Shown piece by piece: positions 1 to 64,000 of a DNA stretch of 64,000 nucleotides. The stretch lies in the NCBI GenBank assembly GCA_947589605.1, contig CANQBR010000006.1:1-64000 (forward strand), written 5' to 3'. How positions within the stretch are numbered: the first letter of the stretch is position 1; each line of letters begins with the position of its first letter. The position numbers were made by a program, and so were the translations under genes. Under the pieces are notes generated by a model. The model saw only the letters and a list, made by a program, of their open reading frames with translations. It searched no databases and had not been told where the DNA came from. The DNA is from an uncultured Phascolarctobacterium sp. GTDB lineage: Bacteria > Bacillota > Negativicutes > Acidaminococcales > Acidaminococcaceae.

Positions 1-412
1 GGGCGCGAGAGCGCTGCCGGTTTTGTGCCCTTACAGGGCTGAGTCAAACCACCGGCTAAGCCGGTGGTTATGCTTTTATTAGTGTGGAGTGTGGAGTGTG
101 GAGTGTGGAGTGTGGAGTTGGGTGGCCGGGCGCTGAGCTTGTCGAAGCGTTAGGGCGCCCTGCTGCGTCGGGCATTTCCTTCCTCTTGGACATTCAGCTG
201 ATTTAAATTATTGAGCTGAGGAAGCCCGGGACAAGCTCAATGACCGACGCTATACGAACCCGGCGCCGCTCAATGGGCGGCGTGCTCATCAGCGTGCTCG
301 TGTATATCGCCCCAAGTTTTTCTTCTCATTTTGTCCCCGAGACTGTATAATAAAAGTACGGTCACACTAGGGGCAAGGTGAGCAAAATATAAAAGCAAAA
401 GGAGGAAAGCCT
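1..412. repeat. Intergenic repeats and hairpins before the Rpn gene
   Basis: No convincing gene. A perfect 11-bp stem (47-57 with 59-69) is followed by a short T-rich stretch, so it may be a terminator or a mobile-element end hairpin. At about 81-117 the word GTGGAGT is repeated in tandem; similar tracts occur near 2728 and 45342. TGAGCTTGTC (about 133-142) and GACAAGCTCA (about 229-238) are inverted copies. The GAAGCCCGGGACAAGCTCA block near 221-239 recurs near 45446, marking a dispersed intergenic element. Confidence 0.6.
323..351 (+). promoter_or_regulatory. Candidate promoter for the Rpn-family gene
   Basis: TATAAT at 346-351 lies 17 bp downstream of TTCTCA (323-328), a 4/6 match to the -35 consensus. 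It sits about 60 bp before the start of the Rpn-family gene. Only the -10 is strong. Confidence 0.4.
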
Positions 413-1315
413 ATGCCCCACATGAAAAGGACCGTAAAAGACAGCGTTTTCACTTATCTTTTTCAAGACCCGCAGTACACCCTACAACTGTATAAATCGC
501 TGCACGGCGAAGACGACGGCGTCGAAGAAAAAGACATCGAAGTGGTCACGCTGACCAATGTCTTGGTCGACGACATCTACAACGACTTAGGCTTTTTGGT
601 GAAAGACAGGCTGATCGTTTTGGTGGAAGCCCAGTCGACTTTTTCCCCGAATCTTCCCATGCGCATGCTGTTTTATTTGGCAGCCACTTACAACGCCTAC
701 AGCAATGAAAAGCTATGGAGCACGCACGACGCCAAAGCGCACCGCTTCCCCGAAGCGGAAATGTATGTTATTTACACGGGGAAGGGGGAAGTGCCGGCAG
801 TCTTGAAGCTTTCTGATCTTTGCGGAGGGGATGAAAATGCGGAACTGAAGGTGAAAGTGCTGAGGGGAGATTCCGCCGACAAAAGCGACATCGTGAACCA
901 ATATGTGCGCTTTTGCAAGATCGCCGACGAAGAGCGGCGCAAAGGCGGGCCAACGGTGGAAACTGTAAAGAGGATCATCGACCGCTGTATCGAAGAAGGA
1001 GTGCTGCCGATTTTTTTGGCGTCACGGCGGAAGGAGGTAGAAAATATCATGGTAGTTTTATACGACGAAGCGAAAGCAAGAGAAATCTATGAGTACAACG
1101 TTAGGAAAGATGCCTTGGAGGAGGGGAGAGCCGAGGGCATGAAGAAAGGCAGAGCCGAGGGCAGAAACGAGGGTACCGAAAAAGGCATCTCTGCTATGGT
1201 CGCCACCTTGAAAAGGCTTGCCTTGGCGAAAAACACAATAGTTCAGGAATTAATCAGAAACTTTCAACTTTCTCCTCAAGCTGCCGAGGCGAAGGTGGAG
1301 CAGTATTGGGACTGA
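413..1315 (+). CDS. Rpn family recombination-promoting nuclease / PD-(D/E)XK transposase-family protein
   Basis: This 300-residue protein belongs to the Rpn/YhgA-like group of PD-(D/E)XK nuclease-fold proteins, often annotated as putative transposase. The N-terminus (KRTVKDSVFTYLF) is typical, and the acidic segment around residues 53-75 with D, then E-x-Q (VLVEAQST), is the family's catalytic signature. A basic/acidic stretch near residues 238-258 repeats the EGRAEG/KKGRAEG type common in this family. A GGAGG ribosome-binding site at 401-405 supports the ATG at 413. Characterised Rpn proteins are DNA endonucleases that promote RecA-independent recombination; the role here is inferred. It lies just upstream of an IS3 element, so this is an accessory region. 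Confidence 0.85.
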   Translation: MPHMKRTVKDSVFTYLFQDPQYTLQLYKSLHGEDDGVEEKDIEVVTLTNVLVDDIYNDLGFLVKDRLIVLVEAQSTFSPNLPMRMLFYLAATYNAYSNEKLWSTHDAKAHRFPEAEMYVIYTGKGEVPAVLKLSDLCGGDENAELKVKVLRGDSADKSDIVNQYVRFCKIADEERRKGGPTVETVKRIIDRCIEEGVLPIFLASRRKEVENIMVVLYDEAKAREIYEYNVRKDALEEGRAEGMKKGRAEGRNEGTEKGISAMVATLKRLALAKNTIVQELIRNFQLSPQAAEAKVEQYWD

Positions 1316-1490
1316 AAAGATCGAACAAAAAAGCAAAATGACCGGGGACGCACATTTGCGTCCCTCTCGCCCCCCTCGCCGGGGGGATTTTTTTATTTCA
1401 CGACACGCCCCTGCCTTGGACTGTACCCTTAAAAATGGACATCGAAAAAATACACCCCCTGTTGTAGAATTAAAAGAAACGACAGGGGGT

Positions 1491-1799
1491 GTAAATAAGG
1501 CTAGAAAGTATACAAAAGTAGAATCGCTAGCTGAAGATATTCTGCGTATGAAGCAGAACAGAATGACTAACCGGGAGATCGGCGAGCACCTCGGCCTAAG
1601 CAAAGAGCAGGTAAAAGGCTTGCTCCATCGACAATGCCGCAAACAACGTTTATTAGAACATGGATATATCCCACGCAAAAAGGGACGCCCAAGGAAAAAC
1701 GAAGTCGATGAGAATACAAGAAAGAACAACGAGCTGGCCAGACTTCGTATGCAGGTGGAGTTGCTTCAAAATTTTCTGTGCGAAGTTGGAAGGAGGTGA
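1491..1799 (+). CDS. IS3-family transposase OrfA (start uncertain)
   Basis: This is the DNA-binding half of the IS3 transposase. A helix-turn-helix (MTNREIGEHLGLSKEQ) is followed by a basic RKKGRPRK patch and a C-terminal leucine-rich helix. The open frame continues upstream to an ATG at 1338, but that lies outside the element's left end (1417). Inside the element the first in-frame ATG is 1548, although family-like sequence begins near 1491. The true start is therefore unresolved: either a non-standard codon or a lost start codon. The frame overlaps OrfB, with a slippery A-AAT-TTT at 1769-1775. Confidence 0.7.
   Translation, partial: VNKARKYTKVESLAEDILRMKQNRMTNREIGEHLGLSKEQVKGLLHRQCRKQRLLEHGYIPRKKGRPRKNEVDENTRKNNELARLRMQVELLQNFLCEVGRR
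1769..1775 (+). promoter_or_regulatory. Programmed -1 frameshift heptamer of the IS3 element
   Basis: The heptamer A-AAT-TTT is in phase with OrfA, and slippage moves the ribosome into the OrfB frame. It matches the X-XXY-YYZ pattern for -1 frameshifting. No strong downstream hairpin was identified by eye. Confidence 0.6.
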
Positions 1800-2647
1800 A
1801 GCTGAAATATAGGGTAATAGAGCGATTTCGGAGCAAATACAGTTTAAAGGCGATGTGCGATTTCTTCGAGGTTTCCAGAAGTGGTTACTACGCTTGGTAC
1901 AAACGGCAGCGGCGAGAGAACAGAGACGCATGGCTTCGCGACCTTATATGCGAGTGCCAAAATGAAACTAAACAGACCTACGGTTGCCGCAGAGTGCGCA
2001 GATGGCTCATGAGAAAATACAGAAAGAATGTTAATCTGAAGGCAGTGTTGCGTATAATGCGCAAGTACGATTTATTGGCCAGAGTGCGTCGTGTAAGGCC
2101 ATATACGCACTTCGATAATGCCGTACATAAGTATCCTAACCTTCTGAAGAGGGCCTTTGACCAGTCTGTGCCGAATAAATTCTGGGTGACAGACATCACA
2201 TATGTCCCTACCGCTAAGGGGATGCTATACATGTGTGTCGTGATGGATCTGTGCGGGAAAGAGGTTTTGTCCTATCGTATAGGCAATAATATGACAGCTT
2301 CTTTGGTTACTGATACAGTCAAAGCCGCTATGAAAAGGGAAAAGGTCGCTGATGGACTCGCACTCCACAGCGACCAAGGCGGTCAGTATACATCCCAAGA
2401 ATATCATGACCTAAGCAAAGTATACCATTTTTCCCCGTCAATGTCCAATCCTGGCTGCCCATACGATAATGCTGCGATGGAAAATTTCTTCGGAACATTC
2501 AAGTGCGAGTGTCTGAACCGCGTGAAGATAGCCGATCGGATTATGCTTGAGCAACTGGTTGCGGAGTATATATATTTCTATAACTACGAGCGAATCAATT
2601 TGAAAAACGGCCTTACCCCGTATGAAATCCGGAGCAAGGCCGCATAA
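1778..2647 (+). CDS. IS3-family transposase OrfB (DDE integrase catalytic subunit)
   Basis: OrfB carries the retroviral-integrase-like catalytic core (rve). An N-terminal HTH_21 region (MCDFFEVSRSGYYAWYKR) comes first. The DDE residues are D in VTDITYV, D in HSDQGGQYTS and E in NAAMENFFGTFK. It is in the -1 frame relative to OrfA; slippage on A-AAT-TTT (1769-1775) would join the frames and make the OrfAB transposase, as is standard in this family. Translation of OrfB alone from GTG 1778 is possible but not needed. Length and motifs look complete, so the element is probably active. Confidence 0.9.
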   Translation: MRSWKEVKLKYRVIERFRSKYSLKAMCDFFEVSRSGYYAWYKRQRRENRDAWLRDLICECQNETKQTYGCRRVRRWLMRKYRKNVNLKAVLRIMRKYDLLARVRRVRPYTHFDNAVHKYPNLLKRAFDQSVPNKFWVTDITYVPTAKGMLYMCVVMDLCGKEVLSYRIGNNMTASLVTDTVKAAMKREKVADGLALHSDQGGQYTSQEYHDLSKVYHFSPSMSNPGCPYDNAAMENFFGTFKCECLNRVKIADRIMLEQLVAEYIYFYNYERINLKNGLTPYEIRSKAA

Positions 2648-2877
2648 TATCGCAATATTCTACGATTGGTGGTTTATTTTTGTGCCTATTGAATGGGATA
2701 CAGTTCACCTTGCGGCCGGGGCTTATTTTAGTGTGGAGTGAGGAGTGGAGAGGGAGGAGCTTTTTATATATAGGAAGAAAAAAGGAGGACGCTCCTGTTT
2801 GGTGCGGAGCGGGGGAGCACAAGATGAAATGAAAAAGTTCTTGCTTTGACGACATAAGCAGAGGATAAAACAAAAGC

Positions 2878-2901
2878 AAGGCCCGCCTCACGGCGGGCCT
2901 T
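2878..2901 (-). terminator. Terminator after tctC
   Basis: A perfect 10-bp stem (2878-2887 with 2892-2901) with a 4-base loop is followed, read on the minus strand, by a T-rich tract. It ends the sialidase-like/tctC transcription unit. Nothing else is seen between it and the IS element except a degenerate GTGGAG tract near 2728-2750. Confidence 0.8.
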
Positions 2902-2941
2902 CGTGCTGTAAAGTTCAGATCGGAGAGAAAAAGTCACGAGC

Positions 2942-3907
2942 TCATTTCGCCAACTTCAGGAACTTGCCGTACATGGCGTGGTCCTGAGCCATCATCTTGT
3001 CGGCGTCGTCGCCGATGATGGCGGTGGGATCGATGCCCTGCTTCATGAAATAATCTTTGAATTCTTGGCTCTCGCAGGCCTTTTTGGCAGCGGCCCGCAG
3101 CACGTCCAATTTTTCTTTAGGCGTGTCCTTGGGAGCCACCAAGGTGGCCCAAGCCCGAACGGTCATGTCGTGGCCCAACTCTTTGAAGGTGGGCACGTCG
3201 GGATAAATGTTGGAGCGGGTGGCGGCCATCACCGCCAAGATCTTCAAGTTGCCGGCGTCCACCTGGCTCTTGAAAACGGAAGGATCGGAAAGAGTGGCCT
3301 GAATGTGTTTGCCGGCCAGAGCGGCGGCGATATCGGCGGTGCCTTTGGGGTAGGGCACGTGCTTGAACTGCACGCCGAATTCTTCTTCGAAATTCAAAGC
3401 GGCGATGTGCCAAATGGCGCCGGTGCCGGAATTGCCCATCTGCACCTTGCCGGGGTTGGCCTTGGCGTAGGCCACGAACTCAGCCAAACTGTCGTAGGGA
3501 GCATCCTTGGCCACGATGAGGGCCGCGGGAGCGGCGATGGGCGCGCAGATGGATACATAATCGGCATAAGTGTTTTTGCACTTGCCCTGATGGGGGAACA
3601 TGGCCAGCTCCACCGTCACCATGCCCAAGGTGTGGCCGTCGGCCTTGGCCCGGGCGGTCTCTACCATGCCGGTGACGCCGCCGCCGTCGGGCTTATTGAT
3701 GGCCACGAATTTGCTGCCGGGCAATTGCTTCTCCAAAAATTGAAGCAGGCCGCGGGCAGAAACGTCGGTGCCGCCGCCGGGAGCTTTGGGGATGATGACG
3801 TTGATGTCGCCGTCGGCGGGATAAGCGGCCTTCTTGCCGCCGCCGCAGCCGGCTGCCGCGAGAGTCAGCATGAAAAGAGATAGGATGAGGGCTAAGAGCT
3901 TCTTCAT
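2942..3907 (-). CDS. Tripartite tricarboxylate transporter substrate-binding protein, TctC/Bug family
   Basis: A 321-residue extracytoplasmic solute-binding lipoprotein. The signal peptide ends in the lipobox LAAAGC, so the mature protein is lipid-anchored. The mature part starts with the family pattern (INVIIPKAPGGGTDVSAR), with GGG and the conserved GNSGTGAIWH and HVPYPKG segments lining the carboxylate pocket in Bug proteins. AAGGAG eight bases before ATG 3907 makes this start better than the upstream GTG at 3916. It lies just downstream of the sialidase-like gene on the same strand. No TctA or TctB membrane genes are nearby, so it must use membrane subunits encoded elsewhere. The ligand is unknown; dicarboxylates are typical. 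Confidence 0.88.
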   Translation of the reverse strand: MKKLLALILSLFMLTLAAAGCGGGKKAAYPADGDINVIIPKAPGGGTDVSARGLLQFLEKQLPGSKFVAINKPDGGGVTGMVETARAKADGHTLGMVTVELAMFPHQGKCKNTYADYVSICAPIAAPAALIVAKDAPYDSLAEFVAYAKANPGKVQMGNSGTGAIWHIAALNFEEEFGVQFKHVPYPKGTADIAAALAGKHIQATLSDPSVFKSQVDAGNLKILAVMAATRSNIYPDVPTFKELGHDMTVRAWATLVAPKDTPKEKLDVLRAAAKKACESQEFKDYFMKQGIDPTAIIGDDADKMMAQDHAMYGKFLKLAK

Positions 3908-3932
3908 GTGGTACACTCCTTATCATAAAATT

Positions 3933-4955
3933 TTAAAAATTTTTTGAACGCTGATTTAATTTAAGGCAAGGCGGACGAGAGCGATGTTCTGCCGCCGCCA
4001 GGTGTAGGTGCAGGCCCTCACGTTCACTGCAAAGCAGACAGGGGTAAGAATATTCTCCCGGCCCCGTCTCCAAGTCCAGCTCCTTTTTAAAATCGAGGCC
4101 GTTTTCGGAAGAGAGGAGGCTGAGAGGGGAGCGGCTGCCCCAATTTTCGGCGACGGGATTGCAGGCAAGATAGAGTCTTTTGCCTGTATAGACCGCATCT
4201 AAGCCGCTGTTGTTGTTGGGCACGGCAAGAGGATAGGGAGAAGAAAAATTTCGCCCGTCATCGAAACTGTCGGCGCGATAAACTTTGCCTTCGCTCGAGC
4301 GCAGCAGCATGTGCACACCCAGTTCATCCTGCCACAAAGAAGGTTGGATGACGCCCCTGCCGCGAAAACTTTGGGGGCTGACGGCGATGCCGCTCGCAAA
4401 AACTTCGGAAAAATTTTCCTCGTAAGTCAAATTTTCGATGCCGATGGGGGGCGAAAGCCGCCAAGTGCGGCCGCCGTCTTCGCTTCTATCGGCAAAGGAG
4501 AGCCACTCGCCTTTTTCGGTGCTGGCCCCCGCCAAAAGAGCGCCGTCTTTCAGCGTCAGCACTTTATTGCGCACGGGGCCCCGGCCGCCCCTGTCGCCCG
4601 GCACCAATTCCTCTTCTTCCGACCAAGTGCGGCCCTCATCATAAGAGCGGCGCACAAAAGTTTGCCAAGCGGCGATGCGCCGGCCTTTTTTGTAAAAGAG
4701 CACCAGCTCTTTCCCGTTCGGCCACAGCACCGGGTTCCAATGAGGGCAGCCGCCCCCGGCGATGAGCCGAGGCTCTTGCCAATGCCCGCCGCGCAAAGCA
4801 ACGCCGTAGACGGCGCAATCGTCGGCTCCCTCTTTGCTGCCGGCAAAAAAGCAGCAATAAAGGCTGCCTCGAGGGAGGAGAGCCAAAGAGGAAGCGTGGC
4901 AGAAAGCGCCGGGAGGCTCTTTTAAAATAAATTCGCGGCTGCGGATGCTGAGCAT
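3933..4955 (-). CDS. Sialidase-like (BNR/Asp-box) family protein, C-terminus frameshifted
   Basis: A six-bladed beta-propeller protein of the sialidase superfamily, without a signal peptide, so apparently cytoplasmic. Three Asp-box motifs are visible: SYDEGRTW, SEDGGRTW and SFDDGRNF. The segment GRGVIQPSLWQ is typical of the BNR_2 group. Near 4004-4015 the frame changes: the family's usual ending (LHLTYTWRR..I..V.L) appears in another frame as TYTWRRQNIALVRLALN, stopping at 3956. The annotated tail (HLAAAEHRSRPP...) is unlike the family. The indel falls in a short CACCTACACCT repeat. Substrate is unknown; many cytoplasmic relatives are uncharacterised. It is followed by tctC on the same strand, so the two are probably co-transcribed. 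Confidence 0.75.
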   Translation of the reverse strand: MLSIRSREFILKEPPGAFCHASSLALLPRGSLYCCFFAGSKEGADDCAVYGVALRGGHWQEPRLIAGGGCPHWNPVLWPNGKELVLFYKKGRRIAAWQTFVRRSYDEGRTWSEEEELVPGDRGGRGPVRNKVLTLKDGALLAGASTEKGEWLSFADRSEDGGRTWRLSPPIGIENLTYEENFSEVFASGIAVSPQSFRGRGVIQPSLWQDELGVHMLLRSSEGKVYRADSFDDGRNFSSPYPLAVPNNNSGLDAVYTGKRLYLACNPVAENWGSRSPLSLLSSENGLDFKKELDLETGPGEYSYPCLLCSEREGLHLHLAAAEHRSRPPCLKLNQRSKNF

Positions 4956-4984
4956 GAGAGGCCTCGCGTCTTTTGATCGATACC

Positions 4985-4990
4985 ATTATA
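4985..4990 (-). promoter_or_regulatory. Candidate -10 box for the sialidase-like/tctC operon
   Basis: Read on the minus strand, TATAAT occurs 30 bases before the ATG at 4955. No good -35 was found at 16-18 bp, so only the -10 supports it. Confidence 0.35.
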
Positions 4991-5057
4991 TCATAGGAAA
5001 GAAAAGGGCGAAACAGCGAGGAAAAAATTTGCGGGCTCAAAGCTCGGCCTTCGCGTC

Positions 5058-5087
5058 TTGTCATTTGCGGCGGCGGTAGTTTATAAT
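5058..5087 (+). promoter_or_regulatory. Promoter of the yqeC-yqeB-xdhC cluster
   Basis: TTGTCA (5058-5063, 5/6) and TATAAT (5082-5087, 6/6) are separated by 18 bp. Transcription would start near 5094, just before two operator-like repeats and about 170 bases before yqeC. Confidence 0.65.
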
Positions 5088-5103
5088 GAAGGCAGGAAAG
5101 ATC

Positions 5104-5170
5104 TGTGTCAGCACTGCTGACACAAATAAGTTGGTGATGAATTTGTGACACTATCGGTGACACAAATAAG
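5104..5170 (+). promoter_or_regulatory. Two tandem operator-like repeats before yqeC
   Basis: Two copies of a 27-bp unit begin at 5104 and 5144, exactly 40 bp apart. The unit reads TGTGWCA, seven variable bases, then TGACACAAATAAG. In the first copy the core is a perfect 9-bp inverted repeat (5105-5113 with 5115-5123); the second is imperfect. They lie directly downstream of the predicted transcription start, where a repressor would block elongation. The regulator is unknown. Confidence 0.6.
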
Positions 5171-5266
5171 CCGGACAAATCATTTGCTCATAATGTCCGG
5201 GTCAAAGTCCGCCGAGGAACGGCATTGTGAGTATGAAGAAACTGTCGAGACCTTCGGTAAAAACAG

Positions 5267-5992
5267 ATGATAAATGAAGACAAGGCGGTGAAAGTTTTGT
5301 TTTCTTTTTTGCGGGACGAAAAAAAGCACGTGCTCTCTTTGGTGGGGGCCGGCGGCAAGACCACGCTCCTTTACGAATGGGCGGGATATTTTGCCCGGCG
5401 GGGCCGCAAAACTGCCGTGAGCACCACAACTCACATTTTACGGCCGCCCAAAAATTTTGCGGCCGATCTTCGCGAAGTCCGCTCGTTGTGGCAGCAGGGC
5501 GATCTCGCCGTGTGCGGCGAAGCGGAAAAAGGCACCGGCAAATCGATCGCTCCCGCTTTTTTGAAGGAACTCATAGCCGAAGCCGAGGTAGTCCTTCTCG
5601 AAGCCGACGGTGCAAAAGGCCGCCCCGCAAAAATACCCGCCCCGTGGGAGCCGGTGCTGCTCAAAGAGAGCGACGCGGTCATCGCCGTCTTCGGCCTGGA
5701 CGCTTTGGACCGGCCCTTGCAAGAAGTGTGCTTTCGCTATGAAGTCGCACAAAAAAATTTCGGACTTGCGCCTGCAGCTATTTTAGACACAGAGACGGCG
5801 GCTCGCTTGCTGCTTTCTCCCTTGGGCGGCCGCAAAAATGTGGGAGACCGAGTTTTTTATATCGTCCTCAATAAATGCGATGATGAAATATTAAAAGCTA
5901 AAGGCGAAAAGTTAAGAGAAGCACTCTGCGCCTTAGGCATGAAAAAAGAAGCCGTGGCCCTGCGGGGCACATTAGGCGATCTTTGCCTTTGA
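5267..5992 (+). CDS. yqeC: Selenium cofactor biosynthesis protein YqeC
   Basis: A 241-residue P-loop protein of the YqeC family, a marker of selenium-dependent molybdenum hydroxylase maturation. The Walker A motif is GAGGKTT near residues 28-34. The family signatures STTTHI and LLEADGAKGRPAKIPAPWEPV-like region (about 104-124) are intact. Its biochemical step is not established in general; co-occurrence with YqeB and selenium metabolism supports a role in making or inserting the labile selenium ligand. The ribosome-binding site before ATG 5267 is weak. It slightly overlaps the open frame of yqeB and leads a three-gene cluster with xdhC. Confidence 0.87.
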   Translation: MINEDKAVKVLFSFLRDEKKHVLSLVGAGGKTTLLYEWAGYFARRGRKTAVSTTTHILRPPKNFAADLREVRSLWQQGDLAVCGEAEKGTGKSIAPAFLKELIAEAEVVLLEADGAKGRPAKIPAPWEPVLLKESDAVIAVFGLDALDRPLQEVCFRYEVAQKNFGLAPAAILDTETAARLLLSPLGGRKNVGDRVFYIVLNKCDDEILKAKGEKLREALCALGMKKEAVALRGTLGDLCL

Positions 5993-6009
5993 GAAAAAAA
6001 GGAGCGGCT

Positions 6010-6840
6010 GTGGAAGAATTAAAGATAGCAGTGCGAGGAGCGGGAGACTTGGCCACCGGCGTCATCTGCAGATTGACGAGGGCAGGCTATAGGGTGCTGG
6101 CGCTGGAGCATACAGCCCCCAGCGTCATCAGAAGGCAGGCGGCCTTGGCCGAAGCTCTCTACGAGGGCAGTTTTCAAGTGGAAGGGCTCACCGCCCGCGT
6201 GATAAAAAATATAAACGAGGCGGAAAGCGTGTGGGAGAGGGGAGAAGTGCCCGTCTTGGCGGACCCCGAGGGGAGTTGCCTTAAAGACTTTCGCCCCGAC
6301 GTCCTCATCGACGCCATCATAGCCAAAAAAAATTTAGGCACGACAAAAGAGCTGGCCCCTTTCACCGTCGCCTTGGGCCCGGGCTTTGAGGCGGGCGTTG
6401 ACGTAGACATCGTTATCGAGACCCAACGAGGCCACGATTTGGGCCGCATCATCAGGCAGGGCAGCGCCGCCCCCAACAGCGGTGTGCCGGGCCTCATCGC
6501 CGGCTACGGAGCCGAGAGAGTCCTCCACGCACCGGCAGCAGGAAGGCTCAGCGTAGTGCGGGACATCGGCAGCGTCGCGGAAAAAGGCGAAGTCATCGCC
6601 CGCATCAAAACGAAAGCGGGCGAAGAAAACCCAGTGCGGGCGACTCTCACCGGTCTGGTGCGGGGCATGCTGAAAGACGGCTTTGAGGTAAAACAGGGGC
6701 TGAAAATGGCAGACATCGACCCTCGTTTGAGTGAGCTGAAAAATTGTTACACTATCTCCGACAAGGCCCGCTGCATCGCCGGCAGCGTTTTGGAAGTCGT
6801 ATGCGCCTTTGAAAGAGGACTTTTAGATAGGCAAAGTTGA
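6010..6840 (+). CDS. yqeB: Selenium-dependent molybdenum hydroxylase system protein YqeB (EF2563 family)
   Basis: A 276-residue accessory protein. The N-terminus (VRGAGDLATGVICRLTRAGYRV) is a Rossmann-like nucleotide-binding region characteristic of the EF2563/YqeB family, and GPGFEAGVDVDIVIETQRGHDLGR is the conserved central block. An AAAGGAG site at 5998-6004 fits the GTG at 6010; the upstream ATG at 5983 would overlap yqeC and lacks such a site. It is thought to act in maturation of selenium-containing molybdenum hydroxylases such as xanthine dehydrogenase or purine hydroxylase. No hydroxylase subunit is encoded in this window, so the target enzyme must lie elsewhere. Confidence 0.88.
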   Translation: MEELKIAVRGAGDLATGVICRLTRAGYRVLALEHTAPSVIRRQAALAEALYEGSFQVEGLTARVIKNINEAESVWERGEVPVLADPEGSCLKDFRPDVLIDAIIAKKNLGTTKELAPFTVALGPGFEAGVDVDIVIETQRGHDLGRIIRQGSAAPNSGVPGLIAGYGAERVLHAPAAGRLSVVRDIGSVAEKGEVIARIKTKAGEENPVRATLTGLVRGMLKDGFEVKQGLKMADIDPRLSELKNCYTISDKARCIAGSVLEVVCAFERGLLDRQS

Positions 6841-7036
6841 GGCTCACGCTTAAAGTTTCCCGCTCCAAGAGCAAAACTCAAAGACCCACAGTCAAAGACC
6901 AAAACTCGAAAACTCACAGTCAAAGAGTAAAACTCACAGATTAAAACTCACAGACTCACAGTCACAGACTAAAATTCCAAGACTGAAACTCAAAGACTCA
7001 CGTTTAAAGTCGCGCACATTTTTCCAAGAGGTCGGC
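6841..7036. repeat. Degenerate A/C-rich short repeats between yqeB and xdhC
   Basis: The 196-bp gap consists of loosely repeated words such as AAAACTCA, AAAGACTCACAGTC and AGACTAAAA, with no fixed period. It looks like degenerated tandem repeats and has no coding potential in frame with the neighbours. Confidence 0.6.
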
Positions 7037-7984
7037 ATGGACAGAAAATTATTGCAAAAAGCAATAGACTTCATCGAAAAAGAAGAGCCCGCCCTTTTTG
7101 CGGCGGTGGTGAAGCGGGAAGGCTCCGGCCCCCGGGGGCCGGGAGCCGTGCTGCTGCTGACCGCCGCCGGCCCCGCCGGCGGCACCGTGGGAGGCGGCGC
7201 TTTGGAAGCGGCAGCCATAAAAGAAGGGCAGAAAATGTTGAGGGACGGCTCTGCCCCTAGGCTCCGCTCTTATCGCCTGGACCCTGCGGGAGGGGCCTAT
7301 TGCGGCGGCGCAGTAGAGCTCATCTTTTATCCTTTAAAGAAAAAAGACGCAGCCCTTTTGCTCTCGTTGGCGCAGCGTTTAGAAAGGCCCGCATCCCCCT
7401 GCGCTCTGCTGTGGCCCTTAGAAGGCGGCAGTCTTTTAGCGAGCGACGATGCAGCGGACAGCGGCCTCATAAGAAAAGAAGGGAAAAAATATTTCGCGCA
7501 AATTTTGAACGAAGAAGACCGAGTCTACATCTTCGGCAGCGGCCACGTGGCCCGGGCCTTGGTGCCTGTTTTGGCCCGCACCGGTTTTCGCTGCGTAGTG
7601 TGCGACGATAGATATGATCTTTTGACGAAAGAAAATTTCCCAGATGCCGATGAGCTGCGCCTCATCGATTACGAAGAGCTGACGGCCTTTCACGCTCTCG
7701 GCCCCGCTGCTTATGCCGCAGTGATGACGCGAGGCCATCTTTTTGACACGAAGACCGAGGCAGCCCTCTTAAAGTCGGCGGCCAAATACATCGGCGTGAT
7801 GGGCAGCAGCACCAAGGCCCGCTTGGTGAGAGAAGAACTCAGCGCTCTCGGGTTCAGCGAAGAACGCTTGGCGAGGGTGCACAGCCCCATAGGCCTTGAC
7901 ATCGGCAGCGAAACACCGGAAGAGATAGCCGTCAGCATCGCAGCTCAAATGGTGGCGGTGCGTCATGGGCTTTCGGGAGCATAA
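7037..7984 (+). CDS. xdhC: XdhC/CoxI family molybdenum hydroxylase maturation protein
   Basis: A 315-residue XdhC-family protein. XdhC proteins bind molybdenum cofactor and help insert its sulfurated form into xanthine dehydrogenase-type enzymes. The N-terminal XdhC_CoxI domain contains RREGSGPR-like and [10 protein letters not shown] segments; the C-terminal Rossmann domain begins with [13 protein letters not shown] near residue 168 and includes [10 protein letters not shown] and [10 protein letters not shown]. The start at 7037 follows a modest AGAGG site. It is separated from yqeB by a repeat tract but in the same orientation, so it probably shares the selenium/molybdenum role. Confidence 0.87.
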
Positions 7985-7989
7985 GTATT

Positions 7990-8001
7990 CTTGTATACAA
8001 G
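7990..8001. promoter_or_regulatory. 12-bp perfect palindrome before the gltB promoter
   Basis: CTTGTATACAAG is a perfect palindrome directly upstream of the candidate gltB -35 hexamer. It may be a binding site for a nitrogen-responsive or other regulator; the protein is unknown. Confidence 0.4.
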
Positions 8002-8030
8002 TTGCATTAAAACGGGTATGTCCTTATAAT
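8002..8030 (+). promoter_or_regulatory. Candidate gltB promoter overlapping a hairpin
   Basis: TTGCAT (8002-8007) and a perfect TATAAT (8025-8030) are 17 bp apart. The -10 lies in the loop of the inverted repeat at 8013-8044, so the repeat could act as an operator in DNA as well as a terminator in RNA. Confidence 0.45.
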
Positions 8031-8054
8031 AAGGAACATACCCGCGATTTTTTT
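8013..8054 (+). terminator. Terminator after xdhC
   Basis: A 9-bp outer stem (8013-8021 with 8036-8044) plus a 4-bp inner stem with one bulge is followed by a run of seven T. It ends the yqeC-yqeB-xdhC unit and overlaps the gltB promoter. Confidence 0.75.
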
Positions 8055-8081
8055 GTCGTTCAAAAGAGAGGGGAAAGGGCA

Positions 8082-11000
8082 ATGAGCACATTTTTGCCGA
8101 AGAAGCAGGGCCTGTACGATCCCTGGTTCGAACACGATGCCTGCGGTATAGGCGTGGTGGCCAACATCAAAGGGAAAAGATCCAACAAGATCTTGCGACA
8201 GGCTTTGGTGGTCTTGAGAAATATGGACCACAGAGGCGGGCAGGGAGCCGACGTGAATTCCGGCGACGGAGCCGGCGTGCTGCTGCAGCTGCCTCATTTA
8301 TTTTTCGTGAAGGAACTGGCCAAGCAAGAGGTCGATCTTCCCGAGGCCGGCGCTTATGCCGCGGGCTTTATCTTTTTGCCGCCCGACGGCGTGGAGAGAG
8401 AAAACCTCCGGCGGCATTTCGAAGGGATAGTGAAAGAGAACGGCCAGAAATTTTTGTGTTGGCGGACGGTGCCGGTGAACAGCGCCGTGCTGGGAGAAAA
8501 ATCCCGTCAGAGCCAGCCCTTCATGGCCCAAGCTTTCATCCTTCCTTCTCAGGAAGTGGCCGAGCGTTTGGAGGTAGACCCGGACGCTTTCGAGCGGCAG
8601 CTCTACATCATCAGGCGCCAGGCAGAGAACCGCATCCGCTACGGCAGTTTGAGAGGCGGCAAATATTTTTATATAGCCAGCCTCAGCTCCCGCACCATAG
8701 TCTATAAAGGCATGCTCACCACCGAGCAGCTCAGCACTTTTTATCCCGATCTTCAAGACAGTTCCATGGAGACGGCCATGGCCCTGGTGCACAGCCGTTT
8801 CAGCACCAACACCTTCCCCAGTTGGGAAAGAGCTCATCCCTATCGCTATTTGATGCATAACGGCGAGATCAACACTCTGCGGGGCAACATCAACTGGATG
8901 AGGGCCCGGCAGGGGATGTGCGGCAACAGTCTGTGGGGAAAAGATATCGCGAAGGTGCTGCCCATCATCGACGAGACCGGCTCCGATTCGGGCATGTTCG
9001 ACAACTGTCTGGAATTTTTGGTGATGAGCGGCCGCAGTCTCCCTCACGCCGTGATGATGATGATCCCCGAGCCCTGGTGTAAAAATCCGCACATCAGCAA
9101 AGAATTGAAGGCCTTCTTCGAATATCACAACTCGGTGATGGAAGCGTGGGACGGCCCTGCCGCCATGGTCTTCACCGACGGCCGCACCATTTGCGCCGCT
9201 CTCGACCGCAACGGCCTGCGTCCTTCTCGCTATTTACTAACCGAAGACGACACCATCGTGCTGGCTTCCGAGGTGGGCGTGCTGGACATCGACCCGGCCA
9301 CCGTGGTGAAGAAGGATAGGCTGCGCCCGGGGCGGCTCTTGGTGATCGACACCGTCGAAGGCCGCATCATCGGCAACGACGAGATCAAAGAGAAGATCGC
9401 CACCGAACGGCCTTATCAAAAATGGCTGGACGAAAATTCCATCAAATTAAAAAATATAACTTTGAAGAGCCCGGTGCCCGCTCCCGACATGCGCACCCTC
9501 ATGCAAAGGCAGCGCATCTTCGGCTACAGCATGGAGGACCTCACCAAATTTTTGCGGCCCATGGCCTTAAACGGCATCGATCCTCTGGGAGCCATGGGCA
9601 ACGATGCTCCCTTGGCGGTGCTCAGCCCGCGGCCGCAGCTCCTTTATAATTATTTCAAACAGCTTTTCGCTCAGGTCACCAATCCTCCCATCGACGCCAT
9701 CAGAGAAGAAGTCTTCACCGACACCACCAGCGGCATCGGCCCCGAGTGGAACCTCATCGATCCCCAGCCTCAAAGCTGCCATCAAATTTCGGCCGAATCG
9801 CCCATCTTGAGCAACGTAGAATTGGCCAAGCTGAAAGAGATCCCCAACTTCGAAGCGGCCGTCATCCCCATGCTCTTCAACGTGGATGAAGGAGGGCAGG
9901 GGCTGAAGAAAGGTTTGGACAAACTTTTCGAGCGGGCCGATAAATTCGTAGAGAAGGGCAAGTGCATCCTCATCCTCTCCGACCGAGGCGTCAGCAAGAA
10001 GCACGCTCCCATCCCCGCTCTGCTGGCCGGGGCAGGACTGCATCATCATTTGATCAAAAACGGCACCCGTTTTAAAACTTCCATCATCATCGAATCGGCA
10101 GAGCCCAGAGAAGTGCATCACTTCGCCGCCCTTTTGGGCTACGGCGTCAGCGGCATCAATCCCTATTTGGCCTTCGAGAGCCTGCAGAAAATGTGCAAGA
10201 CGGGGATGATCGAGCTTCCCTTCGAAAAAGCCGAGGCCAATTATATCAGCGCCTGCACCCACGGCATCGCCAAGATCTTGTCCAAGATGGGCATCTCCAC
10301 CGTGCAGTCTTATCGGGGAGCGCAGATCTTCGAAGCCATCGGCATCGGCAGCGAGGTCATCGACAAATATTTCACCGGCACTCCCAGCCGTATCGAAGGC
10401 ATCGGCTTAGACGAGATCGCCAAAGAAGTGGAACTTCGTCATAAAGCAGGCTACGAAGCGGCGGACAGGAACGAACTGGGCAGCTACAACAGCGGCACCC
10501 AATATCAGTGGCGCAATGATGGCGAGCAGCATCTCTTCGACCCCGCCACCATCATCAAATTACAAGAGGCCTGTCGAAAAGGCGACTACGAACTGTTCAA
10601 AGAATTCAGCGCCCGACTTCGCTCCGGCGCCTTCGCCAATCAAAACTTGCGCAGCATGCTCACCTTCACGCCCCAGCGTTTGCCGGTGGATATCAGCGAA
10701 GTAGAATCGGTCGAGAGCATCTGCCGCCGTTTCAAGACCGGCGCCATGAGCTACGGCTCTTTAAGTCAGGAAGCTCACGAATGTTTGGCTCTGGCCATGA
10801 ACGCTATCGGCGGCAAGTCCAACACCGGCGAAGGGGGAGAGAGCCCCGAGCGTTTCAAACCCATGAGCGACGGCCGCAGCAAAAGAAGCGCCATCAAACA
10901 GGTGGCCAGCGGCCGCTTCGGCGTCACCGCCGATTACTTGGTGAACGCCGACGAGATCCAGATCAAGATCGCTCAGGGGGCCAAGCCCGGCGAGGGCGGC

Positions 11001-12665
11001 CAATTGCCCGGCGGCAAAGTTTATCCTTGGATCGCCGAGTGCAGAGGAACGACTGCCGGCATCGGCCTCATCTCGCCGCCTCCTCATCACGACATCTATT
11101 CTATCGAAGACTTGGCCGAATTGATCCACGACTTAAAGTGCGCCAACCCTCGGGCCCGCATCAGCGTGAAATTGGTCAGCGAAGTGGGCGTGGGCACCAT
11201 AGCGGCCGGCGTAGTGAAGGCCTGTGCCGATGTGGTGTTGATCAGCGGCTACGACGGCGGCACCGGGGCCAGCCCCCGCACCTCCATCACTCACGCCGGT
11301 CTCCCTTGGGAACTGGGCCTGATGGAGACCCATCAAACGCTTTTGCTGAACAATTTACGCAGCCGCGTCACTTTAGAGACCGACGGCAAATTGATGACCG
11401 GCCGCGATGTCATCATCGCCGCCCTTTTGGGTGCGGAAGAATTCGGTTTCGCTACGGCGCCGCTGGTGGCCTTGGGCTGCATCATGATGAGGGTGTGCAA
11501 TTTGAACACCTGTCCCATGGGCATCGCCACGCAAGACCCGCTGCTGAGGAAAAATTTCAAGGGCAAGCCGGAATACGTCATCAACTTCATGCGCTTCATC
11601 GCTCGGGAAGTGCGGGAATACATGGCGGCTCTGGGCTTTAGGACCATCGACGAGATGGTGGGCCGCACCGAAGTGCTTTTAGTAAAACCCCAGTCCGAAC
11701 GGCATTGGAAAAATAAAAATTTAGACCTTTCGCCTCTCCTCTTCAAACCGGAAGTGGAAAGAGGCAGCAGCCAAGTGTGCCGAGAAAAACAAGATCATCA
11801 CTTGGAAAGATCGTTGGACATGAGGGAACTGTTGGCCATCTGCAAGGCTGCCGTGGAAAAAGGCAAGCCGGTGGCGGTCACTCTGCCGGTGAAGAACACG
11901 GACAGAGTAGTGGGCACCATCTTGGGCAGCGAGATAACCCGCCGCTACGGCACCGCCGGTCTGCCTGAAGACACCATCCGTCTCCATTTCAGGGGCAGCG
12001 CGGGCCAAAGTTTCGGCGCCTTTTTACCTAAAGGCGTAACGCTCAGTCTCGAAGGCGACGCCAACGATCACGTGGGCAAGGGCCTCTCCGGCGGCAAATT
12101 GATCATCGCTCCCGATAGAGCCGCAAAATTCCGGCCCGATGAGAATATTATCATGGGCAACGTGGCCCTCTACGGCGCCACGAGCGGCGAAGCCTACATC
12201 TCCGGCATCGCCGGCGAACGCTTCTGCATCCGCAACAGCGGTGCTTCGGCGGTGGTGGAGGGCGTGGGCGACCACGGCTGCGAATATATGACGGGAGGCA
12301 CCGTGGTGATCCTCGGCAAGACGGGGCGCAATTTCGCCGCGGGCATGAGCGGCGGCATCGCCTATGTTTTAGATCAAGACGGCACTTTGGCCGAAGATTG
12401 CAACAAAGAGATCGTCCTTTTGGAGCCAATGTGCGCCATGGACGACAGCTTGACGGTGAAAAAGCTGATCAATAAACACGCCGAATACACAGGCAGTCCT
12501 CTGGCCAAAGAAATTTTGGCTCATTGGCCCGAATATCAAAGCAAATTCGTGAAAGTCATCCCCAAAGAATACAAAAAAGTGATGAACAGGCTGAACGACT
12601 ACCTGCAGCAGGGGCTGACACTGAGTGAGGCCACCTTGAAAGTTTTCGAGGAGGTGAAGGCATAA
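8082..12665 (+). CDS. gltB: Glutamate synthase (NADPH) large subunit
   Basis: The large (alpha) subunit of glutamate synthase transfers the amide of glutamine to 2-oxoglutarate, giving two glutamates. At 1527 residues it has the usual full length. The start at 8082 follows a GA-rich Shine-Dalgarno; residues 1-20 form the propeptide and Cys21 in [10 protein letters not shown] becomes the N-terminal nucleophile of the type-2 glutaminase domain. The FMN-binding synthase domain follows, with [11 protein letters not shown] and the cluster-binding cysteines of [21 protein letters not shown] beta-helix domain ends the protein. The stop codon overlaps the gltD start by one base, so the two subunits are translationally coupled. 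Confidence 0.97.
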
Positions 12666-14137
12666 TGGGCAAGCCTACGGGATTTTTAGACTATCGACGC
12701 CATGAGCTGAGCCTGCGCCCGGCGGCCGAACGTTTGAAAGATTGGCAAGAACTGAAGACGAGCAGCCTCGAGCATAAAAAAGAATTGCAAGAGCAAGCGG
12801 CCCGCTGCATGGACTGCGGCACGCCTTTCTGCCACAGCGGCATGATGCTGGGCGCTGCGGTGAGCGGCTGCCCCCTGCACAATTTGATGCCCGAATTCAA
12901 CGATATGCTCTATCGGGGCTTGGACGGCTTCGCTTACGTGCGTTTGAACAAGACCAACAATTTCCCCGAATTCACTTCTCACGTTTGCCCCGCCCCCTGC
13001 GAAGGAGCCTGCTGCGCCGGCCTGGTCACAGAGCCGGTGAGCATCCGCAACATCGAGCAGTATGTGATCGAGAGCGCTTTCGCCGCAGGACTGGTGCGGC
13101 CCAATAAACCTGCCGAGCGCACAGGTCGAAAGGTGGCAGTGATAGGCAGCGGCCCCGGCGGCCTCGCCTGCGCCGATCAATTGAACAGAGCGGGCCACAG
13201 CGTCACCGTTTTCGAGCGCTCCGACAGGCCCGGCGGTCTTTTGATGTACGGCATCCCCAACATGAAGCTGGACAAAAAGATCGTCGAGCGGCGCATCGAT
13301 ATCTTAAAGGCAGCGGGCATCGAATTCAAGCTGAACAGCGAAGTGGGCAGCAACCTTTCCGGCGACATCCTGCGGCAGGAATTCGACGCCGTCGTCCTCT
13401 GCACCGGCAGCCCCGTGCCTCGGGACCTGCCCATCAAGGGGCGGCACTTGGCGGGCATCTATTTCGCCAAAGATTATTTGACGAGCGTCACCAAAGCTCT
13501 TTTAGACAGCGACTTTTCAACTTCCGGTCCCATCAGCGCCAAAGGCAAGGACGTGGTGGTGATAGGCGGCGGCGACACCGGCACCGACTGCGTGGCCACC
13601 GCTATCCGCCAAGGCTGCCGCAGCGTGCGGCAGATCGAGATCATGCCCTGTCCTCCTCACAGCCGGGGCGACGACAACCCCTGGCCTCAATTCCCCCGCA
13701 TCTTCAAGACCGACTACGGCCAAGAAGAGGCCTGCGTAAAATTCGGCAAGGACCCCAGAGAGTATTGCCTGGCCAGCAAAGAATTTTTGGGGGAAAAGAC
13801 CGTGAGCGGCATCCGCCTCTGTCAGGTGCGCTGGGAGAAGGGCCCCCAAGACATCCCCGGCACGGAGCGGGTGATACCGGCTCAGTTGGTGCTGTTGGCC
13901 ATGGGCTTTGTGGGAGGAGAGCAGCGGCTCTTCGATGAATTCAAGATCGAGAAGACGGCGAGGAACAACATCGCCGCCGATGAGACCGCTTACGCCACTT
14001 CGGTGCCCGGCATCTTCGCCGCCGGCGATGCCCGCCGCGGGCAGAGCCTGGTGGTGTGGGCTATCGCCGAGGGCAGGGGAGCGGCCAAGGCCGTGGATGC
14101 TTTTCTGAAAGAAAAAAGCAAAAAAGGCAAGAAGTAG
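12665..14137 (+). CDS. gltD: Glutamate synthase small subunit (NADPH, FAD, Fe-S)
   Basis: The beta subunit takes electrons from NADPH through FAD and two [4Fe-4S] clusters to the FMN of GltB. The 490-residue protein shows the N-terminal cluster cysteines (CMDCGTPFC and CPAPCEGACC), the FAD-binding VAVIGSGPGGLACA near residue 157, the NADPH-binding VVVIGGGDTGTDC near residue 298, and the C-terminal GIFAAGDARRG. It starts on the last base of the gltB stop codon (TAATG). The pair gives the main ammonium assimilation route with glutamine synthetase, which is not in the window. Confidence 0.97.
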   Translation: MGKPTGFLDYRRHELSLRPAAERLKDWQELKTSSLEHKKELQEQAARCMDCGTPFCHSGMMLGAAVSGCPLHNLMPEFNDMLYRGLDGFAYVRLNKTNNFPEFTSHVCPAPCEGACCAGLVTEPVSIRNIEQYVIESAFAAGLVRPNKPAERTGRKVAVIGSGPGGLACADQLNRAGHSVTVFERSDRPGGLLMYGIPNMKLDKKIVERRIDILKAAGIEFKLNSEVGSNLSGDILRQEFDAVVLCTGSPVPRDLPIKGRHLAGIYFAKDYLTSVTKALLDSDFSTSGPISAKGKDVVVIGGGDTGTDCVATAIRQGCRSVRQIEIMPCPPHSRGDDNPWPQFPRIFKTDYGQEEACVKFGKDPREYCLASKEFLGEKTVSGIRLCQVRWEKGPQDIPGTERVIPAQLVLLAMGFVGGEQRLFDEFKIEKTARNNIAADETAYATSVPGIFAAGDARRGQSLVVWAIAEGRGAAKAVDAFLKEKSKKGKK

Positions 14138-14470
14138 AGCCGTTGACCAAAAGTAAAAAGCAAAAACTTAAAGTCTTCGACTGAAAGTAAAAGACAAAAA
14201 CTTAAAGCTGTCGACGAAAAGCAAAAGGCCTAAACTTAAAGTCTTCGGCAAAAAGAAAAAGCAAAAGCAGAGAGCTGCCCGATATCGTCATCAGGCAGCT
14301 CTCGTTGTTGTATAAAGAAGATCCGCAGGCAGAGGGTCAATTATCAATGTAAATGCAAATTCGTCAGAGTAAACGCAAATACCCTTTTCGTCAGAGTAAA
14401 TGCAAAAAGACTGAAGTTGATCTTTGCGTTTACTTTGACAAATGACACATATGGTTTAATTCGTAAACTT
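14138..14470. repeat. Gap after gltD: degenerate repeats and terminator
   Basis: At 14145-14260 three units of about 34-37 bp share AAAGTAAAAGCAAAAACTT and GTCTTCGAC-like words. A second set lies at 14363-14379 and 14390-14406 (GTCAGAGTAAAYGCAAA), with an inverted, 16/17-matching copy at 14423-14439 that could form a hairpin. No gene is seen; a minus-strand open frame here only translates the repeats. Confidence 0.6.
14270..14303 (+). terminator. Hairpin terminator downstream of gltD
   Basis: A perfect 10-bp stem (14270-14279 with 14294-14303) has a 14-base loop and is followed by GTTGTTGT rather than a clean T run. It probably ends gltBD transcription, less efficiently than a canonical terminator. 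Confidence 0.6.
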
Positions 14471-14482
14471 TTCAAAAAATAG

Positions 14483-14511
14483 TTAACCATTTTCCTTGTG
14501 TGTGATATAAT
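14483..14511 (+). promoter_or_regulatory. Promoter of the small CDCPAC protein gene
   Basis: TTAACC (14483-14488, 4/6) and TATAAT (14506-14511, 6/6) are 17 bp apart, with transcription starting near 14518. The transcript would pass through the hairpin at 14558-14587 before reaching the gene at 14631. Confidence 0.6.
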
Positions 14512-14557
14512 AGCAGTGCGGCGGTCTTCCGAATTCCCGCTGCAGCCCATTCATGAC

Positions 14558-14594
14558 AAAGGCGCCCACCTCACCATGGGTGCCTTTGCCTTTT
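14558..14594 (+). terminator. Terminator-like leader hairpin before the small gene
   Basis: An 11-bp stem (14558-14568 with 14577-14587, one G-U pair) is followed by GCCTTTT. It lies inside the leader of the downstream gene and is nearly identical to the terminator behind that gene (15004-15040). It could be an attenuator. Confidence 0.55.
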
Positions 14595-14630
14595 AAGTGT
14601 CAATTATCTATAACTTAGGGAGGAATCCTT

Positions 14631-14978
14631 ATGCAAAAAGAACTGTTAGCTTCTATTCAGGCCAAGACTCAGAACCTGCTGGCCGCTCCCAGCTGCAGCA
14701 AAGAAGCCAGAGCTGCGGCAGAGACCTGGCTGGCCGCCCTCGGCAGCGGGAACGAAGATGCAGCCACAGCTGCCTATGCTGCGGCACTACGGGAGCTGAT
14801 CATGCCTATCGACGGTCTGCTGGCCTTTGCTTCTTCCCCCAAAGCCGCAGAAATTTTCGGCAAAGAAAAGGCCGCCGCTGTTTTAAAGCATGCTCAGGAA
14901 CTGAAAGCTCAGGGTGTTGCCTACTGCGACTGCCCTGCCTGCACCGCTGTCAAAGCCATTTTAGATTTGGTAGGCTAA
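14631..14978 (+). CDS. Small conserved protein with C-terminal CDCPAC motif
   Basis: A 115-residue soluble, Ala-rich, predicted all-helical protein. Similar short proteins in anaerobic Firmicutes end in a YCDCPAC-type motif (here VAYCDCPACTAV near residues 98-109) and are sometimes called Hsp90-like in databases, but nothing here resembles the Hsp90 chaperone. The closely spaced cysteines, plus Cys21, could bind metal or be redox active; this is inference. GGGAGG at about 14618-14623 supports ATG 14631. It is monocistronic with its own promoter and lies between two nearly identical hairpins. Function unknown. Confidence 0.75.
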   Translation: MQKELLASIQAKTQNLLAAPSCSKEARAAAETWLAALGSGNEDAATAAYAAALRELIMPIDGLLAFASSPKAAEIFGKEKAAAVLKHAQELKAQGVAYCDCPACTAVKAILDLVG

Positions 14979-15003
14979 ATTCTCTCCTCAAGCCTGTTAT
15001 GAC

Positions 15004-15040
15004 AAAGGCGTCCATTTCACCGTGGGCGCCTTTGTTTTTT
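15004..15040 (+). terminator. Terminator after the small CDCPAC gene
   Basis: An 11-bp stem (15004-15014 with 15023-15033, one G-U pair) is followed by TTTGTTTTTT. It is a clear intrinsic terminator, and its sequence repeats that of the leader hairpin at 14558-14587. Confidence 0.85.
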
Positions 15041-15131
15041 CAGGACAAATTGAGCCTTTAAAAAATCCGTAGTCGGGGGACTTGTGCTATAATTAAAATA
15101 TGGGATGAAAAACAAAAGGGGAGGTGCTGTC

Positions 15132-15905
15132 ATGTATTGCAACAAATGCGGCGTAGAAGTGAATGCGAGAGACAAGCTCTGTTGGAATTGCGGTACCGAT
15201 CTGGAAAAGATAACGCCGGTCTTTTACCGCCCGGATATGGAAAAACGGAAGAAATTCTGGCAGAAAACATGGTTCACATGGTTCATGGTGTTCCTTTGCT
15301 GGCCGGTGGGCCTTTGTCTGCTCTGGAAAAACCGCGTCATCAACAGAAAAGTGCTGAACATCCTTTTTTTTGGGTTCGTTGCCTTGGCTGTCTTCGCGTA
15401 TTGGTCCGATCGTTATACGGTGAGCGGCAAACCGGCAAAAGTCGCAGGTGTACAAAGCGAGGTGCCGCCTTATGTCTGCGATGTTAAAGGAGTAGGCAAG
15501 ATAAAAGGAGCCGTAGCCTCCTACATCGGTATCGCCGTAAGCAAGGTCGTTGAGACCGATAATATAGACATTGCCGGATATTCTCGCAAAGCGAAGGGCA
15601 AGTTCGTTATATTGAGCGTTGTCATCGCCAATGAATCGAATGAGACCTTACATTTGAATTATAAAGACTTTAAATTACTGGAACACGGGACCAAAGAATA
15701 CGAATATTCCGAAGATGCCGCCAGTGTGCTGAAGAGGAGAGAAAGTAAGACAAGACTGTTTCCGTATGAGATCGGCCCCGGCAGTGTTTTGATCGTCGAC
15801 ATACCCTTTGAGATCTATAGAGGAGCTCATGACTTGCAATTAAAAGTCGGAGGTTCTATCGGCAGAAATATAACCGTACCGGTAAAAGTCGAACCGGTAA
15901 AATAA
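15132..15905 (+). CDS. Zinc-ribbon membrane protein with extracytoplasmic DUF4352-like domain
   Basis: A 257-residue protein in three parts. Residues 1-25 form a zinc ribbon (CNKCG and CWNCG). Two hydrophobic segments follow at about 47-66 and 75-93 (FTWFMVFLCWPVGLCLLW; LNILFFGFVALAVFAYW). The remainder (about 115-257) is a predicted beta-sandwich with the pattern VIANESNETLHLNYKDFKLL, like DUF4352/TRF2-type domains of exported lipoproteins. GGGGAGG five to six bases before ATG 15132 supports this start over ATG 15105. It probably has a cytoplasmic metal-binding head and an outward-facing domain. Function unknown. A TATAAT at 15088-15093 may be its -10. Confidence 0.7.
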   Translation: MYCNKCGVEVNARDKLCWNCGTDLEKITPVFYRPDMEKRKKFWQKTWFTWFMVFLCWPVGLCLLWKNRVINRKVLNILFFGFVALAVFAYWSDRYTVSGKPAKVAGVQSEVPPYVCDVKGVGKIKGAVASYIGIAVSKVVETDNIDIAGYSRKAKGKFVILSVVIANESNETLHLNYKDFKLLEHGTKEYEYSEDAASVLKRRESKTRLFPYEIGPGSVLIVDIPFEIYRGAHDLQLKVGGSIGRNITVPVKVEPVK

Positions 15906-15938
15906 TTTCTCTCGCCGAATAAACCTTCAACAAAACAG

Positions 15939-15973
15939 CAGGCCCTGCGGTGCGCAGGGCCTGAAAATTTTTT
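15939..15973. terminator. Bidirectional terminator between convergent genes
   Basis: A perfect 11-bp stem (15939-15949 with 15953-15963) is followed on the plus strand by AAAATTTTTT and on the minus strand by CTGTTTTGTT. It ends both the zinc-ribbon gene and the pan operon. Confidence 0.85.
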
Positions 15974-16001
15974 GCGGGCGTTTTTATTTTTGCGGGCTTC
16001 T

Positions 16002-16385
16002 TCAGCCTTTCTCGCCTGCTTTTTCCGTTCCCCGCACGGAGAGGGGGCGGTTCTTGCCGTCCACCAACACCACTTTGGGCACGAAAGCTGCGGCTTCTTC
16101 CTCGTTCATGAGGGCATAGGCGATGATGATGACGGTGTCGCCCACCGTCACCTTGCGGGCGGCGGCCCCGTTCAAACAAATCACGCCGCTGCCGGGAGCG
16201 CCGGGGATGACGTAGGTCTCCAAACGATTGCCGTTGTTGTTGTCGACGATCTGCACCCGCTCGCCGGGCAGGATGCCGCTGAGTTTTAAAAGGTCGCTGT
16301 CGATGGTGATGCTGCCCATGTATTCCAAATTGGCTTCGGTGACGGTGGCGCGATGGATCTTGCCGTGAAACATGTTGTAAAGCAT
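16002..16385 (-). CDS. panD: Aspartate 1-decarboxylase
   Basis: A pyruvoyl enzyme that decarboxylates L-aspartate to beta-alanine for pantothenate synthesis. The 127-residue proenzyme self-cleaves at the Gly-Ser bond in EYMGSITID (Ser25), making the pyruvoyl group. Lys9 of the family ([15 protein letters not shown]) and the conserved Tyr58-region (LETYVIPG) and NGAAA are present. The start overlaps the panC stop by one base (TAATG), so it is coupled to panC. Last gene of the panG-panB-panC-panD operon. Confidence 0.96.
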
Positions 16386-17242
16386 TATTTTTCCTCCAAG
16401 ACCACGTTGTCGATGAGCCGAGTGGTGCCGAATTTTACGGCCACGGCCAAAAGATGGGCGCCCTTTAACGGCGAAACAGCGGGGGTGAGCTCCGGCAGGC
16501 CGTGGAGCTCCACATAATCGATCTCGGCAGTGGGCTCTTTTTCGATGGCGGCGGTCACCATCGCTGTGAGCTTCGCGGCGTCTCTTTCGCCGGCGGCGAA
16601 GGCAGCCTCGGCCTCCCGCAAACTTTTATTGAGGACGAGGGCGGCCTCATGCTCTTTTTCGCTCAGATAGGTGTTGCGGGAAGAGCGGGCCAAGCCGTCG
16701 GCCTCGCGGATGATGGGCATCACCCTAAGCTCCAGGGGGAAGAAAAGATCTTTCACCATGCGCTTTAAAACTTCTGCCTGCTGAGCGTCTTTTTGGCCGA
16801 AGTAGGCCCGGTCGGGCTGAGCCAAATTGAAAAGTTTGCTGACCACCGTGGTCACGCCGCGAAAATGGATGGGGCGGCTGCGGCCGCACAGCACTTTGGT
16901 GACGTTGCCGGTCACTTCCACCCAGGTCATATCGGCGCTGGGGTACATCTCTTTCGGCGAAGGAGCGAAAACTACGTCGGCCCCTTTTGCTTCGGCGAGG
17001 AGAAGGTCCGCCTCCAACGTGCGGGGGTAGGCGTCCAAGTCTTCGTTGGGCGCAAATTGAGTGGGGTTGACGAAGACGCTGACCACTACGAAGTCGTTTT
17101 CTTTTGCGGCGGCTTCGATCAAAGAAGCGTGGCCCGCGTGAAGGGCGCCCATGGTGGGCACCAGCCCGATGCTCAGGCCCTGTTTTTTGGCCAAGGCGAT
17201 CTCTTTGCGCAAATCGGCGACGGTCTTTACCAGTTTCATCAT
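16385..17242 (-). CDS. panC: Pantothenate synthetase (pantoate--beta-alanine ligase)
   Basis: Joins pantoate and beta-alanine with ATP via pantoyl-adenylate, the last step to pantothenate. The 285-residue protein shows the nucleotidyltransferase signature [14 protein letters not shown] (HIGH-like HAGH) and the C-terminal [10 protein letters not shown] (KMSKS-like region) plus FGQKDAQQ and the NPTQF pantoate-binding element. GAGAGG lies about six bases upstream of the paired ATG codons. It sits between panB and panD in the same operon. Confidence 0.96.
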
Positions 17243-17269
17243 CGTTGCACCTCTCTTCCTTTCGCGTTT

Positions 17270-18106
17270 TCAATAGAGCCGCTCCAACACGGCATCGTCC
17301 ATTTTGAAACTGTGTTCCGGCCCGGGGTAGCTGCGGGCCTTCACATCGGCGCAGTAATTTTTCACAGCGTTCACGGTGATGCTGTGAAGATCGGCGTATT
17401 TTTTCACGAACTTGGGGCAGAAACCGGCGGAGACGCCCAAAAGATCGTTGCACACCAGCACCTGACCGTCGCAGCCGCTGCCGGCCCCGATGCCGATGGT
17501 GGCCATAGAAGTCAAAGAGTCGGTGATCTTCTCGGCCAGAGGAGCGGGCACACATTCCAACACACAGGCGAAGGCACCGGCAGCCTCTAATTTTTTGGCG
17601 TCGTCTATGAGTTTTTGCGCCGCTTTGAGGTCTTTGCCCTGCACTTTGAAGCCGCCCAATCGATTGACGCTTTGAGGAGTGAGGCCGATGTGGGCCATCA
17701 CGGGGATGCCGGCAACCGTCAATTTTTCCACCAGCGGGCAGACCTCGGCGCCTCCTTCTAATTTTACGGCGGCGCAGCCTCCTTCTTTCAAAAAGCGGGC
17801 AGCGTTGCGCAGCCCTTCGGCCAAGTCGGCCTGATAGCTCATGAAGGGCATGTCGCCCACCACCAAGGCCCGGGGGTCGGAACGCATCACGCACTTAGTG
17901 TGATGGATCATGTCGTCCATGGTGACGGGCAGAGTGGAACTGTAGCCCATGATCACATTGCCCAAGGAATCGCCCACGAGGATCATGTCCACCCCGGCTT
18001 CGTCCACATTGCGGGCCATAGCCACGTCGTAAGCGGTGATCATGGTGATGGGCTCGCCCTTTTGCTTCATCGTTTTGATGTCGGTCACGGAAACTTTTTT
18101 AAGCAT
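17270..18106 (-). CDS. panB: 3-methyl-2-oxobutanoate hydroxymethyltransferase
   Basis: Transfers a hydroxymethyl group from 5,10-methylenetetrahydrofolate to alpha-ketoisovalerate, making ketopantoate. The 278-residue protein has the family motifs MITAYDVAMARNVDEAG, VGDSLGNVIMGY (metal-binding Asp), VKLEGG, MAHIGLTPQS and ATIGIGAGSGCDGQVLV. The start overlaps the end of the panG candidate by eight bases, showing tight coupling. Confidence 0.97.
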   Translation of the reverse strand: MLKKVSVTDIKTMKQKGEPITMITAYDVAMARNVDEAGVDMILVGDSLGNVIMGYSSTLPVTMDDMIHHTKCVMRSDPRALVVGDMPFMSYQADLAEGLRNAARFLKEGGCAAVKLEGGAEVCPLVEKLTVAGIPVMAHIGLTPQSVNRLGGFKVQGKDLKAAQKLIDDAKKLEAAGAFACVLECVPAPLAEKITDSLTSMATIGIGAGSGCDGQVLVCNDLLGVSAGFCPKFVKKYADLHSITVNAVKNYCADVKARSYPGPEHSFKMDDAVLERLY

Positions 18107-18962
18107 CTTCTACCTCCTGTCGAAGCAGCTCTGTGAGCTCTTCAGCTGATCGAGCGTCAATAGTTCCGTTGGCCAAAGCCATAGCCGCGGCAGAAAGGCC
18201 CAGTATGCGATAGGCAGCCCGAAAATTTTTCGGCAGCGCCGCAAGATGAGCGGCCACGGTGGCGGCGTCGCCTCGGGCGATGGGCCCGGTGAGGGCCGCC
18301 TGCGCTCGCGGGGCTTTGCGCAAATTGTCCGCCGTGCCGTTGAAGAGGGGCAGCAGGGCCTGCCACGCCTTTTCTTCGCTGCCGGTCCAACGGCTCATGA
18401 GCTGCTGAGCCAAATAGGCCGTCGTCACGGCATAATTGCTGCAAAAACAGGCGGCGGCATGATAAGCGGCCCGTTCTGCCGCCGGCACGTGAAAGGGACG
18501 GCCGCCCAAAAAAGCAGCCAGCTCACAGGCTGCGCTCTCGGCTTTTTCGTCGCCGTCCACGGCCATATAGACACCGGTAAGGTCCGTTCTCCCGCCGGCA
18601 AAACTTTGCAGGGGATGAAGGCTGCCGACAGAGGCGCCTTTTTCTGCCAAAGGCTGCAGCACATCAAGGCCCAGCGAACCGCTGCAGTGGAGGACGCACT
18701 TCTCTTTTAAAGCATAAGGCTCTGAATTTTGGGCCAGCTCTGCTGCCACAGGGGCGATGAGGCGGTCGGGCACAGTCAAAAGCACGAGGTCTGCTTCTTT
18801 CAGCAAGGCGTCGTTAGTGAAAGAGGCAGTGCCGAAGCGGCGGGCCAGGGCAGCGCTCTCGCAAGGGGAGGCCGCCGTTATGCCCGAGAGCAGGCCGGCC
18901 TTGCCGAATTTTTCGCCCAAGCAGCTGCCCACTTTGCCGCCGCCGATGATACCTATACGCAT
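18099..18962 (-). CDS. panG: Rossmann-fold/DUF2520 reductase, candidate ketopantoate reductase PanG
   Basis: A 287-residue two-domain reductase. The N-terminus MRIGIIGGGKVGSCLGEKF is a Rossmann NAD(P) site, GSLHPLQSFAG is the conserved interdomain segment, and the C-terminal DUF2520 domain is helical. PanG-type ketopantoate reductases of Firmicutes and Francisella have this architecture and replace PanE. Here it heads an operon with panB, panC and panD and no panE, so it most likely reduces ketopantoate to pantoate; that step is inferred from context. AAGGAGAG three bases before ATG 18962 fixes the start; the longer frame from 19055 would translate through a leader terminator. Confidence 0.8.
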   Translation of the reverse strand: MRIGIIGGGKVGSCLGEKFGKAGLLSGITAASPCESAALARRFGTASFTNDALLKEADLVLLTVPDRLIAPVAAELAQNSEPYALKEKCVLHCSGSLGLDVLQPLAEKGASVGSLHPLQSFAGGRTDLTGVYMAVDGDEKAESAACELAAFLGGRPFHVPAAERAAYHAAACFCSNYAVTTAYLAQQLMSRWTGSEEKAWQALLPLFNGTADNLRKAPRAQAALTGPIARGDAATVAAHLAALPKNFRAAYRILGLSAAAMALANGTIDARSAEELTELLRQEVEDA

Positions 18963-19194
18963 GAACTCTCCTTTCTGCTCGGGAAAAAGCTTCGGCGAGC
19001 AGGACGCAGAGGCAGCCGAGAAACAAAAAAGCGCACTCCGACAGGGAATGCGCATAGTTCTACCTACACTTCGATCTGCGATGCGTCTCGTCCCGGTCTT
19101 AAAGATCCAAGCGAATATTGACTCATAAAATTTTTGCGGTGCCCGGGCCTTGCGGTGCGACTCCTCAAAGGCTATCGCCCGCTGCCGCGCTCAC
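18963..19194 (-). ncRNA. Candidate regulatory leader (attenuator) of the pan operon
   Basis: The transcript from the promoter at 19202-19230 has an untranslated leader of about 232 nt. Near its end is a terminator hairpin (19031-19053) followed by six T. The 5' half of that hairpin (ATGCG at about 19050-19054) can instead pair with CGCAT at about 19081-19085, giving a competing antiterminator. This is the layout of a riboswitch or attenuator. No known class was recognised; a T-box was considered and rejected. The pantothenate-linked pan motif is a possibility that needs a covariance-model search. Confidence 0.5.
19025..19053 (-). terminator. Terminator hairpin inside the pan leader
   Basis: On the minus strand, GCGCATTCC and GGAGTGCGC pair (one G-U) around a short loop and are followed by six T. 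It lies 60-90 bases before the panG start, so it must be conditionally bypassed for the operon to be expressed. Confidence 0.75.
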
Positions 19195-19201
19195 CGCTCC
19201 T

Positions 19202-19230
19202 ATGATAGCACAGACGGCAGAAGAGGGCAA
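19202..19230 (-). promoter_or_regulatory. Promoter of the pan operon
   Basis: On the minus strand, TTGCCC (19225-19230, 4/6) and TATCAT (19202-19207, 5/6) are separated by exactly 17 bp. Transcription would begin near 19194. Confidence 0.6.
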
Positions 19231-19232
19231 GG

Positions 19233-19440
19233 CTTTTGCGAAAAGTCACGGCAAAAAAGCTCTCGTCTTTGCAAAAGAAGTCAAGGTGAAAAAGTTCACG
19301 CCTTTCCGAAAAAGTCACGCACAAAAAGCTCTCGTCTTTTCAAAAGAAGTCGCAGCTAAAAAGCTCACGCTTTTTGAAAAGAAGTCATGAATAAAAAGCT
19401 CCGGCCTTTTTAAAAAAGTAACGGCGAAAAACTTCTCCTC
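19233..19440. repeat. Tandem array of six degenerate 34-35 bp repeats
   Basis: Units begin at about 19233, 19267, 19302, 19336, 19370 and 19405. The unit is roughly CTTTTCAAAAGAAGTCACG followed by GCAAAAAGCTCTCGT. Each carries a CTTTT/AAAAG dyad. It lies between the RND pump terminator and the pan promoter; no protein is supported. Units share no conserved spacer pattern, so it is not a CRISPR array. Confidence 0.7.
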
Positions 19441-19543
19441 TCGCAGCCGAACCGAAATGAGCGCACTCGCAGAAAAAAGTCGAACGTGCTTTTTGAGCAA
19501 AAGAGCGCGGGAGGAGAGGAGGGCGAAAGAAAAAAGCCGCACG

Positions 19544-19580
19544 AAAAAAGCAGCCCTTCTGCGCACAGAGAAGGGCCGCT
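19544..19580 (-). terminator. Terminator of the RND efflux operon
   Basis: On the minus strand a stem of about 11 bp with one mismatch (around 19551-19580) surrounds a short loop and is followed by a run of T. It is 20-50 bases after the pump gene. Confidence 0.75.
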
Positions 19581-19597
19581 GTATATCACTTTGAAGT

Positions 19598-22500
19598 TCA
19601 ACGCAGCTTGATGCCGAAGGCCAGACTGTAGAGGACGGGCAGCACCACCAAAGTGAGCAAGGTGGCGCAGGTGAGGCCGAAGGAGATGGCCACGGCCATA
19701 GCGTTCCAAAATTGACTGGGGAACATGGGGGCCAGGCCCAGCACCGTGGTGAAGGCCGCCAGCATGATGGGACGGAAGCGGACCACCGATGCTTCCATGA
19801 CCGCTACGGCAGGCTCTTGCCCCGCTCGCAAATGTTGATCGATCTGATCCACCAGCACCACGCCGTTGCGGATGACGGTGCCGATCAACGCCAAGATGCC
19901 CAGCTGCGCCATGAAGCCGAGTTTGGAGCCGCACAGCAAAAGCCCCAAGATGACGCCGACGAGGCCCAAGGGGACGGTGGCGATGATGACGGCTATCTTG
20001 CGCAGGTCTTTCAGCTCCAGCATCAAGAGCACGATGATGATGACGGCGATGAAGGGGAGAGGAGCGAGCAATTTGCGCAGACCTTTGCGGCTGTCTTCCA
20101 AAGAGCCGCCTTCTTCGATAGTGAGGCCCGGGGGCAGCTCTTTGCGCAGTTGAGCGGCCATCTCGTAAACTTCTTCCGTCACGTCGTTGCCGGTGACTTC
20201 GGGGCCGATGGCGCCGCAGACGGTGACGGTGGGGCGCAAATCGCGCCGCCAGATGATGGTGTCTTCGCTGCCCCTCTTGATGCGGGCCACCTGAGCGAGA
20301 GGCACGGCCCCTTTGGCGGTGGGGATGCTGAAGGAAGCGAGGCTGTCCAAGTCGGCCGCTTCTTCGGGGGCGAGGCGAAAGACGATGGGGATGGCCTGAT
20401 CCCCTTCCAGATAGGTAGCCATGGTGTAGCCGCTGGCCTGAGCGTAGAGGGCGGAGGCCACGGCCTGACGGGTGAGGCCCATCTGCACCAATTTATCGTT
20501 GTCGATCTCGATGACGGCCGCATTGCTCTCTTCCAGCCAATCCAAGCGAGTTTTGGTGATGTGGGGATGCTGCTCCATCACCTGCCGCAATTTTTGCGCA
20601 TAAGTTTTCACTGCGGCGGCGTCGCTGCCCCTCACTCTCAGCATCACTTCATAAGGCTGAGGCGGGCCCAAGGGGATGGAGCGGGTGAAGGTGAGCACGT
20701 CGGGCAAACGCTCTGCCGCCAAGCGGGAGACTTTTTGCTCCAAACGCTGACGGGCGTCGATGTCTTTGGCCAGCACCACCAATTGAGCGTAATTGTCCCG
20801 AGGCTGCACCTGATCGATCACCAGCACGAAGCGGGGAGCGCTCTTGCCCACATAAGTGGAAATATTTTTCACATCCGGGTCGTCTTGTAAAAGTTTCGTC
20901 AGTTCCGAAGCGGCGGCATCGCTGCTCTTTAAAGAACTGCCTTCGGGAAGATCCAGCTCTACCAAAAGCTCCGGCCGCACGGAAGGCGGGAAGAATTCTT
21001 TTTTGACGAAGGGCAGCAGGGCCAGGCTCCCGGCAAAAAGGGCGAGGGAAAGGCCCAGCACCCCGGCTTTGTGGAGCAGAGACCAGCGTAAGAGGGTGCG
21101 GAATTTTTGATAGAAGGCGCCGTCGAAGCTGTCTTTTTTGATGACGCGGGGAACGATCCAGCTGTGGCCCAGGGCCGGGGCCAAAGTGGCGGAGACGAAC
21201 CAGCTCAAAAGCAGGGTCATGCTCACCACCGGGGCCAGAGCGGAAGCGAATTCGGAAGCGTTGCTTTTGGAAAAGGCGATGGGGGCGAAGCCCAAACAGG
21301 TGATCACAGTGCCGGTGAGCAGGGGCTTGGCGCAGGCAGCGAAGGCATAAGAAGCGGCCTTGGTCCGCTCCCAGCCTTCGGATAATTTCACTTCCATCAA
21401 TTCCACTACCACGATGGCGTCGTCCACCAGCATGCCCAAAGACAGCACCAAAGAGCCGAGAGAAACTTTGTGCAGGTCGATGCCCAAAAAGTACATGCCG
21501 CAAAAAGAGCCTAAGAGGATGAGGGGTATGCAGCAAGAGATGACGTAGCCGCAGCGGCGGCCCAAACTGAAAAGGCTCACCACCAAAACGATGACGATGG
21601 CTTCCCACAGGCTGCGGGAAAATTCGCTGATGGAAGATTCAACGACCTGACTTTGATCGGCCACTTGCTCCAGCTCAAGACCGAGAGGTAAGTCGCGGCG
21701 GGCAGCTTCTGCGGCTGCCCTTAAATTTTTCCCCAAAGCGATGTTGTTCCCGCCGTCTTCCATGGAGACGGCCAGGCCTACGGCCTTCTTGCCGTTGAAA
21801 TAAAATTTGGCGTCGGGGGGATCGGAATAGGCCCGGCGCACCTTCACCAGCGAGCCCAAACGGAAGGTGCGGCCGCCGGCGGTCAAAGGCAGGGAGGCCA
21901 ATTGTTCGGCGGCGCTCATTTCGCCGCTCAATCTCAAATAGATGTTCTTCCCGTCCACTTCCAGCATGCCGGCGGGGGAGAGGGCGGTCTGAGCTTTGAT
22001 GAGAGAGGCGAGAGAGGCGATGTCCAAGCCGAACTGCCCCAGCTTTTCGCTGTCGGCCTCCAAATAGATCTTTTCCTGCTGCACTCCCAAAAGCTCGACT
22101 TTTTTCACATCGGGGACGGCGAAAAGGCGAAGCTTGATGTGTTCGGCATAACGGCGCAGCTCCTCGCAGCTGTAATCGGCCCCGCTGAGAGCGTAGATGG
22201 TGCCGTACACATCGTCGAAGCGATCGTTGAAGAAGGGACCGATCACTCCTTCGGGCAATTTGTCCCGGCAGTCGTTCACGGTGTTGCGCAGCTCCAGCCA
22301 ATGGGCCCGCACTTTATCGTTGGGCACTTCGTCTTTGATCTGGACGGTGATGACGGCGGTGCCGGGGCGGGAGTAGCTGGTGATCTTGTCGATATCGGGA
22401 GTATTTTGGATCTGCTTCTCTAAAGCGAGAGTGACGTGTTCTTCTGTCTCCCGGGCGGTGGCCCCGGGCCAGGCGGCGCTCACCACCATCTGCTTCACCG

Positions 22501-22630
22501 TGAAGCTGGGGTCTTCCATGCGGCCCAAAGAGTTAAAAGAATAAAGGCCCATCACTAGCACGAGAAAAGCGAAAAAATAGACGATGTTCTTGTGCTTGAT
22601 GGACCACAGAGCCCAGTTGCCGCCAAACAT
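19598..22630 (-). CDS. RND family efflux permease (AcrB/HAE superfamily)
   Basis: A 1010-residue inner-membrane proton-driven pump subunit. The start MFGGNWALWSIKHKN with a first membrane helix is typical of RND permeases; the upstream extension belongs to the overlapping fusion-protein frame. TM4 has the proton-relay pair DD in SLGMLVDDAIVVVELME. In TM10 the segment IGTVIRNGVVLVDQ has Arg where AcrB has its essential Lys. Two large periplasmic porter/docking regions are present. It starts a few bases after the fusion-protein stop, completing a TetR-MFP-RND operon. No TolC-type channel gene is in the window. Substrate unknown; drugs, bile salts or other toxic compounds are typical. Confidence 0.93.
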   Translation of the reverse strand: MFGGNWALWSIKHKNIVYFFAFLVLVMGLYSFNSLGRMEDPSFTVKQMVVSAAWPGATARETEEHVTLALEKQIQNTPDIDKITSYSRPGTAVITVQIKDEVPNDKVRAHWLELRNTVNDCRDKLPEGVIGPFFNDRFDDVYGTIYALSGADYSCEELRRYAEHIKLRLFAVPDVKKVELLGVQQEKIYLEADSEKLGQFGLDIASLASLIKAQTALSPAGMLEVDGKNIYLRLSGEMSAAEQLASLPLTAGGRTFRLGSLVKVRRAYSDPPDAKFYFNGKKAVGLAVSMEDGGNNIALGKNLRAAAEAARRDLPLGLELEQVADQSQVVESSISEFSRSLWEAIVIVLVVSLFSLGRRCGYVISCCIPLILLGSFCGMYFLGIDLHKVSLGSLVLSLGMLVDDAIVVVELMEVKLSEGWERTKAASYAFAACAKPLLTGTVITCLGFAPIAFSKSNASEFASALAPVVSMTLLLSWFVSATLAPALGHSWIVPRVIKKDSFDGAFYQKFRTLLRWSLLHKAGVLGLSLALFAGSLALLPFVKKEFFPPSVRPELLVELDLPEGSSLKSSDAAASELTKLLQDDPDVKNISTYVGKSAPRFVLVIDQVQPRDNYAQLVVLAKDIDARQRLEQKVSRLAAERLPDVLTFTRSIPLGPPQPYEVMLRVRGSDAAAVKTYAQKLRQVMEQHPHITKTRLDWLEESNAAVIEIDNDKLVQMGLTRQAVASALYAQASGYTMATYLEGDQAIPIVFRLAPEEAADLDSLASFSIPTAKGAVPLAQVARIKRGSEDTIIWRRDLRPTVTVCGAIGPEVTGNDVTEEVYEMAAQLRKELPPGLTIEEGGSLEDSRKGLRKLLAPLPFIAVIIIVLLMLELKDLRKIAVIIATVPLGLVGVILGLLLCGSKLGFMAQLGILALIGTVIRNGVVLVDQIDQHLRAGQEPAVAVMEASVVRFRPIMLAAFTTVLGLAPMFPSQFWNAMAVAISFGLTCATLLTLVVLPVLYSLAFGIKLR

Positions 22631-22631
22631 A

Positions 22632-23768
22632 TCATTCACCAGCCTTGGGAGGACGGGCCGGGCGCACGGCCTGCCCCTCGCTGAGTTTTTCCACACCGGC
22701 GGTGATCACCGTGTCTCCGGCTTTGAGGCCGGCAGTGACGGCGATCTTGTCGCCCCGATATCCTTCGCACTCCACTTCCCGCAGACGGGCCTTGCCCTCT
22801 TCTATCAGCCAGACGGCTTTTTTGCCGTTGACCTGATAAAGGGCGCCCAAAGGCAAAAGATAAGTTTGCCTGGAGGGAAGGCCGGGCTCGGGCAGGCTCA
22901 CTTTGCAGGTCATGCCCACTTTCACTTCTTGAGGAACTTCTTTCAGGCTCGCCCGTGCCCGATAAGTGCGGGTGACGCTGTCGGCGGCCGCGGCGATCTC
23001 TTTGACGGTCCCCTGCAAAGGCGAGCCGGGCAGGGCCCAAAGCTCTACGCTGCAGGGAGCGCCGGCGGCGACGCCTTGCAGATCTTTTTCCGGCAGATAA
23101 AATTGAGCTTCCAAAGTTTCGCTGCCTACCACGGTAACTATAGGCGTGCCGGAGGCCACCACTTGGCCTATTTCGGCGCCGATAGAAGCGATCTCGCCGT
23201 CCATGTCGCTTTGCAAGCGAGTGTAAGCCAACTGATTGTGGCTGGCAGCGGCCAAGGCCCGTGCTTCTTCCAAACGAGCATCGGCTGTGTCCAGTTGTAA
23301 ACTATAGCTGTCGTAAACGGCTTGGCTGACGGCTCCAGCCTCCAGCAAAGCGGCGTAGCGGCGAACATTGTCGGCCGCCACCTTTCGAGCGGCGGCGGCA
23401 GAGGCCACGGCAGCGTCGGCGGCGGCTGTCAAAGCAGAGGCATCCTGAGGATCGAGGGTGAAGAGGACTTGGCCCGCATGCACTTTATCTCCTACGTTCA
23501 CCGAGCGAGCGGTGATGCGGCCCTTGGTCTGAAAACTCAAAACGCTCTCTCTGCGGCCTCTGATCTCGCCGGGATAGCTGTTCACTGCGGCGCCTGCCTC
23601 TTCGCCTACGGTGACGGCCCGCACCAAAGGCACTTCTTTTTCGCTCACCGGGACGAAAGTGAAGACGGCAAAGAGCCGCCACAAGAGGAGCAGGACGGCA
23701 ACAGCGGCCAAAGAGCACAAAAATTTTCTGTTGCGAATGAGAGCGGTGATGTTAGCGGGCAGTTTCAT
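22632..23768 (-). CDS. RND efflux periplasmic adaptor (membrane fusion protein)
   Basis: A 378-residue HlyD/AcrA-type adaptor that links the RND permease to an outer-membrane channel. A single N-terminal membrane helix (FLCSLAAVAVLLLLWRLFAVF) anchors it; there is no lipobox. The barrel-sandwich halves are seen in SFQTKGRITARSVNVGDKVHAGQVLFTLD and DGEIASIGAEIGQVVASGTPIVTV, flanking an Ala-rich coiled hairpin (about residues 95-165). The ATG at 23768 overlaps the last 17 bases of the tetR-like gene, and the stop lies next to the permease start, so the three genes are one unit. Confidence 0.92.
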   Translation of the reverse strand: MKLPANITALIRNRKFLCSLAAVAVLLLLWRLFAVFTFVPVSEKEVPLVRAVTVGEEAGAAVNSYPGEIRGRRESVLSFQTKGRITARSVNVGDKVHAGQVLFTLDPQDASALTAAADAAVASAAAARKVAADNVRRYAALLEAGAVSQAVYDSYSLQLDTADARLEEARALAAASHNQLAYTRLQSDMDGEIASIGAEIGQVVASGTPIVTVVGSETLEAQFYLPEKDLQGVAAGAPCSVELWALPGSPLQGTVKEIAAAADSVTRTYRARASLKEVPQEVKVGMTCKVSLPEPGLPSRQTYLLPLGALYQVNGKKAVWLIEEGKARLREVECEGYRGDKIAVTAGLKAGDTVITAGVEKLSEGQAVRPARPPKAGE

Positions 23769-24699
23769 GATCTTTTTTCGCAGCGGGCAGCGAATCGAGG
23801 ATGCCGTTGAGGGCGGTGAGCAGATACTGCAGTTCTTCGCCGGGAGCGAAGTTGCCCAGTTCGGCAACATATTTCTTCATCAAAAAATAAAACATGATGA
23901 TGCCTTCCACGGTGAAGGCCACGTGGGTGGGGCGCACCGAGGAGCCCAGCGCTTCTTTCTCCATAGAGCCTTCCACCAGTTCCGACATAAAAGTGTGGAC
24001 CCGGTAAAGCCGGCTGCGGACGAAGGTGGGGAAGGTGGGCTGAGGGCTGACCAATTCTCTGTAGATGAGGTGCAGGCAGTGGGGCTGCTCTTCCTGAAAG
24101 CGGGCCAGGGCCAGCACGTAACGGTGGAGTTTGTCGATGGGGGCCAAGTCCTCTTTGTCCAGTTCTTCCATGATGCGGGCGAGGGCATCGCTCTGTCGGT
24201 TGAGGACCGTTTGATATAGCTCCTTCTTGTCGCCGAAATAATAGTAGATCAGAGCGCTGTTCACGTAGCCGGCGGCGGCGATGTCTTTGATGGAGACAGC
24301 GCTGAAAGATTGCTGGGCGAAGAGGGCGGTGGCGGCGTTCAGGATCCTTTCGTAATTGCCGCGGTCGGCAGAGGGCCCCCTGCCGCGGCGCTTCTTTTTG
24401 GGAACTGCTTTAGTTCTGAGAGCCGTCTTGCTTTTGGCTGTCGTTTTCCCTTTGAGAGCCGTCTTGCTTTTGGCGGCGGTCTTCTTTTTGAGAGAAGTCT
24501 TGCTTCTGGCAGCGGTCTTGGCTTTCGAAGAGGGTTTCTCTTTGACAGCGGTCTTCTTTTTGAGAGAGGCCTTGCTTTTGGCAGGAGCCTTGGCTTTCGG
24601 CTCTGTCTTTGCGGCGGCAGAGGTCTTCTCTTCGAGAGGGGTCGTGTTCGCGGGAGCGCTCTTTTCTTGGTCGAGAGAGCTTTTTTTCATGCTCACCAT
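23752..24699 (-). CDS. TetR/AcrR family regulator with long lysine-rich N-terminal tail
   Basis: The last 200 or so residues are a normal TetR repressor: the HTH is in NAATALFAQQSFSAVSIKDIAAAGYVNSALIYYYFGDKKELY and a ligand-binding domain follows. In front is an unusual tail of about 110 residues rich in Lys, Ala, Ser and Thr, made of units such as SKTSLKKKTAAK and SKTALKGKTTAK, like histone-H1 or HctB-type tails. The DNA of the tail is correspondingly repetitive (about 24400-24620). Start: ATG 24699 behind AAGGAGG. It heads the efflux operon and probably represses it. The tail could add non-specific DNA binding, which is inference. Confidence 0.85.
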   Translation of the reverse strand: MVSMKKSSLDQEKSAPANTTPLEEKTSAAAKTEPKAKAPAKSKASLKKKTAVKEKPSSKAKTAARSKTSLKKKTAAKSKTALKGKTTAKSKTALRTKAVPKKKRRGRGPSADRGNYERILNAATALFAQQSFSAVSIKDIAAAGYVNSALIYYYFGDKKELYQTVLNRQSDALARIMEELDKEDLAPIDKLHRYVLALARFQEEQPHCLHLIYRELVSPQPTFPTFVRSRLYRVHTFMSELVEGSMEKEALGSSVRPTHVAFTVEGIIMFYFLMKKYVAELGNFAPGEELQYLLTALNGILDSLPAAKKDHETAR

Positions 24700-24908
24700 T
24701 TTAAGTCCGGCCCTCCTTTTCGACACTTCATCGCTTTTTATTATACATCATCCGCAAAATATTTACTACTGTGAAGAAAGAGGGCGGCGAGACGAGCGGC
24801 AGCTTCGCAAAGCAGACTGCTATATCTCAGACCGAGATGAAAATACGACTACGGTGATCTTTCGAAGTCTTCCGTAGCAGACAAAAACGAAAACTTTTTC
24901 CCAAAGGA

Positions 24909-24939
24909 AAAGGGCACCGGTCTGCGGCCGCTGCCCTTT
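24909..24939 (-). terminator. Terminator of the pncB-hydF unit
   Basis: An 8-bp stem (24909-24916 with 24932-24939), with extra internal pairing, is followed on the minus strand by TTTTCCTTT. It lies about 45 bases after the hydF stop. Confidence 0.7.
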
Positions 24940-24982
24940 GCATCTTCTTGAAATATTTTGTTGAAAAAATTTCTCCCGTTCT

Positions 24983-26215
24983 TTATCTCAGCAGCTCGCG
25001 GATGCCGGGGAGGGGAGCGGTGGCCCGCTGCAAAATGCCGTGCATATAGGCGATGGCGATGCCGTAATTGCACATGGGCACGCCCTGCTCGGCGGCGCGG
25101 CGATAGCGGTGGGCCGCTTCTTTTTCGTTGAGCATGCAGCCCCCGCAGTGGACGATGAGTTTATAGGGAGAAAGATCCCGGGGGAACTCGGTGCCGCTGC
25201 TCCAACTGAAGTCGGGGCTGCAGTTGCTGTGCTCTCTTATCCATTTAGGCAGCTTCACGGTGCCGATGTCTTCGCACTGGCGGTGATGGGTGCAGCCTTC
25301 GGCGATCAGCACCTTGTCGCCGTCTTGCAAGCTGTCCAGCATCCTCACGCCGGCCACCGCCTGTTCCAAGCCGCCTTTATAGCGGGCGAAAAGGATGGAG
25401 AAACTGGTGAGAGGCACCGAGAGAGGCACGGTGGCCGCCACTTTGGCGAAGACCTGACTGTCGGTCACCACCAAGGCAGGAGGCGTCTTAAGTTGGGCGA
25501 GGGCCGCCGCCAATTTATCTTCTTGGACCACCAGAGCCATGGCCCCGTTGTCCAGCACGTCCCGCAGCACCTGCTGCTGCGGCAGGATGAGGCGGCCCTT
25601 GGGGGCGGCGCTGTCGATGGGGGTAACCAGCACTGTCATATCTTCGGCTTCGATCAAGTCGCCGATCAGCTGCCGCTTTTCTTCTTGAGGCCGCAGAGCG
25701 GCGATGGCTTCTTTCAAATCGTGTATGCCTTCGCCTGTGACGGCGCTGACGCAATGAGCAGCCGCTCCCAACTCTTGAGCTTTCTTTTTTAAAGCAGTCA
25801 AATTTTCAGGCGCCGCCGTCTCGCATTTATTGAAGACGAGGAGGGCCGGCAGTTTTTTGGCCTGCAGTTCCCGCCACAAGGCCTCGTCGGCAGGGGAGAA
25901 GCCGGCGGCAGCATCGACCGTCAAAAGAGCGATGTCCGTTTTGTTCAGCACCTGATAAGCTTTTTCTACCCGCAGGCGGCCCAGTTCTCCTTCGTCGTCC
26001 AGCCCCGGCGTGTCGATGATGAGCACCGGCCCCAAGGGCAGCAGTTCCATAGCCTTGGCCACCGGGTCCGTGGTGGTGCCGGGGCGTTGGTTGACGATGG
26101 CCAGCTGCTGGCCGCATAAAGCATTTATCAAACTGGATTTGCCTGCGTTGCGTCGGCCGAAGATGCCGATGTGGGTCCGCTCGGCGTTGGGAGCGGAATG
26201 CAAATTTTCGCCCAT
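24983..26215 (-). CDS. hydF: [FeFe] hydrogenase H-cluster maturation GTPase HydF
   Basis: HydF is the scaffold and carrier on which the 2Fe subcluster of [FeFe] hydrogenase is assembled. The 410-residue protein has an N-terminal Era-like GTPase domain (GRRNAGKSSLINAL; PGTTTDP; DTPGLDD; NKCE), a central dimerisation domain and the C-terminal [4Fe-4S] site with C-x-H (EGCTHHRQCEDIG) and HCGGC. All key residues are present. It lies 16 bases downstream of the nicotinate phosphoribosyltransferase gene on the same strand. HydE, HydG and the hydrogenase are not in the window. Indicates anaerobic hydrogen metabolism. Confidence 0.95.
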   Translation of the reverse strand: MGENLHSAPNAERTHIGIFGRRNAGKSSLINALCGQQLAIVNQRPGTTTDPVAKAMELLPLGPVLIIDTPGLDDEGELGRLRVEKAYQVLNKTDIALLTVDAAAGFSPADEALWRELQAKKLPALLVFNKCETAAPENLTALKKKAQELGAAAHCVSAVTGEGIHDLKEAIAALRPQEEKRQLIGDLIEAEDMTVLVTPIDSAAPKGRLILPQQQVLRDVLDNGAMALVVQEDKLAAALAQLKTPPALVVTDSQVFAKVAATVPLSVPLTSFSILFARYKGGLEQAVAGVRMLDSLQDGDKVLIAEGCTHHRQCEDIGTVKLPKWIREHSNCSPDFSWSSGTEFPRDLSPYKLIVHCGGCMLNEKEAAHRYRRAAEQGVPMCNYGIAIAYMHGILQRATAPLPGIRELLR

Positions 26216-26231
26216 GGCTAAGTCTTCCTTT

Positions 26232-27284
26232 TTAATCTACCGCTTGCAAGCGGGGGTTGGGGTTGTAGCGGCGGCCGGCTTTGGCGCAGTCCCTGCCGTC
26301 CACCCGCACGATGTCGGCGGTGAAGTTGATGTTGCCGTCGAAGAAGGAAGAGCCTACGGCGTAGCTGTCCACCGGCACGCCCAGTTCTTCGAAGGCGGCC
26401 ACCCGGGCGGCGTCGAAGCCGCCGGAGACGATGATCTTCACGTAATCGAAGCCTTCCGCATCCAAGGCCCGGCGCACATTGGCCACCAGTTCTTTGCACA
26501 CGCCGGTGGGTTTGAACATGCCGATCTGGGACCACAGGCTCTTATCTACCATAGAGCCCGAAGTGTCCAGACGTACACCGTATAAATTTCTTCCCAACTT
26601 GCGGGCTACAGCCAAAGAGGTGTTGACGCAGTCGTTGTCAAAATCCACCAAGGCGATGCGGGCGACAGAAGGGTCTATGTAGCGGTCGAAAGCGGCGCTG
26701 GCTGCTACCGTGTCGCCGCCGTAAGCGGCGATCAAAGCGTGGGGGATGGTGCCTATGCCTCTGCCCCCGGTTGCCTTGGCGTTGGCATCGGTGGAACAAC
26801 TTTTGACGCCGCCGATGAGGGCGGCATAACCGTCGCTCTCCTGGGTCTGATAAATATCGTAACGGGCGGGGAAGAAGAGCACCGGTTTGCCGTTAGCGGC
26901 CTTCACCACCGCCCGCACATTGGTGGCGATGCGGCTCTGTCTCGCCAAAATGCCCAAATAAAGGGTCTCCAAGTGAGCGAAGAGGCCGTAGTCTCCTTCG
27001 ATGGTCATCACCGTTTCCCAAGGCTCCACTATGTCTCCGTCTCTTAAACTTTTTATCACCAATCTATCGCCCTCGAAAGCGCATTGGCGCAGGAGGGCGA
27101 TGGTCTCGTCGGTGCCGCACAGCACCACTTTCTCGCGGGTGAAGATCTGCATCAACACCTTGGGATGACGAGCGGCTCCCTTTAAGATCTCTTGGGAACG
27201 GATGAAGTAGGCATCGCTGTAATAGCCGGCCTTGATGGCCTCTACGGGGAAATGAAAATATGAAACAGGCAGTCTCTCGCTCAT
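26232..27284 (-). CDS. pncB: Nicotinate phosphoribosyltransferase
   Basis: Converts nicotinate and PRPP to nicotinate mononucleotide in the NAD salvage pathway. The 350-residue protein is the short form of the family. Visible signatures are SDAYFIRSQEIL, VMTIEGDYGLFAHLETLYLGIL, GGVKSCSTDANAKATGGRGIGTIPHAL (the phosphoribosyl loop region), VDFDND and IIVSGGFDAA. GGAGG seven bases before ATG 27284 fixes the start; a much longer open frame upstream runs antisense through the glycosyltransferase gene and is spurious. It is followed by hydF and divergent from the glycosyltransferase gene. Confidence 0.9.
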   Translation of the reverse strand: MSERLPVSYFHFPVEAIKAGYYSDAYFIRSQEILKGAARHPKVLMQIFTREKVVLCGTDETIALLRQCAFEGDRLVIKSLRDGDIVEPWETVMTIEGDYGLFAHLETLYLGILARQSRIATNVRAVVKAANGKPVLFFPARYDIYQTQESDGYAALIGGVKSCSTDANAKATGGRGIGTIPHALIAAYGGDTVAASAAFDRYIDPSVARIALVDFDNDCVNTSLAVARKLGRNLYGVRLDTSGSMVDKSLWSQIGMFKPTGVCKELVANVRRALDAEGFDYVKIIVSGGFDAARVAAFEELGVPVDSYAVGSSFFDGNINFTADIVRVDGRDCAKAGRRYNPNPRLQAVD

Positions 27285-27338
27285 GGTGCGACCTCCGAAA
27301 TTTTTTCGCAAACAGTTCCCTTCAAGGGCTTTTTTTGG

Positions 27339-27360
27339 TAGAATAATTATGTTTATTCTA
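27339..27360. promoter_or_regulatory. Inverted repeat in the divergent pncB / glycosyltransferase region
   Basis: TAGAATAA and TTATTCTA are perfect inverted arms separated by six bases. The site lies between two divergent genes, 55 bp from the pncB start and 39 bp from the glycosyltransferase start, so it may be a shared operator. No regulator can be named. Confidence 0.45.
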
Positions 27361-27398
27361 TCACCGTTGCTATTTTTTGACAAGGAGGCGCGCGGGCC

Positions 27399-28496
27399 AT
27401 GGGGCGGGGAGCCGAAGGGAAAAAGATCAGAGTGCTGCTTTTGAGCGCCCCCATCGGCACTGGTCACCGCATGGCGGCGAAGGCTTTGGCGCAAAATTTG
27501 GCGGCGAGAGAAGACACAGAGGTGATCGAAGGGGACATCTTCAGTTTTTTCCCCGCTTTTTTGGGCCGCCTCTTTTTGCGTTGTTACCTGTTGATGTTGA
27601 AGTATGCCCCCGGCCTTTACGAACTTTGCTACCGCTGGGGCGACGGCCGAGGCAGCAGCCTGCGGCTGCGGCAGCTCATCAACAGGGTGTTGCTTTTTTT
27701 GGGAAGGACTTATTTGGATAAAACGGCCCCGACGGCGGTGCTGGCCACCCACGCCACCCCGGCGGGCATCGTCGGCCTTTATAAAAAACAGCACCCTTCT
27801 CTTTTTTTGGGGGCGGTGGTCACCGACTTCTGCCTTCACCGCTGGTGGATAAACGAGGGCGTAGACGTTTACTTCGTGGCAACGGAAGGCTTGCTGGCCC
27901 GCCTGCCGAAAGAGGCCGAGGGGGCAGCCACCGGCATACCGGTGCGGCAGCGCCCCGCCGGCTTTGACAGAGAGCATCTGCGGGAGCGTTTGGGCTGGCG
28001 AGAAAAAGTGTGCCTCTTTTTAGGCGGCGGCGAAGGGCTGCTGCCCATGGAAGAGATCTTACAGGCGCTGGCGAAAGAGAAAAGTTTTGAGTGGCACTTG
28101 GTCTTCATTACCGGCCACGATCTTAAAAAAGCAGAGCGTTTGCAAAAGCTCGCCGCCCGCGAGGGCCTCGCCTCCCGGGTAGAAGTCTACGGTTTCAGAG
28201 ACGATGCTCCCGATCTGGAAGCGGCGGCCGACTTGGCGGTGAGCAAGGCGGGGGGCCTCACCTGCGCCGAACTTTTGGCGGCCGAAGTGCCCTTCGTCCT
28301 CTATGCGCCGCTGCCGGGACAGGAGCAGAGCAACGCCGCCTTTTTGCAAAAGCAAGGGGCAGCCTTCGTGGCAAAAGACCTGCCGCAGCTTTTGGCGCTG
28401 CTTCACGAGCCGCCGCCCCGCTCGGCTGTGCCTTTGGCCAGGCCCCGAGCAGCCGCAGACATCTGCGAGCACCTTCTGCGGCGGCTGCAGTGTTGA
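27399..28496 (+). CDS. GT28-type glycosyltransferase (MGDG synthase / UgtP-like)
   Basis: A 365-residue GT-B glycosyltransferase. The N-terminal MGDG-synthase domain begins LLLSAPIGTGHRMAAKALAQNL with the G-x-GH motif, and the C-terminal GT28 domain contains LFLGGGEG and VSKAGGLTCAELLAAEVPFVLYAPLPGQEQSNA, the UDP-sugar-binding motif. Relatives transfer glucose or galactose to diacylglycerol, or act like MurG; the acceptor here is unknown. AAGGAGG at 27381-27387 precedes the ATG. The downstream typA promoter overlaps its stop codon. Confidence 0.82.
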   Translation: MGRGAEGKKIRVLLLSAPIGTGHRMAAKALAQNLAAREDTEVIEGDIFSFFPAFLGRLFLRCYLLMLKYAPGLYELCYRWGDGRGSSLRLRQLINRVLLFLGRTYLDKTAPTAVLATHATPAGIVGLYKKQHPSLFLGAVVTDFCLHRWWINEGVDVYFVATEGLLARLPKEAEGAATGIPVRQRPAGFDREHLRERLGWREKVCLFLGGGEGLLPMEEILQALAKEKSFEWHLVFITGHDLKKAERLQKLAAREGLASRVEVYGFRDDAPDLEAAADLAVSKAGGLTCAELLAAEVPFVLYAPLPGQEQSNAAFLQKQGAAFVAKDLPQLLALLHEPPPRSAVPLARPRAAADICEHLLRRLQC

Positions 28497-28521
28497 CAGT
28501 ATTCCGCAAAAAAATTATAAT
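28493..28521 (+). promoter_or_regulatory. Perfect-consensus promoter of typA
   Basis: TTGACA (28493-28498) and TATAAT (28516-28521) both match sigma-70 consensus completely, with a 17-bp spacer. The -35 box overlaps the TGA stop of the glycosyltransferase gene. Confidence 0.85.
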
Positions 28522-28596
28522 GAACAAGTCTTACTCAGGAAACTTTTCGTATCGTAAAACGATGAGAGATCACCTGTTATAAAGGAGAGGAACGAA

Positions 28597-30420
28597 ATGA
28601 TCAGGAACGACATACGCAATATAGCCATCATCGCCCACGTGGACCACGGCAAGACCACTTTGGTGGACGCCATGCTGAAACAGAGCGGCGTTTTTCGGGC
28701 CAACGAAAAAGTGGAGGAGAGGGTGATGGACTCCAACGCTTTGGAGCGGGAGCGGGGCATCACCATCCTTTCCAAAAACACCGCCATCATCCACGACGGC
28801 GTGAAGTTCAACATTTTGGACACCCCCGGCCACGCAGACTTCGGCGGCGAAGTGGAACGGGTGCTGACCATGGTGGACGGCGTGCTGCTCTTGGTGGATG
28901 CCTACGAAGGCCCCATGCCTCAGACTAAATACGTGCTCCGCAAAGCTCTGGAGCAAAAATTGAAACCGGTAGTGGTGATCAACAAGATCGATCGGCCCGA
29001 TCAAAGGGTGGACGAGGTCATCGACGAAGTGCTGGACCTTTTCATCGAGCTGGCCGCCGACGAAGAGCAGCTGGACTTCCCCGTGGTGCTGGCCTCTGCC
29101 CGCAACGGCATCGCCAAATTGTCCATGGACGAAGAGAGCAACGACTTGGAGCCTCTCTTCAAAGTTATCTTGGAGCACATCCCCGCCCCCGACGTAGAGC
29201 CGGACAAACCCTTGCAAATGTTGGTGAACACCTTGGACTACGACGATTACGTAGGCCGCATCGTGGTAGGCAGGGTAGTGCGGGGCACCATCCACGACGG
29301 CGAAGTCATCAATCTGTTAGATGAAGACAAGATCGTGCGGGCCAAGATAGGCCGCCTCTACACCTATCAGGGCTTGAAGAGGGTAGAAGCGGAAGAAGTG
29401 GCAGCCGGCGATATCGTGGCCCTCATCGGTCTGGCCGATGCCAATATCGGCGACACCATCGCCGACTTGGAGCAGCCGGAGGCCTTGAAGGGCATCAAGA
29501 TCGACGAGCCCACGCTGTCCATGGTCTTTTCCGTCAACGACAGTCCCTTCGCCGGCAAAGAGGGAGAATTCGTCACCAGCCGCCATCTGCGCAACCGCCT
29601 CTTCAAAGAAGTGAAGACCAACGTCTCCATGCGGGTGGAAGAGACCGACAGCACCGATGCTTTCAAAGTGTCGGGCCGCGGCGAACTGCATCTTTCCATT
29701 TTGATCGAGACCATGCGGCGGGAAGGTTACGAACTGCAGGTAGGCAAGCCCAAGGTAATCATGAAACGAGACGCCAAAGGGGCGCTGCTGGAACCCATGG
29801 AAGCTCTCACCATCGACGTTCCCCAAGTTTATATGGGCGCGGTGATGGAAGCTTTGGGCCTGCGCAAGGCCGAGCTGCAAAACATGACGGAGCTGGCCGG
29901 CTATCTGCGGATGGAATTCAAGATCCCGGCCCGGGGCCTCATCGGTTTCCGCAATCAGTTCCTCACCGACACCAAAGGCAACGGCACCATGAACCACGTT
30001 TTCGCCGGCTATGACAGTTATAAAGGAGAGATACCCGGCCGCACCCGGGGCAGTTTGGTGGCCTTCGAACCGGGCGAGACCACCGGCTACGGCATCGCCA
30101 ACGCTCAGGAGCGAGGCACCATGTTCGTCATCCCCGGCGAACAAGTCTACGAAGGGCAGATCGTGGGCGAAAACAGCAGAGAGAACGACATGGACGTCAA
30201 TCCCTGCAAGAAGAAACACGTGAGCAACATGAGAGCCAGCGGCAGCGACGAGGCCATCCGTTTGGTCCCTCCCAAAACTTTCAGCTTGGAGCAGGCCTTG
30301 GAGCACATCAACGACGACGAATTGGTGGAAGTGACTCCCCACAGCATCAGGATGAGAAAGAAAGTGCTGAGCAGATTGGAAAGGGGCCGCATCAGAGGCC
30401 GTTTGAAAAACAACCAGTAG
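28597..30420 (+). CDS. typA: Ribosome-binding translational GTPase TypA/BipA
   Basis: A 607-residue EF-G-like GTPase that binds 70S ribosomes and supports ribosome assembly and stress or cold adaptation. G motifs are [15 protein letters not shown] (G1), ERERGITI (G2), [11 protein letters not shown] (G3), NKIDRPDQR (G4). Domain 2, domain V-like and the TypA-specific C-terminal domain ([34 protein letters not shown]) are all present. GGAGAGG precedes ATG 28597. Monocistronic from a strong promoter. Confidence 0.97.
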
Positions 30421-30660
30421 TCTGCTAGACAGTGAAAAACCGAAAAATTTTCAAAAATTTTCAAAATCTAGCAAAATTCTAGCAGGAATTCAGAAATGTG
30501 TTGTGGAATACTAGGGCATGTTACTTTCGCCTGTCTCTATCCCTCTTTTATTTCCCGCTTTATATTCTAGCAAAAACAGGACAGATGCAAGTGTTGCGAG
30601 AACAAGAGACGTTTGCGGGCGATAACTGAGAGCGTATAGCAAAGCAGCAGTTTGGGGAGG
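30421..30660. promoter_or_regulatory. sepF upstream region with repeated TCTAGCA words
   Basis: TCTAGCA occurs at 30467-30473, 30478-30484 and 30566-30572, and its inverse TGCTAGA at 30423-30429. The first two direct copies are 11 bp apart, about one helical turn. The stretch is AT-rich compared with its surroundings. It probably holds the sepF promoter and a regulator site, though no good hexamer pair was found. Confidence 0.45.
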
Positions 30661-30670
30661 TCGATGGATC

Positions 30671-31033
30671 GTGAGTTGGAAAAACACCGCAATGAAATTC
30701 TTTATGGCCGAAGAAGGGCAGGAGGAAGAATTCAGCCGCCCGCAATTGGTCAGCACCAGCGGCCGTCTGGATATCGTGGTGAGGACGCCCAAAACTTTCG
30801 AAGACGTGAAAGAATATGCAGACTATCTGATGAGCGGCAGCGCCATCATGATCAGCTTCGATGCCGTGGACGGCGCCATGAAGAACAGCATCTTCGATTA
30901 TCTGAACGGCGTGGCCTACATCGTCCGCGCTTCCGTCTCCAGAGTCAACGAAGACTTGCTCCTCTATGCGCCGGAGCAGGTGGACGTCAATAAAGAAGTC
31001 GCCAAGAAGGGCATGCGCTCCTGGCTGGGCTGA
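30671..31033 (+). CDS. sepF: Cell division protein SepF
   Basis: A 120-residue division protein that binds membrane through an N-terminal amphipathic helix (here SWKNTAMKFFM) and stabilises FtsZ rings. The core beta-alpha fold is recognisable: VRTPKTFEDVKEYADYLMSGSAIMISFDAVD, then IFDYLNGVAYIV and a final YAPEQVDV. GGGGAGG at 30654-30660 fits the GTG at 30671; the ATG at 30692 would delete the membrane helix. It stands alone rather than in a ylm cluster. Confidence 0.9.
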   Translation: MSWKNTAMKFFMAEEGQEEEFSRPQLVSTSGRLDIVVRTPKTFEDVKEYADYLMSGSAIMISFDAVDGAMKNSIFDYLNGVAYIVRASVSRVNEDLLLYAPEQVDVNKEVAKKGMRSWLG

Positions 31034-31373
31034 GAGCGCCGCTCTTTCGATCGTGATAGTGATGCGGGCGGGCCCGGCTATAGTCGGCGGGGCTCGTTCG
31101 TCGTTCCCTATTTCCGCGGCCGCCTATTGACAGACGCCGAGGTCCGTGATAGAATTCCTAACTGTAGGGGGTCGCGGCGCCGTTTGTCGCCGTTTCCTTC
31201 CTTACCTATCTTCCCGACGATGAAGGCCGTTGCTCTTGTAAAGGGCAGGGCAGAGCCGGGACCTCGCGGCTGCGGCCGGAGGAAGTGTCAAAATACTCTT
31301 TTTTGGAAAGAGTGGGCACAGCGCCCGCTCTTTATCTGTATTATCGGCAAGTTTTCAGCGCAGGAGAGCGAGC
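31034..31373 (+). promoter_or_regulatory. Promoter and long leader of the rimP-nusA-infB operon
   Basis: TTGACA (31127-31132) and TAGAAT (31150-31155) are 17 bp apart, a strong promoter. The leader before rimP is about 210 nt and contains an 11-bp hairpin (31307-31317 with 31323-31333, one G-U pair). There is no long T run after it. NusA is known to autoregulate such operons in other bacteria, so an attenuation role is possible but not shown. Confidence 0.65.
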
Positions 31374-31850
31374 ATGACGAGAGAAGAACTGGAGACGAAA
31401 GTGAAGGGATTGGCGGCGCCTCTGCTCAAAAGCCTGGGCCTCAGCTTGGTCGATGCGGAATACGTGAAAGAAGGAGCCAATTATTTGCGCATCTTCATCG
31501 ACAGGCCGGGAGGCGTAGCCCTGGAGCACTGCGAAAAGGCCAGCGAAGAATTGGCGCCCCTTTTGGACGAACAGGCTTTTTTGACGGAGCCTTACTACTT
31601 GGAGGTGTCGTCCCCGGGGTTGGACAGGCCCCTGAAAACAGACGAAGACTTGCAGGCCGCCTGCGGCAGCAAAGTAGATGTCATCTTCAAGCAGCCCTAT
31701 CAGGGCCGCGAGACGCTGGTGGGAGTTTTGACCGGCCATGACGGCGAGAATATCTACGTCAGGCCTCTGCTGAAGGGCAGGACGGCAAAAGGACCTCAGG
31801 CGCTGCCGCGCAGCCTGCTGCGGTGCCTGCGCCTGCACATAGATTTTTAA
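31374..31850 (+). CDS. rimP: Ribosome maturation factor RimP
   Basis: Needed for 30S subunit assembly. The 158-residue protein has the family's N-terminal domain (LGLSLVDAEYVKEGANYLRIFID) and the conserved EVSSPGLDRPL motif near residues 81-91, followed by the SH3-like C-terminal domain. It opens the operon rimP-nusA-rnpM-ylxQ-infB-rbfA-nrnA; nusA starts 17 bases after its stop. Confidence 0.95.
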   Translation: MTREELETKVKGLAAPLLKSLGLSLVDAEYVKEGANYLRIFIDRPGGVALEHCEKASEELAPLLDEQAFLTEPYYLEVSSPGLDRPLKTDEDLQAACGSKVDVIFKQPYQGRETLVGVLTGHDGENIYVRPLLKGRTAKGPQALPRSLLRCLRLHIDF

Positions 31851-31867
31851 TCGAGGAGGATGTGGAA

Positions 31868-33022
31868 GTGAATTCTGATCTGATCAAAGCTATAAGAGAC
31901 CTGGGCAAAGAAAAAGGCATAGCCCCGGAGATCCTCTTTCAAGCGGTAGAGGATGCTTTAGTGGCCGCCTATAAAAAACATTACGGCAACGTTCAGGGCC
32001 TCAGAGTGGATATGGACAAAGACAGCGGCGATATCCGGGTCTACGTCCAGCGCACGGTGGTGGAAGATCCGCCTTTGGATCAAAGCCAGATCGGCATCTC
32101 CGAAGCCCTTACGCTGGACCCCCGCTTCATCGTCGGCGACATCGTGGAAGAAGAGGTGACGCCTCATAACTTCGGCCGCATCGCCGCCCAAAACGCCAAA
32201 CAGGTGGTGGTGCAGAGGATCAGAGAGGCGGAGCGGAGCCTGGTCTTCGACCGTTTTGCCGACAAAGCTCAGGACATCGTTACCGGTTTGGTCCGCCGGC
32301 AGGAAAACCGCAACGTCTTTTTGGACTTGGGCCGCTGCGAAGCCATCATGCCTCTCAGCGAGCAGATACCCACCGAGACCTATGCTTTTCACGATCGTCT
32401 GAAGGTATACATCACCGAGGTGAAGCGCACCACCAAGGGACCGCAGGTGGCGGTATCCCGCACTCATCCCGGTCTGTTGAAACGGCTCTTCGAACTGGAG
32501 GTGCCGGAGATCCAGGACGGTCTGGTGGAACTGAAGTCGGTAGCCAGAGAGCCGGGCCTGCGCTCCAAGATCTCCGTCTATGCGGCCGATTCTACCGTAG
32601 ACCCGGTAGGCGCCTGCGTAGGGCACAAGGGGATGCGGGTGCAGAACGTCGTCAATGAATTGCGGGGCGAGAAGATCGACATAGTAAAATACAGCGACGA
32701 TCCCGCCGCCTATGTGGCCAATGCATTGAGCCCGGCCAAAGTGGTCTCCGCAACGGTGAGCGCGGAAGAGAAGCTGTGCAGAGTGGTGGTGCCCGATCAT
32801 CAGCTTTCTTTGGCCATCGGCAAAGAAGGGCAGAATGCCCGTTTGGCGGCAAAACTCACCGGCTGGAAGATCGATATCAAGAGCGAGACTCAGGCCAAAG
32901 AAGCTAAAGAAGCTGCGGAAGCCAAAGCGAACGAGGAGGCCGCCGCAGCCGAGCAAGAGCGGCCCGCCGAGGAAGGTCCTCAGAAACAGGAAGGGGCCCA
33001 TGAAGAAAGCCAAGACGCCTAA
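31868..33022 (+). CDS. nusA: Transcription termination/antitermination factor NusA
   Basis: Binds RNA polymerase and modulates pausing, termination and antitermination. The 384-residue protein has the N-terminal RNAP-binding domain (MNSDLIKAIRDLGKEKGIAPE), an S1 domain (DIVTGLVRRQENRNVFLDLG) and two KH domains (DPVGACVGHKGMRVQNVVNEL; LAIGKEGQNARLAAKLTGWKIDI), then a short Ala/Glu-rich acidic tail. AGGAGG eight bases upstream supports the GTG at 31868 over the upstream in-frame start at 31823. The end overlaps rnpM by 23 bases. Confidence 0.95.
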   Translation: MNSDLIKAIRDLGKEKGIAPEILFQAVEDALVAAYKKHYGNVQGLRVDMDKDSGDIRVYVQRTVVEDPPLDQSQIGISEALTLDPRFIVGDIVEEEVTPHNFGRIAAQNAKQVVVQRIREAERSLVFDRFADKAQDIVTGLVRRQENRNVFLDLGRCEAIMPLSEQIPTETYAFHDRLKVYITEVKRTTKGPQVAVSRTHPGLLKRLFELEVPEIQDGLVELKSVAREPGLRSKISVYAADSTVDPVGACVGHKGMRVQNVVNELRGEKIDIVKYSDDPAAYVANALSPAKVVSATVSAEEKLCRVVVPDHQLSLAIGKEGQNARLAAKLTGWKIDIKSETQAKEAKEAAEAKANEEAAAAEQERPAEEGPQKQEGAHEESQDA

Positions 33023-33311
33023 AGTAAAAAAACAGCCTCAGCGCAAATGTTTGGGTTGCGGGCTGATGAAGGATAAAAAGTCGTTGCTGCGGGTGGTGCG
33101 CTCGCCGGAGGGAGAGATAAGTTTGGATCTTACCGGCAAAGCGAACGGGCGAGGCGCTTATGTCTGTCCCGCCGCCGAGTGCATCAAAAAGGCAGTGAAG
33201 AGCAAGGCTTTGGAAAGAGCGTTGGAGCACGGCATCGACGAAGCGGTCTACGCCAGACTGCTGGCAGAACTGCCGGCGGCAGAGGCAGAAAAGCGGGAGG
33301 AGCCGCGATGA
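33000..33311 (+). CDS. rnpM: RNase P modulator RnpM (YlxR family)
   Basis: A 103-residue basic RNA-binding protein of the YlxR/DUF448 family. Motifs RKCLGCGLMKDKKSLLRVVRSPEG and GRGAYVC are diagnostic. In Bacillus this protein binds RNase P RNA and inhibits it. The ATG at 33000 lies inside the end of nusA and the stop overlaps the ylxQ start (ATGA). The longer upstream frame is nusA in another frame. Confidence 0.92.
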   Translation: MKKAKTPKVKKQPQRKCLGCGLMKDKKSLLRVVRSPEGEISLDLTGKANGRGAYVCPAAECIKKAVKSKALERALEHGIDEAVYARLLAELPAAEAEKREEPR

Positions 33312-33661
33312 CGGCCCCTGCCGGCCGAGAAGCCCGTCTCATAGCCGCACTGGGCTTGGCCCAGCGGGCCGGCAAAGCAGTCGGCGGCGAGACGGCGGTG
33401 AGAGAAGCCTTAGCCAAAGGCAAGGGCAAGCTCCTTTTGCTGGCGGCCGATGCGGCGACTGCCCGGGTCGAAGGAGCCAAGGCCCTGGCTGCCGAAAAAA
33501 ACGTGCCCTGCCTGATCGGTCTAGCCAAAGAGACTATGGGCCGAGCCGTCGGCAAAGGCGAAAGAGCGGTGCTTTTGATTTGCGACGGTGCCTTCGCCAA
33601 GATGGCAGCGGCGGCGCTGGAAGGCGAAGAGAGCTCCTTCGAAAAACAAAGCGGTAAATGA
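33308..33661 (+). CDS. L7Ae/L30e-family ribosomal-like protein YlxQ
   Basis: A 117-residue RNA-binding protein of the L7Ae/L30e/Gadd45 superfamily, regularly found between ylxR and infB in Firmicutes. The pattern [35 protein letters not shown] and [19 protein letters not shown] is typical. It probably binds a kink-turn or other structured RNA; exact role is unsettled. It begins with ATGA overlapping the rnpM stop. Confidence 0.88.
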
Positions 33662-33686
33662 CCCAAGTGTCACAGGGGGTGGATAT

Positions 33687-36600
33687 ATGGCAAAACGTAT
33701 TTACGAAGTGGCTAAGGAACTGGGAAAACCGGTGAACGAGCTGCTGGATATTTTAAAGAAGCACAAGATCGACAAGACCAATTTCAGCTCTGCCAGCGAG
33801 CGGGACATCCAGCTGTTGAGAAACGCTTACACTACGAAAGTGGTGAGGAGAGTCACGGCCGTAAGGATAGGCGGCGTAGACGTAGACAGAAAAGACGGCC
33901 AACTGCGGGGGCCTGCCGCAACGGCTCAGGCTCAGCCTGCAACGAGAGCGGAGAGGAGAGTCACGGCCGTGAGGATAGGCGGCGTGGACGTAGACAGGAA
34001 AGACGGTCAACTGCGGGGGCCTGCCGCAACGGCTCAGGCTCAGCCTAAACCGCAGCCGAAAACTGCCGCACCTTCTCCTCAGGCACAGCCCGGAGGGACG
34101 GCTCAAGCTAAAGAGCAGGCGCCGGCTGCAGCCAAACCTCAAGCGACGGCAGCCCCTCAGCCTAAACCGCAACAGCCGGCTGTGCCCCAGCCAAAACCTC
34201 AGGCAGCTGCTGCGACTCAGGCCAGACCTCAACAGCCGACGGCGCCGCAAGCCAGACCTCAGGCCCAAGCGAGCGCTCAGCCTAAGCCGCAAACTGCGGC
34301 GGCAGCGCAGCCCCAGGCACCGGCAGCTGCAGCACCTCAAGCAAAAACTCAGCAGGCAGATGCACCTCAGCCTAAACCTCAGCAAGCTGCTGCGCCTCAG
34401 CCTAAACCTCAGACAACGGCACCTCAGTCTAAATCTCAGCAACCGACTGCACCGCAGGCTAAGCCTCAACAAGCGGCTGCGCCTCAGGCAAGGGCACAAG
34501 CACAGCCTGCCGCACCTGCTCAGCCCAAAGCTCAGCCTGCTCCCGCTCAGCCCAGAGCGGCAACCGCAGCTCCACAAACCAGAAGTCAATACGGAGGAGC
34601 AGGTCAGCCTCGGCCCCAGGGCCAGCGGCCTCAGGGGAGCAATAACCCTCAGGCACCCCGACCTCAAGGCGCTCAAGGCTACGGGCAGCGACCCGGCGGC
34701 TCTCGCCCCGCTTACGGCCAAGGAGGACGGCCGCAGGGCCAGGGCGGCGCTTACGGCCAAGGCCCCAGGCCCCAAGGTGCAGGTCAAAGACGAGACGGCC
34801 AAGGGCCCAGGCCCGGCGGTTTTGCGCCCCGACCTCAGGGAGCTCCCCCTCAGGGACGGAGCGGCGGCCAAGGAGCCAGACCTGCCGGCGGAGCAAGGCC
34901 CGGAGCAGGCGCTCTGCCTAAGGCCGAGAACAGGCCCAGAAGGCCGGATGCCGCCAGAGGCGGCAGGGACGAAAGGCGGGAAGGCGGCAAGAATGCCGGC
35001 AAGTCCCGCAAAAACATCAGTCCCGTTAAGGGGAGCTACGCTACCAAGGAGAGCAGGCCCAACCGCAGCGCCGGTCATCAAATGCCTGTCAACCGCGCTC
35101 CCAAGAAGGGCCCGGTAAGACCGATAGCGGCAGAGACCGTCGTTCGACCCGCTTCCGTAGAAGTAGGGGAGACCATCAGCGTACAGAATTTCGCCAAACT
35201 GATCAAACGGGAAGTCAACGAAGTCATCAAGACCCTCTTCCTTTTAGGTCAGATGGTCACTATCAATCAGGATATAGATTTTGAGACCGCCCAGCTCATC
35301 GGCACGGAATTCGAAGTGGAAGTGCTGCCTGCTCCCAGAGAGGAAGACCCCACGGAGATACCTCCCGTGGAGGATCCGGAAGAACTGCGCACCCCGCGGC
35401 CCCCGGTCATCACCGTTATGGGCCACGTGGATCACGGCAAAACTTCTATTTTGGATGCCATCCGCAAGACCAACGTGACGGCCAGAGAGGCCGGCGGCAT
35501 CACTCAGCACATCGGCGCTTACAAGGTGAATTACCAGGGCAAGCAGATCGTCTTTCTGGATACCCCCGGTCATGAAGCTTTCACTGCCATGCGGGCCAGA
35601 GGCGCACAGGTCACCGATATCGCCATTTTGGTGGTGGCGGCGGACGACGGCGTTATGCCTCAGACCATTGAAGCCATCAACCATGCCAAAGCCGCCAAGG
35701 TGCCCATCATCGTGGCCATCAATAAGATGGACAGGGCCGGGGCCAATCCGGATCACGTAAAACAGCAGCTGGCCGAACACGAACTGATCCCCGAGGACTG
35801 GGGCGGCGACACCATCATGGTGCCCTGTTCGGCCTATACCAAAGAAGGCATCACCGACTTGCTGGACATGATCCTCTTGGTGGCCGAGGTGCAGGAATTG
35901 AAGGCCAACGCCGATCTGCCGGCCCACGGCACCATCATCGAAGCTCAGTTGGATAAGGGCCGCGGCCCCGTGGCCACCGTGCTCATCCAGCGGGGCACCC
36001 TGCGGGTGGGCGACACCATCATCGCCGGCACCTGCTTCGGTAAGGTGCGGGCCATGATCAACGATCGAGGCGAGAAGGTGAAGAAGGCGACTCCCGCCAC
36101 GCCGGTGGAAGTGCTGGGTCTGAGCGATGTGCCGGAAGCCGGCGACATTTTGGACTGCACCGAAGAGAGGATAGCCCGCTCCGTAGCCGCCAAACGGTCG
36201 GCGCAAAAGAGAGAGAAAGAGATCAAAGCTCCTTCCAAGGTATCTTTGGACGATATCTATCAGCGCATCAAAGACGGCGAGCTGAAAGAGCTCAACATCG
36301 TGGTGAAGGCGGACGTGCAGGGCACCATCGAAGCTTTGAAGGCTTCTTTGCAGAAGATCAAGAACGAAGAAGTGAAGGTAGTGGTGGTCCACGCAGGCGT
36401 AGGCGCCATCACCGAGTCGGACGTGATGCTGGCTTCAGCGGCCAACGCTTTGATCATCGGCTTCAATGTGCGGCCCGATGCCAACGCCCGCAAGGCGGCG
36501 GAAACTTCCAAAGTGGACCTGCGCACTTACAGGGTCATCTACGATGCCCTCAACGACGTGGAAGCGGCCATCAAAGGCATGCTGGCGCCTAAATTCACCG

Positions 36601-36893
36601 AAGTGGTGCAGGGCCGGGTAGAAGTAAGGCAGATCATCACCATCATGAAGCTGCTGGTGGCCGGCTGCTACGTATTGGAAGGCAAGGTCACCAACAATTC
36701 CAAGGTGCGCATCATCCGCGACGGCATCGTGCTGCCGGTGGAAGATCAGGTAGAATCGCTCCGCCGTTTCAAAGACGACGTGAAAGAAGTGCAGCAGGGC
36801 TTTGAATGCGGCATCACTCTCTCCAAGTTCAGAGACTTGAAAGAGGGAGATATCTTCGAAGTTTACGCCATGGAAGAAGTGGCGGCGGAATAA
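33687..36893 (+). CDS. infB: Translation initiation factor IF-2 with long repetitive linker
   Basis: Delivers initiator fMet-tRNA to the 30S subunit and promotes subunit joining. The 1068-residue protein has an IF2_N domain (1-50), then about 400 residues of Ala/Pro/Gln/Lys and later Gly/Arg-rich linker, a second IF2_N domain (about 490-545), and the GTPase core starting near residue 575 ([21 protein letters not shown]), domain II and the C-terminal tRNA-binding domain. A 36-residue block ([18 protein letters not shown]...) is duplicated at the linker start. It is longer than many IF-2 proteins because of the linker. ATG 33687 follows AGGGGGTGG. Confidence 0.96.
33845..34047 (+). repeat. 108-bp-period duplication inside infB
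   Basis: Two 95-bp copies (33845-33939 and 33953-34047) begin 108 bp apart and keep frame. Within the shared codons only four differences are seen and all are synonymous (gta/gtg twice, aga/agg, ggc/ggt). This fits a duplication with selection on the protein sequence. Confidence 0.85.
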
Positions 36894-36906
36894 CTCGGAG
36901 GCGAAC

Positions 36907-37302
36907 ATGGTCAGATTACGTGTGGCTAAAGTTCAGGAAGCCATAGCTCAGGAACTGAACAAGATCATCCTGAGGGAGATGAAGGACCCCAGAGTGGAGC
37001 GGGTGAGCGTCACCGCCGTGGAGCTCAGCGCCGATATGAGCTATGCCAAAGTTTACGTGGGCTTATACGGCACGCCCCAGCAGCAGGAAGCAGCTTGGCA
37101 GGCTTTGAACAAGGCTTTGGGTTATCTGCGGACGGAGATCGCCAAAAGGATCAGGCTGCGTTTCGCTCCCGCCCTCACCTTGCTGAAGGACAGATCGCTG
37201 GAATACAGCAGGCACATCGAGGGCCTGCTGCAGGAGATCAAGACCAAGGAAGAAGCACAGACTGCTCCCGAAGAAGAGAAAGGGCCGGCCGATGAAGGCT
37301 GA
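36907..37302 (+). CDS. rbfA: Ribosome-binding factor A
   Basis: Binds immature 30S subunits and helps process the 16S rRNA 5' end. The 131-residue protein has the KH-like core (KVQEAIAQELNKIILREMKDPRV; SADMSYAKVYV; LGYLRTEIAKRIRLRFAPALTLLKDRSLEY) and a charged tail. It begins 13 bases after the infB stop, with CGGAGG as ribosome-binding site, and overlaps nrnA by 11 bases. Confidence 0.95.
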   Translation: MVRLRVAKVQEAIAQELNKIILREMKDPRVERVSVTAVELSADMSYAKVYVGLYGTPQQQEAAWQALNKALGYLRTEIAKRIRLRFAPALTLLKDRSLEYSRHIEGLLQEIKTKEEAQTAPEEEKGPADEG

Positions 37303-38263
37303 GTGCAAAAAGATCGGCCTGAAAGAAGCGGGAGCCCTGTTGCTGGCCCCGGAGCATCGGCGCATAGCGTTGGCGGTGCACACCGCCCCCGACGGCGATT
37401 GCTTGGGCAGCGCTTTGGGGCTGGGGGCCTTCCTGCAAAGCAGGGGCAAGACCGTCTTCTTGCTGGCAGACGATCTGATCGGCGCTGCTTATTCCTTCCT
37501 GCCCGGGATCGAAAATTTTCTGCGCTTAGAAGATTACGGGCAGCTGGAAGTTGATCTGCTGTGCGTTTTGGATGCCGGCAGTTTGGAGCGGATAGGCAAA
37601 GCGGCGACTGTGAAGGCCAAGTGTTATTTGAACATCGATCACCACGGGCAGAACAGTTATTTCGCCGATCGGCTCTATCAAGACACAAAGGCAGCGGCGA
37701 CGGGGGAGATCCTGTGGGAGCTGTTCGACGCCTGCGGCTGGGACATTGACCGAGACATCGCCACCTGTCTTTACACCGCCATCGTCACCGACTGCGGTTT
37801 CTTCCGCTACGGCAACACTACGCCCAAGACCATGAGGGCGGCGGCCGCCCTGTTAGGCTGCGGCATCGACCCGGCCTATATCAGCGACAGTTTGGAGATG
37901 AAGACGCCGGACAGCGTCCGGCTCTTGGCCAAGGTGCTGGCCGGGCTCTCTTTCGCCGCCGAAGGACGCATCGCCTATATCAGCGTGCCTCATGAGCTCT
38001 ACGACCCCGAAGCTCAGACCGACAGCTTCATAAATTATCCCCGCTATATTTTCGGGGTGGAGGCGGCGGCCTACTTCAAAGCGGTGGGGCCCCGCACCAC
38101 CCGGGTGAGCCTGCGCAGCAGAGACTTGGACGTGGCGGCGGTGGCTGTCGGCTTCGGAGGCGGCGGTCATTTGAGAGCGGCGGGCTGCACCATCGAAGAG
38201 CCTTTGGAGCAGGCGCAAAAGAAGATGCTGGCGGCGCTGGAGGCTGCGCTCAAGAAAAAATAG
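37292..38263 (+). CDS. nrnA: DHH/DHHA1 phosphoesterase, NrnA-type oligoribonuclease / pAp phosphatase
   Basis: A 323-residue DHH-superfamily enzyme. Bacillus NrnA degrades short RNA oligomers and dephosphorylates 3'-phosphoadenosine 5'-phosphate. Metal-binding motifs are HTAPDGDCLGSALGLG (motif I), VLDAGSLER (II), the DHH of NIDHHGQN (III) and TDCGFF (IV); DHHA1 ends with GFGGGGHLRAAGCTI. Position after rbfA is typical. Last gene of the operon; truB does not follow here. Confidence 0.93.
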   Translation: MKAECKKIGLKEAGALLLAPEHRRIALAVHTAPDGDCLGSALGLGAFLQSRGKTVFLLADDLIGAAYSFLPGIENFLRLEDYGQLEVDLLCVLDAGSLERIGKAATVKAKCYLNIDHHGQNSYFADRLYQDTKAAATGEILWELFDACGWDIDRDIATCLYTAIVTDCGFFRYGNTTPKTMRAAAALLGCGIDPAYISDSLEMKTPDSVRLLAKVLAGLSFAAEGRIAYISVPHELYDPEAQTDSFINYPRYIFGVEAAAYFKAVGPRTTRVSLRSRDLDVAAVAVGFGGGGHLRAAGCTIEEPLEQAQKKMLAALEAALKKK

Positions 38264-38306
38264 GGCAGAGAGAAAAAGTCCTGCTTGCAAAATGCACATA
38301 AGAAAA

Positions 38307-38363
38307 AAGCTAAGACTAACGACTGAGGAGCGCCTCGGTCCCGACGTCTTAGCTTATTTTTTT
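38307..38363 (+). terminator. Terminator of the nusA-infB operon
   Basis: A perfect 10-bp stem (38307-38316 with 38346-38355), with a smaller hairpin in the loop, is followed by an A/T tract with seven T. It separates the plus-strand operon from the convergent asparaginase gene. Confidence 0.85.
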
Positions 38364-38392
38364 ATGCTGATCGAAAGAGCTGCCCGTAGCTT

Positions 38393-39367
38393 TTACGGAT
38401 CTTCGCTCAAAGCGGCGACGATCTCTTCGCGGGCGAGGCCGCGGCCCAAAAGACACATAAGCTTAGCCACCAAGGCTTCGCTCGTCAGTTTGCCGCCGGC
38501 GACGACGCCCAGAGCTTCGGCGGCTCGGCCCACTTCATAACAAGAGAGGTCGCAGCCGTCGAAGAGGCATTGCGTGGCAGCCACCACCAAGATGCCTTCG
38601 TCCCGTAATTTTCGCAAAGCAGGCAAAAGACTGCGGCCGCGGCAGGGCAGGCCGCCCAGACCGTAGACTTCCAGCACCACGGCCCGATAGCCTAAATTCG
38701 ACGCCGCTTCCAAAAGGGCAGGGTCGAAGCCGGGATAGAGCTTCAGCAAAAGCACCCGCTCGTCCAGCGCCGTCTCCAAACGAGGAGGAGCAGAAGAGAG
38801 CGGAGAAAGAGAGGCGAGGCTCACCTGCCCCTTTTCGATGCGGCCGGCCAAAGGCTCATTGACGGCAGCGAAGGCGGCGACGTTTTTACTGTAGATCTTT
38901 TTGGCGCAGTGCCCGGGGATGAGCTTGCCGTCGAAGACCACATAGACGCCGGCCAAGGGAGAAGCGGCGGCCTGCAGGGCGGCCAGCAGATTGGCGGGGC
39001 CGTCGCTGCCGGGGGTGGCGATGGGCAGCTGCGAACCGGTGAGCACCACCGGCTTTTTTATAGCGATGAGCATGAAGGAGAGGGCGGCGGCGGTGTAAGC
39101 CAAGGTATCGGTGCCGTGGGTGAGCACCACGCCGTCATAGTCTTGCAAAGCCTCCCAGACCGCTTGGGCCATGGTCTGCCAAGCCCGAGGCTGCAGGTCG
39201 CTGCTGTCCAGAGAAAAAAGTTCCCGGCAGCTGAGCTCGGCGACAGCGGCGGCTTCGGGCACAAAAGACAAGAGGGCAGCACCGTCCAGAGCGGGGGCCA
39301 GGCCTCGGGGGCCGGGAGCGGAGGCCAGGGTGCCGCCGGTAGTGAGAACGAGGATCTTTTTCAGCAT
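38393..39367 (-). CDS. ansA: L-asparaginase, type I (cytoplasmic)
   Basis: Hydrolyses asparagine to aspartate and ammonia. The 324-residue protein has both catalytic threonine regions: TTGGTLAS at the N-terminus and LTHGTDTLAYTAAALSF near residue 80. LTGSQLP and the C-terminal allosteric-like domain (VLEVYGLGGLP) fit type I. No signal peptide, so cytoplasmic. A weak AAGGTG site precedes ATG 39367. It lies downstream of the kinase terminator and appears monocistronic. Confidence 0.92.
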   Translation of the reverse strand: MLKKILVLTTGGTLASAPGPRGLAPALDGAALLSFVPEAAAVAELSCRELFSLDSSDLQPRAWQTMAQAVWEALQDYDGVVLTHGTDTLAYTAAALSFMLIAIKKPVVLTGSQLPIATPGSDGPANLLAALQAAASPLAGVYVVFDGKLIPGHCAKKIYSKNVAAFAAVNEPLAGRIEKGQVSLASLSPLSSAPPRLETALDERVLLLKLYPGFDPALLEAASNLGYRAVVLEVYGLGGLPCRGRSLLPALRKLRDEGILVVAATQCLFDGCDLSCYEVGRAAEALGVVAGGKLTSEALVAKLMCLLGRGLAREEIVAALSEDP

Positions 39368-39490
39368 GAAAACACCTTTATGACGAGAACTGCCGGCTCA
39401 AGCAGACAGAAGTCGAAAAGAGAGAGGCGCAGCTGCAGAGACAGCCGCCGAAGACACAGCTCTTTCGAAAAAAATTTAACGATCGAGCTG

Positions 39491-39550
39491 CGAAAGAAAG
39501 GACGGAGGGGCCGCCAAGTCTTTTTAGAAGAAGAGCGGCTGCCCTCCGTC
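39491..39550 (-). terminator. Terminator of the dehydrogenase-aldolase-kinase operon
   Basis: A 9-bp stem (39501-39509 with 39542-39550), extended inside by further pairing, is followed on the minus strand by CTTTCTTTCG. It lies just after the kinase stop. Confidence 0.7.
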
Positions 39551-39577
39551 TGCGGCAAAACTGTTTTGCGAAGAGCA

Positions 39578-41089
39578 TCAGATCATGAACTTGCGGTAAA
39601 CGCCTCCGTCGTTCAAAGCGTTGTAGAGGCTGTTGCGCAGGTCGGCGATGGTCTGATAGACCGGGGCCAGTTCGCTGATGGGCTGGAAGATCTTGGGAGC
39701 GGAGGTGACGGCCTCCAAGGCGCCGGTGTGGTCTGGGAAGATGCCCAAGGTGACGGCGGCGTTGATGAAGGCCCCCAGAGCCGTGGCTTCCGCATTGGCG
39801 CTGCGCAGCACTATGGCCTGATAAGCGTCGGCCTGGATGCGGCAGAAGAGGTCGCTCTTCACCATGCCGCCGGCCACGCTGACTCTGTCGATGCCGCCGA
39901 TCATGCCCCGCATCAGGCGCAGGTTCTCGGCGATCTCCATGGCGATGCCCTCCATGATGGAGCGGGTCATGTCTCCTCTGGTGACGCCCAGACCCAAATT
40001 GAAGAAGACGCCCTTGGCCATGGGGTTCCAGTAGGGAGCGGCGCTGCCTTCGAAGTGGGGGAGCATCACCACGCCGTGGCTGCCCACCGGCGCCTTCCCT
40101 GCCTGCTTATCCATGACGGTGAAAGCGTTGGGGTCGTCGGCCAATTCGGGGTAGAACTGCTCCTTGAACCAGCGGAAGATGGCGCCGGTATTGAAGATGG
40201 AGGTCTCCGCCACATATTTGCCGGCGATGGCTGAGGCTTGGCACAGCACCCGGCAGTCTTTTTCGAACACCGGTCTGTCGGAATAGGAGAGGACGAAAGA
40301 GCCGGTGCCGGTATTGGCTTCGGCTACGCCGGGATGGGTGATGCCTAAAGCGATGGCGGCGTTCTGTTGGTCGCCGCCGGAGATGATGACGGGCACGCCT
40401 TCGGGGAGACCGCATTCTGCAGCCAGCTCTGCCGTGAGACCGCCGACGCTGCTGCCGGGGGGCACCAAGTCGCAGAGCTTCTCTTCGCCGATGCCGGCCA
40501 GCTGCAGCAACTCTGGGTCCCAGCGAAAGGTCTTCAGGTCCATCAGCATGGTGCGGCTGGCCTGGGTCCAATCGGTGACATATTTGCCGGTGAGCTGGTA
40601 GGTGACGTAATCCTGCACGCCGATGAATTTAGCGGTGGCTTTGAAAAGATCGGGAGCGTTCTCCCGCAGCCAGATGATCTTGTTCAACACGAAGAAGGGA
40701 TTGACCCGCAGGCCGGTCTTATGATAAAAGGCGGGCAGGCCGTAGGTCTTGATCAAGTCGTCGCAGATGGGGATGGTGCGCTTGTCCTGCCACATGATGG
40801 CGTAGGAGAGAGGGTAGCCGTCCTTGCCCATGGGGATGACCGAGGCCCGCTGAGAAGTGATGGAGATGGCGAGAGCCTCGCCCTTATTGGCTTTAAGGTA
40901 AGCGGCGGCGCCGCTCAAGGTCTCTACGGCAGCTCGCCGCCAAGTCTCGGGGTCTTCTTCCACATAGGAAGGCTTGGGGAAGATGGTGTGGTATTCGGAA
41001 GAAGTTTGATGAAGATTGCGGCCTTCGAGGTCGAAGACCACTGTCCTCATGCTGGATGTGCCTACGTCGAGGGAGATGATGGTTTTCAC
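39578..41089 (-). CDS. FGGY-family carbohydrate kinase
   Basis: A 503-residue sugar kinase of the FGGY fold (xylulokinase, gluconokinase, AI-2 kinase group). The ATP-binding N-terminus IISLDVGTSSMRTVVFD, the catalytic Asp region GGDQQNAAIALG and the signature GVFFNLGLGVTRGDMTRSIMEGIAMEIAENL are clear. The exact sugar cannot be told from motifs. It is the third gene, after a D-2-hydroxyacid dehydrogenase and a class II aldolase, with a 169-bp gap holding a strong hairpin. Together they suggest oxidation or reduction, phosphorylation and cleavage of a sugar or sugar acid. Confidence 0.88.
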   Translation of the reverse strand: MKTIISLDVGTSSMRTVVFDLEGRNLHQTSSEYHTIFPKPSYVEEDPETWRRAAVETLSGAAAYLKANKGEALAISITSQRASVIPMGKDGYPLSYAIMWQDKRTIPICDDLIKTYGLPAFYHKTGLRVNPFFVLNKIIWLRENAPDLFKATAKFIGVQDYVTYQLTGKYVTDWTQASRTMLMDLKTFRWDPELLQLAGIGEEKLCDLVPPGSSVGGLTAELAAECGLPEGVPVIISGGDQQNAAIALGITHPGVAEANTGTGSFVLSYSDRPVFEKDCRVLCQASAIAGKYVAETSIFNTGAIFRWFKEQFYPELADDPNAFTVMDKQAGKAPVGSHGVVMLPHFEGSAAPYWNPMAKGVFFNLGLGVTRGDMTRSIMEGIAMEIAENLRLMRGMIGGIDRVSVAGGMVKSDLFCRIQADAYQAIVLRSANAEATALGAFINAAVTLGIFPDHTGALEAVTSAPKIFQPISELAPVYQTIADLRNSLYNALNDGGVYRKFMI

Positions 41090-41125
41090 GATGCTTACCT
41101 CCTTTACGCGGACGCTTATACAACG

Positions 41126-41152
41126 ATCCCCGCCGCATAGAGCGGCGGGGAT
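41126..41152. other. Intercistronic hairpin between aldolase and kinase genes
   Basis: A perfect 11-bp GC-rich stem (41126-41136 with 41142-41152) has a 5-base loop and no T run on either strand. It may stabilise upstream mRNA or set different expression levels for aldolase and kinase. Confidence 0.6.
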
Positions 41153-41258
41153 ATTTACTGTGTTTTGCAGTCAGCCGCAAGACCGCCTTCACAGCAGCTC
41201 GGGCAGCTCGGCCGAGGCAGGCCCGAAGTGAGCTGAAAGATGAGGGCGCCGAGACGGG

Positions 41259-42101
41259 TCACTCGTTGCGGAAGAACTTCATGTACTTCAGCACTACTTC
41301 GGTGACCGACTTTTCTTCCAGTTTGGAGAGATCGGCCAGGTGAGGCGCCTTGGCGGCCAGCAGCTGCTTGATCTTGTCTACGGTGTAGACGGAGATCTCC
41401 GTGTTGACGTTGATCTTGCTGATGCCGTTGGCGATGGCGGCTTTGATGGTCTCTTCGGGCGTGCCGGAGCCGCCGTGGAGCACCAAGGGGATGCCGCACT
41501 GAGCATCGATCTCCTTTAAAATGTCGATGCGCACGTTGGGAGTGCCTTTATAGAGGCCGTGGACGGTGCCGATGGACACGGCCAGAGCATCTACGCCGGT
41601 GCGTTCGATGAACTCCCGAGCCTTGGCCGGGTCGGTGTATTTTTCTCTGTCTTCGGCGGTGCCTTCATGAGACCGGTCGCCGGCGGCCAAAGAGCCCAGC
41701 TCTGCTTCCACGGAAACGCCTTGAGCGTGGGCCAGCTCACACACCAAGCGGGTGTTGGCCGCATTCTCTTCAAAGGGCAGGGCAGAGCCGTCGTACATAA
41801 CGGAGCCGAAACCGGCGGCGATGGCCTGACGGATGATATCGATATCGCTGCAGTGATCCAGATGCAGGCACACTTCCATGGGGTCGTCGGCCGCCAAAGC
41901 TTTCACGATGGCGACGGCGTCGGCCAAGTGCATGTTGTCCAGATATTTTTTGCCGAAGGCTACGATCACGGGGCCGCCGCCCATTTGCCGGCCGGCTTCG
42001 ATGATGCCCCTGATGGTCTCGTAATTGTAGGCGTTGAAGGAGCCGATGGCGATGTGCCGGGAGTAGGCGTCCTTCAGCATGGAGGTGAAGTTAACGAGCA
42101 T
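41259..42101 (-). CDS. Class II ketose-bisphosphate aldolase (FbaA/GatY/KbaY family)
   Basis: A 280-residue zinc-dependent aldolase. Zinc ligands and catalytic residues are visible: CLHLDHC near residue 80 (His, catalytic Asp), the Glu region in VEAELG, GTVHGLYKG and LHGGSGTPEE; NVNTEI binds phosphate. It cleaves a ketose phosphate to dihydroxyacetone phosphate (or similar) and an aldehyde; fructose-, tagatose- or other substrates cannot be separated by eye. It starts 15 bases after the dehydrogenase stop in the same operon. Confidence 0.9.
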   Translation of the reverse strand: MLVNFTSMLKDAYSRHIAIGSFNAYNYETIRGIIEAGRQMGGGPVIVAFGKKYLDNMHLADAVAIVKALAADDPMEVCLHLDHCSDIDIIRQAIAAGFGSVMYDGSALPFEENAANTRLVCELAHAQGVSVEAELGSLAAGDRSHEGTAEDREKYTDPAKAREFIERTGVDALAVSIGTVHGLYKGTPNVRIDILKEIDAQCGIPLVLHGGSGTPEETIKAAIANGISKINVNTEISVYTVDKIKQLLAAKAPHLADLSKLEEKSVTEVVLKYMKFFRNE

Positions 42102-42116
42102 GGCGACCTCCCGGCC

Positions 42117-43211
42117 TTAGGCCCTGATGCCGGCCAGCCAAGTTTTGAAGGCAGGCTGTTCTGTCACTTCGGGGTTGATGATGAAGCGGGCCTTTTCGCC
42201 CTTTAAGAAGGCGGCGATATCCGCAGCCAAAAGATAAGGAGAGTTGGCCAGAGCATCGGAGGTGGTGCCGGCGATGTGGGTGGTGAGAGTCACGTTGTCT
42301 AATTGCAGGAAGGGGCTCTCGGGGTCGATAGGCTCGGTGGTGAACACGTCCAGAGCGGCGCCGGCGATGCGCTTCTCGGCCAGAGCGGCAGCCAAGGCGG
42401 CCTGATCTACCAGACCGGCGCGGCCGGTGTTGATAAAGTAGGCAGTGGGCTTCATCAGGCGGATGAGGCGGTCGTCGATCATGCCTTTGTTCTTATCGGT
42501 GAGGCGGGCATGGATGGAGACGAAGTCGGCGCTCTTGAAGAGGGTGTCCAGATCCGTCAGTTTGCAGCCGGCGGCAGCGATGTCGTCCGGGTTGGCATAG
42601 GGATCGTACACCAGCACTTCCACTTCGAAGCCGGAGAGTTTTTTGGCCACCAGACGGCCGATGTTGCCGAAGCCTACCAAGCCCACGGTCCTGCCGCCCA
42701 GTTCGGGGATGTTGTCGCTGTTGGAGAAGGTCTTGCGCCACTGGCCTGCTTTGATGGAGCAGTGGGCCCGGGCGATGTTGCGGCATTCGGCCAGCATCAT
42801 GCCCACGGCAAAGTCGGACACGGCGTGGGCGTTCCTGCCCATCACGTTGAAGACCAAGATGCCCCGAGCGGTGGCTTCGGCCACGTTCACATTCTCCAGA
42901 CCGGCGCGGGACACGCCTACGATGCGCAACTGCGGCATGGCGGCCATCACCTTGGAGGATACGGGGACGAAGAGGCCCATGAGGATGTTGGCTTCGGCGC
43001 CGTATTCCAGCACCAAGGGATCGCAGGGCTCGATCTCCGGTCCTCTTTTCTCCACTTCCAGACGGCGGTATTGCAGTTTGTCCCAAGAGGGCTCCCAATC
43101 GCCGGCGAATTTGATCTCGCCGAAGCTCTGCAGGTGTTTCTTCCAAGCGCCGCAGAAGCCTTCGCAGCCTATCATAGCATCGCCCAGCAGCAAGCCTTTC
43201 AATCCAGCCAT
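42117..43211 (-). CDS. D-isomer-specific 2-hydroxyacid dehydrogenase
   Basis: A 364-residue NAD-dependent dehydrogenase of the PGDH/D-lactate dehydrogenase fold. The NAD site is GGRTVGLVGFGNIGRLVAKKL, followed by Asp in VYDPYA; the catalytic triad is Arg in FINTGRAGLVDQ, Glu in TTEPIDPESP and His in TTHIAGTTSDA. AAGGAG ten bases before ATG 43211 supports this start over the upstream in-frame Met. The N-terminal substrate domain is longer than in SerA. It leads the operon with aldolase and kinase, so it probably oxidises or reduces a sugar acid rather than making serine. Confidence 0.88.
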   Translation of the reverse strand: MAGLKGLLLGDAMIGCEGFCGAWKKHLQSFGEIKFAGDWEPSWDKLQYRRLEVEKRGPEIEPCDPLVLEYGAEANILMGLFVPVSSKVMAAMPQLRIVGVSRAGLENVNVAEATARGILVFNVMGRNAHAVSDFAVGMMLAECRNIARAHCSIKAGQWRKTFSNSDNIPELGGRTVGLVGFGNIGRLVAKKLSGFEVEVLVYDPYANPDDIAAAGCKLTDLDTLFKSADFVSIHARLTDKNKGMIDDRLIRLMKPTAYFINTGRAGLVDQAALAAALAEKRIAGAALDVFTTEPIDPESPFLQLDNVTLTTHIAGTTSDALANSPYLLAADIAAFLKGEKARFIINPEVTEQPAFKTWLAGIRA

Positions 43212-43285
43212 AATGAATATCTCCTTCCTATTTTGACGCATAAGGTAAACTATCTTGCGGCAGTCTTCCTGCCTTTTCATCCTAT

Positions 43286-43314
43286 ATAATATAAAAAAGT
43301 AAAGCCGGTGTCAA
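43286..43314 (-). promoter_or_regulatory. Promoter of the dehydrogenase-aldolase-kinase operon
   Basis: On the minus strand, TTGACA (43309-43314, 6/6) and TATTAT (43286-43291, 5/6) have a 17-bp spacer. The start of transcription would be near 43279, about 70 bases before the dehydrogenase. Confidence 0.75.
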
Positions 43315-43336
43315 CAAGAGGGGAGGCTCGCCTTCG

Positions 43337-43545
43337 CCAAAAAAAGAAGCGCCTTGGGGACTTTTTGCAAAGGGGAGAAGAGTGCGACGGTCACGTGTAA
43401 AATCAAAGACATTTTGAAAAAGTCAGAGGTGCTTGATAGTCACGTGTAAAATCTCCGGCTTTTTTGAAAAAGTGAGAGGTGCTCAACGGTCGTGTGTAAG
43501 ATCCGCAGACTTTTTGCAAAAAGCGAGAGGCGTTTCACGACGATG
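43337..43545. repeat. Array of ~50-bp degenerate repeats upstream of porin 1
   Basis: Three clear units begin near 43390, 43439 and 43489 (49-50 bp apart), with a weaker one before. The unit is roughly GTCACGTGTAAAATC, about 8 bases, then CTTTTTGAAAAAGTGAGAGG and TGCTC. The A/T part is a dyad. No gene is supported. Related arrays lie at 45980-46180 and 47829-48005. Confidence 0.7.
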
Positions 43546-43629
43546 GGAAATGCATGCTCCCTTTTTTCGCACAGGTCGCAGCTTTCGAGCGGGAGCTGCG
43601 ATAAAATTTCAAGAAAGAGCGGGAAGATA

Positions 43630-43659
43630 TTGAGAGAGAGAAAAGAAAAGTGATATAAT
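43630..43659 (+). promoter_or_regulatory. Promoter of SLH porin 1
   Basis: TTGAGA (43630-43635, 5/6) and TATAAT (43654-43659) have an 18-bp spacer. The leader of about 140 nt contains complementary GGGCAAG (near 43672) and CTTGCCC (near 43734) segments. Confidence 0.65.
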
Positions 43660-43806
43660 TACCTAAAAACGGGGCAAGGGCGCGGCCTTCGCTCCGGCAG
43701 GGAGAAGAAAAAAGTCCCGAGCTCTTGCCCTGAGCAACGGGGAAATAACAGTGCCGCGCAAAAAGCCGGAGAGATAGTTTTCCGCCGGCAAAAAGGAGCG
43801 AAGAAG

Positions 43807-45273
43807 ATGAAGAAGACTTTGGTGTGTGCCGTCGCCCTGACGCTGGGCCTCACTGCCTCAGCTCACGGGGCCGATCCCTTCGGCGATGTGCCTGCGGGCC
43901 ACTGGGCTTATGACAGCATCGAAAAACTGGCCGCTGCCGGCGTTATCGACGGCTGCGGCGCCGGCACTTTCGGCGGAGCTAAACTGATGACCCGCTACGA
44001 GATGGCTCAGATCGCAGCCCGAGCGATGGCTAAAGGCGCCAACGTAGACAAATTGGCCGCAGAATTTGCCGACGAGTTGGACGCTTTGGGCGTTCGCGTC
44101 GCCAATTTGGAGAAGAAGGCCGATGCGGTGAAGATAGCCGGCGAGATCCGCTTCCACTACGCCGATAGCAAAAACAACAAATTGAAGGAAAAATACGCTT
44201 ATGAGGGCGAACGGATAGAGGCCGTCGATACTTCCGCCTCCGTCTTGCGCAGCCGCCTTTGGTTCCGAGGACAGATCAACGACGATTGGACCTATACCGG
44301 CATGGTGGAGAACAGACAAAATTTCCGCAACGAGACCGGCGATGAAGAGGCAGACTTTCAGCGGGCCTATGTGCAAGGCCGCTTGGGCGGCATGGATATA
44401 ACTGCGGGCCGGCAGAATTTTATCTTGGCAGACGGCGATCTTTACGATGAGCGGGCGGACATGATCAAAGCTTCTTACGGCAAAAAGGTGAAGTTCACAG
44501 TCTTCGGGGGCAGACCAACGGGGCAAGATGCCCTCTTTTACGATATCACAGGGATAGTGAACACCACAAGACCGGTGATACCGCCGGAAGGAGGAAGGCT
44601 CGACTATGAGAATATCTCTTTGGCCTTCACCGAAAGAGCGACTTTGAACTACAAAGGATTCTACGGGGCCGCTGTGGCGGGCAAATGGGGACCGTTAAGG
44701 GCCAATGTGGGCTACACCGTGTTCAAAGACGGCGACTTGCGGGAAGACAGCATCAATGACAACGTTCCTGAGACCGCATCCTTTCCGTTGGACGACAACA
44801 AAGTATGGAACATGGGGCTGAGTTGCGACATAACGGAAGAGCTCACCTTTAGCGCTGTTTATATGAAGTCCTCTTTGGATAAGGTCGCTATCGAAGGCGA
44901 AACGGTCGCAGACTTTGATGACGACGGCATGATCATCGGTCTTGATTACAAGGGAGCGAAGGCCAATGAGCCGGGCAGTTGGGGCGTGTACGGCAAATAT
45001 TACGATCAGGGGAGAGGCACGGCGATGGCCCACACCATGAACGGCGATCATAAATGGCAAGGGCTCAGTATTGACGATCAAGGCAGTACCGCTGTCTCCA
45101 CCTTCAACAGCGGCTTCAAAGGCTGGATGCTGGGCGCCGACTATGCCTTCGCCAAAAACATCGTAGGTGCTGCGGAGTATTACGATCTGAAGACTAAAGG
45201 CGGAGGCGGGACCACAGACGTTCCGGAGCAAAAAGTGAGAACTTTATGGACCCAATTGGTGTTCACATTCTGA
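43807..45273 (+). CDS. SLH-domain outer-membrane porin, copy 1
   Basis: A 488-residue outer-membrane protein. A signal peptide ends at AHG-AD. Residues about 22-75 form one SLH domain (DPFGDVPAGHWAYDSIEKLAAAGVID, TRYEMAQIAARAM), which in Negativicutes binds the polyamine-modified peptidoglycan and ties the outer membrane to the wall. A short coiled stalk (LAAEFADELDALGVRVANLEKKADAV) follows, then a beta-barrel of alternating strands ending in the aromatic C-terminal TLWTQLVFTF. The start has AAGGAG upstream. It is about 60% visually similar in the N-terminal part to porin 2, and a decayed third copy lies between. Confidence 0.92.
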   Translation: MKKTLVCAVALTLGLTASAHGADPFGDVPAGHWAYDSIEKLAAAGVIDGCGAGTFGGAKLMTRYEMAQIAARAMAKGANVDKLAAEFADELDALGVRVANLEKKADAVKIAGEIRFHYADSKNNKLKEKYAYEGERIEAVDTSASVLRSRLWFRGQINDDWTYTGMVENRQNFRNETGDEEADFQRAYVQGRLGGMDITAGRQNFILADGDLYDERADMIKASYGKKVKFTVFGGRPTGQDALFYDITGIVNTTRPVIPPEGGRLDYENISLAFTERATLNYKGFYGAAVAGKWGPLRANVGYTVFKDGDLREDSINDNVPETASFPLDDNKVWNMGLSCDITEELTFSAVYMKSSLDKVAIEGETVADFDDDGMIIGLDYKGAKANEPGSWGVYGKYYDQGRGTAMAHTMNGDHKWQGLSIDDQGSTAVSTFNSGFKGWMLGADYAFAKNIVGAAEYYDLKTKGGGGTTDVPEQKVRTLWTQLVFTF

Positions 45274-45312
45274 AAAAGGCAGAACAAAAGGAAGAGACCG
45301 AAAAATTTTCGA

Positions 45313-45342
45313 GGGACGATCAAGCTGCGTCCCTTCTTTTAG
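45313..45342 (+). terminator. Terminator of porin 1
   Basis: A 7-bp stem AGGGACG/CGTCCCT (45313-45319 with 45329-45335) is followed by a T-rich tract. The same stem type ends the pseudogene (45912-45929) and porin 2 (47701-47723). Confidence 0.75.
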
Positions 45343-45600
45343 TTTGGAGTGTGAAGTGTGGAGTGTGGAGTTAAGGAATGCACAGCACACTTCCTTCCCC
45401 TTGCACATCGTACCGATCGTGTCAGTTGTGCCGGGGAAGCCCGGGACAAGCTCAGTGTGCTGTATTTTTTGCCCAGCGACTTCGTTCAACGGGCTGGCGT
45501 GCTACGAGTTTCAGGTGCTTCCCCGGCTCGATCATATAAGTCAGATGAGCGGTACAAGAGAGAAGTTATATGAGGGCGGTGTCGTGAAAAAACTTTCGGA
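45342..45600. repeat. Dispersed intergenic element with GTGGAGT tract
   Basis: It starts with repeated GTGTGGAG words, then carries GGGAAGCCCGGGACAAGCTCA near 45446, as in the first 250 bases of the window. No coding support; short open frames here are low complexity. It lies between porin 1 and the porin remnant. Confidence 0.55.
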
Positions 45601-45747
45601 CAAAAAGAGACGGTTCTAAAAGACGAGAAGTTTTCGAAAGGGGAAAGGATTTAAGCAACAAAGCAAAATTCAAAAGCGAGATGCTCGAAAAGCTCTCGCA
45701 AAATGCTTTACATCATATTGTAAATTGCAGGAAAAAGCAAAAAGACA

Positions 45748-45883
45748 AAGGCTACAGTTTGATGGGTTGCTATACCGTGGCCCAAAATATGGTGGCGGGC
45801 ATCGAATGGTACGACCTGAAGACCATGGACGTTTACGACATCAGGATGAAGACCCTGTGGCCCAATCGGTGCTGACCTTCTGA
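45748..45883 (+). pseudogene. Remnant of a third SLH porin (C-terminal fragment)
   Basis: The translation KGYSLMGCYTVAQNMVAGIEWYDLK, then RMKTLWP, matches the last strands of porin 2 (GYSLMGYYTVAKNMVAGVEWYDLK; MRTLWTQLVLSF). Signal peptide, SLH domain and most of the barrel are gone. At the end a single base is missing: restoring one A would read W-T-Q-S-V-L-T-F-stop, the normal porin terminus, at 45883. A porin-type terminator follows at 45912. So this is a deleted and frameshifted paralogue, not an independent small gene. Confidence 0.85.
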
Positions 45884-45911
45884 GATCGCACAGATCGCAA
45901 AAATTTTCGAG

Positions 45912-45935
45912 GGACGCGTGAGCGTCCCCTTTTCT
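45912..45935 (+). terminator. Terminator behind the porin remnant
   Basis: GGGACGC/GCGTCCC stem (45912-45918 with 45923-45929) with a GTGA loop, followed by CTTTTCT. Homologous to the terminators of the two intact porins. Confidence 0.75.
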
Positions 45936-45979
45936 GTTGCCCGAAAGAGCAGATGTTCTCGGAAAAAGAAGAGCATAAC

Positions 45980-46180
45980 GGTCAAATGCAAAAGCAGCTG
46001 ACTTTTCAAAATAGCGGGGCTGTCTCATAAGTAAGACCAAAGTCCACATCCATCGTGAAAAAGATGGTGGTCCCTCAGGCTCAAATGCAAAAACAACTCG
46101 CATTTAAAAAAGGGCAAAGATGCTCCGCATTCAAATGCAAACTACTCCGACTTTTTGAGAAAGACAGCGCGGCCCGCGGC
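45980..46180. repeat. Second array of ~50-bp degenerate repeats
   Basis: The word TCAAATGCAAA recurs at 45982, 46081 and 46131, spaced 99 and 50 bp, and units include GACTTTT-type dyads (GACTTTTTGAGAAAG near 46149). Same general design as the array at 43337-43545. No gene seen. Confidence 0.6.
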
Positions 46181-46267
46181 CTAAAACAAAGGCCGCTTAT
46201 TTTTTTGCGCATTTTTCGGCTCGCATCAAGCTCTTTGATAAAATTTTTAAGAAAATTCACAAAAGTC

Positions 46268-46295
46268 TTGTGGGGGGGTACAAGTATGCTATACT
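46268..46295 (+). promoter_or_regulatory. Promoter of SLH porin 2
   Basis: TTGTGG (46268-46273) and TATACT (46290-46295, 5/6) are separated by 16 bp and sit about 145 bases before the gene. The -35 is weak. Confidence 0.5.
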
Positions 46296-46438
46296 TGCGG
46301 TAAACGAGGGCGAAGTTTTCTCCTCGTTCGGTAAACTGCAAAACTCTCCGCGGCCGAGCGATACGCAAAGGGAACGAGGACACTTTGGTGGGGATCGATC
46401 GCCTAGAATTTTGCAAAAGCAAAAAAGGAGAAAAGATG

Positions 46439-47674
46439 ATGAAGAAAAGTCTTATCTTTGCCATGGCTATGGCTCTGGGCGTAACTGCCTCTGCCTATGC
46501 CGCCAACCCCTTCTCCGATGTACCTGCAGGTCATTGGGCTTATGACAGCATCGAGAAACTGGCTGCTGCCGGCGTTATCGACGGCTACGGCGACGGCACT
46601 TTCGGCGGCGATAAACTGATGACCCGTTATGAAATGGCTCAGATCGTTGCCCGGGCTATGGCCAACGGTGCCAACGTGGATAAATTGGCCGCAGAATTTG
46701 CCGACGAACTGGATGCTCTGGGCGTTCGTGTTGCCAACTTGGAGAAAAAAGCCGACGCTGTGAAGATCGCGGGTGAGATCCGCGCTCATTATGCCAACAT
46801 CAGCGGTACCCGCCCTTTCTTCAAAGATGATTCTTGGTCAAAACTGCGTACTCGTATCTGGTTCAAAGGCCAAGTGAACGACGATTGGACCTATGTGGGC
46901 ATGATCCAGAATGAGCAGGACTTCCGCAATAATACCGGCGACGAGAGAACGGACTTCCAACGTGCTTACCTTGAGGGCCGCTTGGGAGGCGTTGACGTGC
47001 AGGCCGGCCGTATCGACACCACCGACATCACCGGCGGCAACATTTACGATATTCGCTTCGACGGCGTGAAGCTGACCTACGGCAAAGAGATCAAATTGAT
47101 TGGCCGCGCCGGCAAAGCCACCGATGCTTTCGAACACTATATGGATCAAAGCGGCGATACCTACTCCATCGAGGCAGTGGCTGACCTGGGCAAGGTAGGC
47201 GACATCCACGGCGGTTGGTGGAAATTCAAAGACCTAAATTTCCTTGATGTGGTAGATCTCGATAACAATATTTGGACCGCAGGTTTGAATTTGAACGTGG
47301 TAAAAGATCTGCAACTGACTGCCGACTATATCAAATCCAACGCACACTTTCAAAATTTCTATGGGGATGAGACGGACAATGACGGTTATGTTATCGGCTT
47401 GAACTATAAAGGCGCAGCCGCCAACAAACCAGGAAGTTGGGGCCTCCATGCCAAATACTATCATCAGGGAGCTTCTTCCTACATCGCTCATACCATGAAC
47501 GGTTTGCATGGGGACGGTGTTGAGTATACAGGCTTCAAAGGTTACAGCCTCATGGGTTACTACACCGTGGCCAAGAACATGGTGGCCGGCGTTGAGTGGT
47601 ACGATCTCAAGCCTTTGGAATACCCCGATATGAATATGAGGACTTTGTGGACTCAGTTGGTGCTCAGCTTCTAA
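46439..47674 (+). CDS. SLH-domain outer-membrane porin, copy 2
   Basis: A 411-residue paralogue of porin 1. The signal peptide ends ASAYA-AN, followed by an SLH domain (NPFSDVPAGHWAYDSIEKLAAAGVIDGYGDGTFGG), the same coiled stalk (ANLEKKADAVKIAGEIRAHYA) and a beta-barrel ending MRTLWTQLVLSF. AAGGAG at 46425-46430 is eight bases from ATG 46439; the ATG just before (46436) is also possible. The N-terminal 110 residues are almost identical to porin 1 while the barrels differ in length and loops, as expected if surface loops diversify. It probably forms a general diffusion pore. Confidence 0.93.
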   Translation: MKKSLIFAMAMALGVTASAYAANPFSDVPAGHWAYDSIEKLAAAGVIDGYGDGTFGGDKLMTRYEMAQIVARAMANGANVDKLAAEFADELDALGVRVANLEKKADAVKIAGEIRAHYANISGTRPFFKDDSWSKLRTRIWFKGQVNDDWTYVGMIQNEQDFRNNTGDERTDFQRAYLEGRLGGVDVQAGRIDTTDITGGNIYDIRFDGVKLTYGKEIKLIGRAGKATDAFEHYMDQSGDTYSIEAVADLGKVGDIHGGWWKFKDLNFLDVVDLDNNIWTAGLNLNVVKDLQLTADYIKSNAHFQNFYGDETDNDGYVIGLNYKGAAANKPGSWGLHAKYYHQGASSYIAHTMNGLHGDGVEYTGFKGYSLMGYYTVAKNMVAGVEWYDLKPLEYPDMNMRTLWTQLVLSF

Positions 47675-47700
47675 AATTTCACAAGCCGCAAAACTTTCCG

Positions 47701-47732
47701 AGGGACGCTCAAAAGGCGTCTCTCTTTTTTGT
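47701..47732 (+). terminator. Terminator of porin 2
   Basis: An 8-bp stem (47701-47708 with 47716-47723, one G-U pair) is followed by CTTTTTTG. Third copy of the porin terminator type. Confidence 0.8.
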
Positions 47733-47828
47733 TGAGCGTTCGACGGAAAAAGCAACGATGCAGAAGATTTGCATTGCTCAAAATAGGCACGACATTTAAA
47801 AAGAGAAGAGCAGCATAACGCGAGAGGG

Positions 47829-48005
47829 GCCGCTTTTTTGAAAGGAAGATTTTTTCGCGGTCAAAAGCAAAGCGTGCTCGCATTTTCGGGAAAAGGAGAG
47901 GCGCCGCAGGCTCGAACGTCTAGGCCGCACATTTTTCGAAAAAGGCAGAGGAGCTACGGGGGCATAGGCGAGCTTCGCCGACTTTTCGAAAAAGGCAGAG
48001 AAGTT
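47829..48005. repeat. Third array of ~50-bp degenerate repeats
   Basis: Units near 47829, 47876, 47927 and 47976 (47-51 bp apart) contain CATTTTTCGAAAAAGGCAGAG-like cores. This matches the array before porin 1, so the porin locus is flanked on both sides. The rest of the gap up to pnp (48143) shows no clear promoter. Confidence 0.65.
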
Positions 48006-48142
48006 TAAATTCGAGGGCTTGAACTTGAGTTTCTTCTTTTCGCAAAGAGAAAAACTTTCTCGCCGCGGGCAAAAGGAATTTTTCCCGATGCGTCGAATAT
48101 GCAACAGGTAAACTGTGAAAAGAAGATAGGAGGCATAAAGTT

Positions 48143-50221
48143 ATGCAAAGTTACACCATGGACCTGGGCGGCAGGCCCCTCACCATCGAGATCGGCAAGA
48201 TAGCCAAACAGGCTAACGGTTCCTGCATGGTGCGCTACGGGGACACCGTCATCGTAGTGGCCGCCACCGGCACCAAGACCCCCCGCGAAGGCGTGGACTT
48301 TTTCCCGCTGACCGTAGATTTTGAAGAAAAGATGTACGCCGTAGGCAAGATCCCCGGCGGTTTTATCAGAAGAGAGGGCAGGCCCAGCGAGCAGGCCATC
48401 CTCACCAGCCGCCTCATCGACCGGCCCATCCGCCCCATGTTCCCCGAAGGCTATCACAATGACGTGCAGATAGTGGCCACCGCCGTATCAGTAGACCCGG
48501 ACAACGCCCCCGATATGCCGGCCATGGTGGGCGCTTCCTGCGCTCTCTCCATTTCCGACATCCCCTTCGAAGGGCCCATCGCCGGCGTGAGGGTAGGCCT
48601 CATCGACGGCAAATTCATCATCAACCCCACGGTGGAGCAGGCAGAGCTCTCCCTCTTGAATTTGGCAGTGGCCGGCACCAAAGATGCCATCCTCATGGTG
48701 GAAGCCGGAGCCAAAGAAGTTTCCGAGCAAGTGATGCTGGACGCCATCTTCTTCGGTCATGAAGCGATCAAAGAGTTGGTGGCCTTCCAAGAAAAGATCG
48801 TGGCCGAAGTGGGCAAGCCCAAGATGGAGGTAGAAAAATATGCGCCTCCCGCAGAATTGGCCGAAGAGATCGAAGCTTACGGGGCCGAGCAATTGAAGGC
48901 CGCTTTGATGGACGCCAACAAACTGCAGCGGGAAGAGAACGTGGCCCGCATCAAAGGAGAGATCGCCGAAGCTTTCATGGCCAAATATCCCGACAATGCC
49001 GCCGACGTTGCCTACATCACCCAAAAATTGGTGAAGAAGATCGTGCGCCGCACCATCTCCGTAGATAAGATCCGTCCCGACGGCCGTCAACTGAACGAAG
49101 TGCGCCCTGTGAGCTGCGAAGTGGGCCTTTTGCCCAGAGCTCACGGCAGCTCCCTCTTCACCAGAGGCCAAACTCAGATCCTCAACGGCTTGGCCCTCGC
49201 TCCCTTGCGTGAGGCTCAAACTTTGGACGGCCTCGGCACCGAAGACAGCAAGCGCTATATCCATCACTACAACTTCCCGCCTTACAGCGTAGGCGAGACC
49301 AAACCTCTGCGCAGCCCCGGCCGCCGGGAGATCGGCCACGGTGCTTTGGCAGAGCGGGCTTTGAGACCGGTGATCCCTTCCGAAGAAGAATTCCCCTACG
49401 CCATCCGCCTCGTCTCGGAAGTGCTGGAGTCTAACGGCTCTTCCTCCATGGGCAGCGTGTGCGCTTCCACCCTTTCCTTGATGGATGCCGGTGTGCCCAT
49501 CAAGGCGCCGGTAGCAGGTGTGGCCATGGGCTTGGTGAAAGACGGAGACTACTTCACCATCCTCACCGATATCCAAGGCCTGGAAGACGCTCTCGGCGAT
49601 ATGGACTTCAAAGTGGCCGGCACCGCCAAAGGCATCACCGCCATCCAGATGGACATCAAGATCGACGGCATCAACAAAGACATCTTCACTCAGGCTCTGG
49701 CTCAGGCCAAAGAGGGCAGAGAGTTCATCATGGGCAAGATGCTGGAGTGCATCGATCACTATCGGCCGCAGCTGTCTAAATATGCGCCCAAGATCACCAG
49801 CATCACCATCGACGTAGACAAGATCGCCAAGGTGATCGGCCCCGGCGGCAAGACCGTTAAGCACATCGTAGAAGAGAGCGGCGCCAAGATCGACATCGAA
49901 GAGAGCGGCCGCATCTACATCGCCGCCGTGAACAGCGAGGCTGCCGAGAAAGCCATCAAGATGATCAACGCCATCATCGAAGAGGCAGTGCCCGGAAAGA
50001 TTTATACCGGCAAAGTCACCCGCCTGATGAATTTCGGCGCCTTCGTGGAGATCCTGCCCGGCAAAGAGGGCTTGGTCCACATCTCTCAACTTTCCACGGA
50101 GCGGGTGGAGAAAGTGGAAGACGTGGTATCCGTCGGCGACGAGATCGTGGTGAAAGTGACCGATATCGACCAAAAAGGCCGCATCAATCTTTCCCGCAAG
50201 GCCGTGCTGCTGAGGAGATAA
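48143..50221 (+). CDS. pnp: Polyribonucleotide nucleotidyltransferase (PNPase)
   Basis: A phosphorolytic 3'-5' exoribonuclease and part of the RNA degradation machinery. The 692-residue protein has two RNase PH domains (first: [27 protein letters not shown] region; second: [35 protein letters not shown]), a helical linker, a KH domain ([12 protein letters not shown]) and a C-terminal S1 domain ([28 protein letters not shown]). The Asp-rich active site ([19 protein letters not shown]) is intact. AGGAGG lies upstream. dut follows six bases later. No rpsO precedes it, unlike many bacteria. Confidence 0.97.
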
Positions 50222-50227
50222 AAAGCC

Positions 50228-50674
50228 ATGAGGCAAAGAGGTTTCGTCAAGGTCAGCGCCTATAAGGACGCCGATTTTCCCCTGCCGGAGCGCAAGACCA
50301 AATTTTCCGCGGGCTACGATTTTTGCCTGCCCGAGGCCGTGACCTTGGAGCCGGGGAAGATAACTTTGGTGCCCACCGGCATCAAGGCTTACATGCAGCC
50401 GGGAGAATTTTTGGGCCTGCACATCCGCAGCAGCATGGCGGTGAAGAAGGGGCTGCTCTTGGTGAACAGCGTGGGCATCATCGACGCCGATTATTACGAT
50501 AATCCCGAGAACGAAGGCCACATCCTTTTGGCTCTGCTGAACACGAAAGAGGAAGCCCTCACTTTGCCCAAAGGGGAGAGGGTGGCTCAGGGCATCTTCT
50601 ACAACTTTTTGCTGGCGGACGGCGACGAGGCGCAGGCTCTGCGCAGCGGCGGCATCGGCTCCACGAAAAGCTGA
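50228..50674 (+). CDS. dut: dUTP diphosphatase
   Basis: Hydrolyses dUTP to dUMP, keeping uracil out of DNA. The 148-residue protein has the trimeric dUTPase motifs: SAGYDF (1), IRSSMAVKKGL (2), NSVGIIDADYYDNPEN (3, with catalytic Asp and Tyr), GERVAQGIF (4) and RSGGIGSTKS (5, the C-terminal loop that closes the site). It begins immediately after pnp, so probably co-transcribed. Confidence 0.93.
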   Translation: MRQRGFVKVSAYKDADFPLPERKTKFSAGYDFCLPEAVTLEPGKITLVPTGIKAYMQPGEFLGLHIRSSMAVKKGLLLVNSVGIIDADYYDNPENEGHILLALLNTKEEALTLPKGERVAQGIFYNFLLADGDEAQALRSGGIGSTKS

Positions 50675-50693
50675 AGTATTTTCCTTGACAAAG

Positions 50694-50717
50694 ATTTTTT
50701 CTAAATGTATAATTTTT
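50694..50717 (+). promoter_or_regulatory. Promoter of the lysine operon
   Basis: TTGACA begins at 50694 and TATAAT follows about 17 bp later, ahead of the lysine riboswitch. Both hexamers match consensus. Confidence 0.75.
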
Positions 50718-50730
50718 TTGACGAACAAAA

Positions 50731-50892
50731 AGATAGAGGCGCGGGAAGCATGAGTAACCTGATGAGCGGCAGCGATGAAACGGGAGAAAGGGCCACCGCC
50801 GAAGTGGAGCGCCGGGCGCGGCGGTCTGCTGGGACGGCAGCGAAGAGCTGACGTACTGTCGCCGAGCATGAGGCTTGAGCGGAGGGCTATCT
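50731..50892 (+). ncRNA. Lysine riboswitch (L-box)
   Basis: The P1 stem pairs AGATAG (50731-50736) with CTATCT (50887-50892). Between them are the conserved L-box elements in order: AGAGGCGC, AUGAGUA, GAUGA, GGG-AA-AGGCCACCGCCGAAG, CUGCUGGG, ACUGUC and CGGAGGGCUAUC. The terminator follows at 50910. Lysine binding would favour termination and switch off dapB-asd-lysC-dapA. The position before dapB agrees with the identification. Confidence 0.95.
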
Positions 50893-50909
50893 CGCATTAC
50901 AGGCATTGT

Positions 50910-50948
50910 AACCGTTGAGAGCCGCCGAAGCCCTCAACGGTTTTCTTT
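50910..50948 (+). terminator. Riboswitch-controlled terminator before dapB
   Basis: A 10-bp stem (50910-50919 with 50933-50942) followed by TTCTTTT lies 18 bases after the lysine aptamer and 20 bases before dapB. Confidence 0.9.
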
Positions 50949-50969
50949 TAAAGAAAAGGAGTGGGAAAA

Positions 50970-51746
50970 ATGATCAAAGTTTTGGTGAACGGTGCCTTGG
51001 GCCGCATGGGCGGCGAAGTGGTGAAACAGGTGTGCGCCGAAAAGGAAATGGAATTGGTGGGCGTGAGCGATATCTTCAGCAAACCTCTCACCTTGCCGGA
51101 CGGCAGCACCATGACCACTTACAGCGATACCGTGGCCGCCGTCAAAGCCACCAAGCCCGACGTGATGGTGGACTTCACCCGGCCCGATGTGGTGATGGTC
51201 ACTTTGCGCAAAGTGCTGCCTTTGGGCGTGCGCTGCGTGGTGGGCACCACCGGCTTCACTCCCCACAGTTTGGAGGAAGTGGATCAATTGGCTCATAAAC
51301 ACGACACCGCCGTGCTGGTAGCTCCCAACTTTTCTTTGGGCGCCGTGGTGATGATCAAATTGGCCGCAGAAGCCGCCAAATATTTCCCCAACGTGGAGAT
51401 CATCGAAAAACATCACGATAAAAAACTGGACGCTCCCAGCGGCACCGCCATCTTGACGGCTCAGAAGATAGCCGAGGTGCGGGGCTATCTGCGCCAGGGG
51501 CATGTGAACGAGATCGAGACCCTGCGCAACGTACGGGGCGGCGATATGCAGGGCATGCGCATCCACAGCGTGCGGCTGCCGGGTTATGTGGCTTCTCAGG
51601 AAGTCATCTTCGGCGGTCAGGGCGAGACTCTGCGCATCTGCAACGACCCGGTGAGCAGAGAATGCTACATGCCCGGCGTGGTCTTGGGCTGCAAACGCAT
51701 CCTCGACAAAAAAGGCCTCATCTACGGCCTCGACAAATTGCTGTGA
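50970..51746 (+). CDS. dapB: 4-hydroxy-tetrahydrodipicolinate reductase
   Basis: Reduces the DapA product to tetrahydrodipicolinate on the route to meso-diaminopimelate and lysine. The 258-residue protein has the NAD(P) site VNGALGRMGGEVVK, the VDFTRPD and GTTGFT loops, and the catalytic EKHHDKKLDAPSGTA. AAGGAG nine bases before ATG 50970 supports this start over GTG 50961. First gene behind the lysine riboswitch. Confidence 0.95.
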   Translation: MIKVLVNGALGRMGGEVVKQVCAEKEMELVGVSDIFSKPLTLPDGSTMTTYSDTVAAVKATKPDVMVDFTRPDVVMVTLRKVLPLGVRCVVGTTGFTPHSLEEVDQLAHKHDTAVLVAPNFSLGAVVMIKLAAEAAKYFPNVEIIEKHHDKKLDAPSGTAILTAQKIAEVRGYLRQGHVNEIETLRNVRGGDMQGMRIHSVRLPGYVASQEVIFGGQGETLRICNDPVSRECYMPGVVLGCKRILDKKGLIYGLDKLL

Positions 51747-51819
51747 TCTTTATCAAAAACGGCAGTCGAAAAATTTTTGCGGAAATTTTCAAATAAACAA
51801 GTAAGACGGGAGAATGACA

Positions 51820-52884
51820 ATGAAGAAGTACAATGTAGCCATTTTGGGAGCTACCGGCGCAGTAGGCGGCGAATTTTTACGGCTCATCGCCGAGAGAAAT
51901 TTTCCTTTTGCAGAATTGAGGCTGTTGGCCTCTAAACGCAGCGCCGGCAAGAAGATGGACTTTTTGGGCAAGACCTACACCGTAGAGGAAGCCACTGCCG
52001 CTTCTTTTAAAGACATCGACATCGCTCTCTTCGCCGGGGGCAGCATCTCCAAAGAGTTCGCTCCTCACGCAGTGAAGGCCGGGGCCGTGGTCATCGACAA
52101 TTCCAGCGCCTTCAGGATGGACCCCGAGGTGCCCCTGATCGTGCCGGAGGTCAACCCGGGCGCCATCGCCGCTCATAAGGGCATCATCGCCAACCCCAAC
52201 TGTTCCACCATCATCATGGTGATGGCCTTAAAGCCTCTTTACGATCTGGCCAAGATCAAAAGGATCGTGGTCTCCACCTATCAGGCAGTGTCGGGAGCAG
52301 GCAAAGAAGGCATCGACGAATTGACCGACGAAGTGAATGCTTACGTGAGGGGAGAAGAGATGGAGGCGAAGATCCTCCCCACTACCTCCATGCCCAAGCA
52401 TTATCCCATCGCCTTCAATCTCATCCCGCAGATAGACGTCTTCCTCGACAATCTCTACAGCAAAGAAGAGATGAAGATGGTGAACGAGACGAGAAAAATT
52501 TTGAACGACTATGATATCGGCATCACCGCCACCACCGTGAGAGTGCCTGTCTATCGCAGCCACAGCGAGGCCGTGAACGTTGAATTCGAACACGATCTGG
52601 AACTTAAAGACATGGCCGCTGCCATGGACGCCTTCCCGGGCCTCAAGATGCTGGACGATCCGCAAAATCAGCTCTATCCCATGCCTCTCTACACTTCCGA
52701 CAAGAACGATTGCTACGTGGGCCGTCTGCGTCGGGACGAATCGCAGCCCAACACTTTCAACTTCTGGGTGGTGGGCGATCAGATCAGAAAGGGCGCCGCT
52801 TTGAACGCTCTGCAGATCGCCGAAGTGATGATAGAGCAGGGCCTCATCGAAGAATGGCAGGCCAAAAGGGGAGGCGTTGAGTGA
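51820..52884 (+). CDS. asd: Aspartate-semialdehyde dehydrogenase
   Basis: Makes aspartate semialdehyde from aspartyl phosphate, the branch point for lysine, threonine and methionine. The 354-residue protein has the NADP site AILGATGAVGGEF, the active-site Cys in NPNCSTIIMV and the phosphate/His region further on. GGGAG lies eight bases before ATG 51820. The stop shares one base with the lysC start, so the two are coupled. Confidence 0.96.
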   Translation: MKKYNVAILGATGAVGGEFLRLIAERNFPFAELRLLASKRSAGKKMDFLGKTYTVEEATAASFKDIDIALFAGGSISKEFAPHAVKAGAVVIDNSSAFRMDPEVPLIVPEVNPGAIAAHKGIIANPNCSTIIMVMALKPLYDLAKIKRIVVSTYQAVSGAGKEGIDELTDEVNAYVRGEEMEAKILPTTSMPKHYPIAFNLIPQIDVFLDNLYSKEEMKMVNETRKILNDYDIGITATTVRVPVYRSHSEAVNVEFEHDLELKDMAAAMDAFPGLKMLDDPQNQLYPMPLYTSDKNDCYVGRLRRDESQPNTFNFWVVGDQIRKGAALNALQIAEVMIEQGLIEEWQAKRGGVE

Positions 52885-54101
52885 TGCGCATCATCGTGCA
52901 AAAATTCGGCGGCACTTCTGTGGCGACAGAAGAAGCACGCGTCGCCGCCAAAGATAAGATCTTGCAAGCTATCGAAAAAGGCTACTCCCCCGTGGTAGTG
53001 GTCAGCGCCATGGGCAGAAGGGGAGCACCCTATGCCACCGACACTCTCATCGACGTGCTGAAAGAAGCCAACATCTCCGTGAACGTGAGAGAGATGGACG
53101 TGATGATGTGCTGCGGCGAGATCATCTCCAGTTGCGTGATGGCCGCCACTTTGCAGCGCTTCGGCCTCAACGCCCAAGCTCTCACCGGCGGCCAGGCCGG
53201 CATCATCACCGACAGTCAGTTCGGCGCCGCCCGCATCAAAAACATCAACACCGACAATCTCATCCACCTTTTAGAGTCGGGCATCACCCCCGTGGTGTGC
53301 GGCTTTCAGGGGATGACGGAGATGAACCGCAAGTTCACCACCTTGGGCCGGGGCGGCAGCGACACCACCGGCGCCGCTTTGGGCGCTGCTTTGAAGGCCG
53401 AGTTCGTCGAGATCTACACCGACGTGGACGGTATCATGACCGCAGACCCCCGCATCGTGAAAGAAGCCAACATTTTAGACGTGGTCTCTTACAGCGAAGT
53501 GTGCCAGATGGCCAACAACGGAGCAAAAGTGATCCATCCCCGGGCAGTGGAGATCGCCATGCGCAACAACCTGCCCATGTATGTGAAGTCTACCTTCAGC
53601 GATGCCCCCGGCACTCTCATCACCGCCTCCGGTCACAATTTGACCGTGGGGGACGTGCCCATCAACGAAAAAGTGGCCAGCAGCATCGCCCACGAATTGG
53701 ATCTCACTCAATTCAGAGTGGCCCTCGACCCGCTCGATGTGGCGGCCGGTCGGCAGCTTTTCGGCGACTTGGCCAAGGCCGGCATCAGCGTGGGCTGTTT
53801 GAACCTGTCGGAGAAAGAGGCTATGTTTGCCGTCTTCGATAAAGATGCCCAGCGCACCGAAGAAACTCTTAAAGCTGCCAAGTTCTCCTATCAGAAGAAC
53901 GAAGATTGTGCGAAAGTCACCGTGGTAGGCAGCGCCATGGGCGGTCTGCCCGGCGTGATGGCCACCTTCGTGGCTGCCTTGGCCGAGAAAAATATCGCCA
54001 TCCTGCAGACCATGGATTCGGATATCACCATCGCCGCCATCATCAAGCGGGAAAATGTGGTAGAAGCAGTCACCGCCCTGCACAGGGCTTTCAATCTGTA
54101 A
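52884..54101 (+). CDS. lysC: Aspartate kinase
   Basis: Phosphorylates aspartate, the first step of the pathway. The 405-residue monofunctional kinase shows KFGGTSVA at the N-terminus, the FTTLGRGGSDTTGAALG and YTDVDGIMTADPR active-site motifs, and two C-terminal ACT domains typical of lysine-sensitive enzymes. It starts on the last base of the asd stop (TGATG). Under the lysine riboswitch, so probably regulated at RNA level and by feedback. Confidence 0.95.
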   Translation: MRIIVQKFGGTSVATEEARVAAKDKILQAIEKGYSPVVVVSAMGRRGAPYATDTLIDVLKEANISVNVREMDVMMCCGEIISSCVMAATLQRFGLNAQALTGGQAGIITDSQFGAARIKNINTDNLIHLLESGITPVVCGFQGMTEMNRKFTTLGRGGSDTTGAALGAALKAEFVEIYTDVDGIMTADPRIVKEANILDVVSYSEVCQMANNGAKVIHPRAVEIAMRNNLPMYVKSTFSDAPGTLITASGHNLTVGDVPINEKVASSIAHELDLTQFRVALDPLDVAAGRQLFGDLAKAGISVGCLNLSEKEAMFAVFDKDAQRTEETLKAAKFSYQKNEDCAKVTVVGSAMGGLPGVMATFVAALAEKNIAILQTMDSDITIAAIIKRENVVEAVTALHRAFNL

Positions 54102-54119
54102 AAAAGAGGAGGGGCTCTT

Positions 54120-55010
54120 ATGAGAAAACCTTATTTCGGCCGTGTCGTCACCGCCATGGTGACGCCCTTCACCGAAAACGGCGTGGCCTACGACGTTGCC
54201 GCCGATTTTGCCGAGTGGCTGTTGGCCAACGGCAGCGATGCCCTTTTGGTAGAGGGCTCCACCGGCGAGCCTGCCACCATGTCTTTAGATGAAAAGCTCA
54301 AATTGCTCGAGAGCATCTGCCATCGCGTGGCCGGCAAAGCGCCCATCATCGTGGGCGCCGGCTCCAACTGCACCGCCGGCACCATCGACTTCATCAAGCA
54401 GATAAGCAAGTTCCCCATCGACGGCCTCCTCATCGTCGGGCCTTATTACAATAAGCCCACCCAAGAAGGCTATTATCGGCACTTTGCCGCCGTGGCCGCC
54501 TCCACCGAATTGCCCATCATCGTCTACAACGTGCCCGGCCGCACCGGCTCCAACATCGCTCCCGCCACAGTGGCTCGTTTGGCAAAAGATTTTCCCAACA
54601 TCGTGGCCGTGAAAGAAGCTGCGGGCAGCGTGGCTCAAACTGCCGAGCTCTTCCGCCTCTGCCCCGAAGACTTCACCATTTATTCGGGAGACGACGGCCT
54701 GCTGCTGCCCTTCCTCGCGGTGGGCGCCGAAGGCATCGTTTCCGTGCTCAGCAACATCGGCGGCGGCATCTTGCAGCAGCTCATCGCCGCCTATAAAGAG
54801 GGCAGAGTAGCCGAGGCCGCCGAGATCAACAAGAAGATGGTGCCCTTGGCCAACTCTCTCTTTATCGAATCCAACCCCATCCCGGTGAAGGCCGCCGTCA
54901 CCAAGGTGACCCCTTTCAACGCCGGCGAGCCCCGGCTCCCTCTCACGCCCATCTCTCCCGCCGCCGAAGCAAAGCTGGACGAAGCTCTGCGGGCCGCGGG
55001 GCTGCTTTAG
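54120..55010 (+). CDS. dapA: 4-hydroxy-tetrahydrodipicolinate synthase
   Basis: Condenses pyruvate and aspartate semialdehyde. The 296-residue TIM-barrel protein has VTAMVTPF, GSTGEPATMS, the Tyr of YNVPGRTGSN and the Schiff-base Lys of VAVKEAAG. GAGGAGGGG lies before ATG 54120. It completes the dapB-asd-lysC-dapA set. Confidence 0.96.
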   Translation: MRKPYFGRVVTAMVTPFTENGVAYDVAADFAEWLLANGSDALLVEGSTGEPATMSLDEKLKLLESICHRVAGKAPIIVGAGSNCTAGTIDFIKQISKFPIDGLLIVGPYYNKPTQEGYYRHFAAVAASTELPIIVYNVPGRTGSNIAPATVARLAKDFPNIVAVKEAAGSVAQTAELFRLCPEDFTIYSGDDGLLLPFLAVGAEGIVSVLSNIGGGILQQLIAAYKEGRVAEAAEINKKMVPLANSLFIESNPIPVKAAVTKVTPFNAGEPRLPLTPISPAAEAKLDEALRAAGLL

Positions 55011-55013
55011 ATC

Positions 55014-55421
55014 ATGAGCAAGTTAGTGGTGGCGGTGCAGTGCGACAAAGTTGTTCATCGCTGCAGCGGCTTCGCCTGCGCCCGGGCTTTTTATCAGCGC
55101 ACGGGGAAATTCGCGGGCTATGATGAAGACGCCCGCTACATGTCGATGAGCTGCGGCGGCTGCTGCGGGGCCGACTTGGCAACTAAATTGGGCCACTTGA
55201 AACGGAAGCTGGCCGCTAATCCCGACTTCGGCAGCGCCGACGACGTGGTGGTGCATCTTTCCAGCTGCATCGTCAGCGAAAATTTTCATCACGGGCCCTG
55301 TCCCTTCAAAAATTATTTATTGAAGCTGATCGAGGGCAAGGGACTCAGTGCCGTCGAAGGCACTTATGTGTCGAAGAAGGCTCAGGCCAAAAGGGAGCAA
55401 GGTATTTACAAAGAGTTTTAA
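55014..55421 (+). CDS. CGGC domain-containing protein
   Basis: A 135-residue cysteine-rich cytoplasmic protein. The central SCGGCCG and the pattern of other cysteines (C-x-GFAC near 18-22; SSC near 84; GPCPF near 94) identify the CGGC-domain family, a putative metal-binding group of unknown function. It follows dapA by 3 bases, so it is transcribed with the lysine operon, but nothing links it biochemically. A terminator follows at 55435. Confidence 0.8.
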   Translation: MSKLVVAVQCDKVVHRCSGFACARAFYQRTGKFAGYDEDARYMSMSCGGCCGADLATKLGHLKRKLAANPDFGSADDVVVHLSSCIVSENFHHGPCPFKNYLLKLIEGKGLSAVEGTYVSKKAQAKREQGIYKEF

Positions 55422-55434
55422 AACGCCTATAATT

Positions 55435-55467
55435 AAGGTGTCCGACGGGGTTCGGGCACCTTTTCCT
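55435..55467 (+). terminator. Terminator of the lysine operon
   Basis: AAGGTGTCCG pairs with CGGGCACCTT (one G-U) around a short loop, followed by TTCCTTTTT. It ends the dapB-asd-lysC-dapA-CGGC unit. Confidence 0.8.
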
Positions 55468-55508
55468 TTTTGAAAAAAGCAGAGCCGGCGAGGCAAGGGA
55501 GGATGAAG

Positions 55509-56813
55509 ATGACTGCGGCGAAAAAATTACTGAGAGTTTTGCTGGCCGCTGTTTTTTGTTTGGGGTGGGCTCTCACCTGTTTAGGCAAAGAGGCGGATCT
55601 TTTCGACAAATTTCCCCGGCCGGAGAAATGGACGGAGAACAATGCAAAAGGCGAGCAAGTGATCCTCGATGCCGGCGCCGTCGCCGCTTTCGCGCGGCAA
55701 GTGACGGAAGTTTCTCCTTCGGTGGCAGATCTTAAAGCTTATCCCGCCGCCGTAGACGGAGAAGCAGTGCGGGCCCTCGTGAGCGACTACAGCGTCCTCG
55801 CCGACGATCTCTATCGGGCCGGGCTCTTGGTCAGCGAAAATTACAAAAATATTTTGCGCAAGCTCACCAACGCCGGCAATGTGCCGGCCACGGTGAAAGT
55901 GCGCTATGCCCTGTGCGTGCGCAAGGCCAACCTGCGGGCCCTGCCCACCGGCGAAGGCCTTTTCTACGCACCGGGCGACGTAGACTTCGACGTGCTGCAG
56001 CAAACGGTGCTGGATCCCATGGAGCCGGTCATCGTCCTTCACGACAGCAGTACGTTGAATTTTTATTTCGTGCGGGCCGCCAACTATTGCGGCTGGCTCT
56101 CCCGTTTGGACCTGGCCTTCACAGACAGGAACACGTGGCTGCAATATGTCGAGCCGGAAAAATTTTTGGTGGTGACCGACCGAGAGCTTTTTTTGAAGAC
56201 GGGGGCAGAGCAAGTGCGCTATCAGCAGGGAGCCAAGCTCCCCGTCAAAGAAGAAACGAACGGCGTTTATAAGCTGAACGCTCCCGTCAGAGGGAAGAAC
56301 GGCCAGATCGCCTGGGAGCCGGTGCAGATCTTGAAGAGCAATCCCAAAGTCCATTTGGGTTATCTGCCCTACACGACCAACAACATCATCCGCGCCGCCT
56401 ATAAGTGGTACGGCGCTCCTTACGGTTGGGGAGGGATGAAGAACAGCGTCGACTGCTCCAGTCTCATCTACAATGTTTACAGAACGGTGGGGATAAGATT
56501 GCCCCGAGATGCGGACCAGCAGGAGACCACCGCCGGCAGACACTACGAACTGGCGGCAGCGGCCGGCGAAGCGGCCCGTTTGGCCATCATCAATCGGCTG
56601 CAGCCGGGGAGTCCTCTCTTCATGAACGGCCACGCCGTCCTCTATTTGGGCTCTGTGGACGGCATCCCCTATTGCATCCACTCTTTGGGCTCTTGCTACG
56701 AAGGAGGCAAGCGGCTGCGGGTGATGCAGGTGGTAGTGAGCGATCTTTCTCTGGAGCGGGCCAACGGGTCCAGCTTCCTCAATGCATTGACCGGTGCGGT
56801 AGAATATAAGTGA
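55509..56813 (+). CDS. SH3 and NlpC/P60 domain cell-wall hydrolase
   Basis: A 434-residue exported protein. The signal peptide (LLRVLLAAVFCLGWALT) is followed by N-terminal and two SH3b-type domains (about 120-290) and a C40 NlpC/P60 peptidase domain: catalytic Cys in SVDCSSLIYNVYRTVGIRLPRDADQQ and His in NGHAVLYLG. Relatives cleave gamma-D-Glu-diamino acid bonds in peptidoglycan. GGGAGG six bases before ATG 55509 favours that start. It begins a unit with pepA. Confidence 0.9.
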   Translation: MTAAKKLLRVLLAAVFCLGWALTCLGKEADLFDKFPRPEKWTENNAKGEQVILDAGAVAAFARQVTEVSPSVADLKAYPAAVDGEAVRALVSDYSVLADDLYRAGLLVSENYKNILRKLTNAGNVPATVKVRYALCVRKANLRALPTGEGLFYAPGDVDFDVLQQTVLDPMEPVIVLHDSSTLNFYFVRAANYCGWLSRLDLAFTDRNTWLQYVEPEKFLVVTDRELFLKTGAEQVRYQQGAKLPVKEETNGVYKLNAPVRGKNGQIAWEPVQILKSNPKVHLGYLPYTTNNIIRAAYKWYGAPYGWGGMKNSVDCSSLIYNVYRTVGIRLPRDADQQETTAGRHYELAAAAGEAARLAIINRLQPGSPLFMNGHAVLYLGSVDGIPYCIHSLGSCYEGGKRLRVMQVVVSDLSLERANGSSFLNALTGAVEYK

Positions 56814-56823
56814 GGTCAGGGAT

Positions 56824-58332
56824 ATGCTGAATAATTTGAATTTGAGCAACACGGAAAAAGAACGGGCCGCCTACGGCGAGGCCCGGGCTCTCGTTCTGCT
56901 TTTGTGCAAAGAATGCGAAGCGGCTCTCTCTAAGTTGGAACTGTCGGATGAAGTGCTGCAGGCAGTATCCGCATTATTGGCCGAAAGCGATGAGCCTTTC
57001 GAGATTGGCAAAGTGAGCGCCTGCAGCCTCCTTTGCGGATCGAAACTGCGGCACATCATCATCGCAGGCTGCGGCTCGGGAAGAGAATGCAAGCCCACAG
57101 CTTTTAAGCAGGCGGCAGGAGAGGCGGCTCGGGCTCTGGCAGCCAAAAAGTGCGAGAGAGCGGTGCTGGCTGCGCCCATCCTGCTCAATCCCAAACGCAC
57201 GCCCTATCTGGAAGCCATAGCCGAGGGGCTGTACCTGGGAGCTTACAGCTTCACTCTTTATAAGAGCAAGGCAGAAGCTCCCGTCACCTGTGATGTAAAG
57301 ATAGTATCTGCCTGCACGGCGGCGGACCTTGCTTTAAAGCGGGCCCTTGTCAAAGGGCAGGCCGTGAGCATGGTGCGCGACTTGGTGAACGAGCCGGGCA
57401 ACAAGCTGGGGCCGGAAGAATTGGCGGACTTCGCCAAACAAGTGGCCGCAGAAAACGGCTTGAGCTGTGAGGTCTTAGATCGCGAAGCTTTGAAAGATCT
57501 GGGCTGCGGCGCCCTCTTGGCCGTGGGTCAGGGCAGCGTTCGGGAGCCTCGCCTCATCGCTTTGCGCTATAGGGGAGCGGGAGACGCTCCCTATACTGCC
57601 TTCGTTGGCAAAGGCATCACCTTCGACAGCGGCGGTCTTTCTTTGAAACCTGCCGCCAACATGGGCGAGATGAAGGACGATATGTCCGGCGCGGCGGCAG
57701 TGCTGGGAGCCGTGAAGGCAGCGGCCGAACTGCAGGTGCCTATCAACCTGCTGGCCGTCCTCTCCTGTGCCGAGAACATGCCGGGAGGAGGGGCCCAGCG
57801 GCCGGGAGACATCGTCACCGCCGCCGACGGTCAAACGATAGAAGTGGTGAACACCGACGCCGAAGGCAGACTGGTGCTGGCCGATGCTGTTTGGTATGCA
57901 GCCAAACAGGGGGCGGCCCGCATCGTGGACATCGCCACCCTGACGGGAGCGGTCATCACCGCTTTAGGCAAAGAGACCGGCGGCATCATCGCTTGCGACG
58001 ACGGCTTGGCGGCCGCGATCAAAGAAGCGGGCCGTTTGGCCGGGGAGTTGTGGTGGCAGCTGCCTACGCCCCCCGATCTTCGCAAGGCCATCAAAGGGGA
58101 AGAGGCCGATCTTCTCAATTCCACCGGCAGCACCGTGGGAGGAGGCTGCATCACCGGCGGTCTCTTCATCGGCAGTTTCGTGCCCAAAGAGCTGCCGTGG
58201 GCCCATTTGGATATCGGAGGCACCGCCAGCCGGGCGAAAGCGGCCGGTTTCGTGAGCAAGGGAGGAACAGGCTTCGGCACCCTCACCCTCATCAAATTGA
58301 CGGAAACTTTGGCGGCCGAGGGACAGCGGTAA
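56824..58332 (+). CDS. pepA: Leucyl aminopeptidase family protein (M17, PepA-like)
   Basis: A 502-residue M17 metallopeptidase that removes N-terminal residues. The family motif NTDAEGRLVLADAVWY is intact, with metal ligands also in GKGITFDSGGLSLKP and KDDMSGAAAVLG. The N-terminal domain is more divergent. It lies 10 bases after the NlpC/P60 gene, so the two are co-transcribed, perhaps for muropeptide turnover (inference). Confidence 0.93.
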   Translation: MLNNLNLSNTEKERAAYGEARALVLLLCKECEAALSKLELSDEVLQAVSALLAESDEPFEIGKVSACSLLCGSKLRHIIIAGCGSGRECKPTAFKQAAGEAARALAAKKCERAVLAAPILLNPKRTPYLEAIAEGLYLGAYSFTLYKSKAEAPVTCDVKIVSACTAADLALKRALVKGQAVSMVRDLVNEPGNKLGPEELADFAKQVAAENGLSCEVLDREALKDLGCGALLAVGQGSVREPRLIALRYRGAGDAPYTAFVGKGITFDSGGLSLKPAANMGEMKDDMSGAAAVLGAVKAAAELQVPINLLAVLSCAENMPGGGAQRPGDIVTAADGQTIEVVNTDAEGRLVLADAVWYAAKQGAARIVDIATLTGAVITALGKETGGIIACDDGLAAAIKEAGRLAGELWWQLPTPPDLRKAIKGEEADLLNSTGSTVGGGCITGGLFIGSFVPKELPWAHLDIGGTASRAKAAGFVSKGGTGFGTLTLIKLTETLAAEGQR

Positions 58333-58350
58333 AGACAGGATGCTGAGAGC

Positions 58351-59187
58351 ATGGAAGTAGTGGCCTTCATAGGACCCAGCGGGACGGGGAAGTCGCACAG
58401 AGCGGTGAATGTGGCCTATGCCCACGGCTGCGATGCCATCATCGACGACGGTCTGTTGATCAGGGGCACCCACATTTTGGCCGGGGTCTCCGCCAAAAAC
58501 GAAAACAATAAGATACAGGCGGTGAAGCGGGCCATCTTCACCGATCCGGAGCACACCCGCAACGTGCAGCTGGCCCTAGCCAAAAGCGACATCAAAAGAT
58601 TGCTGGTCATCGCCACCTCCGACAACATGCTGGGGCGCATCTTGGAGCGGCTGGGCCTGCCCGAGCCCTGCGAGCGGGTCTATATCAACCAAGTGGTGAG
58701 CAAGGCCGAGATCAAAAAGGCCCGCTACGAGCGGCTCCATTACGGCAAGCACGTGGTGCCGGTGCCCAACGTGGAGTTGAAGCCCCACCTCACCGGTTAT
58801 TTTGCCGATCTTCCCTACAATCTTTTCGCCGGCGACGGCGGACCGAAAGAAGGGGACAGGAGCATCGTCCGCCCGCCTTTCAGTTTTTTCGGTAAATTGT
58901 TGGTGGCCGACAGGGCGGTGGAAGACATCATCCGCATCATCGCCGACAAAGACGCCAATGTGCTGCGCCTGAAGAGCATCAGCGTGCGCCGGCGCAGCGG
59001 GTACGGCAGAGGCATCGTCATCGGCATCGATCTGGCGCTGGTTTACGGGGCGAAGATCTTCGCCGTCACCCGCGCTCTGCAGGAAAAGATCAAGCAGAGA
59101 GTGGAATATATGACCGCCATGAACGTGAACAATGTGAACATAACCGTCCGTGGCTTGGGCAAGCGGCCTCAGGCGGCGGGCAAATAA
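58351..59187 (+). CDS. P-loop ATPase fused to an Asp23/Gls24-like domain
   Basis: A 278-residue two-part protein. The N-terminal part has a Walker A (FIGPSGTGKSHRA) and looks like an adenylate-kinase-type nucleotide-binding fold. The last 90 residues (VADRAVEDIIRIIADKDANVLRLKSISVRRR, then GIVIGIDLALVYGAKI and EYMTAMNVNNVNITVRGL) resemble the Asp23/Gls24 (DUF322) envelope-stress domain. It probably belongs to a conserved family of anaerobic Firmicutes but no function is known. It follows pepA by 18 bases. Confidence 0.65.
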   Translation: MEVVAFIGPSGTGKSHRAVNVAYAHGCDAIIDDGLLIRGTHILAGVSAKNENNKIQAVKRAIFTDPEHTRNVQLALAKSDIKRLLVIATSDNMLGRILERLGLPEPCERVYINQVVSKAEIKKARYERLHYGKHVVPVPNVELKPHLTGYFADLPYNLFAGDGGPKEGDRSIVRPPFSFFGKLLVADRAVEDIIRIIADKDANVLRLKSISVRRRSGYGRGIVIGIDLALVYGAKIFAVTRALQEKIKQRVEYMTAMNVNNVNITVRGLGKRPQAAGK

Positions 59188-59210
59188 GAAAAAAGCAAAG
59201 GAGAGAGAAC

Positions 59211-59576
59211 ATGGTCTCGGATGCCTATCAAGTTCAGATCGCCCGCACTCTTTACAACAATGTCTATCGCTGCCGTCTGCTGGACAGCGTCGGCAACGTG
59301 AAAGGTTTTTTGCGGGTGCTGCCTTCCCTGCCTTTAGACAGGTCGCAGGTGCCCCAGGACGCCCCCAAGGCCGTGCCCTTCCTCTACGTGATCGTGGAGG
59401 ACGCGGACATCAACAAAGATAATCTCATCGACTTCGAAGAGCGGACCGCCTATGCTTTGATGCTGCGCTTCGCCACGGAGACCGTGAACTTCGATCACTG
59501 CGAATTCTATTATCCGTCGCCGGCCTTCGTCTTCGACGACAAGAGGGCCGACGAGAACAATCCCTATTTGATGTAG
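59211..59576 (+). CDS. Hypothetical protein with one EF-hand-like loop
   Basis: A 121-residue protein with no recognised family. The segment DINKDNLIDFEE fits a canonical 12-residue EF-hand calcium loop (acidic or amide residues at 1, 3, 5 and 9, Ile at 8, Glu at 12). AAGGAG seven bases before ATG 59211 and the tight position after the P-loop/Gls24 gene support it as real. No signal peptide or membrane helix, so cytoplasmic. Calcium binding is a guess from the motif. Confidence 0.6.
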   Translation: MVSDAYQVQIARTLYNNVYRCRLLDSVGNVKGFLRVLPSLPLDRSQVPQDAPKAVPFLYVIVEDADINKDNLIDFEERTAYALMLRFATETVNFDHCEFYYPSPAFVFDDKRADENNPYLM

Positions 59577-59877
59577 AGAACGAAGGTCTCGGCCCTTAAC
59601 TCTTTGGATTTTTTCTTCGCCTTTTTATGAAGGCTGCAAAAGCCGCGGCTATTTGCGAAAAAGCAAAGACAGCCGCAGAAAAAGCCGCCGGCGAAGAGGG
59701 GAGAGAGAGAAGAGGACGAGGGCAAAAAATTATCCTTATTTCGCAAGAAATACACAAAAATTTGCAGGATTTTTACAATTTATCTAGAAGAAAAAACGAT
59801 ATAGTAAGTCACAGGGCGCGGCGTTGTCCGAATGCCGGCCGTGAACTTAGCTAAAGAAATTGAGGAGGGGAAAGTTT
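59577..59877. other. Gap before the TRAP operon
   Basis: No convincing gene. A low-complexity hairpin-prone stretch lies near 59640-59690 and TATAGT at 59800-59805 could be a -10 for the TRAP operon, without a good -35. A short open frame at 59627-59854 is Ala/Lys/Arg-rich and has no ribosome-binding site. Confidence 0.5.
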
Positions 59878-60852
59878 ATGAACAAACTCTTAGTTTCCGC
59901 ATTGGGCTTGGCTGTGGCAGCCTCTGTAGTCGCAGGCTGCGGTGGCGGCGACAAAAAAGCTGAAGAGAAGAAACCTGCTGCTCAAAAATTCTTGAACATC
60001 GCTACCGGCGGCACTGCCGGCGCTTATTATCCCATCGGCGGCGCCGTTGCCGATATCTTGAACAAAAATATCCCCGGCGCCAACGCCTCTGCTCAGTCCA
60101 CCGGCGCTGCCGTGGCCAACGTCAACTTGCTGAAAGAGGGCAAGGTAGAGATCGCTTTCCTGCAAAACGATATCGCCTACTATGCAGTTAACGGCACCGA
60201 GATGTTCAAAGACAAGAAAGTTCCCAACATCTACGGCTTGGCTACTCTCTATCCCGAGACCGTGCAGATCGTTACTTTGAAGAAGACCGGCATCAAATCC
60301 ATCGCCGACTTCAAAGGCAAGAAGATCGCAGTAGGCGCTGCCGGCTCCGGCACCGAGTGCAATGCTCGTCAGATCATGGCTGCTTACGGCCTGAAATATG
60401 ACGACATGAAAGTTCAGTATCTGTCCTTCGCAGAGGCAGCCAGCGCATTGAGAGACGGCAACGTCGACGCCGCTTTCGTTACCGCCGGCTTCCCGACCGC
60501 TGCCATTCAGGATATCGCCACTCAGAACGAAGTTTATCTGATCCCGGTGGATGCCGACAAGGCCGACGCCGTTATGAAACAATATCCGTTCTACACCAAA
60601 GTTGTCATCAAGAAAGGCACCTATGCCAAACAGGAAGCCGACTGCGACGCTTTGGCTATCCGCTGCATGCTGGGCGTTACCGACAAGATGGACGAGCAGA
60701 CCGCCTATGACGTTACCAAGGCCCTCTTCACTCATCTGGATCGGCTGAAACAGTCCCATTCCGCCGCTGCCGTTGTCAGCAAAGAGAGCGCTATGGACGG
60801 CATGTCCGTTAAAGTTCATGCCGGCGCCGACAAGTTCTTCAAGGAAAAATAA
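59878..60852 (+). CDS. TAXI family TRAP transporter solute-binding lipoprotein
   Basis: A 324-residue extracytoplasmic receptor. The lipobox VVAGC marks a lipoprotein. The mature part has the TAXI pattern NIATGGTAGAYYPIGGAVADIL, with GKKIAVGAAGSGTECNARQI and FVTAGFPTAAI. TAXI-TRAP transporters take up dicarboxylates, glutamate or related acids using an ion gradient. GAGGAGGGG precedes ATG 59878. Followed by a DUF1850 protein and the fused permease, the standard TAXI operon. Confidence 0.93.
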   Translation: MNKLLVSALGLAVAASVVAGCGGGDKKAEEKKPAAQKFLNIATGGTAGAYYPIGGAVADILNKNIPGANASAQSTGAAVANVNLLKEGKVEIAFLQNDIAYYAVNGTEMFKDKKVPNIYGLATLYPETVQIVTLKKTGIKSIADFKGKKIAVGAAGSGTECNARQIMAAYGLKYDDMKVQYLSFAEAASALRDGNVDAAFVTAGFPTAAIQDIATQNEVYLIPVDADKADAVMKQYPFYTKVVIKKGTYAKQEADCDALAIRCMLGVTDKMDEQTAYDVTKALFTHLDRLKQSHSAAAVVSKESAMDGMSVKVHAGADKFFKEK

Positions 60853-60901
60853 GCCCATCGCTCCTACAGTAAAAATATACGACAGTTAGGAAGCTCAGGT
60901 T

Positions 60902-61447
60902 ATGCCGTATGTTGAAGACCGGGATTCGGCTGATGCCGCTTCCCGGTCTTTTTTCACAAGATCGATCTTAATATGCTTGGCGGCTGCGGCCGCTGTCCTC
61001 ATCATTCTTTCGTTCTACGCCCAAGGGCTGGTGGTCTCTCTCACGGGGGAGGACGGCAAGGCTCTGGCTTTTGCCACCGAGCCGGGGGACAGGTGGCACA
61101 TCGGCTTCACTCATTCGGTAGAGAAGACGCCGTGGCTCGAATTCTACCGAGTGGACGGAGCGGGCAAGATGACCCTTACCCACACCATCTTCGAATCTTT
61201 AGGCTGGGGTTATCCTTATTCCGCCGCCGACGGGCCGGTGCGGCAGACGGGCGACGGCCGCTTTCTGCAGGTGCAGAACCGTCACTATAAAGCGGTGCGC
61301 CTTAGAGTGGCCAAGCAGGCCATGCAGCACATCTATCACGGCAAAGATGCTTACGACTTGGTGGGCATCTTCGGTCACGGCTCCGCCATCGATATCAAGG
61401 TGGAGCACCGCTGGCAATATTGGCAGCGGCAATATTTTGCATTGTGA
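60902..61447 (+). CDS. DUF1850 membrane protein of the TAXI-TRAP operon
   Basis: A 181-residue protein with one N-terminal membrane helix (SILICLAAAAAVLIILSFYA) and an extracytoplasmic domain with FTHSVEKTPWLEFYRV, the DUF1850 signature. Such proteins sit between the receptor and permease genes of TAXI operons in many bacteria; function unknown, perhaps an accessory small subunit. Downstream spacing to the permease is 31 bases. Confidence 0.85.
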   Translation: MPYVEDRDSADAASRSFFTRSILICLAAAAAVLIILSFYAQGLVVSLTGEDGKALAFATEPGDRWHIGFTHSVEKTPWLEFYRVDGAGKMTLTHTIFESLGWGYPYSAADGPVRQTGDGRFLQVQNRHYKAVRLRVAKQAMQHIYHGKDAYDLVGIFGHGSAIDIKVEHRWQYWQRQYFAL

Positions 61448-61478
61448 TTTGCAATTGAAAAGGGGAGGTTGATACCGG

Positions 61479-63425
61479 ATGTCTGCTCAGGAAATTCCCA
61501 AGACTGAGATGACGGCAGAAGAGGTGTTGCAAAAATTCGATAAAGAGTCGAACAAAAGAGAGATGACAGGCCTATGGGATAAGATCATCGCCGCCATCTG
61601 CATCCTCTTTGCCTTATTCCAACTTTATACCGCAACTTTCGGCATTTTGGACGCCATGTTGCAGAGGGCTATCCATCTGGCCTTCGGCTTCTTGCTGATC
61701 TTTTTGCTCTATCCGGCCCGCAAGAGCTGGTCCCGCACAGCCATGCATCCTCTGGACGTGCTCTTTGCGATAGTCAGTGCCTGCTGCGCCATGTACATCG
61801 TGGTGTTCTACGACGAACTGGTGCTGAGGGCAGGGCTCAACACTCAGACCGACTTCATCATCGGCCTCATCGGTACGGTGATGATCTTCGAGGCTGCCCG
61901 CCGGGTAGTGGGCTGGCCCATGATCACCGTGGCCTTCGTCTTTTTGATCTACGCTTTCTTCGGCCCCTACGTGCCGGGCATCTTGGCCCATAGAGGCGTG
62001 GGCTTCCAAGAGATGTTCGATCATCTCTTCTATACTACCGAAGGCATCTTCGGCATGCCCATGGGCGTGTCGTCCACCTTCATCTATCTCTTCATCCTCT
62101 TCGGCGCCTACTTGGAGACCACCGGCCTGGGCCGTTTCTTCATCGATATCGCCAACGCCATCGCCGGTTGGGCCGCAGGCGGCCCCGCTAAGGTGGCCGT
62201 GCTCTCCTCCGGTCTCATGGGCACTGTCTCCGGTTCTTCCGTGGGCAACGTGGCAGGCACCGGTTCTTTCACCATCCCCATGATGAAAAAGCTGGGTTAT
62301 CGGCCCGAATTCGCCGGCGCAGTAGAAGCAGCTGCTTCCACCGGCGGCCAATTGATGCCTCCCATCATGGGCGCCGCCGCCTTTTTGATGGCGGAATTCG
62401 TAGGCGTTCCTTACTTCGAAGTCGTTAAAGCGGCAGTCATCCCCGCTTTGCTCTATTACATCGGCGTATGGCTGGGCGTGCACTACGAAGCGAAAAAATA
62501 CGGCTTGAAGGGCACACCGAGAGATCAACTGCCGAATTTTAAAGATCTCGTGATAGAGAAGGGCCACTTGGCCGTGCCCCTCATCGCCATCGTTTACCTG
62601 CTGGTGACCGGCTACACTCCCATGAGAGCAGCCCTCGCCGCCATTTTGCTCACGATAATTTGCTCTTGCTTAAGAGCTAACACCCGTATCTCTCCCAAGC
62701 AGATCGTGCAGGGCCTCATCGACGGTTCCAAAGGCGTGCTGGGCGTGCTGATCGCCTGCGCCACCGCCGGCATCATCATCGGTGTAGTGACCAAGACCGG
62801 TGTAGGCCTGAAAGTGGCCACCGCTCTCTTGGATCTTTCCGGCGGCCTGTTGTTGCCGGCCATGTTCTTCACCATGGTCACCTCTTTGATCTTGGGCATG
62901 GGCGTTCCCACCACCGCCAACTATGTCATCACTTCCACCATCGCAGCTCCCGCTTTGATCCAGCTGAAGGTGCCGGTGCTGGCAGCCCACATGTTCGCCT
63001 TCTACTTCGGCATCGTGGCCGACGTGACGCCGCCTGTGGCTTTGGCTGCTTTCGCCGGAGCGGGCATCGCCGGCGCTAACCCCATGAAGTGCGGTGTCAT
63101 CGCCGCTAAACTGGCCATCGCCGCCTTCATTGTGCCCTACATCTTCGTGCTGGCGCCCGAGCTCTTGATGATCAACGCCACCACTTTGTCGATCTTATAC
63201 GCAGGCGCGACCGCCATCGTGGGCATGTGGGGCGTGTCCATCGCCATGATCGGCTTCTGTCAAAATGTGCTGAACATTTTCCAGAGAGCCATTTTCATGG
63301 TAGGCGGCATCTGCATGATCATCCCCGGCTCCGTCACCGACTTGGTGGGCGTGGCCCTCTTGGTGCTGGGCTTCTTGTGGCAGCGCATGAATAAACGCAA
63401 AGGCGCCATCAGCCAAGACGAGTGA
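61479..63425 (+). CDS. TRAP transporter permease, fused 4TM/12TM (DctQM type)
   Basis: A 648-residue membrane protein that combines the small (DctQ) and large (DctM) TRAP subunits. The first four helices lie in about residues 35-155 and the large subunit follows, with SGLMGTVSGSSVGNVAGTGSFTIPMMK and GMGVPTTANYVI being the two hairpin/substrate regions. It works with the TAXI receptor upstream for Na+- or H+-driven uptake of organic acids. GGGAGG lies 12 bases before the ATG. Confidence 0.94.
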   Translation: MSAQEIPKTEMTAEEVLQKFDKESNKREMTGLWDKIIAAICILFALFQLYTATFGILDAMLQRAIHLAFGFLLIFLLYPARKSWSRTAMHPLDVLFAIVSACCAMYIVVFYDELVLRAGLNTQTDFIIGLIGTVMIFEAARRVVGWPMITVAFVFLIYAFFGPYVPGILAHRGVGFQEMFDHLFYTTEGIFGMPMGVSSTFIYLFILFGAYLETTGLGRFFIDIANAIAGWAAGGPAKVAVLSSGLMGTVSGSSVGNVAGTGSFTIPMMKKLGYRPEFAGAVEAAASTGGQLMPPIMGAAAFLMAEFVGVPYFEVVKAAVIPALLYYIGVWLGVHYEAKKYGLKGTPRDQLPNFKDLVIEKGHLAVPLIAIVYLLVTGYTPMRAALAAILLTIICSCLRANTRISPKQIVQGLIDGSKGVLGVLIACATAGIIIGVVTKTGVGLKVATALLDLSGGLLLPAMFFTMVTSLILGMGVPTTANYVITSTIAAPALIQLKVPVLAAHMFAFYFGIVADVTPPVALAAFAGAGIAGANPMKCGVIAAKLAIAAFIVPYIFVLAPELLMINATTLSILYAGATAIVGMWGVSIAMIGFCQNVLNIFQRAIFMVGGICMIIPGSVTDLVGVALLVLGFLWQRMNKRKGAISQDE

Positions 63426-63733
63426 GCTAAAACAGACATCGCAAAATATCGACCGGACCTTTTCGGGCCTGCTGTCTCTTTAAGAGGCGGCAGGCCTTCG
63501 TTGATATCGAAATCGGGCATGATATCGATATCAAAGTTATTGCGCACTCAAAAATGCTCTCCGCTGCAGTTGAAAGCAGAAAAAGGTAGGCATCTTGAAT
63601 ACATACAATTTGCTCTTATTGATATAGTTTAAGCCGCGAAACTTTTCATCTTTACTCGGGGCTGTTTTGAAGATATAATAAGAGTGAGCTCAAGTTTTCT
63701 TTAGATCTCAACAGCGAAAGGAGCATAATTTTT
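63426..63733. other. Gap between TRAP operon and antitoxin gene
   Basis: It holds a hairpin near 63464-63497 that may end the TRAP operon (no clear T run), a perfect 10-bp inverted repeat TTGATATCGA (63501-63510 with 63525-63534), and the promoter of the next gene: TTTACT (63651-63656) and TATAAT (63674-63679) with a 17-bp spacer. Confidence 0.55.
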
Positions 63734-63988
63734 ATGAACTTGGCAAAAATTTCCGCCAACGGGCAGATTACGGTGCCGATAGAGATACGACGGTTGCTGG
63801 GCGTGAGAGCCGGCGATAAGATACTTTTCTTACAAAATCGGGATGGGGAAGTGGTGGTGAGCAATGCATCGGCTCAGGCCATCCGCCGGGCTCAGGCTGC
63901 TTTTTCCGGCGCTGCCGAGACCATCGGTGTTGGCGACGAGGCCGATGTACAAGTTCTGGTAGACGAAGTGCGCTACGGCAAGGGCTGA
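63734..63988 (+). CDS. AbrB/MazE/SpoVT-type DNA-binding antitoxin
   Basis: An 84-residue swapped-hairpin DNA-binding protein. The N-terminus (LAKISANGQITVPIEIRRLLGVRAGDKILFLQNRDGEVVVSN) is a clear SpoVT/AbrB domain, and the C-terminal tail is of the kind that binds a toxin. AAGGAG lies 11 bases before ATG. A second ATG follows 3 bases after its stop (63992), probably a PIN-type toxin gene cut by the window end; this is inferred. It would autorepress its own promoter. Confidence 0.85.
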   Translation: MNLAKISANGQITVPIEIRRLLGVRAGDKILFLQNRDGEVVVSNASAQAIRRAQAAFSGAAETIGVGDEADVQVLVDEVRYGKG

Positions 63989-63991
63989 GCC

Positions 63992-64000
63992 ATGAGGATA
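63992..64000 (+). CDS. Start of a downstream gene, truncated by the window edge
   Basis: An ATG follows the antitoxin stop after three bases and only three codons (M-R-I) are visible. Position suggests the toxin partner of the AbrB-type antitoxin. Confidence 0.3.

Follow-up and report, generated by a model that had tools for sequence, protein, structure and literature searches.

The reading frame at positions 58351-59187 of the analysed window, a stretch of 64,000 nucleotides, encodes a genuine fusion of an N-terminal P-loop domain with a C-terminal Asp23/Gls24 domain. Phascolarctobacterium genomes are its closest public relatives, and the window is accordingly assigned to a gut bacterium of the Acidaminococcaceae. 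The fusion is real, widespread and apparently unstudied, and no description of a P-loop/Asp23 architecture was found in the open-access literature. The gene of a 121-aa protein follows at a distance of 23 bp on the same strand, and both genes lie where the preliminary description had placed them (Table 1).

Table 1. Coordinates of the features discussed, in positions of the window
Feature	Position	Strand	Details and evidence
SH3/NlpC-P60 cell-wall hydrolase	55470..56813	+	Pfam PF12913, PF00877
M17 leucyl aminopeptidase	56824..58332	+	Pfam PF00883, 3.1e-112
P-loop/Asp23 fusion gene	58351..59187	+	278 aa; ORF, Pfam PF03780, 52-member alignment, AF2 model
N-terminal P-loop NTPase domain	58351..58743	+	residues 1-131; motifs invariant in 52 homologues
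Linker	58744..58899	+	residues 132-183; invariant H134, P137
C-terminal Asp23/Gls24 domain	58900..59184	+	residues 184-278; Pfam PF03780, AF2 secondary structure
121-aa Negativicutes orphan family protein, strand-rich single domain, EF-like loop	59211..59576	+	
EF-like loop DINKDNLIDFEE (D66-INKDNLIDFE-E77)	59406..59441	+	residues 66-77
TAXI-type TRAP solute-binding lipoprotein	59860..60852	+	neighbourhood table; presumed product name

Architecture and distribution of the fusion

The Pfam Asp23 profile (PF03780) matched residues 210-268 of the fusion protein with 1.6e-9 and 38.6 bits against a curated cut-off of 28, residues 8-15 form the Walker A motif G8PSGTGKS15 (GPSGTGKS), and the architecture was kept in 51 of 52 homologues, as judged by a Pfam Asp23 match at E <= 0.01; the P-loop/Gls24 fusion suggested in the preliminary description was thereby borne out. 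Other motifs of the P-loop domain are D32-D33-G34, K49, T89-S90 and R128. Residues G8, G11, G13, K14, S15, D32, D33, G34, K49, A57, A61, F63, T89, S90, M93, L101, A124, R128, H134, P137 and G181 were invariant in the alignment of 52 sequences.

The AlphaFold2 (AF2) model comprised two confident domains (mean pLDDT 79.7, pTM 0.50), with pLDDT block means mostly of 80-97 in the P-loop domain, values below 50 in linker residues 137-183 and a helix-strand-strand-helix-strand order in the C-terminal domain. No transmembrane segments were evident by eye in the protein. In fold searches, the C-terminal domain was best matched by cytoplasmic C-terminal domains of cation-efflux proteins, and the whole chain by the GTPase Era (Foldseek E 6.8e-5, with a TM-score of only 0.25); we read these matches as reflecting shared small alpha-beta folds and not kinship.

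A profile search of 151 Negativicutes genomes recovered a single copy of the fusion in 146, and in 123 of the 124 good assemblies among them. Furthermore, full-length matches were obtained in more than one-third of 300 sampled Bacillota genomes by single-sequence search; the Bacillota tally of 208 also counts ordinary Asp23 proteins, in which the match is limited to the last 50-80 residues.

Wall hydrolase and aminopeptidase genes precede the fusion gene, and Pfam matches upheld both of these earlier assignments; a TAXI-type TRAP operon lies downstream of the 121-aa gene. Neighbours of the fusion gene differ by lineage. By product names compared by eye, a PHP-type phosphoesterase accompanies it in several Negativicutes, and DnaD/DnaC-like genes adjoin it at no more than 12 of 46 loci, for the most part on the other strand. 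No constant operon partner was seen in the neighbourhoods surveyed (46 loci), and since neighbours vary between lineages, we consider the fusion a stand-alone gene.

It should be added that a CGGC-domain protein (PF08821, 5.3e-22), predicted to bind metal from its family name, is encoded at 55014-55421 between dapA and the wall hydrolase gene. Long open frames hinted at larger fusions, but these were rejected: the five frames re-read were ordinary proteins with non-coding-looking end extensions, in which no added domains were recognised by eye. A search of a viral fold library returned no informative match.

Possible roles of the fusion protein

The P-loop domain matched no curated family at its cut-off, and P-loop profiles matched it below their cut-offs only. 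Profile comparison with hhalign gave a probability of 88% for MiaA over 100 columns, 43% for PEPCK and 36% for HprK, versus 2% for the CobU control; these alignments fell mainly in the Walker A half of the P-loop domain and did not discriminate between the candidates. Motif order as seen by eye suggested membership in the PEPCK/HprK group, but hhalign did not set these families apart from MiaA. Because neither PEPCK nor HprK was singled out, the label is kept to a putative P-loop NTPase, perhaps kinase-like.

The same data bear on a somewhat unlikely alternative, in which the P-loop domain would be a kinase- or transferase-type enzyme with a MiaA-, PEPCK- or HprK-like active-site layout and a small molecule or a protein as its substrate, and the Asp23 domain would only localise or oligomerise it. 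The GxSGTGKS motif, the strand ending in DDG and the invariant Lys resemble the layout of these three families, the hhalign probabilities exceed that of the control, and the invariant T89-S90, R128 and H134 may suggest catalysis beyond mere ATP binding; against this, the hhalign matches are concentrated in the Walker A half and tell no candidate from another, and none of the substrate-binding domains of the MiaA, PEPCK and HprK families was seen.

A cytoplasmic, nucleotide-controlled Asp23-family protein, which switches the association or the effect of Asp23/AmaP, is the role that we consider quite possible, if a little short of probable. In Staphylococcus aureus, Asp23 forms filaments and is anchored at the membrane by AmaP, and the loss of either protein induces the cell-wall stress response (PMC6954212); in Bacillus subtilis, the family member YqhY restrains acetyl-CoA carboxylase (PMC5437119). 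Two Asp23-type genes besides the fusion were found in the same genome, where another contig, C16, carries an ordinary asp23 gene followed by amaP and then nusB, with AmaP scoring 85.4 bits to NF033218 (cut-off 55). Canonical asp23, amaP and nusB are thus located together on this contig (L002:1268-1792 and L002:2058-2465; genome G000).

In the mechanism proposed, ATP or another NTP would be bound and turned over by the P-loop domain, while the Asp23 domain would join the membrane-attached Asp23/AmaP assembly, likewise encoded in this genome; the nucleotide state would then switch either the association of the fusion or the effect of the assembly on envelope or lipid homeostasis. We infer, as the most economical mechanism, that the fusion would enter the Asp23/AmaP assembly and alter it according to its nucleotide state. 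Resemblance to the Asp23 fold alone is not proof of contact between the fusion and Asp23 or AmaP, and in the loci surveyed the fusion gene showed no constant operon partner that would tie it to the envelope. A broader role, that of a core and near-universal NTP-dependent regulator of the Asp23/AmaP assembly or of the control of acetyl-CoA carboxylase by Asp23 proteins, across Negativicutes and many other Bacillota, appears to us rather doubtful.

The 121-aa protein and its EF-like loop

Homologues of the 121-aa protein were detected in 61 of 151 Negativicutes genomes and in only two of the 250 Bacillota genomes sampled, both from Negativicutes, and no Pfam family covers it; judged by its sequence, it is a member of an orphan family restricted to Negativicutes. 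In one genome, a single frame of 248 aa (G457:C72:755-1420) consists of two tandem copies of this family. The gene was absent from all nine sampled genomes of genus g220 of the same family (G341, G363, G372, G376, G388, G400, G408, G440 and G441), and the fusion gene was present in all seven of these that were searched (all but G440 and G441).

As to the “textbook” EF-hand loop of the preliminary description, its spacing stood and its completeness did not. The 12-residue loop DINKDNLIDFEE, with ligands at positions 1, 3, 5, 9 and 12, is the sole such motif among 49 ORFs of the window, with 0.0 expected from shuffles. The PROSITE EF-hand pattern wants a hydrophobic residue at position 13; the residue following position 12 is Arg, and the window contained no match to a full PROSITE-type pattern, a match being obtained only with position 13 left out. 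The Pfam EF-hand profile scored 11.7 bits (E = 0.2) on this protein, below the cut-off of 25.4, and its best E across 42 family members was 0.053. The AF2 model (mean pLDDT 89), derived from an alignment composed mostly of relatives lacking the motif and by a method that models no metal, predicted a strand at residues 57-65, a loop and a helix at 72-87. As the loop is predicted to lie in a strand-loop-helix and not in a helix-loop-helix, the protein is not an EF-hand protein, contrary to what had been proposed; fold, profile and family-wide conservation together rule out this assignment. For a GNAT relationship there were weak fold matches and no sequence support: the top Foldseek matches were mostly GNATs, the best with an E of only 0.12, and hhalign against GNATs was negative.

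Calcium-binding EF-like loops are known in strand-loop-helix settings, hence clade-specific metal binding by the 121-aa protein is possible. Specifically, a Dx[DN]xDG-like loop that one Negativicutes clade has gained or retained may serve the protein as a calcium-binding site, a proposal that we hold tentatively and with some leaning to doubt. In 30 of the 31 sequences of the Acidaminococcales group, positions 1, 3, 5, 9 and 12 are occupied by oxygen donors, and the loop has an entropy of 0.40 bits versus 0.91 for the whole protein. Outside it, few stretches vary more than this one: among the 27 most distant homologues, it ranked 76th of 89 windows in conservation, and the set D/N, D/N/S, D/N/S, E/D was kept in none (0/27). 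Moreover, loop carriers fall on one side of a single branch of the family tree (support 97/99), and loops of the Dx[DN]xDG type bind calcium in contexts other than EF-hands, strand-loop-helix included (PMC3123361). Such sites are, however, less common in cytoplasmic proteins (PMC3123361), as the 121-aa protein appears to be; the predicted helix begins as early as loop position 7, ahead of where it starts in EF-hands, position 6 is Asn and not Gly, and the Asp at position 1 is replaced by Asn in eight of the 31 sequences.

The preliminary description had further suggested that the two adjacent genes possibly form a unit for envelope stress that senses ATP and calcium, which we consider highly improbable. 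The single strand and the 23-bp gap, in which no terminator-like site was found on the + strand, speak for such a unit, and given this strand and spacing, co-transcription is plausible in this genus. Among the 60 Negativicutes genomes in which both genes could be placed, however, 47 have them on different contigs (21) or at least 5 kb apart (26); they lie within 5 kb in 13, convergently in 11 and on the same strand in two, both of this genus. The phyletic distributions also differ (146 versus 61 of 151 Negativicutes), with the fusion gene being present in most genomes without the 121-aa gene, and an EF-hand fold is not predicted for the latter's product. With the genes convergent, kilobases apart or on other contigs in relatives, a module sensing ATP and calcium is unsupported.

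The 121-aa gene of most relatives is divergent from a TAXI-TRAP operon or, in Veillonellaceae-like genomes, from cobU (names by eye). At L105:8156-8509, L106:7964-8317 and L107:7452-7805 it runs toward the fusion gene and away from the TAXI-TRAP operon, in convergent and divergent order, respectively. An intervening gene of ~119 aa, DUF3870-like by eye, is found between the two genes in some relatives, for instance at L105, bases 7728 to about 8087. The same-strand order in this genus looks like a recent flip of the 121-aa gene. The best reading is that the 121-aa protein is not part of the fusion's machine and that its usual partner is the divergent TAXI-TRAP operon.

Significance and comparison with known systems

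Asp23-family proteins are abundant and widespread, and a conserved single-copy version with a P-loop domain in almost every Negativicutes genome offers a direct biochemical handle, through nucleotide binding and turnover. Should the regulator reading be true, it would provide a nucleotide switch for the Asp23 family, whose molecular function is unknown. The 121-aa gene is a caution that a textbook EF-hand string can appear within a single clade of a non-EF-hand family.

With EF-hand proteins, the 121-aa protein shares the 12-residue loop and the right ligand spacing; these proteins are, however, built of helix-loop-helix units, whereas it has a single loop, no profile match and a wider family devoid of the loop. 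It comes closer to the Dx[DN]xDG calcium loops in its near-consensus motif and strand-loop-helix context (PMC3123361), with Asn at position 6 of the putative site where those loops have Gly.

On the side of the fusion, MiaA, PEPCK and HprK have in common with it a Walker A motif that precedes an acidic motif placed behind strand 2, and MiaA and PEPCK also a nearby Lys, whereas the second halves are not alignable. Era, with its G and KH domains, resembles the plan of the fusion (P-loop domain, linker and small alpha-beta domain); its C-terminal domain is KH, whereas that of the fusion is Asp23 by sequence. AmaP is a membrane anchor encoded elsewhere in the genome, while the fusion appears by eye to be free of transmembrane segments, and the AmaP profile NF033218 matched its Asp23 part weakly (23.4 bits, cut-off 55). 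Unlike canonical asp23, which has a separate locus in the same genome, the fusion gene stands alone and not beside amaP or nusB. Asp23, YqhY and YloU are not known to carry the N-terminal P-loop domain and linker of the fusion; its C-terminal domain, which passes the Pfam cut-off and follows the helix-strand-strand-helix-strand layout, is what it shares with the Asp23/Gls24 family represented by S. aureus Asp23 and B. subtilis YqhY and YloU.
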